Shown: in pieces, positions 1 to 40,487 of the stretch
How the letters are laid out: each line of letters starts with the position of its first letter
Position numbering within the stretch: position 1 is the first letter of the stretch
Source of the DNA: an uncultured Opitutia bacterium
GTDB taxonomy: Bacteria; Verrucomicrobiota; Verrucomicrobiia; Opitutales; Opitutaceae
DNA: 40,487 nt
NCBI GenBank assembly: GCA_903855985.1
Contig: CAIOAO010000060.1
Location: 1 to 40,487 of the forward strand
Direction of reading: 5' to 3'
Position numbers and translations under genes: made by a program
The notes under the pieces: generated by a model
Told to the model about the DNA's origin: nothing
The model's input: only the letters and a program-made list of their open reading frames with translations
Database searches by the model: none

Positions 1-89
1 AAACCCGTTTCCCGCATCGTCAACTGAAAGTTATCAATTTCTTCCACTTTATTTTGCTAGTAGCTGAAAAATAGCGTCTTATTAAATCA
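1..89 (+). promoter_or_regulatory. AT-rich leader upstream of ygfZ-like gene
   Basis: This 89-base stretch is far more AT-rich than the rest of the window and lies directly before the first gene. It probably holds the promoter for the ygfZ/HU/galK group. No clear -35/-10 pair with good spacing could be fixed by eye, and there is no strong Shine-Dalgarno before the ATG at 90. The upstream end is cut by the window edge. Confidence 0.35.
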
Positions 90-968
90 ATGAATCTGGC
101 TGCCCAGCAGTGTTTTTACCCCTGGCGTCCGGCGGCCTGCCTGCGGGTTTCGGGTGAAGATTCACTAACCTTTCTGCAGGGGCAGTTTACCAATGATTTG
201 CAACAGGGCAAAAACGCCGGGGCGACCTACGGTTTGTGGCTGAATCAGAAAGGAAAGGTCCTGGCGGACAGTTTCGTGCGCAAAACGTCACCGCAGGAGG
301 CGTGGATTGTGAGCTATTTTTCGCCCGCAGCGGTGATTCGCGAGCGGCTTGAGGCGTACATCATTGCGGACGACGTGGTGATCGAGGACGTCTCAGACTC
401 CACGCGTGGGCTGACGATTTTCGGTCCGGCGACGGCGACGGAGATGGGTCTCGGAGCGCCCGCCTGGGAATTCCGCGGACGGCGCACGCGCGAGGTGCAC
501 ACGGAGATCATTTTTCCCGCGGAAATGGAAGCCGCGCTGACGCCGAAGTTGTCGGGACACACGGAGCTGACGTCCGGGCAAATGGAAACGCTGCGGATCA
601 CCGCCGGGATTCCCGCGGTGCCGGCGGACCTCGGTCCGGCGGATTTGCCGAACGAAGGCGGGCTGGAGACCGATGCGATCTCGTACACGAAGGGCTGTTA
701 TCTCGGGCAGGAAGTGATGGCGCGCCTCAAAAACCTGGGCCAGGTGCGCCGCGGGCTGCTCCGCGTGCGCGGCCCCGGCGAACCGCCGGCGCGCCTGACG
801 CCGGTTTTCCAGGGTGCGCGCAAGGCGGGGGAACTCCGCTCTACCGTGAGGGAGGGCGCGGGCTGGGTCGGGTTCGCGCTGGTTTCATTGGTGCAGCTTC
901 AACGCGAAGCCGGGCTGGCGCTCGCGGCGGAGGGTGCGGCCGTCATTCATTTCGCGGACACGCCATGA
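90..968 (+). CDS. ygfZ: YgfZ/GcvT-type folate-binding protein
   Basis: A 292-residue protein of the YgfZ (COG0354) family. These are tetrahydrofolate-binding proteins related to the glycine cleavage T-protein that help maintain or repair certain Fe-S enzymes in the cytoplasm. The family signature KGCYLGQEVMAR is present near residue 203, followed by GQVRRGLLRV, where the C-terminal barrel begins. The N-terminal half shows the FLQGQFTND segment typical of YgfZ (compare LxGQ-TxD). Length fits the family (about 290-330). The signature Cys, essential in E. coli YgfZ, is kept. The gene ends in an ATGA overlap with the next small gene, so the two are probably translationally coupled. Identification is firm; the physiological client is unknown. 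Confidence 0.9.
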   Translation: MNLAAQQCFYPWRPAACLRVSGEDSLTFLQGQFTNDLQQGKNAGATYGLWLNQKGKVLADSFVRKTSPQEAWIVSYFSPAAVIRERLEAYIIADDVVIEDVSDSTRGLTIFGPATATEMGLGAPAWEFRGRRTREVHTEIIFPAEMEAALTPKLSGHTELTSGQMETLRITAGIPAVPADLGPADLPNEGGLETDAISYTKGCYLGQEVMARLKNLGQVRRGLLRVRGPGEPPARLTPVFQGARKAGELRSTVREGAGWVGFALVSLVQLQREAGLALAAEGAAVIHFADTP

Positions 969-1189
969 CCGAGGACGAACAGCTCCAGGCGCTGTGCGTG
1001 AAACTGGGTTCAAGCCCGGCGCAGGCGGCGACGATGGCGGCGCAACTGCAGAAGCGCGCGGCGCAGCTGGCGGTGGAACGCGGAATCACGCGCGAGGCGG
1101 CGCTGACCCATCTGCTGAATCTCGTGGTCAAGGGCCGGAACGGCGAAACGCCGCCGGGGTTTCCACCGACGAGTCCGCCGGCTGCTTGA
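965..1189 (+). CDS. Small helical protein of unknown function
   Basis: A 74-residue protein that I do not recognise. It starts in a 4-base ATGA overlap with the stop of the ygfZ-like gene, good evidence that it is translated by coupling. Residues 1-55 are charged and Ala/Leu-rich and should form two or three helices (EQLQALCVKLG, AATMAAQLQKRAAQLA, TREAALTHLLNLV). The tail is Pro/Gly-rich and looks disordered. There is no signal peptide or membrane segment. The helical pattern could suit a small adaptor or a UBA-like fold, but no function is claimed. An HU gene follows 64 bases downstream. Confidence 0.6.
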   Translation: MTEDEQLQALCVKLGSSPAQAATMAAQLQKRAAQLAVERGITREAALTHLLNLVVKGRNGETPPGFPPTSPPAA

Positions 1190-1253
1190 AATGGGATTGC
1201 GCCGACTGCGCCGGCGTCGCTTCGTGGGACCGTCTTTTCCTTCCGATTTCCCC

Positions 1254-1529
1254 ATGAACAAAGCCGAATTGATCGATGAAGTGCAGAGCCGCCTCGGGGC
1301 GGAAACCTCCAAGGCCGCGGCGGAGCGCGCAGTGGACGCCGTGCTCGCGGCGGTGGGCAAGGGCATCCGGCGCGACCGTGAAGTGCAGCTGGTCGGCTTC
1401 GGCACGTTCGACATCGCGACCCGCGCGGCCCGGCGCGGCTACAACCCGCACACCCGCCAGCCGATGAAGATCCGCGCGATGAAAACCATCCGGTTCAAGG
1501 CCGGGCTCGCGCTCAAGGCGGCGGTTTGA
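1254..1529 (+). CDS. HU-family DNA-binding protein
   Basis: A 91-residue histone-like HU/IHF protein that bends and compacts DNA as a dimer. It begins MNKAELIDEVQSRLG, the classic HU N-terminal helix. It has the VGFGTFDI turn into the beta-arm and an arm tip with RRGYNPHTRQPMKI, where NPxT and the following Pro are the DNA-intercalating part. Length (about 90) matches HU exactly, which is why the ATG at 1254 was chosen. A longer in-frame extension to 1191 would add 21 Arg-rich residues that HU proteins lack. The stop overlaps the proposed TTG start of galactokinase by four bases. HU or IHF subtype cannot be settled from sequence alone. Confidence 0.93.
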   Translation: MNKAELIDEVQSRLGAETSKAAAERAVDAVLAAVGKGIRRDREVQLVGFGTFDIATRAARRGYNPHTRQPMKIRAMKTIRFKAGLALKAAV

Positions 1530-2674
1530 CCGTGAAGGATAAACTTATTGCGGCTTTTCGCGCGCGGTTTGGCCGGTCGCCGGCGGTGATCGCGCGGGCC
1601 CCGGGCCGGCTCGAATTCGTTGGCAACCACACCGACTACAACGGCGGCACCGTGCTGGGTGTGTCCATTGACCGCAGCGTCTGGGTGGCGGTGGCGCCGC
1701 GTGACGACGGGCAGTGGCGGCTCGCGAGCGAGGCGCAGGCGACGCTGGTGACTTTACCCGCGGGCAACCCGCCGGCGAAACAGACCGGCGCCGGCAGCTG
1801 GACGAACTACCCGCTCGGCGTCATCGCGGCCCTGCCGAAGTTCAACCTGCGGCCCCCGGCGGGATTCGATTTCCTGGCCATGTCCGACCTGCCCTCGGGG
1901 GCGGGGCTGAGCAGCAGTGCGGCGCTCGAGCTGGCGTCGGCCCTCGCGTTCCTCGAGCTGAGCGGGCAGCAGGCGCCGCGCGAGACCGTCGTGATGCTGT
2001 GCAAGCACGCGGAGAATCAATTCGTCGGCGTGCCCTGCGGCGTGCTGGACCAGGGCGTGTCGGGCTTCGGGCGGGAAAATCACCTCGTGTTCATTGACTG
2101 CCGCGGGCCGAAGTTTGCCCCGGTGCCGCTGCCGGCGTCGGCGCGGTTCTGGGTGTTCAACACGCACACGAAGCACGCGCTGGTGGACGGGCTGTACGCG
2201 GCGCGTCACCGTGAGTGCATGACCGCGGCGAAGCTGCTCGGCGTGCCGCTCCTCGCGGATGCGTCACCGGCCTCGGTGGCCGCCGCGCGTACCCAGCTGC
2301 CGCCGGTGGAATTCCGCCGCGCGCAGCACGTGGTGGACGAGATTGCGCGGGTGGATGCCACGGTGATTGCACTGCGCGCGGGCGACCTGGCGGCGGTGGG
2401 AAAGCTGCTCACGGCATCCCATCGCAGTTCGCAGACCCTGTTCGAGAACAGCACGGCCGAGCTGGATTTCCTCGTGGACCAGCTGGCGGCGGCGCCGCAG
2501 GTGTTTGGCGCGCGGCTTACGGGCGGCGGCTTTGGCGGGGCGGTGATGGCGGTGACCTCGCCGGACTTCAGTGAGACCCAGGCGGCGGCGGTGGCGGAGG
2601 CCTACGCGAAGAAATTCGGTTCCCGGCCCGAGGTATTGCGCGCGCAGTCAGGTGACGGCGCGGCGTTACAGTAG
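1526..2674 (+). CDS. galK: Galactokinase
   Basis: A 382-residue GHMP-superfamily sugar kinase, the first committed enzyme of the Leloir pathway (galactose + ATP to galactose-1-phosphate) in the cytoplasm. The galactokinase signature GRLEFVGNHTDYNGG lies at about residues 27-41. The ATP-binding motif LPSGAGLSSSAALE lies near 124, and the C-terminal GHMP motif TGGGFGGA begins at T332. Length is normal for GalK. The start used is TTG at 1526, about seven bases after an AAGG and overlapping the HU stop; a GTG at 1532 is the alternative. No galT, galE or galactose regulator is in the window, so the gene is separated from the rest of its pathway here. Its 3' end overlaps the convergent prepilin peptidase gene by nine bases. 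Confidence 0.93.
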   Translation: MTVKDKLIAAFRARFGRSPAVIARAPGRLEFVGNHTDYNGGTVLGVSIDRSVWVAVAPRDDGQWRLASEAQATLVTLPAGNPPAKQTGAGSWTNYPLGVIAALPKFNLRPPAGFDFLAMSDLPSGAGLSSSAALELASALAFLELSGQQAPRETVVMLCKHAENQFVGVPCGVLDQGVSGFGRENHLVFIDCRGPKFAPVPLPASARFWVFNTHTKHALVDGLYAARHRECMTAAKLLGVPLLADASPASVAAARTQLPPVEFRRAQHVVDEIARVDATVIALRAGDLAAVGKLLTASHRSSQTLFENSTAELDFLVDQLAAAPQVFGARLTGGGFGGAVMAVTSPDFSETQAAAVAEAYAKKFGSRPEVLRAQSGDGAALQ

Positions 2675-3574
2675 CTCGCTGAGCGTGGAGAAATACGCCG
2701 CGACCCAGCGGTGGAAGAGGAGGAAGTAGAGCAGGCCGGCGATGGCCAGCATCGGGCCGAACGGCACATGCATGCCGAAGCCGAGCGGGGCCGCCTCGCC
2801 CTCGGGGGTTTCGGACGGCGGGGCGAGGGCGGCGGGCTTCCCGGCGACCTTCTGCCACAGGAGGGCGAGGATGAACCAGACCGTGCCAACGACGGCGCCG
2901 CCGAACACGGAGAACACGGCGCCCTGCCAGCCGCAGAACGCGCCGATCATGCCGACGAATTTCACGTCGCCGAAGCCCATGGCCTCCTTCTTCAGCGCCA
3001 TCTCGGCGAGCAGTGCGATCCAGAGCACGAGGCCGGAGCCGATGAGCAGCCCCTGCAAACCCGCGGTCCCGGAACGCAGGCTGTCCACGATGTAGATCTC
3101 GCCGTGCTGGCCGTGGAGCGCGGGGATGAGGAATGACAGCAGCACCCCCAGGAGCCCGGCGCCGATCGTGAACACGTCCGGGATGATCATGTGATCGAGG
3201 TCGATGAAGGTGGCGGCGATCAGCACGCTCACGAACACCATGCCGCAGGCGGCCTTGGCCGGCGGGAACAGCAGCCAGCAGGCGAGGAAGAGACCGGCGG
3301 TCAGGAGCTCGACGAAGGCGTAGCGGAACGAATACGGCCGGCCGCAGCAGCGCGCCTTGCCCCGCAGGATGAACCAGCTGAGCACCGGGATGTTGTCGTA
3401 CCACGCGATGGGTTTCCCGCAGGCGCAGTGCGAGCCGGGCGTGACGATCGACTGCGCCGCCGGGATGCGGTAGATGCAGACATTGAGGAAACTCCCGACC
3501 ATCGCGCCGAACAGCGCCGCCGCGGCGGGGAAGAACCAGGGAAACGTGACGGCGAACTGGTGGTAGGAGGACAT
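2666..3574 (-). CDS. Type IV prepilin peptidase (A24 family)
   Basis: A 302-residue polytopic inner-membrane aspartic protease that cleaves, and in most cases N-methylates, type IV pilin or type II secretion pseudopilin leaders. The N-terminus has the GSFLNVCIYRIP signature. The cytoplasmic loop has NIPVLSWFILRG, and the catalytic aspartates lie in FIDLDHMIIPD (D125/D127) and GFGDVKF (D203). Hydrophobic segments span the rest of the chain, including a GLLG-rich stretch near 140-150. The zinc-type cysteines are C50, C52, C76 and C77, a compressed C-x-C ... C-C arrangement instead of the usual two CxxC pairs. No pilin or secretion genes are adjacent, so this is an orphan processing gene. A three-base gap separates it from the upstream aroE. 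Confidence 0.92.
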   Translation of the reverse strand: MSSYHQFAVTFPWFFPAAAALFGAMVGSFLNVCIYRIPAAQSIVTPGSHCACGKPIAWYDNIPVLSWFILRGKARCCGRPYSFRYAFVELLTAGLFLACWLLFPPAKAACGMVFVSVLIAATFIDLDHMIIPDVFTIGAGLLGVLLSFLIPALHGQHGEIYIVDSLRSGTAGLQGLLIGSGLVLWIALLAEMALKKEAMGFGDVKFVGMIGAFCGWQGAVFSVFGGAVVGTVWFILALLWQKVAGKPAALAPPSETPEGEAAPLGFGMHVPFGPMLAIAGLLYFLLFHRWVAAYFSTLSELL

Positions 3575-3576
3575 GG

Positions 3577-4494
3577 TTACTTGGGATTCAACGCCGCGCG
3601 GGCGGCGGCCTGCATGACGGGGGCGGTGCCGCCGGCGGGGATGCCGCTCCAGATCTCGAGGGATTTGGCTCCCTGGTGGACGAGCATCGAAAGGCCGTTG
3701 GCGTGGGGCAGGCCGAGCGCCGCCGCGGCGCGCAACAGCGGGGTCTGCGGCGGGTTGTAAATCATGTCGAACACGCTGGCGGGACGGGGCAGCCGCTGCA
3801 ATTCAATCGGCGCCGGATCCGCCGCGCGCAGGCCGGCGCTGGTGGCGTTGATCACGACGGCGCCCGCGGGCAGGCCGGCCGGCGGGGTGTCGGGGGCGAA
3901 ACCGCGCAGGGGAATCCCGCCCGCCAGCGGGGCCAGGACGGCCAGCAGGGCATCGAGGTTTTCGCGGGTGCGGTTGGCGATGCTCAGCGACGCGCAATTC
4001 CGGCGCAGACATTCGACACCGGCGCTGCGGGCCGCGCCGCCGGCCCCGAGCAGGATCACATGCTTGCCCGCAAGGTCGCAGCCGAGATCCTGGCGCAGGG
4101 CGCCGACCAGACCGTAGCCATCGGTGTTGTGGCCGCGCCAGCCGCGGGCCTCCCAGAGCAGGGTGTTGACGGCGCCGACGGGTCGCGCGGCCTCGGCGAC
4201 GGTGGCAACGCGGTCGAAGGCGAGGACCTTGTGCGGCACGGTGAGGTTGAGGCCGCGGAATTTCTTCGCGTGGAACAGCTCGAGGGCGCGGGGCAGGTCG
4301 GCCGGGGGGATCTCGAAGCGGAAATACCGCCAGTCCGCAAACGATGGGTTGGAGATGGCGATGTCCGCCAGGGCGGCGTTGTGCATGGCCGGGCTGATGG
4401 AGTGCCCGATCGGCTGTCCGAGCACGGCCAGCGACGTGCCGGGGCGCGACCACGACTCGAGGTCGGACAGGGTGAGGACAGCATCGGCGCTCAT
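3577..4494 (-). CDS. aroE: Shikimate dehydrogenase (NADP+)
   Basis: A 305-residue AroE that reduces 3-dehydroshikimate to shikimate in aromatic amino acid and chorismate synthesis. The substrate-binding signature GQPIGHSISPAMHNAAL lies near residue 26. The catalytic Lys is K89 in LNLTVPHK and the partner Asp is D125 in NTDGYGL. The NADP-binding loop LLGAGGAARS follows, then NRT, which is typical of the adenine-ribose phosphate site. The C-terminal YNPPQTPLL and GLSMLVHQGAKSLEIW are also present. Length is slightly above the bacterial norm (about 270-290), from a longer N-terminus. The ATG at 4494 was chosen; a TTG at 4515 would add seven unconserved residues. It lies three bases upstream of the prepilin peptidase and is probably co-transcribed with it. 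Confidence 0.94.
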   Translation of the reverse strand: MSADAVLTLSDLESWSRPGTSLAVLGQPIGHSISPAMHNAALADIAISNPSFADWRYFRFEIPPADLPRALELFHAKKFRGLNLTVPHKVLAFDRVATVAEAARPVGAVNTLLWEARGWRGHNTDGYGLVGALRQDLGCDLAGKHVILLGAGGAARSAGVECLRRNCASLSIANRTRENLDALLAVLAPLAGGIPLRGFAPDTPPAGLPAGAVVINATSAGLRAADPAPIELQRLPRPASVFDMIYNPPQTPLLRAAAALGLPHANGLSMLVHQGAKSLEIWSGIPAGGTAPVMQAAARAALNPK

Positions 4495-4527
4495 GCGTTC
4501 ACGACAGGAGAACAATCTTCCGGAATA

Positions 4528-4602
4528 TCACCACGAAATACACGAACCACCCAAAAATCCGCCCCGCCGAGGGGTCTGCCCTTTCCGGGTGATTCGTGGT
4601 GA
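4528..4602. repeat. Palindromic element, family B (copy 1)
   Basis: Perfect 10-base arms TCACCACGAA (4528-4537) and its complement (4593-4602) flank a spacer, with further similarity inward on both sides. The same words (ccacga, cacgaa) build the palindrome at 9635-9735. It fills the gap between the SirB1-like gene and aroE. Confidence 0.7.
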
Positions 4603-4607
4603 CCCGC

Positions 4608-5504
4608 CTACGGCTGGGCGTGGCGCTCGTGGGTGGTCTCGAACTCCGTGACGAAACTCGCGAACAGGCGCGCGCGCTCGGCGTCGCCGGTGGCGGTGTA
4701 ATGGTTCACCAGGTTGCGGCAGTTGCGGCACAGCACCTCCCGCACGGGCGTGGGGGCGAGGTCGGTGACCTGCGGGGTGATCTGGTTGGCGCGCAGGAGT
4801 GAAAAGATCTCGTCGGGGTCGAGGAAGACGCCCTTGTCAAAGGGATCCACGAAGAAGGGCGGCGAGTCCTCGAAGCAGCCGACGATGAAGTGGCCGGGCA
4901 GGCCGACCGGCTCCAGCGCGAGGCCGAGGCGCTCGGCCACGAGGAGATAGACGATGCTGAGCGAGAGCGGGATGCCGGTGCGGCGGATGAGGACCTGGTC
5001 GAGCAGGCTGTTGAGCGGGTCGGTGTAATGCTCGACGTTGCCGTGAAAGCCCCACTCGTGGAACAGCACGCGGTTGATGATGCGGCACTGCTGGCGGGTG
5101 CTGGCGGGCTCGCTGATGAGCTCGCGGCAGCGGGCGGCGATCGCGTCGAGCGTGGTGCAGCACGCGCCCACGTCGAGCTGGGGCATGACGGTGCGGCTGA
5201 GGAGGAGCGCGCCCGTCTCCAGCTCGTAGTTCAGCGAGCGGATGAAGCCGCGGAATTCCGCAACGGGATCGGAAAATTTCAGCTCCTCGAGGAACCACGC
5301 CGCGTGGCGGGCGAGGACGCGGTGGTGGCCGCGCGCGGTGGCCTGCAGGAAGTGCAGGGCGTCCGGGCCGAGGGCGGCGAAGTGGGCGAGGAGGGCCTTG
5401 CGGACGGACGGGCTGGAATCGTCGAGCAAATCGCGAAGCGCCTGCTGCCGGGCTTCGTCGAGTTTCACGGTTTCCACGCCACCAGACGAAAAATTATTAG
5501 CCAT
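4608..5504 (-). CDS. SirB1/transglutaminase-like family protein
   Basis: A 298-residue cytoplasmic protein of the SirB1 N-terminal domain type (transglutaminase-like fold, COG2912). The conserved core is visible: LNYELETGALLLS (about 100), INRVLFHEWGFHGN, then DPLNSLLDQVLIRRTGIPLSL, SIVYLLVAERLGL and VGLPGHFIVG, ending in FFVDPFDKGVFLD. In this fold the GLPGH His and the following Asp (VDPF) correspond to transglutaminase catalytic positions, but no Cys is evident at the usual nucleophile site, so catalysis is doubtful. Residues 1-90 look like a helical, HEAT-like extension (SSPSVRKALLAHFAALGPDAL). ATG 5504 is preferred over a TTG at 5540. In other bacteria the family often neighbours prfA/hemK-type genes, which are absent here. 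The biological role is not established. Confidence 0.83.
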   Translation of the reverse strand: MANNFSSGGVETVKLDEARQQALRDLLDDSSPSVRKALLAHFAALGPDALHFLQATARGHHRVLARHAAWFLEELKFSDPVAEFRGFIRSLNYELETGALLLSRTVMPQLDVGACCTTLDAIAARCRELISEPASTRQQCRIINRVLFHEWGFHGNVEHYTDPLNSLLDQVLIRRTGIPLSLSIVYLLVAERLGLALEPVGLPGHFIVGCFEDSPPFFVDPFDKGVFLDPDEIFSLLRANQITPQVTDLAPTPVREVLCRNCRNLVNHYTATGDAERARLFASFVTEFETTHERHAQP

Positions 5505-5542
5505 GGTGGCAACCGGAAACGCAACATTCGTGCCAGTCAAAT

Positions 5543-5640
5543 TTCCCCGCTGATTACACGGATCGACGCGGATGTAATTCCCTGAACCCGGGGAATTCTA
5601 AATCTGAATCCGCGATCATCCGCGTGATCCGCGGAACGGA
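5543..5640. repeat. Palindromic element, family A (copy 1)
   Basis: Left arm 5546-5573 (words GATTACACGGAT, then CGCGGAT) is matched in inverted orientation by 5608-5636 (ATCCGCGTGATCCGCGG). It fills the whole gap between the yggS-like and SirB1-like genes. Copies with the same words lie at 17885-17984, 33319-33509 and 39774-39845. Confidence 0.8.
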
Positions 5641-5653
5641 TCGCGGGCCGGGC

Positions 5654-6358
5654 TCAGGCCACGGGCTCGCGCTCGCCGTAGAGGGCGGTGCCGATGCGGA
5701 CCTGGGTGCTGCCGGCGGCGATGGCCTCGACGTAGTCGCCGCTCATGCCCATCGAAAGCTCCGGCAGCAGCGCGCCGGTTTCGCCGGCAAGCTGGTCGCG
5801 CAGCTCGCGCAGGGTCGTGAACGTGCGCGTGGCGACGGAAGTGTCGTCGCTCAACGGCGCGATGGTCATGAAGCCCTCGACCTTCAGGTGGCTCTGGGTG
5901 AGGGCGGCGTCGAGCAGGCGCGGGGCGTCGGCCAGGTCGGCGCCGAATTTTGCGGGGTCGTGGCCGGCGTTGATCTGGAGCAGCACGGGCAGGATCTTGC
6001 CGGCCTCGGCGGCGGCGCGGTCGAGGAGACGGAGCAGCTTCTCGCTGTCCACGGTCTGGATGCGGTCGAAATGCGTCGCGGCGAGCTTCGCCTTGTTCGA
6101 CTGCAGGTGGCCGATCAGTTCCCAGCGTACTTCCGCCGTGGTGGCGGCGCGCTTATCCACGCCCTCCTGCACGCGGTTTTCCCCGACGGCCGGGAGCCCG
6201 TAGCGCGCGGCGTACTCGGCGGCGGCGGGCGGATGGTTTTTCGTCACCGCGAGCAGCCCGACCTCATCGGGTTTCCGCCCGGCCCGCACGCAGGCCGCGG
6301 CAATCCCGGCCCGGACGGTGTCGGCCCGGCGGCAGAACTCATCATAGGGGATAATCAT
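5654..6358 (-). CDS. yggS: YggS-type pyridoxal phosphate homeostasis protein
   Basis: A 234-residue PLP-binding protein of the YggS/PROSC (PLPBP) family, a single-domain relative of alanine racemase that buffers cellular PLP and has no proven catalytic activity. The PLP lysine is K40 in LLAVTKNHPP. The family motifs AVGENRVQEG, RWELIGHLQSNKAK, LQINAGHDPAKFG and LSMGMSGDYVEAIAAGSTQVR follow in order, ending in IGTALYGER. Length matches (about 230). ATG 6358 lies 78 bases from the divergently transcribed LysR gene. The gene is often near proC or a YggT gene in other bacteria; neither is here. Assignment is firm. Confidence 0.94.
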   Translation of the reverse strand: MIIPYDEFCRRADTVRAGIAAACVRAGRKPDEVGLLAVTKNHPPAAAEYAARYGLPAVGENRVQEGVDKRAATTAEVRWELIGHLQSNKAKLAATHFDRIQTVDSEKLLRLLDRAAAEAGKILPVLLQINAGHDPAKFGADLADAPRLLDAALTQSHLKVEGFMTIAPLSDDTSVATRTFTTLRELRDQLAGETGALLPELSMGMSGDYVEAIAAGSTQVRIGTALYGEREPVA

Positions 6359-6376
6359 GGGGGTTAAAGTGGAACT

Positions 6377-6401
6377 GCTTATAGGTTGATGTTAAATAAG
6401 C
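6377..6401. promoter_or_regulatory. Candidate LysR-type operator in divergent promoter
   Basis: An inverted repeat, GCTTAT (6377-6382) and ATAAGC (6396-6401), is separated by 13 bases. Counted from T6382 to A6394 it fits the T-N11-A pattern of LysR-type regulators. It sits in the 78-base gap between yggS (-) and the lysR-type gene (+), where such regulators commonly bind to control themselves and the divergent gene. The region is AT-rich compared with its surroundings. No binding data; this is inferred from position and symmetry. Confidence 0.45.
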
Positions 6402-6436
6402 GATGATTATGGTTCCGGCAACCCCAAGGTCCAGTC

Positions 6437-7330
6437 ATGCAAATCGAGAATTTCAAAATTTTTGCCGATCTCGTCGAGACGAAGAGTTTTTCCAAGTCGG
6501 CCAAGCTGAATGGCATCACGCAATCGGCGGTCAGCCAGCAGGCGCGCGCGATGGAGCGGCACTTCAAGACGCTGCTGATCGACCGCAGCCAGAAGCAGTT
6601 CCAGCTCACGCGCGAGGGCCAGCGGGTGTACGAGTCGGCGAAGGAGATCCTGCACACCTACGACAAGCTGCTCTCGGAGCTGCAGGAGATGAAGAAGGTC
6701 ATCAGCGGCACGATCCGCATCTCGACCATCTACTCCATCGGGCTGCATGAGCTGCCGGCGTACATCAAAAAATTCCTGCACGACTACCCCTCGGTCAACG
6801 TGCGCGTCGAATACCGCCGCTCGAACCTGGTCTACGAGGACATCCTGCACAACGCGGTGGACTTCGGCCTCGTGGCCTTCCCGGTGAAGCAGCGGCAGAT
6901 CGAGGCGATCCCGTTCCGCGACGACCACCTCGTGCTGATCACGCACCCCGGGCATCCGCTGGCGAAGGGCGGGGACATCGACATCAAGCAGCTGGCGGGG
7001 CAGAAGTTCATCGGGTTCGACCCGGACATCCCCACGCGCAAGGCGGTCGACCAGATTTTCCGCGACCACAAGCTCGAGATCGAGCCGGTGATGGAGTTCG
7101 ACAACATCGAGACGGTGAAGCGCGCGGTCGAGATCGACCATGGCATCGCCATCGTGCCGCAGGCCACGGTGCAGCAGGAGGTGAAGCAGGGCACGCTCAT
7201 CGCCGTGCATTTCAAGGGCAAGGACTTCACCCGGCCGCTCGCGATCCTGCACCGCAAGGGCCGCGTGCTCACGCCGGCGATGAAGAAATTCATCGAGACG
7301 CTGGGCGTGGACATCCCGGGCAGCTCATAA
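6437..7330 (+). CDS. LysR family transcriptional regulator
   Basis: A 297-residue LysR-type regulator. The winged helix-turn-helix spans residues 1-60: MQIENFKIFADLVETKSFSK, then SAKLNGITQSAVSQQARAME, then LLIDRSQKQFQLTREG. A linker helix follows (VYESAKEILHTYDKLLSELQ), then a two-lobed periplasmic-binding-protein-like effector domain (about 92-297) starting GTIRISTIYSIGLHELP. The effector lobe carries DFGLVAFP and GIAIVPQATV, resembling CysB/CysL/CbbR-type regulators; the co-inducer cannot be read from sequence. It is divergent from yggS with a candidate operator between them, and the thioredoxin-like gene follows on the same strand after 68 bases. Domain identity is certain, targets are not. 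Confidence 0.94.
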   Translation: MQIENFKIFADLVETKSFSKSAKLNGITQSAVSQQARAMERHFKTLLIDRSQKQFQLTREGQRVYESAKEILHTYDKLLSELQEMKKVISGTIRISTIYSIGLHELPAYIKKFLHDYPSVNVRVEYRRSNLVYEDILHNAVDFGLVAFPVKQRQIEAIPFRDDHLVLITHPGHPLAKGGDIDIKQLAGQKFIGFDPDIPTRKAVDQIFRDHKLEIEPVMEFDNIETVKRAVEIDHGIAIVPQATVQQEVKQGTLIAVHFKGKDFTRPLAILHRKGRVLTPAMKKFIETLGVDIPGSS

Positions 7331-7398
7331 TCCGCCGCGGCGGGTTGCGGGGGAATAAAACGGGGGCATGCTGTCTCCCAATGTTCACTCCCGTCCTC

Positions 7399-7896
7399 AT
7401 GAAAACCTTCCGCCGCCTCCTGGCCCTCAGCCTCGCCTTTACCGCCTTCGCCCTGCTCCGGGCCGAGCCTGTTCCCGCCGCGCCGGCGCCGGCGTGGCAA
7501 CTGAAGGATGTGGACGGCAAGGTGGTCAGCTCCGAGCAGTTCAAGGGCAAGGTGGTCGTCCTCGATTTTTGGGCGACCTGGTGCGGGCCGTGCCGCATGG
7601 AGATTCCCGGGTACGTCGAGCTGCAGAAAAAATACGGCAAGGACGGCCTGGTGATCGTCGGCGTCTCGCTGGACTCGGACCGGCACGCTGACCAGACCGT
7701 CAAGAATTTCGTCCAGAAATACGGCGTGAGCTACCAGATCGTCATGGGTGACGACGAGGTGCAGGCGGCGTTTGGCGGCATGGATGCGATCCCGACGACC
7801 TTCATCATCGACCGGAACGGCCAGATCCGCGACCGCAAGGTCGGGGCCGAGCCCACGGCCGAATACGAGCAGACGATTTTGAAGTACCTGAAGTAG
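7399..7896 (+). CDS. TlpA/ResA-like secreted thioredoxin
   Basis: A 165-residue thiol-disulfide oxidoreductase of the TlpA/ResA/AhpC-TSA-like group. Residues 1-22 form a signal peptide (KTFRRLL basic start, hydrophobic core ending ALLRA). The active site is FWATWCGPC with C62 and C65, followed by RMEIPG. A cis-Pro loop AIPTTFIID lies near residue 133. It should act outside the cytoplasm, reducing disulfides, for example in cytochrome or envelope proteins. ATG 7399 is chosen because it gives a clean signal peptide; in-frame ATG 7381 and TTG 7345 lie upstream. It converges on the GH3 gene with a nine-base gap. No cytochrome-maturation genes are adjacent, so its client is unknown. Confidence 0.9.
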   Translation: MKTFRRLLALSLAFTAFALLRAEPVPAAPAPAWQLKDVDGKVVSSEQFKGKVVVLDFWATWCGPCRMEIPGYVELQKKYGKDGLVIVGVSLDSDRHADQTVKNFVQKYGVSYQIVMGDDEVQAAFGGMDAIPTTFIIDRNGQIRDRKVGAEPTAEYEQTILKYLK

Positions 7897-7905
7897 GGGC
7901 GCGGA

Positions 7906-9495
7906 TCAGTCGTTGAACCGGGCGAGCTGCATCAGCTCGTCCGCGATGGCGCGGTCGCTGCGGCAGCGGGGCAGCTTGTTCTGCCCGCCCCACTTGCCGT
8001 GGTGGCGCATCCAGTGCTCGAACACCCCGGGCATGACCAGCCGGGCGATTGGGGCCTCGATGTTGTTGCTCCGGCGCTTCACCTCGTAGTCGGCGTTGCG
8101 CACCTTCAGCTCGGCGTCGAGCTGCACGGCGAGCGTGGGGCCGGTGGGGTTCTGGACGGAGCCGGGGCGCAGCTCGATCCACCACTCGTGCCGGCCGCGG
8201 TTGTTGCCGGTCAGCGAGTCGGTGAACATCGGCGCGACGTGGAAATTGGTGATACTCCAGCCATTGGGCGAGCAGACGGCGAGGAGCGCGTCGGTCAGCT
8301 CCTTCTCAATCACCCGCTCGCCAAACGCATTGAGCTGGAGCCCGGTGCGGCCGGCGTAGATGAGCCGCGGCGGCTCGGTCGAAACGAAGCGCACCATGTC
8401 GCCGACGACATAGCGGCAGAGTCCGCCGGGGGTCGTCAGCACCAGCGCGTAATCCTCGTTGGTCTTCACGCCCTCGAGGGGCACGGCCGACGGGCCGAGG
8501 TTGCCGAGACGGTCCTCGTCGAAATATTTCATCGGCAGGAATTCAAAGAACAGCCCGGCGTCCGCCATCAACCGCAGGCCCTCGACGGGCGTGGCGTCCT
8601 GGGCGGCGATGAAGCCCTCCGATGCGGGGTAGATCTCGTGGAAATGCACACCGGCCCCGTAGGCCCGGCGCAGTTCACCCTGGAACGGTCCGAGGGGCAC
8701 GCCGCTGTGCACGAGGCACTCGAGGTTGGGCCAGATGGTCTGCTGCAGGCTGGGCGCGCGCGACGGACCGGCGGAGCCGCCGGGGCGCAGCGCCTCCGCG
8801 AGGGTCAGCAGCCAGCTGGGCTGGCCGGCGACGAGGGAGATGTCGAGGCGCCGCGTGCGGGCGACGATCGCATCCAGTTTCTTCGACCAGTCGTTCAACT
8901 GCTCGATGTCCGCGCCGGGCTCATAGAGGTGGTGCTCGATCCACTTGGGCAGGTTGAGTGCGATCAGGCTGCTCAGGTCGCCCTCGTAGGCGGTGAACGG
9001 CGCGGCCTCGGGGATGAGCGCGAGGGAATTGGAGCCGCCCAGCAGCAGGTGGCGGCCGTGAAAGACCTTGGTGCTGCCGGTGCGCGCGCAGTAGTAGAGC
9101 AGGGCGTCGCGCGTCGCGCCCCGGAAATGCTCGAGCAGGTCCCAGGTGACGGGCAGCGACTTGACCGGGCCGTCCGTGGTGCCGGGGGTGACCGCATAAA
9201 ACGGACATTGGCCGGGCCAGAGCACGTCGGCGGCGCCGCGCTTCATCTGGTCGATGTACGGCGCGAGGTCCGCATGGGTATGGAGCGGCACGCGCCGCTG
9301 GAACTGCGCGTAGGTCAGGCCGGCCTCGAGGCCCACCTTGCGGCCGAAGGCGGTCTTCGCGAAGGACCGGAGCAGGCGGCGGAACGTGCGCTGCTGCGCG
9401 GGCACCGCCGTTTTCTTCTGGCGCAGCCGCAGGGCGGTGCGGGCCGTTTGCAGGCGCGCGCCTAAAACCATGAGGCTCTTGGGAAGGGCAGGCAT
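7906..9495 (-). CDS. GH3 family adenylate-forming enzyme
   Basis: A 529-residue member of the GH3 auxin-responsive family, ANL-type enzymes that adenylate a carboxylic acid; plant members then join it to an amino acid. The ATP motif appears as TPGTTDGPVKSLPVT (compare SSGTTxGxxK). Later come YPASEGFIAAQD, the LCRYVVGDMVRFV segment equivalent to YRVGD, and IYAGRTGLQLNAFGERV, where the C-terminal domain starts. SLVAGQPSWLLTL is another conserved GH3 stretch. Length is near that of plant GH3 (about 570-600). ATG 9495 fits the family; upstream codons to 9543 look non-coding. In bacteria the acceptor and acid are mostly unknown. It stands alone, facing the thioredoxin gene, with no pathway neighbours to suggest a substrate. 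Confidence 0.87.
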   Translation of the reverse strand: MPALPKSLMVLGARLQTARTALRLRQKKTAVPAQQRTFRRLLRSFAKTAFGRKVGLEAGLTYAQFQRRVPLHTHADLAPYIDQMKRGAADVLWPGQCPFYAVTPGTTDGPVKSLPVTWDLLEHFRGATRDALLYYCARTGSTKVFHGRHLLLGGSNSLALIPEAAPFTAYEGDLSSLIALNLPKWIEHHLYEPGADIEQLNDWSKKLDAIVARTRRLDISLVAGQPSWLLTLAEALRPGGSAGPSRAPSLQQTIWPNLECLVHSGVPLGPFQGELRRAYGAGVHFHEIYPASEGFIAAQDATPVEGLRLMADAGLFFEFLPMKYFDEDRLGNLGPSAVPLEGVKTNEDYALVLTTPGGLCRYVVGDMVRFVSTEPPRLIYAGRTGLQLNAFGERVIEKELTDALLAVCSPNGWSITNFHVAPMFTDSLTGNNRGRHEWWIELRPGSVQNPTGPTLAVQLDAELKVRNADYEVKRRSNNIEAPIARLVMPGVFEHWMRHHGKWGGQNKLPRCRSDRAIADELMQLARFND

Positions 9496-9634
9496 CGCGG
9501 CGGCTGGGTCAGTTAGGCAGTCCCTCCGAGCGGGAAGCCGCAAGTGGATTCCTGCTGCGGCCCCCGAGCTTACGAGGTTTTGACCGCGGCGGAGGGCCGA
9601 ACGGCCCTATTGCAAGCGGGCGGCGGCAGGGGGT

Positions 9635-9735
9635 TGACCACGAGAAAAACGAAAAGCATGAAACCCCGGAGGTCGGAATTCATCGCCCACGGACCGGAGT
9701 CCGGTTTCGGGTGCCTCGTGTTTTTCCCGGTTAAA
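9635..9735. repeat. Palindromic element, family B (copy 2)
   Basis: The left half (9637-9664, words ACCACGAGAAAAACGAA) is matched in inverted, imperfect form by 9703-9735 (GCCTCGTGTTTTTCCCGG). A small inner dyad lies at 9691-9702. It lies in the 287-base gap between the GH3 gene and the pseudouridine synthase gene. The remainder of that gap (9496-9634 and 9736-9782) holds no recognisable gene. Confidence 0.65.
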
Positions 9736-9782
9736 AACGCAGGCGTGACTTTCGGGGGCTTTGGGGTTGTCACAGGGGACGC

Positions 9783-10580
9783 ATGCCGCTCCCGACCATT
9801 CTCCTGGAAGACGACACCCTGGTCGCGTTCGACAAGCCGCACGGGCTGCCGATGGCACCGCTGAAGGGGGCCAAGGGCGCGGAGAACCTCATCGCGCTGG
9901 TGCAGGCGAAGTACGGCCCGGGGGTGGCGAGTGTGCACCGGGTGGATGCCGACACGAGCGGCGTGGTGGTGTTCGCGAAGACGAAGGTCGCGCTGGATTT
10001 TCTGAGCGGACAGTTCCAGTCGAAGACGGCGGCGATGAAGTATTTCGCGCTGGCGGTGGTGCAGCCGGCGGAGCGGGCGCTGAAGGATGTGGCGATCTTG
10101 CGCGCGGCGAACGACAGCCTGCCGGATATTTTCACGATCGAACTCTCGCTGCGGGATGACGAGCGCGAGCCGGGCCGGCTGCGCGTGGGCACGGGCCGCG
10201 AGAGCCGGGAGAGCCAGACGGCGGTCCGCACGCTGGAGCGCTTCGGGCGGTTTGTATGGCTGGAGTGCAACCCGGTGAGCAGCCGCCCGCACCAGGTCCG
10301 CGTCCACCTCGCCGCCCTCGGCGCCCCGGTGCTCAACGATGCGTTTTACGGCGACCCTGCGGTCACGCTGCTGCTCTCCGACCTGAAGCGGGGCTACAAG
10401 GGCCGCGACGAGGAGAAGCCGCTGCTCACGCGCCTCGCGCTGCACGCCGGCGAGCTGACGCTCAAGCACCCGACCACGCGCGAGCCGGTCATTCTGACCG
10501 CCCCGCTGCCGCACGAGTTCGAGATCGCGCTGAAATACCTGCGGAAATTCAACCGCGGGCGCCCCGTTCAGCGCAGCTGA
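9783..10580 (+). CDS. RluA-family pseudouridine synthase
   Basis: A 265-residue RNA pseudouridine synthase that isomerises uridine in rRNA or tRNA. The catalytic motif is VHRVDADTSGVVVFAK with nucleophile D55. The N-terminal LVAFDKPHGLPM matches the family's (V/L)xKPxG segment, and the C-terminal SRPHQVRVHLAALGAPVLND is the conserved RxHQIRxHL region. There is no S4 domain at the N-terminus, so it resembles the shorter RluA/TruC-like members. The target uridine is not predictable. ATG 9783 is the only sensible start. Its stop lies 13 bases inside the 3' end of the convergent TPR membrane protein gene. Confidence 0.92.
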   Translation: MPLPTILLEDDTLVAFDKPHGLPMAPLKGAKGAENLIALVQAKYGPGVASVHRVDADTSGVVVFAKTKVALDFLSGQFQSKTAAMKYFALAVVQPAERALKDVAILRAANDSLPDIFTIELSLRDDEREPGRLRVGTGRESRESQTAVRTLERFGRFVWLECNPVSSRPHQVRVHLAALGAPVLNDAFYGDPAVTLLLSDLKRGYKGRDEEKPLLTRLALHAGELTLKHPTTREPVILTAPLPHEFEIALKYLRKFNRGRPVQRS

Positions 10581-12409
10581 TCGAGCAGTTGGCGGGCAGG
10601 GGTGAAGGCGGGATTGAGGCGGAGGACAGCCTCGAGGTGGGGAATGGCCTCGGTCCGGCGTCCCGGGAGATTCAGCAGGGTGTTAGCGAGAGTGAAGTGG
10701 GCCTGCCAGAGGTCGGGGTTGGTGCGGAGCGCCGACTCGAAGCGGGCGGCGGCCTCGGCCTCGCGTCCCGGCAGGCCCTGCAGGGCGATGCCGAGGTTCA
10801 GCTGGATCTCGGCCAGCTCGGGCCGGCGGTTCAGCACGGTCTTGTAGTGGGCGATCGCCTCCTCCTCGCGGCCCGGTACGGTGACGAGCGTGTTGGCCAG
10901 GTTGCACTCCGCCTGCCAGAGCTCGGGCTTCAGGCGGACGGCGGTCTCGAGGTGGGTGATGGCTTCGGCCTTCTTGTCCGGCTGGGTCAGCAGCGACATG
11001 GCGAGATTGGCGTGGGCCTCGGCGTAGTCGGGGCGGAGGGCCAGCGCCTCGCGGTACGAGGCGATGGCGGCGTCGGTCTGGTTCCGCGCCGCGAGTTCCA
11101 TCCCGAGATTGTAGGCGGCCATCCAGGCGGCGGGGTTGCGCGCGAGGGTCGCGCGGTAGAGCGCAAGGTTGTCGCGGTAGTCGTGCGCCTGGTGCCAGGT
11201 GAGGCCACCCAGCAGGGCGACGAGTGCGGCGGGGACCCCGCGGCGAACCCAGGCGGGAGCGGACGCGAGGGCCCGCACGAGTCCGGCGGCGAGCGGGGCG
11301 ATGAGGCCGAGACACGCGAGATATTGGAAGTGGTCGGCGACGTAGGAGTAGATGAACGGGTAGACGTTAAAAAACCCGAGGGCGGGAAACAGCGTGCCGG
11401 CGAACAGCAGCGCGCCGGCGAGCGGGGCGCGGGTGTGGTGGCGGAGCCGCCACAGGACAGCCAGGGTGGCGAGGGTCGCGATAACTCCGGCGTAGGCCCA
11501 CGGGTCGGAGGCGTTGATGGTCCAGCGCGGATAGACAAAGCTCAGGTCGGCGGGCCAGAGCAGTTTGCCGAGGTAAAACCACAGGACGCGTCCGGCCAGC
11601 AGGACCCGCTGCAGGAAGTGGAGGTCATAGGCGGCGCCTTCCGCGCCGATGAATTTGCGCTCCACCCACGCGGTGGTGAGCCCTGCGGCGAGGCCGATGG
11701 CGAACCACGGCAGCAAGGGGGCGATGTCGCGCCGCCACGAGAGCCGGCCGCGCTGCCACCACGCGATGACGAGCAGGGCGGCGGGAAGGGTGGCGGTGAC
11801 GGATTTGGTGAGGACCGCGAGGAGGAAAAAGGCGGTGGCGAGAACGTAAGACCAACCGGCGGAATTCGATTTTCCCGGGCCGGCTTCCCGGGCCTGGTCG
11901 AATCGCAGGTAGGTGAGCAGGGCCAGCAGATAGAACACGGCGGAGAGCGTGTTTTTCTGTTCCGAGATCCAGGCGACGGTTTCAACGCCGACCGGATGAA
12001 GGGCGAAGATGAGCCCGGCGAGCCACGCGCCGGGGATGGCGAGACGCTGCAGCACGCGCACAAGGAGGCCGGCGGCGAGGGCGTGGAGGAGGACGTTGAG
12101 CCAGTGGTAGGCGGCGGCGGATTCGCCCCAGAGCCGGTGCTCGAGCCAGAACGCGCTGTGGAGAACGGGATAATATTGCTGGGTGGCGCCGAGCTCGAAC
12201 CAGATCCGGCCGAGTCCACTCAGGGAGCGGAGTTCAGGTGCGGTCACATGGCCGTTGTCGTCCCAGAGAAAACCGCCGTGGAGTGCCGGCAGATAGGCCA
12301 GCACGCAGAGGGCGGCGAGGCCCAGCCAGCCGAGCCACCACCACGTGTCGGCCGGCGCGGCGCGGGGAGCCGGCGGAGTGGGGCGCGAGTTCGCAGAGCG
12401 CGGGGGCAT
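10568..12409 (-). CDS. TMTC-like polytopic membrane protein with C-terminal TPRs
   Basis: A 613-residue protein with about ten hydrophobic segments (residues 25-400) and then tetratricopeptide repeats (about 405-613). The first periplasmic loop carries an acidic pair, D50-D51 in GGFLWDDNGHV. The stretch LIFALHPVGVETVAWISEQK closely resembles the conserved block of eukaryotic TMTC/DUF1736 proteins, which are O-mannosyltransferases with the same membrane-plus-TPR plan and a GT-C fold. TPR units are easy to see: NLGMELAARNQTDAAIASY, ALRPDYAEAHANLAMSL, LKPELWQAECNLANTL, NLGIALQGLPGREAEA. By analogy it may transfer a lipid-linked sugar to exported protein; no lipid-sugar genes are adjacent, so this is inference. 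The extreme N-terminus is Pro/Arg-rich and cytoplasmic. Confidence 0.82.
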   Translation of the reverse strand: MPPRSANSRPTPPAPRAAPADTWWWLGWLGLAALCVLAYLPALHGGFLWDDNGHVTAPELRSLSGLGRIWFELGATQQYYPVLHSAFWLEHRLWGESAAAYHWLNVLLHALAAGLLVRVLQRLAIPGAWLAGLIFALHPVGVETVAWISEQKNTLSAVFYLLALLTYLRFDQAREAGPGKSNSAGWSYVLATAFFLLAVLTKSVTATLPAALLVIAWWQRGRLSWRRDIAPLLPWFAIGLAAGLTTAWVERKFIGAEGAAYDLHFLQRVLLAGRVLWFYLGKLLWPADLSFVYPRWTINASDPWAYAGVIATLATLAVLWRLRHHTRAPLAGALLFAGTLFPALGFFNVYPFIYSYVADHFQYLACLGLIAPLAAGLVRALASAPAWVRRGVPAALVALLGGLTWHQAHDYRDNLALYRATLARNPAAWMAAYNLGMELAARNQTDAAIASYREALALRPDYAEAHANLAMSLLTQPDKKAEAITHLETAVRLKPELWQAECNLANTLVTVPGREEEAIAHYKTVLNRRPELAEIQLNLGIALQGLPGREAEAAARFESALRTNPDLWQAHFTLANTLLNLPGRRTEAIPHLEAVLRLNPAFTPARQLLDQLR

Positions 12410-12588
12410 GGGCGGTAACGGTTCCCGGTTCTGATTCCATCGGCAACGCGGAAGTGGTTTGGGCTGGAGGTGTGGTTGCGCGCCTTGTGCAGAAAGCCAG
12501 CACAGCCTGAAACGCGGCCTAATAAAATGTGCCGCGGGCGCCTCGGCAGTTTACTCGGGCCGGGTCGTGGGCATCGTCGGACCACCCC

Positions 12589-14589
12589 ATGACCCCGACC
12601 GTGACGCATTCCGTGGACAGCGATGGCGTGGGCTGGCTGGTGTTCGATGATCCCGCGGCGCGGGCGAATGTTTTCACGCCGGCGGTGTTTGCCGACCTGC
12701 GGGCGGCGCTCGCGGCGCTGGCGGCCCAGCCGGTGAAGGCGGTGGTCGTGATCAGTGCGAAGGAACGCATCTTCATCGCGGGCGCCGACTTGAAATGGCT
12801 GTCCAAGCTGCCCGATGCCGCGGCGGCGAGGGCCGTGGGGCGGGAGGGACAGGCGTGTTTTTCGCTGCTCGCGAATTTCAAGGTCCCGGTGGTGGGCGCG
12901 ATCCACGGGGCGTGCGCGGGCGGCGGGACGGAGGTGGTGCTGGCGTGTCACTGGCGCATCGCCAGCGATGCGCGCGAGACCGTCATCGGCCTGCCGGAGA
13001 ACAGTGTCGGCACGATCCCTGGCTGGGGCGGAACCGTGCGGCTGCCGCGGCTCATCGGCGCGGCGGCGGCGCTCGAGTGCATTTTGAAGGCCACGCTGCT
13101 GTCGGCGCCGGAGGCGCTGCGCACGGGGCTGGTGGACGAGGTCGTCCCCGCGGCCGAGCTCAAGGCGCGGGCCAAGGCGGCCGCGCTCCGGCTGGCGGCG
13201 AGCGGGTGTCCGGCCCGGGCGGTCCCACCGGCGGTGGACGCGGCGTTTTACGCCGGGCTGCGGGCGTCGACGCTCAAGAAAACCCGCGGCCACGAGCCCG
13301 CGCCGATGAAAGTGATCGACGTGGTCGAGGAAAACCTCGGCCTGACCCTCGAGGCGGCGCTGGAGGTGGAGACACAGGCGTTCGGCGAGCTGACCGCGGG
13401 GGACGTCTGCAAAAACCTCATCTATGTTTTCTTCCTGAAGGATGCGGTGAAAAAGCTTTCGGTGGACGCCTGGTTTCCGGCGGCGGTCCCGGCCGCGCCG
13501 GCGCCGTTCCGGAAGATCGGCGTGGTCGGCGCGGGCGTGATGGGTTCGGGCATCGCGCAGTGGTGCGCAGCGCGCGGGCACGACGTCGTGCTGCGCGATG
13601 TGAAGCCGGAGTTCGTCGAGCGCGGCCTGGCGGTGATCCGCGGGGTGTTTGACGAGGCGGTGGCGCGGAAAAAAATGAAACCCGACGCCGCGGCCGCGGG
13701 GCTGGCGCGCGTGAAGACCACCACGGGGTGGGAGGGCTTTGGCGACTGCGACCTCGTGATCGAGGCCATCGTGGAGAACGTCGCGGCGAAGCAGGCGCTG
13801 TTTGCCGAGCTGGCGAAGGTGGTGCGGCCGGACTGCGTGCTGGCGTCGAATACGTCGGCGCTGCCGATCGACGAGCTCGCCGCCACGGCGACGGAGCCCG
13901 GGCGGACGATCGGGCTGCATTTTTTCAACCCGGTGAGCCGGATGCCGCTGGTCGAACTGGTGCTGAGCCCGCACACGGCCCGCGGCACGGCGGAACGGAC
14001 GCTGGCGTTCGCGAAGGCGCTCGGGAAGAGCCCGGTCATCTGCAAGTCATCGCCGGGATTCCTGGTGACCCGCGTGCTGTTTTTCTACCTCAACGAGGCG
14101 TGCCAGTTGTGGGAGCAGGGCGTGTCCACGACGACGATCGACAGCGCGCTGCGCGGCTGGGGCTGGCCGATGGGCCCGATGCGACTGATTGACGAGGTCG
14201 GGGTGGACGTGACGGATTTCATCTTTGGCGAGATGGCGCATTATTTCCCACCGCGGTTCAAAGGCACGAAGGTGTGCGGCCGGATGCTGGCGGCGGGGAT
14301 GAAAGGCCGGAAGAATGGGGCGAGCACGGGGTTCTACACCTATGCCGACGGCAAGGAGGCGCTGAACCCGGCGATGGCGCAATTTGCGTCCGGCGCGAAA
14401 TCGGAGCTGAGCGCGGCGGCGATCACGGAGCGGCTGAACCGCGTGATGATCGACGAGACGAAGCGGGTGCTGGACGAAGGTGTGCTCAAGACGCCGGAGG
14501 ATGCGGATTTTGCGCTGCTGATGGGGGCGGGCTTCCCGGCCTTCCGCGGCGGCCTGATGCGCTACGCGAAGAGCATCGGGGCGGTGTGA
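12589..14589 (+). CDS. Bifunctional enoyl-CoA hydratase / 3-hydroxyacyl-CoA dehydrogenase (FadB/FadJ-like)
   Basis: A 666-residue fatty acid beta-oxidation enzyme. Residues 1-300 are the crotonase domain: the oxyanion loop GADLKWLSK, then HGACAGGGTEVVLACHWRIA with E115, and IGLPENSVGTIPGWGGTVRL with E137. Both hydratase glutamates are therefore kept. Residues 305-666 are the dehydrogenase: NAD motif GVVGAGVMGSGIAQWC, ASNTSALPIDELA, catalytic H444 in GLHFFNPVSRMPLVELV, then SSPGFLVTRVLFFYLNEA and the C-terminal domains, including GWPMGPMRLIDEVG. ATG 12589 gives the family N-terminus; an upstream extension to 12529 is unconserved. The usual thiolase partner is missing from the window. The fused 2-oxoacid dehydrogenase downstream on the same strand would use related acyl-CoA chemistry, for example in branched-chain catabolism, but a 211-base gap separates them. 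Confidence 0.93.
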   Translation: MTPTVTHSVDSDGVGWLVFDDPAARANVFTPAVFADLRAALAALAAQPVKAVVVISAKERIFIAGADLKWLSKLPDAAAARAVGREGQACFSLLANFKVPVVGAIHGACAGGGTEVVLACHWRIASDARETVIGLPENSVGTIPGWGGTVRLPRLIGAAAALECILKATLLSAPEALRTGLVDEVVPAAELKARAKAAALRLAASGCPARAVPPAVDAAFYAGLRASTLKKTRGHEPAPMKVIDVVEENLGLTLEAALEVETQAFGELTAGDVCKNLIYVFFLKDAVKKLSVDAWFPAAVPAAPAPFRKIGVVGAGVMGSGIAQWCAARGHDVVLRDVKPEFVERGLAVIRGVFDEAVARKKMKPDAAAAGLARVKTTTGWEGFGDCDLVIEAIVENVAAKQALFAELAKVVRPDCVLASNTSALPIDELAATATEPGRTIGLHFFNPVSRMPLVELVLSPHTARGTAERTLAFAKALGKSPVICKSSPGFLVTRVLFFYLNEACQLWEQGVSTTTIDSALRGWGWPMGPMRLIDEVGVDVTDFIFGEMAHYFPPRFKGTKVCGRMLAAGMKGRKNGASTGFYTYADGKEALNPAMAQFASGAKSELSAAAITERLNRVMIDETKRVLDEGVLKTPEDADFALLMGAGFPAFRGGLMRYAKSIGAV

Positions 14590-14596
14590 CGTCGGA

Positions 14597-14694
14597 ATTT
14601 ATCGCGGAAGCCCGGAGGAGCGGAAACGCGGAATCCGATCACGTTCAAAAGGAGTGTTGCCCAGCCTCCGTTCCGCCGCATTTCCGCGATAAAT
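14597..14694. repeat. Palindromic element, family I
   Basis: Perfect 13-base arms ATTTATCGCGGAA (14597-14609) and its complement (14682-14694) enclose a spacer with further imperfect complementarity (CGGAGGAGCGGAAA against TTCCGCC). It lies eight bases after the fadB-like stop in a 211-base gap. No second copy was seen in this window. Confidence 0.7.
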
Positions 14695-14800
14695 GCATTT
14701 TACTCCGAAGGGAGTAGGGGAAACGCGTTGCTTTGGGCGGGGTTTGGGCGAGGTTGGGGGCAATAAGTAACCTCAACTCCCGACCCCCCTTAGGAGTCTC

Positions 14801-17800
14801 ATGCCTGCTGTTGCCTCCCGCCTGTCCACCCCCCTCAAGCGCCGGTTGCTGACGACAATTCTGGAAAGCCGTCACGGCGACCTGCGCGAGGAAAACCTCA
14901 ACCGCCAGGGCAAGGGACACTTCCATGTGTCGGGCCGCGGTCACGAGGCGCTCGCCGCCGCGGGCCTGCAGCTGCAGGCCGACGATTACATTGTGCCGTA
15001 CTACCGCGACCGCGGGCTCATGCTCGGGCGGGGTGTGACGACGAAGCAGCTTGCCCTCGACTACATGGCAAAGCGCGAGTCGTCGTCCGGCGGCCGGCAG
15101 ATGCCGTCCCATTACAGCTATCGCGAGCTGAACATCTGGAGCGTGCCGACGCCGACGGCGGCGCAGCTGCTACCGGCCTGCGGCATGGCGTGGGGCATGC
15201 AGCTGGACGGGAAGAAGAACGTGGTCGTCACAACGGTGGGCGACGCCGCCACGCGGCAGGGGGATTTCTACGAGGCGGTGTGCTTTGCGCAGGAGCGGAA
15301 GCTGCCGGTGCTGTTCATCGTCGAGGACAACGGCTTTGGCATCAGCACGCCGACGCGCCGCACGACGCCGCGCGCGCTCAGCGTGCTCAACGAGGAGCAG
15401 TGGCGCCTGGTCGAGGGCTGGGATGTCGAGGCGGTCCATGCGGCGACGGAAACCGCCCTGGCGGAGATCCGCGCGGGCGGCGGGCCGGTGCTGCTGTGGC
15501 TGAAACTCGAGCGGCTCTCCAGCCACACGAGTTCCGACGACCAGGCCATTTACCGCAGCAAGGAGGAGCTGGCGACGCTCGGGGAGCGCGACCCGCTGCT
15601 GCTGCTGAAAACGCAGCTCATCGCCGAGGGCGAGCTGACCGAGGCCGCGTACGAGACGCTTGACAAGGAGATCAAGGAGCGGGTGCGGCTCGACTACGCC
15701 GCGGCCGAGCTGGCGGAGAATCCCATTGCGAACGAACTCGAGACGAATGTGTCATCGCAGCCCGCGCAGCTCGACGAGCAGGTGCTCCGGCCGGGCAAGT
15801 ACCGGATGGGCGACGTGATCAACCTCACGCTGCGCGCGGGGCTCGACTCGGATCCGGGCCGGTTGATCTTCGGCGAGGACATCGAGGATCCGAAGGGCGG
15901 GGTGTTCCGGCTCACGCAGAAGCTGTCGACGGATTTTCCGGAGCAGGTGTTCAATTCGCCGCTGGCGGAGAGTACGATCCTCGGCGTGGCGTGCGGGCTG
16001 GCGAGTTACGGCAAGCGGCCGGTGTTCGAGCTGCAGTTCATTGATTTCATCTACCCGGGCTGGAACCAGCTCGTGACGAACCTTGCGACGCTCCGCTGGC
16101 GCACCTACGGCAAATGGTCGTGCCCGGTCGTGATCTACGCGCCGTACGGCGCCTACCTGCCGGGCGGTTCGCTCTGGCACTCGCAGGCGAACGAGGCGGC
16201 GATCGCGCATTTCCCGGGGCTCAAGGTGGTCATTCCCAGCACGCCGGAGGACGCGGCCGGGCTGCTCTGGACGGCGATGCATTCGGAGGACCCGGTGATC
16301 TTCCTCGCGCCGAAGCACATGCTTTGGGCCGAGCGCGAGATCGACGAACCCGCGATGGCGGTGCCGATCGGGCATGCGCGCCTGCGCCAGCCGGGCCGCG
16401 ATGTGACGCTGGTGGCGTGGGGCAACACGATGGAGAAATCGCTTGAGGCCGTCGCGGCCGTCGGGGACGCGGTCAGCGTCGAGCTGATCGACCTGCGCTC
16501 GATTGTGCCGTGGGACCACGAGATGATCGAGGAGTCGGTGCGCAAGACCGGCCGGCTCGTGGTGGTGCAGGAGGACACGGAGAACTGCTCCGTCGGCCAG
16601 ATGATCATTTCGCACATTGCGGGCCGGCCCGACGTCTGGAGCCGAATGGTCGCCCCGCCGGTGCTGGTGTCGAAGGGCAACGTGATGATTGGCTACAGCC
16701 CGGTGTACGAATACGCCGCGCTGCCCGATGCGAAGCGCATTGCGGCGGCGTTGCGCCGGGCGCTCGCGACCTCGATCCCTTCGGCCCCATCGGCACAAGC
16801 TGCCCATTCGACAGGCTCAGGGCCCTCGGTTTCTGCTTCCGGCCAGCCGGCGGCACCCCTAAATTCCGCCGTGCCCTCCACCAGCGACATCGTCGTCAAA
16901 GTGCCGATCATGGGCGAAGGGCTGCGCTCCGCCCGGGTCGTGGCGCTGCACAAGCAGCCCGGCGACAAGGTCAGCCACGACGACGTGCTCTGCGAGGTCG
17001 AGACCGACAAGGCGGTTTACCCGATCGAGGCGTCCTTCACGGGCACGTTCAAGGCGTGGAAGATCAAGCCGGACGACACGGTTGAGATCGGCCAGGAAAT
17101 CGCGCTGGTGGCGGGGGATAACGCCCCGGCGGGAGTGGCGCCGAGCGCGCCGGCGGATCACGCGAGTTTGCAGCAGTTGCAGCAGCGGCCCGCGGCCCCG
17201 GCCGTGTCCGCGCCGCCTGGCGAGCGGCGCGAGCCCGCGCTGCCGTCGGCGATCACCCGGCGGCTGGACAGCGTGGTGCCCGCGAACATGGAGATGGACG
17301 TCCGCTATGGTGCGATCCGCCTGGCGCGCGAGACGGCGAAGCAGAAATCGGGCAAGACCGCGCCGTCACCGTCGGTGATGATGGCCTGGTGCGTGGTGCG
17401 CGCGATGGAGAAGCATGCCGCGTTCCGGCGGATCGTGGCCAAGGACGGCGCGATCCTGGAGCACAAGGATTTTGAACTCGGCATCGCGGTGGCGCTCGAG
17501 GGCGACCGGCTGGCGACGGCGGTGATCCGCAAGAGCAACCTCTTCGACTGGCCGGGCTTTGTCGCCGCGTACGCCAAGGCGCTGGAGTCGGCACGCACGG
17601 GCAAGCCCGAGGAAGTGCAGGCGCCGCTGAACCTGACGAGCCTCGGGGCGTTTGGCATCGAGAAGGCGCAGCCCATCGTGGTGCCGCCGGCGATGAGCAC
17701 GCTCTTTGTCGGCACGGCGCACGAGCGGATGATCAACGACGGCGGGGTGATCCACCCCGTGGAAGTTGCCACGCTCTCGGTCACCTTTGACCATCGCGTG

Positions 17801-17875
17801 GTGAATGGCGCGGGCACGGCGGCGTTCCTGCAGGAGCTGAAGGTGCAGTTCGAGAATTTCAAACTGCCGGAGTGA
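14801..17875 (+). CDS. Fused 2-oxoacid dehydrogenase: E1-alpha + E1-beta + lipoyl + E2 core
   Basis: A 1024-residue chain that carries out oxidative decarboxylation and acyl transfer of a 2-oxoacid dehydrogenase complex. About 1-325 is thiamine-diphosphate E1-alpha (HEALAAAGL, YYRDRGLML, VGDAATRQGDFYEA, EDNGFGISTP). About 330-655 is E1-beta (FGEDIEDPKGGVF, FNSPLAESTILGVACGL, PGGSLWHSQANEAAI, RLVVVQEDTENCSVG). About 655-695 is a Ser/Pro/Ala linker. About 695-775 is a lipoyl domain with ETDKA, lipoyl K737. A second linker with a Gln-rich stretch follows. About 820-1024 is the acyltransferase core ending FDHRVVNGAGTAAF (H998). The small E3-binding domain normally between lipoyl and core is not recognisable. 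AGGAG at 14792 supports ATG 14801. The EDNGFGISTP segment leans toward branched-chain substrates, not proven. No dihydrolipoamide dehydrogenase (E3) gene is in the window. Confidence 0.9.
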   Translation: MPAVASRLSTPLKRRLLTTILESRHGDLREENLNRQGKGHFHVSGRGHEALAAAGLQLQADDYIVPYYRDRGLMLGRGVTTKQLALDYMAKRESSSGGRQMPSHYSYRELNIWSVPTPTAAQLLPACGMAWGMQLDGKKNVVVTTVGDAATRQGDFYEAVCFAQERKLPVLFIVEDNGFGISTPTRRTTPRALSVLNEEQWRLVEGWDVEAVHAATETALAEIRAGGGPVLLWLKLERLSSHTSSDDQAIYRSKEELATLGERDPLLLLKTQLIAEGELTEAAYETLDKEIKERVRLDYAAAELAENPIANELETNVSSQPAQLDEQVLRPGKYRMGDVINLTLRAGLDSDPGRLIFGEDIEDPKGGVFRLTQKLSTDFPEQVFNSPLAESTILGVACGLASYGKRPVFELQFIDFIYPGWNQLVTNLATLRWRTYGKWSCPVVIYAPYGAYLPGGSLWHSQANEAAIAHFPGLKVVIPSTPEDAAGLLWTAMHSEDPVIFLAPKHMLWAEREIDEPAMAVPIGHARLRQPGRDVTLVAWGNTMEKSLEAVAAVGDAVSVELIDLRSIVPWDHEMIEESVRKTGRLVVVQEDTENCSVGQMIISHIAGRPDVWSRMVAPPVLVSKGNVMIGYSPVYEYAALPDAKRIAAALRRALATSIPSAPSAQAAHSTGSGPSVSASGQPAAPLNSAVPSTSDIVVKVPIMGEGLRSARVVALHKQPGDKVSHDDVLCEVETDKAVYPIEASFTGTFKAWKIKPDDTVEIGQEIALVAGDNAPAGVAPSAPADHASLQQLQQRPAAPAVSAPPGERREPALPSAITRRLDSVVPANMEMDVRYGAIRLARETAKQKSGKTAPSPSVMMAWCVVRAMEKHAAFRRIVAKDGAILEHKDFELGIAVALEGDRLATAVIRKSNLFDWPGFVAAYAKALESARTGKPEEVQAPLNLTSLGAFGIEKAQPIVVPPAMSTLFVGTAHERMINDGGVIHPVEVATLSVTFDHRVVNGAGTAAFLQELKVQFENFKLPE
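16804..16823. repeat. Repeat-like word inside a coding linker (family G)
   Basis: The sequence TTCGACAGGCTCAGGGC within 16807-16823 looks like one arm of a palindromic intergenic repeat family that I recall from many genomes. Here it is in frame in the linker between the E1-beta and lipoyl domains and encodes about residues 668-675 (HSTGSGP). No matching inverted arm was found nearby. Confidence 0.45.
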
Positions 17876-17884
17876 GGATCGATC

Positions 17885-17984
17885 TTCCCCGCGGATTTCG
17901 CGGATGCCACGGATCCGATCCGGATGCATTCGTCCAAACCAGGTTGAATTGAGCCTGAACCCATCCGCGTAATCCGCGGAAAGG
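17885..17984. repeat. Palindromic element, family A (copy 2)
   Basis: Left arm 17885-17912 (CCCCGCGGATTTCGCGGATG) pairs with 17962-17984 (CATCCGCGTAATCCGCGG). It occupies the gap between the convergent fused dehydrogenase and RMDN-like TPR genes and could also act as a transcript-end hairpin. The downstream T-run expected of an intrinsic terminator is weak. Confidence 0.8.
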
Positions 17985-17996
17985 ACGGGGTTTGGA

Positions 17997-18749
17997 TTAC
18001 TTCAATTTCTCCAAGCCGGCGCGGGCGCGGGCGAAGGATTCGTCGTCGTATTTCTCGCACTTGGGCATGGCGAGGGCCTGCTGGAGGGTCTGGCGGGCGG
18101 AGTCGCGCTGGCCGTCGGCGAGGAGGGCGAGGCCGAGTTCGACGCGGTGGGCAGGTTTTTCGGGCGCGAGTTCGGTGGCGCGGCGGAGCTGGTTGACGGC
18201 TTCAGCGGTGGAGGCGGCGGGCAGGCCGCCGTAGATGAGCTTCACGAGGAAACGCGTGCCCACACCGAGCGTGGCAACCTCGTAGTGCCAGCGGCCGAGG
18301 ATGTGGTGGGCGTAGTCGTAGTCGGGTTTCAGCGCGAGGGCCTGCTCGGCGTATTCCTTCACGTGGCGCGAGTATTCGAGCTTGGTGCGGGTGTCGGCCA
18401 GGGTGGCCAGCTTGCCGTAGCAGATGGCGACGGAGAGGATGTTGACGGGGTTCTTCGGCTCGAGGGCGACGGCGCGCTGGGCGTAGGCGAGGGCCTCGGC
18501 GCTGAGCTTTTGCTTTTCGACGGGGTTGGTGGTGTCGCTGGTCGCGTCGGAGTATTGCTTCGAGACCTTTTGCAGGATCATCGCGTCGTTCGGGTGCAGG
18601 GCGTCGGCCTGCCGGAACAGCTGCAGGGCGGTTGGCGTGTCCCAGCGCGCCTCGGCGGCGAGCGCGTCCTTCAGCAACTGGTCCACGGGGGCGGCCGGCA
18701 GCGCGGCGGCCAGCGCGAGGAAAACGGACAGCAACCCGGCGCGGCGCAT
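17997..18749 (-). CDS. RMDN-like tetratricopeptide repeat protein, exported
   Basis: A 250-residue protein with a signal peptide (RRAGLLSVFLALAAALPAAP, residues 2-21) and TPR helices throughout. The segment AHHILGRWHYEVATLGVGTR followed by LIYGGLPAASTAEAVNQLRR closely resembles the core of the eukaryotic regulator-of-microtubule-dynamics (RMDN/FAM82) proteins, whose bacterial relatives are uncharacterised. ALEPKNPVNILSVAICYGKL is also typical. ATG 18749 is preferred over a long upstream extension to 18857, because it begins a clean signal sequence two bases after the methyltransferase stop. As the last gene of the lipid cluster it may tether or organise the envelope side of that system; this is inference. 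No catalytic residues are apparent. Confidence 0.78.
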   Translation of the reverse strand: MRRAGLLSVFLALAAALPAAPVDQLLKDALAAEARWDTPTALQLFRQADALHPNDAMILQKVSKQYSDATSDTTNPVEKQKLSAEALAYAQRAVALEPKNPVNILSVAICYGKLATLADTRTKLEYSRHVKEYAEQALALKPDYDYAHHILGRWHYEVATLGVGTRFLVKLIYGGLPAASTAEAVNQLRRATELAPEKPAHRVELGLALLADGQRDSARQTLQQALAMPKCEKYDDESFARARAGLEKLK

Positions 18750-18751
18750 GG

Positions 18752-19762
18752 TCAGGGTTTGCGGAACAGGTAGTGGCTGACGATCCACTCCTTGCCGCCG
18801 TGGTAGCCCCAGAGTTCGGCGCAGCTCAGGTAGAACACGCGCCAGTAGGCCCACCACTTGGTGGCGTTTTCCCGGCCGTAGGTGTCGATGAACAGGGGGA
18901 AGATCTCCTCGCGGTGGGCGTCCATGTTCTGGAGCCAGTGCTCGGCGGTCTTTTGGTAGTGCGTGCCGTTGACCTGCCAGTCGGAGACGAGCTTCAGTTC
19001 GTCCTGGAACTGGGGGAGCAGGTCGTGCGCCGGCATCTGGCCGCCGGTGAAGAAATAGCGGCTCATCCAGTCGCTGGGGCCCTCGGAGACAAAGTGGTAG
19101 GAGAAGCGGGAGTGGGTGAAGATGTGGACGAAGAGCAGGCCGCCGGGCTTGAGCCAGCGGGCGATGTTCGCGAAGAGACGCTGGTAGTTTTTCAGGTGTT
19201 CGAACATCTCGACGGACACGACGCGGTCGAACTGGCCGGGGGCGATGTCGAAGGCGTTGATGTCGCAGGTGATGATGCGGAGGTTGGTGAGCCCGCGTTT
19301 CCGCGCCTCGGTGTCGATGAACTCCTTCTGCGTGCGGGAATTGGAGATCGCGGTGATCTTGGAGTGCGGGAAACGCGCGGCGTTGTAGAGGGCGAGGGAG
19401 CCCCAGCCGCAGCCGAGTTCGAGGATGTTCTGGCCGTCGGCCAGTTGGGCGCGCTCGACGTAGAGGGCGAGCATGGCTTCCTCGGCCTGGTCGAGCGTCT
19501 CGGTGCCGGTGGGATAGAGGCAGCCGGAGTATTTCAGGCGTTGGCCCAGGCAGAACTGGTAGAACGGCGTGGCGACCTCGTAGTGCTGCTCGTTGGCGGC
19601 GGCGGTCTGCTCGGCGAGGGCGCGCGTCTTCAGGTCGGCGACGTACGCATCGCGGTTATAGCGCGCGGACTCGTCGCGGAGGCGCTGGGCGACCAGCCGG
19701 CGGATGCCGATGCGGACGAGCCAGTCGGGCAGGAGGTTTTTTTCGAGCAGGGAGTCGAGCAT
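18752..19762 (-). CDS. Cfa-like SAM-dependent methyltransferase
   Basis: A 336-residue class I methyltransferase related to cyclopropane-fatty-acid synthase and coclaurine N-methyltransferase. The SAM-binding motif is ILELGCGWGSLALYNA (about residue 117). QHYEVATPFYQFCLGQ and SGCLYP match the Cfa HYD...YSxAYW region, VVSVEMFEHLKNYQRLFANI follows, then WLKPGGLLFVHIF. It lacks the N-terminal domain of full Cfa (compare the 431-residue gene at 21783). It is the second Cfa-type enzyme in the same operon, so the two may act on different positions or in sequence, for example methylation against cyclopropanation. The ATG at 19762 begins next to a palindromic repeat. The downstream TPR gene follows after two bases. 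Substrate not determined. Confidence 0.88.
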   Translation of the reverse strand: MLDSLLEKNLLPDWLVRIGIRRLVAQRLRDESARYNRDAYVADLKTRALAEQTAAANEQHYEVATPFYQFCLGQRLKYSGCLYPTGTETLDQAEEAMLALYVERAQLADGQNILELGCGWGSLALYNAARFPHSKITAISNSRTQKEFIDTEARKRGLTNLRIITCDINAFDIAPGQFDRVVSVEMFEHLKNYQRLFANIARWLKPGGLLFVHIFTHSRFSYHFVSEGPSDWMSRYFFTGGQMPAHDLLPQFQDELKLVSDWQVNGTHYQKTAEHWLQNMDAHREEIFPLFIDTYGRENATKWWAYWRVFYLSCAELWGYHGGKEWIVSHYLFRKP

Positions 19763-19770
19763 GGTTCGGG

Positions 19771-19860
19771 AGCTATAAGCGATAAGCGGTAAGCTTTAAG
19801 CCGTGAGCGAAGCCGCGAAAAAGGGAGCTTAGCGCTTAAAGCTTATTGCTTAGCGCTTGC
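19771..19860. repeat. Palindromic element, family C (TAAGC words)
   Basis: The left half (19771-19800) is built of AGCTATAAGC, GATAAGCGGT, AAGCTTTAAG. The right half (19828-19860) is its imperfect inverse, with a perfect 10-base core CTTAAAGCTT (19835-19844) against 19791-19800. The right arm contains the stop codon and last codons of the DUF1295 gene. A half copy lies at 30424-30462. Confidence 0.8.
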
Positions 19861-20652
19861 CGCCGGCGGCCGCTTCGGCGGCCAAGGCACGAACGCACTC
19901 GTGGTCGACTGGTAGCGGCGGTAGGCGTCGCCGCGGCTGCGGAGGCTTTGTTCTTCGGTCATCGGTATGCCTGTTACGCGCAACAGCAGGTAAAGGATGC
20001 TGGCGGGACCGATAATCGCGACCCAGCCCCACGGAGAGCCGAGGGCGAAGACGAAATAGGCGACCCAGATGAGCCACTCGAAAAAGTAGTTCGGGTGCCG
20101 GCTGTAGTGCCACAGGCCGACGTCGCAGACCTTCCCCTTGTTGGCGGCCTGGCGCTTGAAGGCGGCGAGCTGGGCGTCGGCGAGGGCCTCGCCGCTGATG
20201 GCGATGAGCCAGAGGGCGGCACCGGCGAGTTCCAGCGGGTGCAGGGCGGGGGTGGGATTGAGGCAGGCGATGAGGAAGGCGGCGCCGAGCAGGACGACGG
20301 ACCCGGCCTGCATCTGGAAAAAGCCGGCCATCTTGGTGGTGAAGTTTCCCGCCCAGTCCTTGCGCAGCTGCTGGTAGCGTCCGTCCTCCACCGGGTGGTG
20401 CCCGATCACGCGGATGGCGAGATGCGTGCCGAGCCGGGCGCTCCAGAGGACGGCCATGGCGGCGAGGAGCGCGCGGCGGACCGGCCAGCCGGGACCGGCG
20501 AGGGCGTAGAAGGCCGCGAGGGCGCCGAACGCGTACGACCACGCGATGTCCACGATGCCGTAGTTGTCCATCCGGCGGGCGACGAGGTAGAGCAGGCCGA
20601 AGGCGGCGCAGAGGCCCGCGAGCGCGATCAGCAGCAGGGTGAGCGGGCTCAT
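19843..20652 (-). CDS. DUF1295 steroid-5-alpha-reductase-like membrane protein
   Basis: A 269-residue polytopic membrane protein of the DUF1295 family, structurally related to steroid 5-alpha-reductases and isoprenylcysteine methyltransferases. The N-terminal SPLTLLLIALAGLCAAFGLL is the first membrane segment; NYGIVDIAWSYAFG follows. The C-terminal signature is present: VCDVGLWHYSRHPNYFFEWL, then WVAYFVFALG, ILYLLLRVTGIPMTEEQSLR and RGDAYRRYQSTTSAFVPW. The SRHPNYF and YRRYQ motifs match the NADPH/SAM-binding end of the superfamily, so an enoyl-type reduction of a lipid is plausible. The ATG overlaps the DUF2062 stop (ATGA), so the pair is coupled. The last residues, ASAKQ, are encoded by a palindromic repeat arm. 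In this cluster a reductase for a methylene or unsaturated lipid intermediate is the natural guess. Confidence 0.85.
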   Translation of the reverse strand: MSPLTLLLIALAGLCAAFGLLYLVARRMDNYGIVDIAWSYAFGALAAFYALAGPGWPVRRALLAAMAVLWSARLGTHLAIRVIGHHPVEDGRYQQLRKDWAGNFTTKMAGFFQMQAGSVVLLGAAFLIACLNPTPALHPLELAGAALWLIAISGEALADAQLAAFKRQAANKGKVCDVGLWHYSRHPNYFFEWLIWVAYFVFALGSPWGWVAIIGPASILYLLLRVTGIPMTEEQSLRSRGDAYRRYQSTTSAFVPWPPKRPPAASAKQ

Positions 20653-21203
20653 GATGCGGTCGGCGGGGGATCCGCCGGCGGGGTTTTCTCCGCCTTGTGC
20701 TTGAGGTAGGTGACCTCGCGGGTGATGGGCAGTGCGATGTAGTAGACGAGGGCGATGTAGAACGGCGCGATGATGGCCCAGGCGACGACGGCGTACATCA
20801 CGGTGAGGCCGAACTGGCGGAAGAACAGGTTGGGGTCGTTCCAGACGATGTCGGACATTTTCCGCAGGTAGCGGATGTTGATGTGGACATGGGGTGCGCC
20901 GAAGATGGCCTCGCCGATCCAGATGCAGCCGAAGATGGCCGGAAAATGCGCGGGCCAGAGCGCCTGGTTGATGAGCTGGACGATGGGCTGGTTCAGCCGC
21001 AGGGCCCAGGCGATCAGGAAGCAGAGCAGCGTGGTGGTGCCGAGAACCGGAAAGAGGGCGAACGCGCTGCCGACGGCGAGGGTGAGGGCGATCTTTTCCG
21101 GCGTGATGCCCTGCGTCAGCTGGGCGACGATCGGGTCGCGCACCCGCCGCTGCCAGAAATTGCGCCGGGGGGCGGGTGGAGAATGAGGGTGGGTTTCTGG
21201 CAC
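20649..21203 (-). CDS. DUF2062 domain membrane protein
   Basis: A 184-residue protein with the DUF2062 core. TQGITPEKIALTLAVGSAFA precedes LFPVLGTTTLLCFLIAWALRLNQP, and two or three more hydrophobic segments follow (PAIFGCIWIGEAIFGA, LTVMYAVVAWAIIAPFYIAL). The loop with P-V-L-G-T-T is the most conserved family feature. Function of DUF2062 is unknown; it is often fused to or near glycosyltransferases and lipid enzymes. Here it lies between DUF1475 and DUF1295, the latter overlapping by four bases. The start ATG 21203 is followed by a Pro-rich cytoplasmic N-terminus. A membrane-scaffold or lipid-passage role in the cluster is only a guess. Confidence 0.85.
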   Translation of the reverse strand: MPETHPHSPPAPRRNFWQRRVRDPIVAQLTQGITPEKIALTLAVGSAFALFPVLGTTTLLCFLIAWALRLNQPIVQLINQALWPAHFPAIFGCIWIGEAIFGAPHVHINIRYLRKMSDIVWNDPNLFFRQFGLTVMYAVVAWAIIAPFYIALVYYIALPITREVTYLKHKAEKTPPADPPPTAS

Positions 21204-21268
21204 AACCGTAAATGGCTAAACGACGCTGCCGGCCGGCACAAGCCGTGTTCGCGTCCGGTGGGTTACGA

Positions 21269-21676
21269 TCAGCGGCGCGGCAAACCCAGCAGGGTGACCG
21301 TGAGGCCGAGGACGGCGAGGGCGACGCCAAGTTTGCTGATCCCCTCGCGCCGGGTCGTCAGCACGTCGGCGATCCGGCCGTCGCGGGGCACGCGGAAGAG
21401 TTCCCGGAGGCAGTAGGCGGACATGGCGAGGTTGCCGAGGAGGATAATGGCGAAGAACCAGGCGAGCTTCGCGATCCACGAGGTCTGCTTGAAGGCGACC
21501 CAGACATAGAAGGTGACAAAGCCCCAGTAGGCGTCGAAGAGGGTCGCGATGAACCACGGATGCGTGAAGACGTCGCGCGGAATGGCGAACAGCGGGCACT
21601 GCAGGCTGGCCCAGCTCGTGACCCACAGCATCGTGGCGATGATGACAACGAAGAGTGCGCGGAGGAAGAGGATCAT
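21269..21676 (-). CDS. DUF1475 family membrane protein
   Basis: A 135-residue protein with about four transmembrane segments: MILFLRALFVVIIATMLWVT, IATLFDAYWGFVTFYVWVAF, LAWFFAIILLGNLAMSAY and LGVALAVLGLTVTLLGL. The pattern ATLFDAYWGFVTFYVWV...K with AMSAYCLRELF matches DUF1475, small membrane proteins found near Cfa-type genes in several bacteria as far as I recall. No catalytic residues can be named. It sits between cfa (upstream in transcription, with a 106-base repeat-bearing gap) and DUF2062. It is probably co-transcribed. Confidence 0.75.
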   Translation of the reverse strand: MILFLRALFVVIIATMLWVTSWASLQCPLFAIPRDVFTHPWFIATLFDAYWGFVTFYVWVAFKQTSWIAKLAWFFAIILLGNLAMSAYCLRELFRVPRDGRIADVLTTRREGISKLGVALAVLGLTVTLLGLPRR

Positions 21677-21696
21677 TTTGGGAAACTGTCGGCGAT

Positions 21697-21785
21697 CAGC
21701 TTTCAGCGGTCAGCTTGCGGAATTTGAGATTGTGACCCGGCGGGTGGCTCGGAGCTGAAAGCTGAGAGCTGACCGCTGAGAGCTA
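21697..21785. repeat. Palindromic element, family D (AGCTGA words)
   Basis: A perfect 13-base inverted pair, TCAGCGGTCAGCT (21703-21715) and AGCTGACCGCTGA (21767-21779), lies within longer imperfect arms. The right end reaches the stop codon of cfa (21783-21785). It lies between cfa and the DUF1475 gene in the lipid operon. Confidence 0.8.
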
Positions 21786-23078
21786 GAAAGAAATATTGTT
21801 CGCCCGGGTGTGCAGGGTCTGGACGACGGAGATGTTGCGCATGGCGAAGGCGGCTTCGCAGTAGCCGAGGTAGTAGCTCCATTTGCGGATGAAGCGCTCG
21901 TCGAAGCCGAGGGCGCGCACCTCGGTGAGGCGGGCGCGGAAGTTTTCGTGCCACGCGCGGAGCGTCGACACGTAGTCGTGGCCGGAATCCTCGACGCCAT
22001 GGAGCACGAAGCCGCCGGCGCGGGTGAGCTGGTCGTTGACGCGGTTGAGCGAGAGCAGCAGCGAGCCCGGGAAGATGTGCTTCTGGATGAAGTCCACGCC
22101 GCGGCGGAACTGGTCGTAGCGTCCGTCGGGGCAGGTGATGAACTGGAGGGCGAGCAGGCCATCGGGTTTCAGGACGCGGCTGAGGGTCTCGCAGAACGCC
22201 GGCAGGTAGCGGTGGCCGATGGCTTCCATCATTTCGATCGAGACGATCTTGTCGAAGCGGCCGGTGAGGTCGCGGTAGTCGCAGAACTTCACCTCGACGC
22301 GGTCCGTGAGTCCGGCGGCGGCGACGCGCGCGGTGGCGAGGTCGAATTGCTGCTGCGAGATGGTGACGGTGGTGACGCGGCAGCCGTACGTCCGGGCGGC
22401 GTGCATGGACCAGCCGCCCCAGCCGCTGCCGATCTCGAGGATATGGTCGGTGGGGACAAGGCGGAGCTTGCGGCAGAGGGCATCGTTTTTCTCCCGCTGC
22501 GCCTCGGCGAGGGACATGCCCGGGCGCTTCCAGTGCGCGCCGGAGTACATCATGGACGGGTCGAGGAAGAGGGCGAAGAAGTCGTTGGAGAGATCGTAGT
22601 GCTCGCTGATGTTGCGGCGGGCGGTGGTGCGGGAGTTGGGCCGGAGGAGATGGCCGACCCGGTTGCCGAAGCGAAGGAGGTTCAACGCGAGCGAGCGGGC
22701 GCGCTGGGAGCCGGAGAGCGTGGGGGCGTGCTCGAGGTTGAGGATGAACCAGGCGATGACGGCGGCGATGTCGGTGGTTTCCCAGTCGCCGTCGATGAAC
22801 GACTCGGCGAAGCCGATATCGCCCGACCAGAAGCATTTGCTGAAAAACGCCGGCCGGAGCACGCGGATCGTGGCGAGGGCGGGCAGGCCGAGCGGGAGGG
22901 AGACCTCGGTGGAACGCGCGCCGAATTCGCGGGCGTCACCGTTGGGCAGCTCCAGGCGCAGGTGGCCGCGCGGCATGGCGGTGAAGGCGTCGAGGACGGC
23001 GCGCTGGATGAACGTGCCGCTGGGCTGGCGGGCGTAGTCGGCGACGATCGGCGTGGAAGGAGTGGGGGGCTGGCTCAT
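21783..23078 (-). CDS. cfa: Cyclopropane-fatty-acyl-phospholipid synthase
   Basis: A 431-residue Cfa that transfers the methyl carbon of S-adenosylmethionine across the cis double bond of membrane phospholipid acyl chains. The N-terminal lipid-binding domain (about 1-135) includes FSKCFWSGDIGFAESFIDGD, then WETTDI. The catalytic part begins NISEHYDLSNDFFALFLDPS, followed by MMYSGAHW. The SAM motif is ILEIGSGWGGWSMHAA, and the conserved acidic segment is KIVSIEMMEAIGHRYLPAF. The C-terminal FIQKHIFPGSLLLSL and FIRKWSYYLGYCEAAFAMRN complete the family pattern. Length is normal (about 380-430). It is the centre of the lipid operon, directly after DUF1365 and the FAD oxidoreductase. The same partners are joined in some plants, where an FAD oxidoreductase domain is fused to Cfa. 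Confidence 0.93.
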   Translation of the reverse strand: MSQPPTPSTPIVADYARQPSGTFIQRAVLDAFTAMPRGHLRLELPNGDAREFGARSTEVSLPLGLPALATIRVLRPAFFSKCFWSGDIGFAESFIDGDWETTDIAAVIAWFILNLEHAPTLSGSQRARSLALNLLRFGNRVGHLLRPNSRTTARRNISEHYDLSNDFFALFLDPSMMYSGAHWKRPGMSLAEAQREKNDALCRKLRLVPTDHILEIGSGWGGWSMHAARTYGCRVTTVTISQQQFDLATARVAAAGLTDRVEVKFCDYRDLTGRFDKIVSIEMMEAIGHRYLPAFCETLSRVLKPDGLLALQFITCPDGRYDQFRRGVDFIQKHIFPGSLLLSLNRVNDQLTRAGGFVLHGVEDSGHDYVSTLRAWHENFRARLTEVRALGFDERFIRKWSYYLGYCEAAFAMRNISVVQTLHTRANNISF

Positions 23079-23136
23079 GCAGGTTGGGCCCGCCGACGTT
23101 CCGCTGCGGCGGAATGAAGGCGTGGCGGTTTTTGGT

Positions 23137-24030
23137 TCAAAAATTGGAAGGAGCGGAGGGGGCGAGGGAGGAGTGCGGGCGATAGAGCCCGCGCTGGTCA
23201 GCGGCCCGGGCGGACTTGGCGAACCACGGGACGCGTTTCAGCCAGAGCCGGAAGGCGTGCCAGTGGATGAGGGCGATGATGCGGAGGGTGATGAGCGGAT
23301 ATTTCACCAGGTACCAGGCGAGGCGGGCGCCGGTGAGTTCGCGGCGCGGGCCGTTGAGCGTGCTGGTGAGCGTGCGCTCGGTCCCGATGTAGTCGTCTAT
23401 CTGGATGGAGAGCTTTTCCGCAGGCGGGTGCAGGGCGAAATCGAAGGCGACATCCACGTCGGTGTAGGGGGAGACGTAGAAATTCTTGGGCGTCCGGAGC
23501 CGGAACGCGCCGGCGGAGTCAGCGGCTGCGGCGTTGACGGGAGTTGAAAGCGGGGCCGGGCGCGTGTCGGGGCCGAGGAAGTAGGGCTTCATCTCCTTGA
23601 ACGTGTTGGTGACCTCGGCGAGGGCGGCGACGGGGGCGCCAGTCCGGTCGTAGCAGAAATAAAACGACACGGGGTTGAAAAGGTAGCCGAGGACGCGCGG
23701 GAGGGTGACCAGCATCACGCGTCCGCCGGTGAGATCGACGCCGCGGGCGGCGAGATAGGCCACGACGCGTTGTTTGAGGGACGAGTGCCCAGAAACGAGT
23801 GACGAGCTGTCGGGCGTGCCATTGTGAAGCGGCTCGCTCGTCGGGAGAAAATCGCGCTCGCGGAAGGAGTAGAGATTGGGGCGGTTGACGGAAAAGAGGG
23901 CGAAGCGGCGGTGGAGCAAGTCGAGCTCGTCCAAGTCGATCGCAAACAGGAAGATCCGATAAAGGAACCGGTGCGGCCGCGGGGAGAAACGCGCGTGCAT
24001 GATATGGCACTCGTAGAGACAGGAATTCAT
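23137..24030 (-). CDS. DUF1365 family protein
   Basis: A 297-residue protein of DUF1365, a family that almost always sits beside the FAD oxidoreductase and Cfa genes. It begins NSCLYECHIMHARFSPRPHR, then FLYRIFLFAIDLDEL, the diagnostic start, followed by LVTLPRVLGYLFNPVSFYFC, ALAEVTNTFKEMKPYFLG and KNFYVSPYTDVDVAFDF. The tail ends KYPLITLRIIALIHWHAFRL. The function is unproven; relatives belong to oxidative-stress lipid operons. ATG 24030 is chosen over 24093 because conserved residues begin there. Residues 74-84 (SSLVSGHSSLK) are encoded by repeat-like DNA (23778-23808) and should be a surface loop absent from relatives. Confidence 0.87.
   Translation of the reverse strand: MNSCLYECHIMHARFSPRPHRFLYRIFLFAIDLDELDLLHRRFALFSVNRPNLYSFRERDFLPTSEPLHNGTPDSSSLVSGHSSLKQRVVAYLAARGVDLTGGRVMLVTLPRVLGYLFNPVSFYFCYDRTGAPVAALAEVTNTFKEMKPYFLGPDTRPAPLSTPVNAAAADSAGAFRLRTPKNFYVSPYTDVDVAFDFALHPPAEKLSIQIDDYIGTERTLTSTLNGPRRELTGARLAWYLVKYPLITLRIIALIHWHAFRLWLKRVPWFAKSARAADQRGLYRPHSSLAPSAPSNF
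23778..23808. repeat. Repeat-like words inside DUF1365 gene (family F)
   Basis: The words GGACGAGTG (23779-23787) and AACGAGTGACGAG (23794-23806) form a short tandem, resembling intergenic repeats made of GAGTGACGAG units. It is in frame and encodes the Ser-rich loop SSLVSGHSSLK. Confidence 0.55.
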
Positions 24031-24095
24031 GCGGGCTGACGGCAGCATAGCGGTAAAGCTGGTACGGGCAAGGCTGGTACGTGGACGCCGCAAAT

Positions 24096-24134
24096 GTCAT
24101 TGCGAGGAGGTCCGCCGGGCGGGCTCGCAATGAC
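24096..24134. repeat. Palindromic element, family E (copy 1)
   Basis: Perfect 11-base arms GTCATTGCGAG (24096-24106) and CTCGCAATGAC (24124-24134) surround a GC-rich loop. It ends two bases before the stop codon of the FAD oxidoreductase gene. The same arms occur at 33355-33465. Confidence 0.85.
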
Positions 24135-24136
24135 AA

Positions 24137-25456
24137 TCAGGCCTTCGTCGGCCAGGGGTCGCGGCCGATGAGCTGGGCGCTGAGATTATAGGCGCTGAGC
24201 AGGCCGTCCTCGTGGAAACCGTAGCGCTGCCAGGCGCCGGCGAAAAACGTCCCGGTGGTGCCACGGGCGGCGGCGTTGAGGGCGGGCAGCCCGGCCTGGG
24301 CGCGGACGGCGCCGAGGCTGAAGAGCGGATGGGTGTAGGCGATGCGCCGGAGGACTTTGTCCGGGGCGATGGCCTCGGGGCGGTTGATGGTGACGAAGTA
24401 GTTCTCGCGCTTGGAGACGCCCTGCAGCGAGTTCATCCAGTAATGGGTGGCGGTGGAAACCCCTCCCGTGGCGGGGTCGCGGTTGATTTCGTAGTTCCAA
24501 CTGGACCAGGCGAGTTTCGTGCGCGGCATGACGCTCGTGTCGGTGTGCAGCGTGGCGACGTTTGGCTGATACTTGAACTCGGCCAGCAGGCGGGCCTCGT
24601 CAGCGGTGGGGTTGTCGAGGAGCTTCAGCGCCTCGTCGCCGTGGCAGGCGAGGATGACCTGGTCGAACTGCTGCGCGGTGCCGGTGGAGGTCATCACGGT
24701 GACGCCGCGGGGTGAGCGGATGACGCGGGTGGCGGCCGACCCGAGGCGGAGGCGGTCGCGCCACGGGGCGGTGATTTTTTCGACGTAGGTTTTGGCGCCG
24801 CCCTCGACGGTCCACCACTGGTGCTGGGTGTTCAGGCCGAGGAAGCCATGGTTGTGGAAGAAGCGCAGCAGGGAGGTCGCCGGAAACCCCAGCATGAGCG
24901 CCGGCGGCGTGCTCCAGACGGCCGAGCTCATGGGCACGAGGTAGAGGTTGAAGAAATCCTCCCCGTAGCCGCGGCGCTGCACGTAGTCGCCCAGGGTCTC
25001 GTTTTGCAGGCGGGTTGCCTCGGGACCGTCCGACTCGCTCAGGGCAAGCGTCGCAACGGCCTCGCGGTTGAAGCGGCTGACGGCGGCGAGCATCCGGTAG
25101 AAACGCGGCCGGAAGAGGTTCCGGCGCTGGGCGAAGAGGTGGTTGAGCGACGAGCCGGCGTACTCGAGCCCGGTGGCGGCATGGCGCACGCTGAACGACA
25201 TCAGGGTCGGCTTGGTCGGCACGGCGAGCTCGTGAAAGAGCCGCGTGAGCAGCGGGTAGGTGGCGTGATTGAAAACCATGAACCCGGTGTCGATCGGGAC
25301 GGGCCGGCCGGTGTGGGGCTCGCTGACGGTGACGGTGTTCGTGTGGCCGCCGGCGTAGGAGTTCTGCTCGAACAGCGTGAGTTCGTGCTCCCGGTGGAGG
25401 AAGTGGGCGCAGCCGAGGCCGGCGATGCCGGTGCCGATGATCGCGAGTTTAGCCAT
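24137..25456 (-). CDS. FAD-dependent oxidoreductase (amine-oxidase fold) of the cfa cluster
   Basis: A 439-residue flavoprotein. The N-terminal dinucleotide motif IIGTGIAGLGCAHFL (residues 5-19) is followed by LTLFEQNSYAGGHTNTVTV, the standard Rossmann start of the amine-oxidase/phytoene-desaturase superfamily. DTGFMVFNHATYPLLTRLF and VFRMP-type regions continue the fold, and the C-terminal FAD contact appears as GTFFAGAWQRYGFHEDGLLSA. This family pairs with DUF1365 and Cfa, and in some plants it is fused to Cfa. Comparable flavoproteins take part in 10-methyl fatty acid synthesis in actinobacteria and in furan fatty acid synthesis in Rhodobacter. It probably oxidises or reduces the methylated acyl chain; which it does is undetermined. 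ATG 25456 lies 36 bases after the desaturase stop. Confidence 0.9.
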   Translation of the reverse strand: MAKLAIIGTGIAGLGCAHFLHREHELTLFEQNSYAGGHTNTVTVSEPHTGRPVPIDTGFMVFNHATYPLLTRLFHELAVPTKPTLMSFSVRHAATGLEYAGSSLNHLFAQRRNLFRPRFYRMLAAVSRFNREAVATLALSESDGPEATRLQNETLGDYVQRRGYGEDFFNLYLVPMSSAVWSTPPALMLGFPATSLLRFFHNHGFLGLNTQHQWWTVEGGAKTYVEKITAPWRDRLRLGSAATRVIRSPRGVTVMTSTGTAQQFDQVILACHGDEALKLLDNPTADEARLLAEFKYQPNVATLHTDTSVMPRTKLAWSSWNYEINRDPATGGVSTATHYWMNSLQGVSKRENYFVTINRPEAIAPDKVLRRIAYTHPLFSLGAVRAQAGLPALNAAARGTTGTFFAGAWQRYGFHEDGLLSAYNLSAQLIGRDPWPTKA

Positions 25457-25492
25457 GTGCGACCTGATTACGCGCAGGCGGCGCGGATGGAT

Positions 25493-26683
25493 TCAATCCT
25501 GCGTCGCGGACGGGCCCGGCGGCGTCACCTCAGACGACTGGGCGAGCCCGGTGAGGTCGCGTTGGATCGCCGGCGGGTCGGTCCGGCGCGGGGCGACCCC
25601 GTGGGAGGCGTGCAGGGTGGCCATGGCCATCGCGGCGGCGGCGGGGACGACCTTCTTGAACGAGGAGAATTCCGGGTGGGTAAGCGCGGCGCGCTCGGCG
25701 GCGGCGATGGTACCGGCGTGGTCGGCGGCCGCGGCCTCGGCCAGGACGGACGCGGGCACGGGTTTCAGGTCCCAGATGAAGCCGGTCCAGGAGAGCAGCT
25801 TGAGGCCGTAGTAGGTCGGGTCGAATTCCCACCAGTAGAAACCCTGCCGCGTGCAGCTCATGTAGCGGTGGTGGTTGTTGTGCCAGCCCTCGCCGAGCGT
25901 GATGAACGTGAGAATCCAGCTGTTGCGCGAGTGGTCGGAGGTCTGGAACCGCCGCCGGCCCATCAGGTGCGCGAGGGAGTTGATGCAGGATGTGCCGTGG
26001 AACAGGAAGGTGGTGCTGACGAAGAATCCCCAGCCGAGCAGCTGCCAGCGCGTGGTGTGCAGGCCGGGGGCATGGAGCTCGAGCAGCCAGCCGAGACCCC
26101 ACAGACCGGTGGCGAAAAGAATGGGCACGACGGTGTCGAAGCGGTTCAACCAGACGAGCTCGGGATAGGGAGTGAAATCGCGGAGCTTCGAGTAGTCCGT
26201 GGGAAAATTCCGCCGGCTGGTGATCCAGCCGATGTGCGACCACCAGAAACCGTGCACATGCGGCGAATGGGCGTCCGCGGGGTCGTCCGAATGCTGGTGA
26301 TGATTCCGGTGGTGGTAGGCCCACCAGAGGGCGCCACGCTGGACGGTGGTCGCGCCCCAGAGGGCGAGCAGGAACTGGCCGAATCGCGACGTGCGATACG
26401 TCCGGTGGGAGAAGTAGCGGTGGTAAATGCCGGTGACGGCAAACATCCGCAGGAAATAAAGCGCGACGGCGGTCCCGACCGCGAAGGGGCTGACGCCGGC
26501 CCACAGCACGATGAAACAGCCGGCATGCAGGATGATGAAGGGAATGCAGCGGACCCATTCGACGCGATCGGGCTCGGCGCGGACCTGGTCGGCGCCGCCG
26601 GGGGCGTGATCGGAGTCGAACCATTGCACCAGCGCGGCGAGGGCGCGGCGGAAGGGCGGGACGGTGGCGGGTAAGGAGGACAT
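25493..26683 (-). CDS. Fatty acid desaturase (acyl-CoA/phospholipid delta-9 type)
   Basis: A 396-residue integral-membrane di-iron desaturase. The three histidine boxes are present: HRYFSH (about residue 88), HRNHHQHSD (about 125) and HNNHH (about 266). The surroundings are typical of delta-9 enzymes, e.g. WATTVQRG-like ATTVQRGALWW and EGWHNNHHRYM. Four hydrophobic segments flank the boxes. The C-terminus beyond 310 is an Ala/Pro-rich, probably disordered cytoplasmic tail longer than in most relatives. As the first gene of the nine-gene cluster it would make the cis double bond that Cfa uses. ATG 26683 starts MSSLPATVPPF. The 132 bases upstream, to the MFS gene, probably contain the operon promoter; no clear boxes were identified. 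Confidence 0.92.
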   Translation of the reverse strand: MSSLPATVPPFRRALAALVQWFDSDHAPGGADQVRAEPDRVEWVRCIPFIILHAGCFIVLWAGVSPFAVGTAVALYFLRMFAVTGIYHRYFSHRTYRTSRFGQFLLALWGATTVQRGALWWAYHHRNHHQHSDDPADAHSPHVHGFWWSHIGWITSRRNFPTDYSKLRDFTPYPELVWLNRFDTVVPILFATGLWGLGWLLELHAPGLHTTRWQLLGWGFFVSTTFLFHGTSCINSLAHLMGRRRFQTSDHSRNSWILTFITLGEGWHNNHHRYMSCTRQGFYWWEFDPTYYGLKLLSWTGFIWDLKPVPASVLAEAAAADHAGTIAAAERAALTHPEFSSFKKVVPAAAAMAMATLHASHGVAPRRTDPPAIQRDLTGLAQSSEVTPPGPSATQD

Positions 26684-26815
26684 CAGGTGCGCGGCGTGAA
26701 GGAGGGTATTCCAGCAGCCCGGCCAAGCCGAGGTTTAACGCGGCCGAACAGGGCTTATCTCATGACTACGCGCAGCCAAGCAGGCGGGATGCCGGCCGGG
26801 GCGCGAAATCACCGG

Positions 26816-28042
26816 TCAATGGGCCGCTTTCACCGCGGCGGCGACGCTGGTCTGGCCGCGGGCAAACACGCCGGCGGCGAGGAGGCAGACGATGCCGCTC
26901 ACCGCGACGGCCAGCGGGGCGCCAAACGCGGAGGCCGTGGCGCCGGTGAGCAGGCAGCCGAGGGGGAACACGCTCTGGCCCATGGAAAACAGGCTCATGA
27001 CCCGGCCGCGTTTGTCGTGGTCCACGGCGGATTGCAGGAGGGTGTTGCTGGAGGCCATGACGAGCACACCACCCGCTCCGGCGGCGGCGAAGCAGGGATA
27101 GGCCCAGGCGAAGGTCGGCGCGAAGGCGATGCCGATCAGACCTGCGCCACCCACGGCGGCGCCGAGCGTGACGACCCGCTCCAGCCCGCTGGGGGCGGTC
27201 CGCAGCGAGAGGCTGCCGCCGGCGATCAGGGCGCCGACGCCGGTGGCGGACATGAGGAACCCGAGGGTGCGCGCGTCGCCGTGGAAGATTTTTTCCGCGA
27301 ACACCGGGGCGAGGATGCTGTGGGCGAAACCCGCGAGGCCGATGACGGGCACGATGAGCAGGATCCGCCGGATGGCCGGGTGGTTCATCGCGTAGCGCAC
27401 CCCCTCGCGCAGGTCGGCGAGGGGGTTCGCGGCATTCAGGCGCGCGACGCGGGCGGGCAGGTGCACGCCGGCGAGGGCGACCAGCACCGCGACATAACTC
27501 AGCGCATCAATGGCGAAGCACCAGCCCGGGCCGACGGCGGCGATGATGAAGCCGGCGATCGCCGGGCCGATGAGGCGCGCGAGGTTGAAGGTGATGGAAT
27601 TGAGGACGATGACGTTCTCGAGCAGCTTGCGATCGCCGGCGAGCGGGTAGGTCAGCGCCTGGCGGGAAGGCCAGTCGAGGGCGTTGATCACGCCCTGCAC
27701 GAGGCAGAGGCCGATGAGCCGCGGCACGGTCATGTGGCCGGTCAGCGTGAGGGCCGCGAGGGCGGCGGATTGCAGCATCGCGAGCACCTGCGCGAGCCGC
27801 ATGAGCTGCAGCGGGTCGCGGCGGTCGATCAACACGCCGGCAAACGGCGCGAACAGGAGCACGGGAATCTGGCTCGCAAATCCGACCAGGCCGACGTGCC
27901 ACGGATCGCCCGACATTTGAAAGACGAGCCAGAGCGCCGCCGTGGACGTCATCCAGTTGCCCATCAACGAAACGCACTGCCCGAAAAGATACCGGCGGTA
28001 ATTGGGCGACGAAAGGGCGCGCAGGAAATGGGGAGGAGTCAC
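26816..28042 (-). CDS. MFS transporter (MFS_3/EntS-like)
   Basis: A roughly 408-residue major facilitator with 12 predicted membrane segments. The start region ALSSPNYRRYLFGQCVSLMG, then NWMTSTAALWLVF, is the hallmark of the MFS_3 (EntS-like) exporters, and the second-loop motif AGVLIDRRDPLQLMRLAQ matches motif A. The chain ends GVFARGQTSVAAAVKAAH. Such proteins export siderophores or drugs; no siderophore genes are near, so the substrate is unknown. The start is uncertain: GTG 28042 gives a normal length, and TTG 28081 would add 13 residues. No Shine-Dalgarno supports either. It is on the same strand as the lipid operon but 132 bases upstream of it, so it may or may not be co-transcribed. 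Confidence 0.87.
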   Translation of the reverse strand: MTPPHFLRALSSPNYRRYLFGQCVSLMGNWMTSTAALWLVFQMSGDPWHVGLVGFASQIPVLLFAPFAGVLIDRRDPLQLMRLAQVLAMLQSAALAALTLTGHMTVPRLIGLCLVQGVINALDWPSRQALTYPLAGDRKLLENVIVLNSITFNLARLIGPAIAGFIIAAVGPGWCFAIDALSYVAVLVALAGVHLPARVARLNAANPLADLREGVRYAMNHPAIRRILLIVPVIGLAGFAHSILAPVFAEKIFHGDARTLGFLMSATGVGALIAGGSLSLRTAPSGLERVVTLGAAVGGAGLIGIAFAPTFAWAYPCFAAAGAGGVLVMASSNTLLQSAVDHDKRGRVMSLFSMGQSVFPLGCLLTGATASAFGAPLAVAVSGIVCLLAAGVFARGQTSVAAAVKAAH

Positions 28043-28456
28043 AGGTCGGCCCCAGCGAAAAGAAAGCGCCCCCAAGTGCAAGAGGCAGACTTCTAGTCCC
28101 GGGCCAAAAACACGCCTAGCTCAGCCACTGCCAGCCAGTTAGCTCTCCCGGTCACCCGGGGAAGCGGGTTCCGACGCCACGAGGGCGGTCAGGAGGAGGA
28201 TAACGATGAGGGGAGCGAGCATGGCAGGTGGGAAGCGGGAAAAGGGTCAGTAAGTCATGAGAGCCAGTTGGGCGTAAAGGTAAATACGGGCGGACACGTG
28301 TAACGGTCGGGGATTGCAGGTATTATTTCGGCTCAACGGGAAGAGACATGAGTCTTTCCGGCCCCACGGAGGTTCCGCGAAGTTGGTTGATGACACGGAC
28401 TGGCCTGACTCGGAGGTCCTCCCGGCGCAGTCCGGGTTGGGCAACCTGCTCCCGGT
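28043..28456. other. Non-coding stretch between MFS and DUF3667 genes
   Basis: This is one of the two longest gene-poor gaps. The middle (28240-28320) is less GC-rich than the flanks. The part next to the DUF3667 stop can fold (GGTTGGGCAACC at 28437-28448 is a dyad). A 27-codon hydrophobic frame lies within it (listed separately). No tRNA, known riboswitch or family A-E palindrome was recognised. It should hold the promoter for the MFS gene. Confidence 0.5.
28139..28222 (-). CDS. Possible 27-residue single-pass membrane peptide
   Basis: A short ATG frame encodes MLAPLIVILLLTALVASEPA followed by a polar tail (SPGDRES) and TAA. Residues 2-16 are strongly hydrophobic, so it could be a tiny membrane peptide of the KdpF type. 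There is no Shine-Dalgarno and no known neighbour link, so it may be chance. Confidence 0.22.
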   Translation of the reverse strand: MLAPLIVILLLTALVASEPASPGDRES

Positions 28457-29533
28457 TTACTCCCACGCGAGCCAGGCCACCGTCGCGGACACGAGCGTGA
28501 AGGCCAGGAAGAGCAGCGAGAAAAAATGGCAGAAGCCCAGCAGCACGATTTTCCCGGCGGTCTTGAGCCGTCCCTGGCCGTACACGACGCGGAAGGAGCG
28601 GAAAAAATACCAGGCGGCCCAAAGCGTGAGCGCCCAGCCGAGAAGATTGTCGAGCCAGCCGGGCCCGAGCGAGGCGAGCTTGAGGTAGCCGTTGCCCACC
28701 ATGACCACGAGGAAGAACCAGGTGTGCAGGTGCAGGGAAAAGATGAGGTGCTCGACGTAGAACCTGCCCGAGCGGAGATAGAAGAGCTTCAGGAACAGGG
28801 CGAACAGCGGCACGCCGAGGAAAAGCAACGAGGGCACCCGGTGCTCGATGGCGTCCCAGATATCCATGAGGCTCAGTTCGCCCGTCCCGAGTTTACGCAC
28901 CAGGCTGTTCCCCAGGCTCGACGAGCGGTCAATGCGAACCTTGGTGTGCCCGGATTTGGCCACGACCTCGTCCACCGGCGCCGCCTTGGGGGCCGGGCGG
29001 GCCGCGCGGATGGCGTCGGCGAGCGCCTTGCGATCGAACTTGCCCTGGCTCCGGGCGGCAGCCTCGCCGATGCGCCGGCTGAGTTCCGCCTTTTCCTCCG
29101 GCGTCAGCTCCTCCACCGTCTTGATCTGATTCGCCTGCCGGGTGAGATCGAGCTGGATGTCCTCCACCTTCTTGCGGGAGAGATCGATCAGGTGGCCGTG
29201 GTTCAGCAGGGTGACCCCGAGAAAGAACAGGACGCTGACAAAGATGTAGAACCGCAGCGGATTCAGCTGGCTGGCGCGGCGGCCGGCGAGGAACTCGAGC
29301 GTGATACGGCCCGGCTTCACCAGCAGCCAGGCCACGGTCACGAAAAATTTCCCCTCAAAGTGAAAGAGGTTCTCGAGCAGATCGTGGAAGAGGTGGTGGA
29401 AGCCCCGGTGGTAATCCACGTCGTGCTGGCCGCACGCGGCGCAGAACGGGCCGGTCAGCGGCGCCGCGCAGTTCTGGCAAAGGCGGGCCGGCGCGGTCGG
29501 ATCGGTGGGAACAGGGGACGCGGGGCGGGACAC
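28457..29533 (-). CDS. DUF3667 zinc-ribbon membrane protein
   Basis: A roughly 358-residue protein. The N-terminal zinc ribbon has two CxxC pairs (LCQNCAAPL and FCAACGQ). Next comes the DUF3667 hallmark YHRGFHHLFHDLLENLFHFE, then LLVKPGRITLEFLAGRRASQ and LNPLRFYIFVSVLFFLG. A charged helical region (about 135-215, TPEEKAELSRRIGEAAARSQ) comes next, followed by several membrane segments. The family is frequent in Bacteroidetes and Verrucomicrobia; no function is established. The start is uncertain because both candidates, GTG 29533 and TTG 29569, are non-ATG and lack a Shine-Dalgarno; GTG is used. It is separated from the SDR gene by 82 bases. Confidence 0.83.
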   Translation of the reverse strand: MSRPASPVPTDPTAPARLCQNCAAPLTGPFCAACGQHDVDYHRGFHHLFHDLLENLFHFEGKFFVTVAWLLVKPGRITLEFLAGRRASQLNPLRFYIFVSVLFFLGVTLLNHGHLIDLSRKKVEDIQLDLTRQANQIKTVEELTPEEKAELSRRIGEAAARSQGKFDRKALADAIRAARPAPKAAPVDEVVAKSGHTKVRIDRSSSLGNSLVRKLGTGELSLMDIWDAIEHRVPSLLFLGVPLFALFLKLFYLRSGRFYVEHLIFSLHLHTWFFLVVMVGNGYLKLASLGPGWLDNLLGWALTLWAAWYFFRSFRVVYGQGRLKTAGKIVLLGFCHFFSLLFLAFTLVSATVAWLAWE

Positions 29534-29615
29534 GCCGGCGAAGAGAGCAGGCCCCGCGCCGGGGAGCAAGCTAGGGCGAAAATCAACCCGGGCGGCGGGT
29601 AATCTCCTCGCCGCC

Positions 29616-30419
29616 TTACGCCTCGGGGCGGAAGAACGTGCCGGCGGCGGGCGGGGCCTTGAAGGCGGTGAAGCCGCCGTCGATCACGACGTTGCTGCCG
29701 GTCATGAACTCGCCTTGGTCGCTGGCGAGGAAGAGCGCGAGTCCGGCGATGTCCTCGGGTTTGCCGAGCCGGGTGAGGTGCAGCGCCTCGGCGGCGGCGC
29801 GGGCGACGGGGTCCTTGATCCAGTCCTGCTGGCATTCGGTGACGACGTAGCCGGGGCTGATGGTGTTCACGCGGATGCCGTGTTTCGCGTAGTTGAGCGC
29901 CATCGAGCGGGTGAGGGCGACCACCCCGCCCTTGGCCGCGGTGTAGCTGTCCACGCCCGGCTCGGCGACCAGGGCGTTGATCGTCGCGGTGTTGAGGATG
30001 ACGCCGCGCTTTTGCTTCATCATGACGGGCAGCGCGTGCTTCGACATGAGGAACACGCCCTTCAGGGCGACGTTGATCATCGTGTCCCAGACCGCCTCAT
30101 CGAGCTCGTGGACCGCGCGGTCGCGCTCGTTGCAGAGCCGGGTGGGCGCGGCGTTGTTGTAGAGGATGTCGAGGCGGCCCCAAGTGCGGACGGCGGTGTC
30201 GACGGCGCGGGCGGCGTCGGCCGTTTTGGAAACATCCGTCGCGACGAACAGCGCGGTACCCCCGGCGGCGGTGATCTCGGCGACAGCGGCGCGGCCGCCG
30301 GCCTCGTCCAGGTCGGCGATGAGCACACGCGCGCCCTCGCGGGCAAAGAGGCGGGCGGCGGCCCGGCCGATGCCGGAGGCGGCTCCGGTGATGAGGGCGA
30401 CGCGGTCGGGGAGGAGCAT
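29616..30419 (-). CDS. SDR family NAD(P)-dependent oxidoreductase
   Basis: A 267-residue classical short-chain dehydrogenase. The cofactor loop is ALITGAASGIGRAAARLF, with an acidic residue after beta-2 (LIADLDEAG) that favours NAD. NNAAPT replaces the usual NNAG. The catalytic YTAAK is present in GVDSYTAAKGG. The position usually held by the catalytic Ser reads NTATINAL, so Thr probably takes its place. The C-terminal IRVNTISPGYVVTE and GSNVVIDGGF are standard. The substrate is unknown. ATG 30419 gives the normal N-terminus; an extension to 30590 would run through repeat and terminator DNA and is rejected. It is a single gene: a terminator lies upstream and the DUF3667 gene downstream is probably separate. 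Confidence 0.9.
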   Translation of the reverse strand: MLLPDRVALITGAASGIGRAAARLFAREGARVLIADLDEAGGRAAVAEITAAGGTALFVATDVSKTADAARAVDTAVRTWGRLDILYNNAAPTRLCNERDRAVHELDEAVWDTMINVALKGVFLMSKHALPVMMKQKRGVILNTATINALVAEPGVDSYTAAKGGVVALTRSMALNYAKHGIRVNTISPGYVVTECQQDWIKDPVARAAAEALHLTRLGKPEDIAGLALFLASDQGEFMTGSNVVIDGGFTAFKAPPAAGTFFRPEA

Positions 30420-30423
30420 GGGG

Positions 30424-30462
30424 AGTAAGCGGTAGGCGTTAACTCGTGAGCGGTAAGCGGCC
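30424..30462. repeat. Half copy of family C repeat
   Basis: The words GTAAGCGGTAGGCGTTAACT and GTGAGCGGTAAGC resemble the TAAGC palindrome at 19771-19860. Only one arm is evident here. It directly precedes the SDR start. Confidence 0.5.
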
Positions 30463-30540
30463 AGCAGGGTGGACGGAGTGGAGCAGGCCTCGCGGGAAAA
30501 GAAAAGCGCCGGCCTTCGCCATGGCTGCGGCGGGGCCGGC

Positions 30541-30579
30541 CGCGCAAACGAAAAAGGCGGGGTCCGCGGACCCCGCCTT
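30541..30579 (-). terminator. Intrinsic terminator after the DUF4097 gene
   Basis: A perfect 26-base palindrome at 30554-30579, with half-site AAGGCGGGGTCCG, is followed on the minus strand by a T-rich run (TTTTCGTTT; plus-strand 30545-30553). It lies 20 bases past the stop of the DUF4097 gene. Its arms are identical to those of the terminator at 38204-38229. Confidence 0.88.
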
Positions 30580-30599
30580 GGGCGATGCAATTGGCCGGA

Positions 30600-31655
30600 T
30601 TATTTCTTGTCGTCGATCTTCCGGAGGGTCACGTCGCCGTTCATGGTGGCGATGCGGATCTCGGGGCCGCCGCCGTTGAGCGTGCCGGCGACGATCTTGC
30701 CGCCGGTCATGGGCGGGAGGGGCGCCATGGGCGGGAGCGGGGCGACCGGGGCGTCCTCGTCGTCCGAGCGGGCCTCGCGGGCGGCTTCGCGCGCGGCGTT
30801 CCGGGCATCGATGGCGGCGTCGCGGATCGCGGCGGCGGCCTCGTGGGCGGCCTCGGCGCCGGCCCGGACGGCCTCGTGTACGGCGGCGCGGATCTCGGCG
30901 TTGTCGTCGGTGCCCACGATCACGGCCTTGGGCGCGCGGTTGCGGCCGTGGCCGCTGGCGCGGAGGGACTCGGTCTTGGTGACCAGGACCTTCTCGTCAA
31001 AGTCGGTGAGTATAGAGCCGTTGTGCGTGCGGAGGCGGATGTTGGCCTTGGTGTCGGCGGGCAGGTGGAGGGCGACCTCGCCGTTCATGGAGGTGAAGGA
31101 GAGCGGCTTGCCCTCGTGCAGTTCGTGGACGGAGGCGTGGATCTCGCCGTTCATGGTCTCGACGAGCGCGGCGCCGTCGATGTCGTCGAGCTTCACCTCG
31201 CCGTTGAGGCTCTTGACCTCGATGTTGCCGGTGATGCCGCCGATGTCGACGTCCCCGCCGAAGTTGCTGTTGATGATGACGGCGGTGTTGCGCGGGACGA
31301 CGATGGTGAATTCGCCGCCGCTGGTGGGCCAGCCCTCGGTGCCGTAGCTGAGGACGGCGAGGTTGTTCTTCTCCGTGAGTGAATAGCTCGAGGAGGAGGT
31401 GAGGACGCGGAGGCCGTCCTTGCGGAGGGCGGGCGTCTCGGGCTTGAGGTCGGTGGTCACGCGGATCTCGCCGGTGTCGGCGCCGGTGAGGTGGATGTCA
31501 CCGTTGGCGACGGTGATCTTGAGCGTGCCGGGCTTGGCCGGGTCGCTGAACTTGAGCGTGGCGGTTTCATTTTCGTCCGCGCGGGCGGCCGTGAGCAGGA
31601 GCACGGCCACCGCGGCGGCGATCAGGAAGGAAGGGAACAGACGGGGATTTTTCAT
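30600..31655 (-). CDS. DUF4097 beta-repeat exported protein
   Basis: A 351-residue protein with a signal peptide (residues 1-26, NPRLFPSFLIAAAVAVLLLT then AARA). A right-handed beta-solenoid of the DUF4097 (adhesin-like) type follows. The repeating pattern is clear: ITVANGDIHLTGA, IEVKSLNGEVKLDDI, LVETMNGEIHASV, FTSMNGEVALHL, RLRTHNGSILTDF. An Ala-rich helix of about 50 residues (near 255-305, EAVRAGAEAAHEAAAAIRDA) and a short Pro-rich hinge interrupt the solenoid before a last strand, IRIATMNGDVTLRKI. Its genes commonly accompany sigma/anti-sigma pairs, as here, where the anti-sigma stop lies 72 bases upstream. It is probably envelope-located, and its expression may be under the ECF factor. 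Role unknown. Confidence 0.85.
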   Translation of the reverse strand: MKNPRLFPSFLIAAAVAVLLLTAARADENETATLKFSDPAKPGTLKITVANGDIHLTGADTGEIRVTTDLKPETPALRKDGLRVLTSSSSYSLTEKNNLAVLSYGTEGWPTSGGEFTIVVPRNTAVIINSNFGGDVDIGGITGNIEVKSLNGEVKLDDIDGAALVETMNGEIHASVHELHEGKPLSFTSMNGEVALHLPADTKANIRLRTHNGSILTDFDEKVLVTKTESLRASGHGRNRAPKAVIVGTDDNAEIRAAVHEAVRAGAEAAHEAAAAIRDAAIDARNAAREAAREARSDDEDAPVAPLPPMAPLPPMTGGKIVAGTLNGGGPEIRIATMNGDVTLRKIDDKK

Positions 31656-31727
31656 GGCGGGCGGAGGTTGGATTGGGTGGAGGAAGGCGCTCGTTCGCAG
31701 TCGCCGGTGGTGGGTTGTGGAAAGGGA

Positions 31728-32549
31728 TCAGAGCTGGGCCAGGCCGCGTTTGGCGGCGTCGCGCACGGCGCGGTCGACGGTTTCGCTGCGGGCCATGCGC
31801 TCGAGCTCGGGGGCGGCCTCGCGGTCGCGGGCGGCGACGAGGAAGTCGATCATGGCGACCTGCACGAGCGGGCTGGGGTCGCGCGGGAGCGTGGCGAGCA
31901 CGCTGGTGCGGACGACCTGCTGGTCGGCGTGCGGGTAGAGCGCGTCGAGGGCGGAGAGGCGGACGTTGGTGCTCGGGTCGAGGGCGAGGAGGCCGATGAG
32001 GTCGGTGATGACCTTCGGGTTGGGATTTTTCGCGTCGACGCTGGCGAGGACGCTTTGCAGCCGTTCGCTGGTGGAGCGCTGCTGGAGCAGGGAGAAATTG
32101 ACGAGCTGGTTGACGGAATCGACCTGCTTACGGAGGGCGGCGAGCTCCTGCCGCGTGGCGGGATCGAGGCCGGGCGCCGGGGCGGGCGGGGCGAAGCGGG
32201 TGCCGGCGAGGAACGCGCCGACGGCCAGGGCGCCGGCGGCGACGGGGGCGAGGATCCAGCGCCAGAGGGAGACGCGGGCGGCGTGGCGGCGGCGGATGAC
32301 GGCGGCCGAGATGCTCGCGGCGGAGTTTTTCTCCTCCTCGAGCATGGCGTAGAAATTCTTGCGGAGGGCGGGGCCGGGCTTGGCGGCGGGGAGGGCGTCG
32401 AGGGCGGTGAGCGTCTGCGCGAGGGCGGAGTATTCGCGCTGGCAGCCGGGGCAGGACGCAAGGTGGGCGCGGACCTCGGCGGTGCCGGCCCCGGCGAGGC
32501 GGCCGTCGAGCAGGTCGGCAAAACGTTCCTGGGCGGTGGAGCAGTTCAT
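31728..32549 (-). CDS. Anti-sigma factor: zinc-finger, one membrane helix, HEAT-like repeats
   Basis: A 273-residue protein. The anti-sigma zinc domain is complete: C3, H29, C33 and C36 (in HLASCPGC), the C-H-C-C pattern of ZAS domains that hold an ECF sigma factor inactive. A basic stretch RRRHAARVSLWRW leads into one membrane helix (about 97-117). A short coiled coil follows (LDPATRQELAALRKQVDSV) and then HEAT-like helical pairs (about 185-273: DPSTNVRLSALDALYPHADQ, DPSPLVQVAMIDFLVAARD, SETVDRAVRDAAKRGLAQL). The HEAT part should face the periplasm and could sense a protein partner. Its ATG overlaps the sigma gene stop (ATGA), so the two are made in balance. ATG 32549 was chosen because the zinc motif begins there. 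Confidence 0.9.
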   Translation of the reverse strand: MNCSTAQERFADLLDGRLAGAGTAEVRAHLASCPGCQREYSALAQTLTALDALPAAKPGPALRKNFYAMLEEEKNSAASISAAVIRRRHAARVSLWRWILAPVAAGALAVGAFLAGTRFAPPAPAPGLDPATRQELAALRKQVDSVNQLVNFSLLQQRSTSERLQSVLASVDAKNPNPKVITDLIGLLALDPSTNVRLSALDALYPHADQQVVRTSVLATLPRDPSPLVQVAMIDFLVAARDREAAPELERMARSETVDRAVRDAAKRGLAQL

Positions 32550-33193
32550 GAGAGGTTCTCCTTTTGGAGTTGGAAGTAAGTGTCGCGGAGTTCGCGGAGC
32601 GCGCGGTGGGCGCGGACCTTGGCGGCGCCGACGGAGCATTCGAGTACGGCGGCGATTTCGTTGAAGGAAAGTTCCTGGAAGCGGCTGAGGAGGAGCACCT
32701 CGCGGTCGTCGCGGTCGAGGCGCTTGAGCGCGGTGTGGAGGAGGGCGTGGTCGTCGCGGGTGGCGGCGCGGTCGCCGGCGTGCGGGGCGTCGTCGGCGTG
32801 ATGGCGCAGCTCGGCGGGGTCGGTGGCGGCGGGGGCGGCGTTGGATTTGCGGAAGTGGTCGGCGGCGCAGCGGCGGGCGAGGTGGTACATCCACGCGGTG
32901 AAGCTGCCGTCGTCGCGGTAGGTGTGGCGGTATTTGAGCATCCGCTGGAAGACGGTCTGGGCGATGTCCTCGGCGGCGGTGCGCGAGCCGGTGAACTTCA
33001 CCAGGAAGCCGTAGAGCGGGCCGTGGTGGCGTTCGAAGAGCTCGCCGAGCGCGTCGAGCTCGCCGTCGCGGACGGCCAGCATGAGCTCATGGTCGGAGAG
33101 GGTGTCGGTCGCGGGGTCCACGGCGTCAGTCGCGGGGGAACTAACCACGGAAGGGCACGCTTGAACACGGCTTTCTGTAAGATCGGCAATCAC
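32546..33193 (-). CDS. ECF-type RNA polymerase sigma factor
   Basis: A 215-residue sigma-70 family ECF factor. Region 2 (about 35-105) includes ALGELFERHHGPLYGFLVKF, then AAEDIAQTVFQRML (region 2.2) and GSFTAWMYHLARRCAADHFR (2.3/2.4, -10 recognition). Region 4 (about 150-205) has LLHTALKRLDRDDREVLLLS, then FQELSFNEIAAVLECSVGAA and KVRAHRALRELRD, the helix-turn-helix that reads the -35 element. An N-terminal extension of about 30 residues is polar. The start codon is GTG 33193. It is coupled to its anti-sigma gene by a 4-base overlap. A TGTAACC-containing element upstream (33257-33265) may be an autoregulatory -35 box. The signal it answers is not known. Confidence 0.93.
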   Translation of the reverse strand: MIADLTESRVQACPSVVSSPATDAVDPATDTLSDHELMLAVRDGELDALGELFERHHGPLYGFLVKFTGSRTAAEDIAQTVFQRMLKYRHTYRDDGSFTAWMYHLARRCAADHFRKSNAAPAATDPAELRHHADDAPHAGDRAATRDDHALLHTALKRLDRDDREVLLLSRFQELSFNEIAAVLECSVGAAKVRAHRALRELRDTYFQLQKENLS

Positions 33194-33256
33194 GGGCGGT
33201 GAAACGGTCGAAAAGGGACATGGCTGGATGTCAGGGGAAACCGGGCTGGGCCGGAT

Positions 33257-33265
33257 AGGTTACAG
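33257..33265 (-). promoter_or_regulatory. Possible ECF -35 element
   Basis: On the minus strand the sequence reads CTGTAACCT, resembling TGTAAC-type -35 boxes of some ECF sigma groups. It lies about 65-70 bases upstream of the sigma start codon, suitable for autoregulation. The matching -10 was not identified with confidence. Confidence 0.35.
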
Positions 33266-33318
33266 ATTATTTTTAAGCGCGAATGGACGCGAAGGGGAAA
33301 AGGCATCCGGACATTTCC

Positions 33319-33509
33319 CCACGGATTACACGGATGACCACGGATCAATCCGCCATTGTCATTGCGCGGAGGCCACCGGCCGACGCGGCAATCCATCCTG
33401 ACTGCGGCGCCTCGAATCCAGATGGATTGCTTCGTCAGCCCGCTGGGCCGCCTCGCAATGACAATCCGGTGTCAGGGTACCCATCCGTGGTCATCTGTGT
33501 AATCCGTGG
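33319..33509. repeat. Middle palindromic element, family A (copy 3)
   Basis: Arms 33319-33345 and 33483-33509 are 27 bases long with 26 complementary positions; the left arm starts CCACGGATTACACGGATGAC. The words match family A copies elsewhere in the window. A family E element lies in its loop. Confidence 0.88.
33355..33465. repeat. Inner palindromic element, family E (copy 2)
   Basis: Perfect 12-base arms ATTGTCATTGCG (33355-33366) and CGCAATGACAAT (33454-33465) enclose a second perfect pair, GCAATCCATC (33388-33397) and GATGGATTGC (33421-33430). It sits wholly within the loop of the family A element. Confidence 0.88.
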
Positions 33510-33577
33510 TAAACGACCGGGAGGTTCTTTCAAAAATTAGCGTTCATTCGCGGCCATTCGCGGTTAACCATCCGGGC

Positions 33578-34534
33578 ATGAACCGCCGTGAATTCCTCGT
33601 CCGTTCGTCGCTGCTCGCTTCCGCGGGCCTGCTCGCCCGCCCCTCCCTGTTTGCTGAAACCCCCGCCGCCGCACCCACCGTGCCGGTGAAGACGCCGGCG
33701 GGGCCCATGGCCAAGTGGACCCCGGAGTTTCGCCCGTTGCGGCGCAACGTCGGGCTGTTCATCGGCCGCGGCGGCACCATCGGCTGGCTGTCGAATGCGG
33801 ATGCGCTGATGGTGGTGGACACGCAGTTTCTGGACTCGGCGGCGGTCTGCCTCGCGGGCCTGCCCGGGCGCGGGGACCGGATGATTGATGTCGTGCTGGA
33901 CACGCATCACCACGCCGACCACACGGGCGGCAACGGCGTCTTCAAGCCCGCGGCGCGCGCGATCGTGGCGCAGGCGAATGTCCCGGAGCTCATGCGCGCG
34001 ACGGTCAAGACCGGCATGCCGGACAAGCAGACCTACCCGGATGCGACGTTCCCGGACGCCTGGCGGAAGGAGCTGGGGGACGAGACGGTGACGGCGAGGT
34101 ATTTCGGCCCCGCGCACACGCGGGGCGACGTGATCGTACATTTTGAAAAGGCCAATGTCGTCCACCTCGGCGACCTGCAGTTCAACCGCATCTACCCGGT
34201 GATCGACCGGCCGGGCGGGGCGAGCATCCGCCATTGGATCACGGTGCTGGAGACGGCGGTGAAGACTTATCCGGCCGACGCGATTTACATCTGCGGCCAT
34301 GGCAACCCGAAGTTTGGCGTCACCGGCGGGCACGCCGACCTGCTGGCGCAGCGGGACTATTTCAGCGCGCTGCTCACGCACGTGGAGCAGGGCCTCGCGG
34401 CCGGAAAGGCGAAGACGGAGATCGTGGCGCTGGAGAATTTCCCCGGCTTCACCGACCTGCACGCCCCGCTCCCGAACCGGCTGCAGGGCAACCTCAGCGT
34501 GGCGTACGACGAGCTGACGGAGAAGCAGGGCTGA
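33578..34534 (+). CDS. Tat-exported MBL-fold metallo-hydrolase
   Basis: A 318-residue metallo-beta-lactamase-fold protein. The N-terminus NRREFLVRSSLLASAGLLAR is a twin-arginine signal (RR-E-F-L), so it is exported folded. The metal motif THHHADHTGG gives H110, H112, D114 and H115. Later ligands lie in GPAHTRGDVIVHF (His and Asp region) and VHLGDLQFN, with a distal His in YICGHGNPKFG. The arrangement is like SoxH/quinoprotein-relay-like or cyclase-like MBLs, not antibiotic hydrolases; the substrate is unknown. ATG 33578 starts at the Tat signal; an in-frame extension to 33506 would be encoded by repeat DNA. The JmjC-like gene follows after six bases, so they are likely co-transcribed. Confidence 0.9.
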   Translation: MNRREFLVRSSLLASAGLLARPSLFAETPAAAPTVPVKTPAGPMAKWTPEFRPLRRNVGLFIGRGGTIGWLSNADALMVVDTQFLDSAAVCLAGLPGRGDRMIDVVLDTHHHADHTGGNGVFKPAARAIVAQANVPELMRATVKTGMPDKQTYPDATFPDAWRKELGDETVTARYFGPAHTRGDVIVHFEKANVVHLGDLQFNRIYPVIDRPGGASIRHWITVLETAVKTYPADAIYICGHGNPKFGVTGGHADLLAQRDYFSALLTHVEQGLAAGKAKTEIVALENFPGFTDLHAPLPNRLQGNLSVAYDELTEKQG

Positions 34535-34540
34535 ACCCGC

Positions 34541-35311
34541 ATGTCCGCCTCCGCCACGGTCCGGACCTGGGACCAGTTCCAACAGCGCTGGGACGGAGTG
34601 CATAATTTCCTGCTGGCGGACGCCTGCGTGCCGTTCGCCTTTGCACTGCCGCCGCTGGACCGGGTGGTGTCGGAGCTGCGCGACGACCCGCAGACCCGCA
34701 TCACGCCCGGCGCGCGCGGCGACCGGCTCCAGCTGGACAACATTGCGGAGGACTTTCGCCGCCGGCCGGTCGCCGAGGCGCTGGAGACGCCCTTTGCGCT
34801 CGCGCACTTTGAACTGGCGCGGTTCGACGCGCCGGGGAAGTTCCTGCACGGCTTTGAGCAGGGCGTGATGGCCCCGTGGCGGGCGGCGCTCGCGGCGAAC
34901 GGGTTCACGTACGACCGGTGCTCACCGATCATCTTCATCAGCGGGCGGCAGTGTGCGACGAACTACCACATGGATTTCTCGCACGTGCTGGCGTGGCAGA
35001 TTTACGGGCGGAAACGATTCTGCGGGTTGAAGGAGCCCGACCGCTGGGCGCCGCGGGAGACGCGTGTGAACTACCAGGCCGGGAAGCTGGCCCGGCCGGC
35101 GGAGCTGACCGAGGCCGACGCGCTCTGCCATGACATGCGGCCCGGCGACGTGTTGTGGAACGAATTGCTCACGCCCCACTGGGTGGAGGCCGGTGCGGAG
35201 GTCGCAATGAGCGTGAACATTTCCCACGGCGGGCTGCGTCACCACGGCCGGCTGGCGCGGAACGAACAGGAACTGGTGGAGCACCGGCGTTTGACCGCAG
35301 CGGGCAGCTGA
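34541..35311 (+). CDS. JmjC/cupin-type Fe(II)/2-oxoglutarate oxygenase-like protein
   Basis: A 256-residue protein with the signature of a JmjC/cupin-8-like oxygenase. The metal triad is readable as H143-x-D145 (NYHMDFSHVLAWQIYGRKRF) and H213 (LTPHWVEAGAEVAMSVNISH), with GDVLWNELLTPHW forming the last cupin strand. The basic patch YGRKRF supplies a typical 2-oxoglutarate contact (Lys/Arg). The N-terminal 100 residues (FLLADACVPFAFALPPLDRV) are helical and less conserved. Likely activity is hydroxylation of a protein or small molecule; the substrate is unknown. It starts six bases after the MBL gene stop, which suggests a functional pair. Family-level assignment is good, subfamily is not. Confidence 0.78.
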   Translation: MSASATVRTWDQFQQRWDGVHNFLLADACVPFAFALPPLDRVVSELRDDPQTRITPGARGDRLQLDNIAEDFRRRPVAEALETPFALAHFELARFDAPGKFLHGFEQGVMAPWRAALAANGFTYDRCSPIIFISGRQCATNYHMDFSHVLAWQIYGRKRFCGLKEPDRWAPRETRVNYQAGKLARPAELTEADALCHDMRPGDVLWNELLTPHWVEAGAEVAMSVNISHGGLRHHGRLARNEQELVEHRRLTAAGS

Positions 35312-35333
35312 GCGGCCTGACTGGCCCGCGCGC

Positions 35334-36134
35334 CTACTTCGCCGTACGCAGCTTGTAGTGCTCGCCGCTGGCGGCCCAGAATTGCGGGGGCTGGGTGAGG
35401 TGGACCGAGCGCGCGGGGCTGGCGGTTTCGAGCATGAACTTGCCGTAGGGCGCGTTGCCGTGGGGGAGGAGGTGGTAGGAAAGGTAGGAGATCAGGTCGT
35501 CCACTTCCTTGGGATCCTTCGCGCGGCGGCCGAGGTTCATGGTGAACATCCGGCGCTCGCTGCCGCCGCCCCAGGAGGAGTGGAGCACGCGGTGGTTGAA
35601 GATCAGCACGTCGCCGGGCTCGTTCTCGAGCGGCACGGCCGGGATGTCGCGTCCGGTGATGCCGAAGTTGAGCTCGGTCTCCGCCGCCACGGTGCCATCG
35701 AAGATCCGGATCGTGTCGTCATGGTGCGAGCCCGGGATGACGCGCAGGCAGCCGGTGTCCTTGGTCACGCGGTCGAGGTAGAACGCCACTTTGAGGTAGC
35801 TGTTGCTCTGGTAGAAGCTGTCGCGGTGCCAGCCGGTGTCGCCAGTGTAGTAATTGCCGTCGCTGCCGACGTAGTTGAAGTCCGGGCCGATCAGGTTTTC
35901 GACGACGGCGAGGATGCCGGGATGGTCGAGCAGCGCGCTGAGGGTGGGGTGCTGGTCCACGAACGGCACGATGGTGCGGCGGCGTGTGCCGTCGGGCTTG
36001 CGGCCGTGCGCGGCGAACACCGCCTCGAAGCCCGCGATGATGCCGTCGAGGCGGTCCTTGACCAGGCCCGGCAGCCGGAGGATGCCGTAGGTTTCGAAGA
36101 AGGCGCGTTGCTGGGCGGGAGTTTGGGTGGGCAT
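35334..36134 (-). CDS. Phytanoyl-CoA dioxygenase (PhyH) family protein, first copy
   Basis: A 266-residue Fe(II)/2-oxoglutarate oxygenase of the PhyH family. The metal ligands are H103-x-D105 in TGWHRDSFY and H185 in NHRVLHSSWGG; the 2-oxoglutarate Arg is probably in SERRMFTMNLG. GCLRVIPGSHHDDTIRIFDG and NEPGDVLIFNHRVLH are standard family stretches. Length is normal. ATG 36134 is preferred; upstream codons to 36278 fall in the palindrome-bearing intergenic region. PhyH proteins hydroxylate lipids, alkaloids, amino acids or ectoine-like solutes; the substrate here cannot be named. It is divergent from the DUF885 gene and convergent with the JmjC-like gene (22-base gap). A second, longer PhyH gene lies at 38263. 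Confidence 0.9.
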   Translation of the reverse strand: MPTQTPAQQRAFFETYGILRLPGLVKDRLDGIIAGFEAVFAAHGRKPDGTRRRTIVPFVDQHPTLSALLDHPGILAVVENLIGPDFNYVGSDGNYYTGDTGWHRDSFYQSNSYLKVAFYLDRVTKDTGCLRVIPGSHHDDTIRIFDGTVAAETELNFGITGRDIPAVPLENEPGDVLIFNHRVLHSSWGGGSERRMFTMNLGRRAKDPKEVDDLISYLSYHLLPHGNAPYGKFMLETASPARSVHLTQPPQFWAASGEHYKLRTAK

Positions 36135-36190
36135 GGAGGAAAGGGGCCGGCATGCTCGGCGGGGTGGGCGGCGGACTGCAACTCCTAGTT

Positions 36191-36265
36191 GGGCGGAGCG
36201 GCAGTTCGTACCTCTGGGTCCCGTGGGCGGTACAGGACCGAAGGACAGAACTCCCCGCTCAGCCC
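36191..36265. repeat. Imperfect palindrome in divergent promoter region (family J)
   Basis: Arms of about 31 bases, 36191-36221 (GGGCGGAGCGGCAGTTCGTA...) and 36235-36265 (inverse of GGGCTGAGCGGGGAGTTCTG...), surround a 13-base loop. They lie between the divergent PhyH (-) and DUF885 (+) genes. Several mismatches are present. No second copy was seen in this window. Confidence 0.6.
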
Positions 36266-36328
36266 TTGATCGCGCCACCCATCCAAAATCCCGTTGCCCG
36301 GGCCCGGGGGGCCGTTTGTGCTCCCCCG

Positions 36329-38182
36329 ATGCAATCCTTCCTCTCCCGTTCCGCCCTGGCGGGACTGTTTGCGTTTCTCATCGCAGGCGCGGCTCACGCG
36401 GCCCCCGCCACCTATACCCCTGAACAAATCGCGGCCGAGTCCGCCAAGGCCAACGCGTTCTTCGAGCGCGTCTTCAACGAGTCCGTGGCCCGCAGCCCGG
36501 AAATGGAGTCGCAGCTCGGCATCAAGAAGGACCAGGACAAGTGGGACGACGATTCCGACGCGCACCAGACCGAGGACCTCGCGCTGACGGTGGAGCACCT
36601 CGCGGAGCTCAAGAAGACGATCAATTTCGAGGCGCTCAACCACCAGACCCAGCTGAGCTACCGGCTCTTCGTCAGCCGCGCCGAGCGCGGCATCGAGGGC
36701 TTCAAATGGCGGCTCTACAACTACCCGGTGAACCAGATGTTCGGCGAACACTCGGGGACGCCGGCTTTCCTGATCAACATCCACCGCATCGGCGACGTGA
36801 AGGACGCCGAGGCGTACATCGCGCGGCTCAACGGCATCAAGGCGAAGTTTGACGAACTCGTCATCGGCCTCGAGGAACGCCGGGCGAAGGGCATCGTCCC
36901 GCCGAAGTTCGTGTTCCCGCTCGTGATTGATTCGTCGAAGGGCATCATCACCGGCGAGCCGTTCGACACGTCCGGCAAGCCCAGCACGCTGCTGGAGGAT
37001 TTTTCCAAGAAGGTCGCGAAGCTGCCCGACGCCGACCAGGCGACGAAGGACCGCCTCCTGGCCGGGGCGAAGCTCGCCCTGACCGGCTCGGTCAAGCCCG
37101 CCTATGACGAGCTTATCGCCGAGCTGGTGGCGCTCGAGAAGGTGGCGACGACGGACGACGGCGTCTGGAAGTTCCAGAACGGCGCCGACTACTACAATTA
37201 CGCGCTGCGCCGCACGACGACGACCGACCTGACCGCGGACCAGATCCATGCGATCGGCTTGAAGGAAGTCGCGCGGATCCACGCCGAGATGGAGCAGGTC
37301 AAGGCGCAGGTCGGCTTCCAGGGCGACCTGCCGGCGTTCTTCAAATTCATGCGCGAGGACAAGCAGTTCTATTTCCCGAACACGCCGGAGGGGAAGGCGG
37401 CCTACCTCGAGGGCGCGATCAAGATCATCGACACGATGCGCGGGCGGCTCGACGAGCTGTTCATCACGAAGCCCAAGGCGATGATTATCGTGAAGGCGGT
37501 CGAGCCGTTCCGCGAACGCGAGAGCGGCGGGGCGTTTTATGAGCGCCCGGCGCCGGACGGTTCGCGTCCCGGCACGTACTACGTAAACCTCTACCAGATG
37601 GACTCGGTGCCGAAGTACGAGATGGAGGCGCTGGCCTACCACGAAGGCATCCCGGGCCACCACATGCAGATTGCGATGGCGCAGGAGCTGACGGGCATCC
37701 CGAAGTTCCGGAAGTTCGGCGGCTACACCGCGTACATCGAGGGCTGGGGCCTGTACTGCGAGCGCATCCCGAAGGAGATGGGATTCTACGCCGACCCGTA
37801 TTCCAACTTCGGCCGGCTCTCGATGGAGCTCTGGCGCGCGGCGCGGCTCGTGGTGGACACGGGCATCCACGCGAAGCACTGGACGCGGCAGCAGACCATG
37901 GACTGGCTCCGCACGAACACCCCGAACAGCGAGCGCGACATCCTGACCGAGACCAACCGCTACATCGTCATGGCCGGCCAGGCGACCGCCTACAAAATCG
38001 GCATGATGAAGATCCTGGAGCTGCGCGAGCTGGCGACGAAGGAGCTCGGCGGCACGAAGGCGCAGGGCGGCAAGTTCGACGTGCGCGAGTTCCACGACGT
38101 GGTGCTGAAGGACGGCGCGGTGCCGCTCGACATCCTCGAGGAAAACGTGCGCGCCTGGATCGAGGCGAAGAAGAAGGCGTAA
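36329..38182 (+). CDS. DUF885 family zinc peptidase-like protein, exported
   Basis: A 617-residue protein of the DUF885 family, regarded as metallopeptidase-like. A signal peptide covers residues 1-24 (FLSRSALAGLFAFLIAGAAH then A-A). The metal-type motif is YHEGIPGHHMQIA with H438, E439, H444 and H445, followed by YIEGWGLYCERI, which supplies the further Glu. Other conserved segments are DLPAFFKFMREDKQFYFPNT, PGTYYVNLYQMDSVPKYEME and WTRQQTMDWLRTNTPNSERD. It is expected to be periplasmic or surface-located. The true substrate is unproven for nearly all members. ATG 36329 gives the signal peptide; the 59 in-frame codons upstream are intergenic. A strong terminator follows 21 bases after the stop. 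Confidence 0.9.
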   Translation: MQSFLSRSALAGLFAFLIAGAAHAAPATYTPEQIAAESAKANAFFERVFNESVARSPEMESQLGIKKDQDKWDDDSDAHQTEDLALTVEHLAELKKTINFEALNHQTQLSYRLFVSRAERGIEGFKWRLYNYPVNQMFGEHSGTPAFLINIHRIGDVKDAEAYIARLNGIKAKFDELVIGLEERRAKGIVPPKFVFPLVIDSSKGIITGEPFDTSGKPSTLLEDFSKKVAKLPDADQATKDRLLAGAKLALTGSVKPAYDELIAELVALEKVATTDDGVWKFQNGADYYNYALRRTTTTDLTADQIHAIGLKEVARIHAEMEQVKAQVGFQGDLPAFFKFMREDKQFYFPNTPEGKAAYLEGAIKIIDTMRGRLDELFITKPKAMIIVKAVEPFRERESGGAFYERPAPDGSRPGTYYVNLYQMDSVPKYEMEALAYHEGIPGHHMQIAMAQELTGIPKFRKFGGYTAYIEGWGLYCERIPKEMGFYADPYSNFGRLSMELWRAARLVVDTGIHAKHWTRQQTMDWLRTNTPNSERDILTETNRYIVMAGQATAYKIGMMKILELRELATKELGGTKAQGGKFDVREFHDVVLKDGAVPLDILEENVRAWIEAKKKA

Positions 38183-38203
38183 CGATCATCGCCGGAAATA
38201 ATC

Positions 38204-38239
38204 AAGGCGGGGTCGTGGGACCCCGCCTTTTTCGTTTCG
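38204..38239 (+). terminator. Intrinsic terminator after the DUF885 gene
   Basis: Eleven-base arms AAGGCGGGGTC (38204-38214) and GACCCCGCCTT (38219-38229) with a 4-base loop, followed by TTTCGTTT. It ends the DUF885 transcript and, being symmetric, may also stop the convergent PhyH transcript that ends at 38263. Confidence 0.9.
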
Positions 38240-38262
38240 GAAGGTTGGCGACCCGCCCTTCC

Positions 38263-39291
38263 TCAGATTTTCCCGATCGGCCGCGGTGGCGGGTTTTCGG
38301 AGTATTCGTTGCCCTTGCCGCCCCACTTGTCGCAGCCGCCCTGACCGCTCGGGCGGACGCTCGGGGTCTGGATGCTGGCGTAGCCGCGGTAGGCGTACGG
38401 GTCCTTGCCGGCGACGACGATGATGTCGCGGTAATCATAGTGCGCATTGTGCTCGCCCTCGGGGGTCTTGCCCCAGGGGAGGTACGATTCGCAGCTCATG
38501 AAATGGTTCACCAGCGAGCGCCGGTAGGTGCCCTGCGGCGCGCGGTTGGGCAGCGAGCGGTGGAGCAGGTAGCCGTTGAAGAACACCACCGAACCCGCCT
38601 CAACCTCGACCGGGATGGACTGTTCGTCGGTGTACGGAAAATCCACGGACTCCTGCGCGCAGTCGAAGCGGCGGTCGGCATGCCAGCGCTGTTCCCAAAG
38701 GATGCCGTGTTTGTGCGAGCCGGGCACGACCCACAGGCAGCCGTTTTCCTGGGTGGCGCGGTCGAGGGCGATCCACGAGCCGGTGAGCGAGCGGTCGCGC
38801 GTTGGGATGTAATCCTCGTCCTGGTGCCAGGCCTGGCCGGGTTTGCCGGAGGATTTGATGAAGAGCATGGACTGCATGCACTTCACGTTCGGGCCGATGA
38901 TCGTGGTGAGGGCGCGGACGGAGGGCTGGTTGTGGATGGCACCCAGCATGACCTCGGAGCACTTGTGCGGGAAATGGATGCAGAGGAACCGCTGGAGGAC
39001 GTCGGCGTCGGACTCGGTGGGCGTGGCCTTGGGATGATCAGGCAGTTCGCCGCGCTCACCGCGGCAGATGAGGGTCGTCTCGCGCTTAAGCGCCTCGACC
39101 TCGGCGGGGGTGAACCCGTTCTCGAGCACGAGGTAACCGTTGGCCGCGTAGAATGCCTTCATGGCGGCCGGATCGGCGTCGGGCGAGAAATAGCCCGGCG
39201 GGCGGACCTGTGGAAAGGTGCTCTGGCGCGTGCCGGCGAAGCCACCGGTATCAATGACGTGGGAAGGGGTGCCGAGGGTTGCGGGGATCAT
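38263..39291 (-). CDS. Phytanoyl-CoA dioxygenase (PhyH) family protein, second copy
   Basis: A 342-residue PhyH-family Fe(II)/2-oxoglutarate oxygenase. The metal ligands are H156-x-D158 in QAWHQDEDYIPTRD and H244 in GYLLHRSLPNRA; the Arg in TYRRSLVNHFM should bind 2-oxoglutarate. DRATQENGCLWVVPGSHKHG and EAGSVVFFNGYLLHRS are typical. It is longer than the 35334 copy, with extra segments near 150-190 and a C-terminal tail (IQTPSVRPSGQGG, then CDKWGGKG). The two copies share only the family core, so they are unlikely to be recent duplicates. ATG 39291 is used; the frame stays open to 39483 but the extra 64 codons look unlike the rest. No substrate can be assigned. Confidence 0.88.
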   Translation of the reverse strand: MIPATLGTPSHVIDTGGFAGTRQSTFPQVRPPGYFSPDADPAAMKAFYAANGYLVLENGFTPAEVEALKRETTLICRGERGELPDHPKATPTESDADVLQRFLCIHFPHKCSEVMLGAIHNQPSVRALTTIIGPNVKCMQSMLFIKSSGKPGQAWHQDEDYIPTRDRSLTGSWIALDRATQENGCLWVVPGSHKHGILWEQRWHADRRFDCAQESVDFPYTDEQSIPVEVEAGSVVFFNGYLLHRSLPNRAPQGTYRRSLVNHFMSCESYLPWGKTPEGEHNAHYDYRDIIVVAGKDPYAYRGYASIQTPSVRPSGQGGCDKWGGKGNEYSENPPPRPIGKI

Positions 39292-39494
39292 GCAGTAAGG
39301 AGGGTATCCGTTAACACATAACCCGGTCTCCCGCCAGTCATCAGCCGCTGAAACCTGCCCAAAAGGCCAGGCCCGGAGGAGGCGTTTGAAAACCTCTCTC
39401 ACGGTTTCCTCGGTTACCTCCCGTAAAAATTCTGAGTCAGGTCTTCGCGGCAAATACTCGCCAAGCGGGCGGGAATTCTCCACGGTGCCGGGCC

Positions 39495-39731
39495 ATGAAG
39501 GCTTTCCTCAAGACCCTCTGGTTCCTCGCGATGCTGTTCATCGTGCTCTACGTGGGCATGAACAACCTGCAGGTGATCGACTTCAACTTCCCGATCGCCG
39601 GCACCACGGCCAAGAATCCCCTCCATGCCCAGGCGGCGCTGATTTTTTTCGGCGTGTTCGCGATCGGCATGATGGCCGGCATGGTGCTCCACACCGGCGG
39701 CGGTTCGAAAAAGAAGGCTTCGAAGGATTGA
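39495..39731 (+). CDS. LapA/DUF1049-like small membrane protein
   Basis: A 78-residue protein with two membrane segments (residues 5-23, FLKTLWFLAMLFIVLYVGM, and about 46-66, AALIFFGVFAIGMMAGMVLH) and a basic C-terminus (GGGSKKKASKD). NNLQVIDFNFPIAG between them is the typical LapA (DUF1049) loop, where NxxxVxFNFxxG recurs. In Enterobacteria LapA with LapB controls lipopolysaccharide synthesis, but short LapA-like proteins are widespread and not all share that role. No LapB-type gene is adjacent. ATG 39495 is a clear start. It is a single gene between two convergent or divergent partners. Confidence 0.83.
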   Translation: MKAFLKTLWFLAMLFIVLYVGMNNLQVIDFNFPIAGTTAKNPLHAQAALIFFGVFAIGMMAGMVLHTGGGSKKKASKD

Positions 39732-39773
39732 GGTCGGGCGGGGTCTCCGAACTCCGTCTCGCTTTGGGAATAA

Positions 39774-39845
39774 TTTCCCGCGGATCACGCAGATCGACGC
39801 GGATGACCGGTCCTTATCCGCGGCAATCCGTGTTATCCGCGGAAA
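39774..39845. repeat. Palindromic element, family A (copy 4)
   Basis: Left arm 39774-39807 (TTCCCGCGGATCACGCAGAT...) pairs with 39815-39845 (...CCGTGTTATCCGCGGAA). It fills the gap between the lapA-like gene and the convergent RNA methyltransferase gene. Confidence 0.8.
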
Positions 39846-39885
39846 GGTTGGCGGGGATTTGGCGAGGTTCGGTGACCCCGCCCTG

Positions 39886-40487
39886 CTACGGCTTCGCCGC
39901 GCGGCGCAAATTATCGCACACGATGGCGGCGGCGACGGCGGCGTTGAGCGACTCGGCTCCGCCGAAACGGGGGATGGTGACGAAGCGCGTCACGCATTTT
40001 TTCACGGCCGCCGACAGGCCTGAGCCCTCGCTGCCCACGACGATCACGGCGTCGCGCCGCGCGGCCAGGCCGTGCACGTCGTCGCCGGTCAGGTCGCAGC
40101 CGAGAATCGGGACCTTCGCCGCGGCCAATACGGCGGGCAGGTCGGCGGTGTGGGCGGCCACGCGGGCGAACGAGCCCATGCTGGCATTGATGACCTTCTG
40201 GTGAAACAGGTCGGCGCAGTCGGGCGAGAGCACCACGCGGTCGAGGCCGAACCAGTCCGCGATGCGCAGGAGCGTGCCGACGTTGCCGGCGTCCTGCACG
40301 CCATCGAGCGCCAGGGTGAGCCCGCGGTCGAGCGCGCCGGGCGCGAGGGGAGGGCGGGAAATTTTGCCCACGGCCAGCACGCTCGAGGGATTGGGAAAAT
40401 GACTGACGCGGGCCATCTCGTCGGCGGTGATTTCGAAGCGTTGGAGACGCGGTGCCCCCACCGCGTAGTTCGCAAAACGCGGTGGGG
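39886..40487 (-). CDS. TrmH/SpoU-family RNA methyltransferase, N-terminus beyond window
   Basis: This is the 3' part (200 codons) of a SPOUT-class 2'-O-ribose RNA methyltransferase. The trefoil-knot motifs are complete: LDGVQDAGNVGTLLRIADWF (motif 1, with N and R), VVGSEGSGLS (motif 2) and IPRFGGAESLNAAVAAAI (motif 3, the SLN-S/A-V-A SAM loop). The frame remains open to the window edge, and the residues at the edge match the end of the N-terminal substrate-recognition domain, so about 60-80 residues are missing. GTG 40461 is possible but would truncate the domain. The edge sequence is a palindromic word cluster that may form an extra loop. The target could be rRNA (RlmB-like) or tRNA; not resolvable. 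Confidence 0.9.
   Translation of the reverse strand, partial: PPRFANYAVGAPRLQRFEITADEMARVSHFPNPSSVLAVGKISRPPLAPGALDRGLTLALDGVQDAGNVGTLLRIADWFGLDRVVLSPDCADLFHQKVINASMGSFARVAAHTADLPAVLAAAKVPILGCDLTGDDVHGLAARRDAVIVVGSEGSGLSAAVKKCVTRFVTIPRFGGAESLNAAVAAAIVCDNLRRAAKP
40447..40487. repeat. ACGCGGTG word cluster inside RNA methyltransferase gene
   Basis: The word ACGCGGTG occurs forward at 40447-40454, inverted at 40459-40466 (four-base loop) and forward again at 40477-40484. Arms CCCCACCGCG (40456-40465) and CGCGGTGGGG (40478-40487) are perfectly complementary. It is in frame within the coding region and is cut by the window end. Confidence 0.6.

Follow-up and report, generated by a model that had tools for sequence, protein, structure and literature searches.

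A conserved single-chain E1alpha-E1beta-lipoyl-E2 protein of Opitutales, probably a 2-oxo acid dehydrogenase without a peripheral subunit-binding domain

Introduction

The 2-oxo acid dehydrogenases are textbook examples of separate enzymes assembled on an E2 scaffold and held there by a binding domain. A gene in the window analysed here, a 40,487-nucleotide stretch of a contig from an uncultured Opitutia bacterium, raises the question of how such a machine would work, and on what, when E1-alpha, E1-beta, a lipoyl domain and an E2 acyltransferase are drawn together into one polypeptide (Table 1). A conserved one-chain dehydrogenase that lacks a peripheral subunit-binding domain (PSBD) offers a natural way to gauge the importance of the scaffold and the E3 dock.

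Domain layout and catalytic residues

The fusion is encoded in one uninterrupted frame with no internal stop, an ATG start, an AGGAG four bases 5' of it and a coding-like codon GC (0.68/0.46/0.89 at positions 1/2/3). Beyond the E1-alpha domain, Pfam matches Transket_pyr (335-507) and Transketolase_C (524-647) in the E1-beta block and Biotin_lipoyl (699-768) and 2-oxoacid_dh (822-1021) in the C-terminal half, the last covering positions 24-228 of a 232-position profile. The first-pass annotation had proposed all four parts in a single intact frame, and the 1024-residue open reading frame with its five Pfam domains bears this out. In the AF2 model of the protein, residues 659-694 and 774-803 have pLDDT <50 and are flanked on either side by folded domains. 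Across the family, linker 1 ranges from 30 to 82 residues and linker 2 from 17 to 46.

Table 1. Features of the fusion locus (nucleotide positions in the window)
Feature	Positions	Strand	Remarks
FadJ-like enoyl-CoA hydratase/3-hydroxyacyl-CoA dehydrogenase	12529..14589	+	upstream of fusion
E1alpha-E1beta-lipoyl-E2 single-chain 2-oxo acid dehydrogenase	14801..17875	+	1024 aa; Pfam, AF2
E1-alpha domain	14828..15745	+	about residues 10-315; Pfam E1_dh 27-306; H242
E1-beta domain	15779..16768	+	about residues 327-656; E390, H460
Linker 1	16769..16885	+	residues 657-695; 64% Ala/Pro/Ser; predicted disordered
Lipoyl domain	16886..17116	+	about residues 696-772; lipoyl lysine K737
Linker 2	17117..17221	+	residues 773-807; no PSBD; carries SLQQLQ
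E2 acyltransferase domain	17222..17872	+	about residues 808-1024; T946, H998, N1002

The front half has what is expected of an alpha/beta-type E1: E1_dh, Transket_pyr and Transketolase_C, a ThDP glutamate, two catalytic histidines and a Mg/ThDP motif in E1-alpha (G147-D148...D176-N177). The 51-row E1 set has H242, E390 and H460 throughout, and these three residues, together with N1002, are invariant in 46/46 aligned family members. The same holds for K737, which sits in ETDKA, and for H998 in FDHRVVNG, and residue 946 is Ser or Thr in all 46. With its 2-oxoacid_dh domain, catalytic His and Ser/Thr and Asn/Asp helpers, the C-terminal part is a CAT-like E2 acyltransferase; it aligns to A. vinelandii E2p so that S558, H610 and N614 correspond to T946, H998 and N1002. 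Variants of these three A. vinelandii residues have solved structures, according to the structure titles.

Family and distribution

A GTDB-wide peptide scan recovered 52 loci, all verrucomicrobial; one of them, L042, belongs to a cultured Coraliomargarita strain. Frames are open at full or nearly full length at 45 of them, partial at contig ends at two, and interrupted by unread bases at two; at the remaining loci (L033, L060 and L063), which come from draft assemblies, the frame is broken. All five Pfam domains occur in 46/46 aligned members, and the fusion, carried by 62 of 252 Opitutaceae genomes, is a conserved protein family. The suggestion that the architecture is unusual holds for the open-access literature searched, in which no title concerns an E1-lipoyl-E2 or lipoyl-KASIII fusion and OdhA is the sole E1/E2 exception, but not for the Opitutales, where it is common.

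Standing among 2-oxo acid dehydrogenases

The NCBIfam names nearest to the fusion are pyruvate dehydrogenase (PDH) E1 alpha and beta, and the solved protein closest in sequence to its E2 part is A. vinelandii E2p, as a second PDH in fused form would lead one to expect. Such an enzyme is nevertheless quite improbable: the fusion reaches 5-60% of the listed PDH/OGDH cut-offs and lies below every one (206.5 vs 411, 210.6 vs 454 and 105.6 vs 722 for curated cut-offs), and its own genome already encodes a PDH that passes the equivalog thresholds (E1alpha 413 bits, cut-off 394; E2 468 bits, cut-off 445). SucB (521 bits vs 379) and LipA are also encoded there. The E2 part is 21-27% identical to the five other E2s tested, the PDH E2 and SucB of its own genome among them.

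For both E1 halves the best solved relative is a Thermus 2-oxo acid dehydrogenase titled branched-chain. A whole-chain fold search places E1-type and other ThDP structures on top and is little informative on the E2 part. The AF2 model of that part (pLDDT 87) matches cubic, 60-meric, trimeric and hexameric E2 cores at Z 21.6-25.7 with no clear winner; the E2 domain of OdhA is among the matches (Z 24.8).

Two-component transketolases are described in which a ketose phosphate donates the hydroxyethyl unit for a peptide synthetase (PMC7570522). By analogy, the fusion could be a transketolase-like glycolyl loader whose E1 shifts two carbons of a ketose phosphate onto the lipoyl group, as reported for NapB/NapD and QncN/QncL. 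This is very improbable for a protein that retains both E1 histidines and the HTSSDD...YR signature, that among solved structures matches 2-oxo acid dehydrogenases best, and in which transketolases match the E1-beta part alone, weakly (best 6e-16 vs 1e-68). A PNAS paper of 2012 is said to describe a lipoyl-tethered step in NapB/NapD-type loading.

Relatives with other acyl acceptors

The E1 clade of the fusion also contains verrucomicrobial E1alpha-beta-lipoyl-KASIII chains and Streptomyces loading systems. The E1 tree comes from a quick method with no bootstrap, and its long branches, including the join of the clade to the outgroup, are flagged. The trees took 18 (E1) and 17 (E2) of the 46 family members, and one sequence cut by a contig end (B_L091) was excluded from the E1 tree and the motif count. 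Two alphaproteobacterial references annotated as BCKDH group with the outgroup E1s, apart from the fusion clade, in this quick tree with long branches.

The Streptomyces proteins are sisters of the fusion in both the E1 tree (node value 99; L107-L109) and the E2 tree (100/99; L107-L109 and L114). As in the window protein, their E1 alpha and beta are fused, but a gene break separates E1 from lipoyl-E2, with which a very large synthetase gene begins. The L107 chain continues beyond lipoyl-E2 with a PP-binding domain and a ketosynthase. The clusters that contain L107 and L108 resemble streptogramin clusters when set against the gene list given in PMC6963833, a source that gives the type A streptogramin starter as isobutyryl-CoA.

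The KASIII chains (L087-L090 and L092-L106) occupy a neighbouring position in the E1 tree; their E1 part is 35-42% identical over the matched span and is followed by a lipoyl domain, as in the window protein. They differ in that a KASIII with Cys-His-Asn motifs stands where the window protein has E2, and the KASIII of the one fusion scanned passes the NCBIfam model for beta-ketoacyl-ACP synthase 3 (262.8 vs a cut-off of 249). Loss of the stand-alone KASIII where the fused form occurs was considered and rejected: 20/20 genomes examined keep it. Mutual exclusion of the E2 and KASIII types was also considered: in that comparison 62/62 genomes have one match at E<=1e-100, but kinship among the genomes makes this weak.

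Thus one E1-lipoyl lineage precedes three different acyl acceptors, and the same front half with different back halves in related bacteria suggests a reusable acyl-loading module. A broader proposal is tentative and rather doubtful: E1alpha-beta-lipoyl may be an acyl-loading module with exchangeable acceptors, namely E2 in Opitutales, E2-ACP-ketosynthase in Streptomyces and KASIII in other Verrucomicrobiota. Branched fatty acid synthesis would then start directly from a 2-oxo acid through acyl-lipoyl, without free acyl-CoA or an E3 dock, both in the KASIII chains and, perhaps, in the window protein via ACP.

Among the Streptomyces sisters, the one E2 gene read further continues to a carrier protein, which leaves room for an acceptor other than CoA in the fusion as well. 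On this reading the fusion would be a direct loader of branched starters, its E2 domain passing the acyl group to ACP in fatty acid or polyketide synthesis, as proposed for the Streptomyces sister. Sisterhood in both trees, the PP-binding and ketosynthase domains of L107 and the joining of the same kind of E1-lipoyl unit to KASIII in other Verrucomicrobiota all point that way. The reading is unlikely all the same: a sister-group relation does not transfer an acceptor, CoA is the acceptor of canonical E2s of this fold, and neither an ACP nor a KAS domain was found in ten window frames or in nine frames of five other loci. The frames near those five loci match kinases, glucose-6-phosphate dehydrogenase, metal-binding, FIST, glycosidase-like and FAD oxidoreductase proteins, and one is unmatched.

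The upstream FadJ-like gene has homologues of at least 58% identity in the upstream flank of 21/52 loci, many of which hold less than the full flank; a 31% match at L034 is excluded from this count. Every locus counted here encodes a fusion that shares 66% identity or more with the window protein, and the distance between the two genes varies between roughly 20 bases and more than 5 kb. Conserved gene context was rejected as a guide to function, although the FadJ-like protein is a possible functional partner of the fusion.

Docking of E3

The first-pass annotation had seen no recognisable PSBD in the linkers, and profile searches agree. E3_binding (PF02817) is absent from the whole window protein at E<=1, from residues 764-843 searched alone at E<=10 (a threshold at which HMMER filters discard most very weak matches), and from 46/46 aligned family members at E<=1. 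The same model does match both canonical E2s of the genome, PDH E2 and SucB, in which, unlike the fusion, it lies between lipoyl domain and core.

A census of eight fusion-bearing genomes gave two patterns. The four near-closed ones (G053, G305, G518 and G203) each have PSBDs solely in a pair of frames as long as canonical E2s, and in at least these four the census thus revealed no dedicated PSBD partner; the others (G000, G009, G153 and G361) have a third PSBD in a short frame of 171-222 residues. The further argument that a covalently attached E1 needs no E1-binding domain and that E3 docks in another way therefore appears reasonable.

The genome of the window also encodes a free 162-residue lipoyl-PSBD protein (L082:552-1040, minus strand). 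As an obligatory E3 dock it was rejected: homologues occur in 221/252 Opitutaceae genomes, against 62/252 for the fusion, and a search that scored at most 14 candidates in each genome detected none at E<=1e-10 in the fusion-bearing G053, G305 and G518. It could serve as an E3 adaptor in genomes that carry it. The flanking DNA of the 52 loci, at most 6 kb and in many cases shorter, contains neither an lpd homologue nor a lipoyl-PSBD homologue at E<=1e-10. SLQQLQ in linker 2 was likewise dismissed as a general docking motif, its pattern being matched by just 19/46 members.

Proposed function

The fusion is probably a self-contained 2-oxo acid dehydrogenase of branched-chain type that yields acyl-CoA and is served by E3 in trans without a PSBD, with substrate and acceptor both inferred. 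E1 would use ThDP to decarboxylate a 2-oxo acid, most likely a branched-chain one, and would reductively acylate the lipoyl group on K737. Swinging on linker 2, the lipoyl arm would reach the active site of E2 (T946, H998 and N1002), where the acyl group would pass to CoA, and the dihydrolipoyl group may be reoxidised by soluble E3 (Lpd) or by E3 borne on PDH/OGDH. If E1 forms an (alpha-beta)2 dimer and E2 a trimer, the number of chains per assembly would be a multiple of six; the first-pass annotation had instead considered that the E2 core may form 24- or 60-mers with an E1 at each corner.

The likely role is the supply of branched acyl-CoA for iso/anteiso fatty acid primers, or branched-chain amino acid breakdown, some members having the FadJ-like neighbour. 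Described Opitutia strains are reported with iso or anteiso forms among their major fatty acids (PMC5303756, PMC12193912). Since just 62/252 Opitutaceae genomes carry the fusion, it is not required for branched lipids in general.

Seen across the wider clade, the pattern suggests that fatty acid and polyketide synthases can be fed straight from a lipoyl arm, in which case CoA would not be an obligatory intermediate and the family would offer ready-made loading modules for branched starters. The KASIII fusion merits separate study.

Comparison with studied systems

The domain families and catalytic residues of the fusion are those of heterotetrameric PDH/BCKDH E1 with a separate E2 (Thermus, Geobacillus, Pseudomonas and human). 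Those systems differ in being built from separate chains and in having a PSBD between the lipoyl domain and core of E2.

The nearest studied precedent is OdhA, an E1-E2 fusion without a lipoyl domain. OdhA is described as a single polypeptide with both an E1 and an E2 activity and with E3 outside the chain, as in the fusion, but also as having an N-terminal E2 domain, E1o homodimers and lipoyl groups supplied in trans from E2p (PMC10415282). The window protein instead runs in the order E1alpha-E1beta-lipoyl-E2, not E2o-E1o, and carries a lipoyl arm of its own.

Domain organisation of the fusion

The fusion gene is one open frame whose codon GC (0.68/0.46/0.89 at positions 1/2/3) is typical of the window's genes. 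Pfam assigns its product E1_dh, Transket_pyr, Transketolase_C, Biotin_lipoyl and 2-oxoacid_dh, the only other match being a weak, overlapping DXP_synthase_N, which confirms the first-pass annotation's claim that E1-alpha, E1-beta, lipoyl and E2 parts share a frame. Its claim that the E3-binding domain (PSBD; PF02817, E3_binding) is missing also holds: nothing is found in the window protein at E<=1, while the same model detects both canonical E2s of this genome (contigs 6 and 4) and its 162-residue lipoyl-PSBD protein (contig 17). The structure prediction proposed there as a check agrees. AlphaFold2, run on the whole chain with 46 sequences (mean pLDDT 78.9, pTM 0.63), predicts that E1, the lipoyl domain (about 696-772) and E2 are folded and gives the linkers pLDDT <50 (residues 659-694 and 774-803); linker 2, between lipoyl domain and E2, holds a single short helix (790-794) and no PSBD-like fold. 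Modelled alone, the E2 part reaches pLDDT 87 and matches many E2 entries (Z 21.6-25.7) with no clear winner, among them M. tuberculosis BCKDH E2 (25.7), a hexameric E2p (25.1), OdhA (24.8), a human 60-mer E2 (24.5) and Azotobacter E2p (24.2). The comparison does not point to any one oligomeric state.

All five domains occur in all 46 members of an alignment of the window protein with 45 relatives (identity to the window protein 97% down to 47%), and a PSBD in none. H242, E390, H460, K737, H998 and N1002 are kept throughout; from known families, we take H242 to be the E1-alpha loop His, E390 the ThDP Glu and H460 the E1-beta His. K737 occupies the lipoyl lysine position, and A. vinelandii E2p S558, H610 and N614 (variant entries) align to T946, H998 and N1002. 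Residue 946 is T in 27 members and S in 19. At the Mg-binding Asp148, part of the ThDP/Mg motif, 27 members have Asp and 19 have Glu, the latter unusual for this motif. LipA is encoded in the same genome.

Coordinates of the fusion, its surroundings and related loci
Feature	Location	Remarks
E1alpha-E1beta-lipoyl-E2 fusion	window 14801-17875 (+)	1024 residues
Asp148 codon	window 15242-15244	
Inverted repeat 5' of fusion	window 14597-14624 / 14667-14694	28 nt, 82%
Inverted repeat 3' of fusion	window 17889-17906 / 17962-17979	18 nt, 94%
Downstream gene group	window 18755-23237 (-)	
GH3 family protein	window 7909-9606 (-)	
Fusion in longer frames	G200:C1:3272943-3276113; G212:C12:1118717-1121173	1580 and 1408 aa
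E1alpha-E1beta-lipoyl, no E2	L066:1-2190; L072:4809-7610; L074:6236-9550; L071:7212-9764	
Lipoyl-E2 chain	L085:2466-3545 (+)	360 aa
E1-alpha and E1-beta genes with dioxygenase-like frame between	L069:4272-7119 (-)	
Lipoyl-PSBD protein	L082:552-1040 (-)	162 aa
E1alpha-E1beta-lipoyl-KASIII chains	L087:1897-5403 (-); L088-L090; L092-L106	open frames 1107-1521 aa
Plasmid clusters of Streptomyces with an E1alpha-beta fusion immediately 5' of a very large synthetase gene	L107:14962-20000; L108; L109; L114	

Distribution

A GTDB-wide scan with exact peptides of the window protein finds 52 fusion loci, all titled verrucomicrobial (Opitutae/Opitutia, Opitutales, Opitutaceae, Puniceicoccaceae, Coraliomargarita, Cephaloticoccus, or Verrucomicrobia only); such a query retrieves only close relatives, so it does not speak for absence from other phyla. 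The frame, whose possible interruption had been raised earlier, is open in 47 loci (45 full length or nearly, two partial at contig ends); two others contain unread bases and three are broken. The fusion is present in 10 of the 11 other genomes of the window's genus, not being found in G001, and in 62 of 252 Opitutaceae genomes (13 of 49 genera). Two copies lie inside longer open frames, reflecting either an extra domain or merely an open upstream frame.

The genus also carries a second, distant fusion without E2, read by Pfam in L074 and L071 and by similarity in L072 and L066 (truncated at the contig start); the L071 copy is followed by a short E2 frame of its own. G001 encodes a lipoyl-E2 chain with no PSBD detected. 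At another locus, a frame resembling phytanoyl-CoA dioxygenase sits, by eye, between E1-alpha and E1-beta genes inside an apparent carbohydrate cluster.

E3 supply

PF02817 was searched in eight fusion-bearing genomes. Four of them, G053, G305, G518 and G203, are assembled in one or two contigs at 99-100% completeness, and each contains it just twice, in frames as long as a canonical E2 (399-468 aa); the other four have a third match in a short frame. Given that PF02817 is confined to E2-length frames in the former, E3 must serve the fusion in at least four genomes without a detectable PSBD, its own or a dedicated partner's, which partly supports the first-pass annotation's proposal that E3 docks some other way. 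The supply would come either from soluble E3 or from the E3 of the PDH/OGDH complexes; by analogy, OdhA needs the lipoyl groups of E2p (PMC10415282, in excerpt).

The free-standing lipoyl-PSBD protein has no acyltransferase, and its gene adjoins frames resembling kdsA and pyrG (by eye). Homologues occur in 221 of 252 Opitutaceae genomes, many in frames of at least 500 aa, and the protein is therefore possibly an E2 that has been shortened.

Metabolic role and gene neighbourhood

The window's genome encodes a PDH on contig 6, whose E1alpha and E2 exceed NCBIfam equivalog cut-offs, and SucB on contig 4 with Lpd nearby, and the window protein scores just 5-60% of the listed PDH/OGDH cut-offs; a branched-chain-type role is thus most likely, with substrate and acceptor putative. 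The top solved match of both E1 halves is a Thermus 2-oxo acid dehydrogenase titled branched-chain. In excerpts of two papers, major fatty acids of described Opitutia strains include iso or anteiso acids, in most strains iso- or anteiso-C15:0; in one Lacunisphaera species iso-C15:0 makes up only 9.1%, yet iso-C14:0 and anteiso-C15:0 are present (PMC5303756, PMC12193912).

Upstream lies a FadJ-like gene, 211 bases off with an inverted repeat in the gap, so an operon with the fusion is not established. The flanking inverted repeats may be either terminators or a repeat family. The downstream, lipid-modification-like group encodes two cyclopropane-fatty-acid synthase-like proteins, DUF1295 and DUF2062. 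The window also encodes a member of GH3, a family known from plant hormone-conjugating enzymes; 9 of 52 fusion loci have a homologue in their flanks.

Related chains and descent

Among 387 genomes of the phylum, 62 match the window protein at E<=1e-100: 27 are of window type by score and span, and 35 match at 35-42% identity. Domain reading of 20 of these 35 loci places KASIII (ACP_syn_III_C) in the same frame in 19, the twentieth ending at a contig edge; four of the 19 genomes belong to the window's order. L087, scanned in full, has E1_dh, Transket_pyr, Transketolase_C, Biotin_lipoyl, ACP_syn_III and ACP_syn_III_C (Pfam/NCBIfam), scoring above the NCBIfam beta-ketoacyl-ACP synthase 3 cut-off and below that of fabH (229.5 vs 292.1). 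The His (HQAN) and Asn (NTSS) motifs of KASIII occur in 19/19 chains, the Cys motif in 17 by pattern and two by eye (F for Y), and the lipoyl-lysine motif in 18 by pattern and one by eye. The chains possibly provide a CoA-free start of fatty acid synthesis; a literature search found no paper on this fusion. No genome has both E2 and KASIII types (one match at E<=1e-100 in 62/62), which weakly suggests that one replaces the other.

Among plasmids, tblastn gave 748 matching records, the first five among the matches listed being from Streptomyces (39-47% identity). In L107-L109 a fused E1alpha-beta of 667-677 aa precedes a very large gene whose first domains are lipoyl and E2, and the corresponding unannotated frame in L114 starts likewise; PP-binding and ketosynthase follow in L107. 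The four clusters may represent a loading system built on a 2-oxo acid dehydrogenase. A PSBD-like stretch is visible by eye before the E2, where Pfam makes no call. Neighbours in L107/L108 (aminodeoxychorismate synthase, chorismate mutase, prephenate dehydrogenase, methyltransferase, AMP-ligase, DegT aminotransferase, ornithine cyclodeaminase and P450) are consistent with the genes listed for pristinamycin in PMC6963833, gene-by-gene equivalence being presumptive; there, the starter loaded by SnaE1 is isobutyryl-CoA, not a 2-oxo acid. Around L109, most of these genes are not seen in the stretch.

In a quick E1 tree (51 rows, SH-aLRT support), with long branches flagged and unusual composition in five KASIII rows, the window, KASIII and Streptomyces types are each set apart by a single branch (100), the Streptomyces type is sister of the window type (99), and the three together split from 11 other E1s (100). 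A careful E2 tree (29 rows) supports the window type at 97/97 and window plus Streptomyces types at 100/99 against eight other E2s. This agreement favours common descent of E1 and E2 as a pair, and is compatible with either the single chain or the split form being the older. The clade would be one that changes acyl acceptor; for the window protein itself, substrate, acceptor and assembly are what we infer throughout. Beside OdhA, a studied E1-E2 fusion, what is new is the combination: both E1 halves, the lipoyl arm and E2 in one chain.
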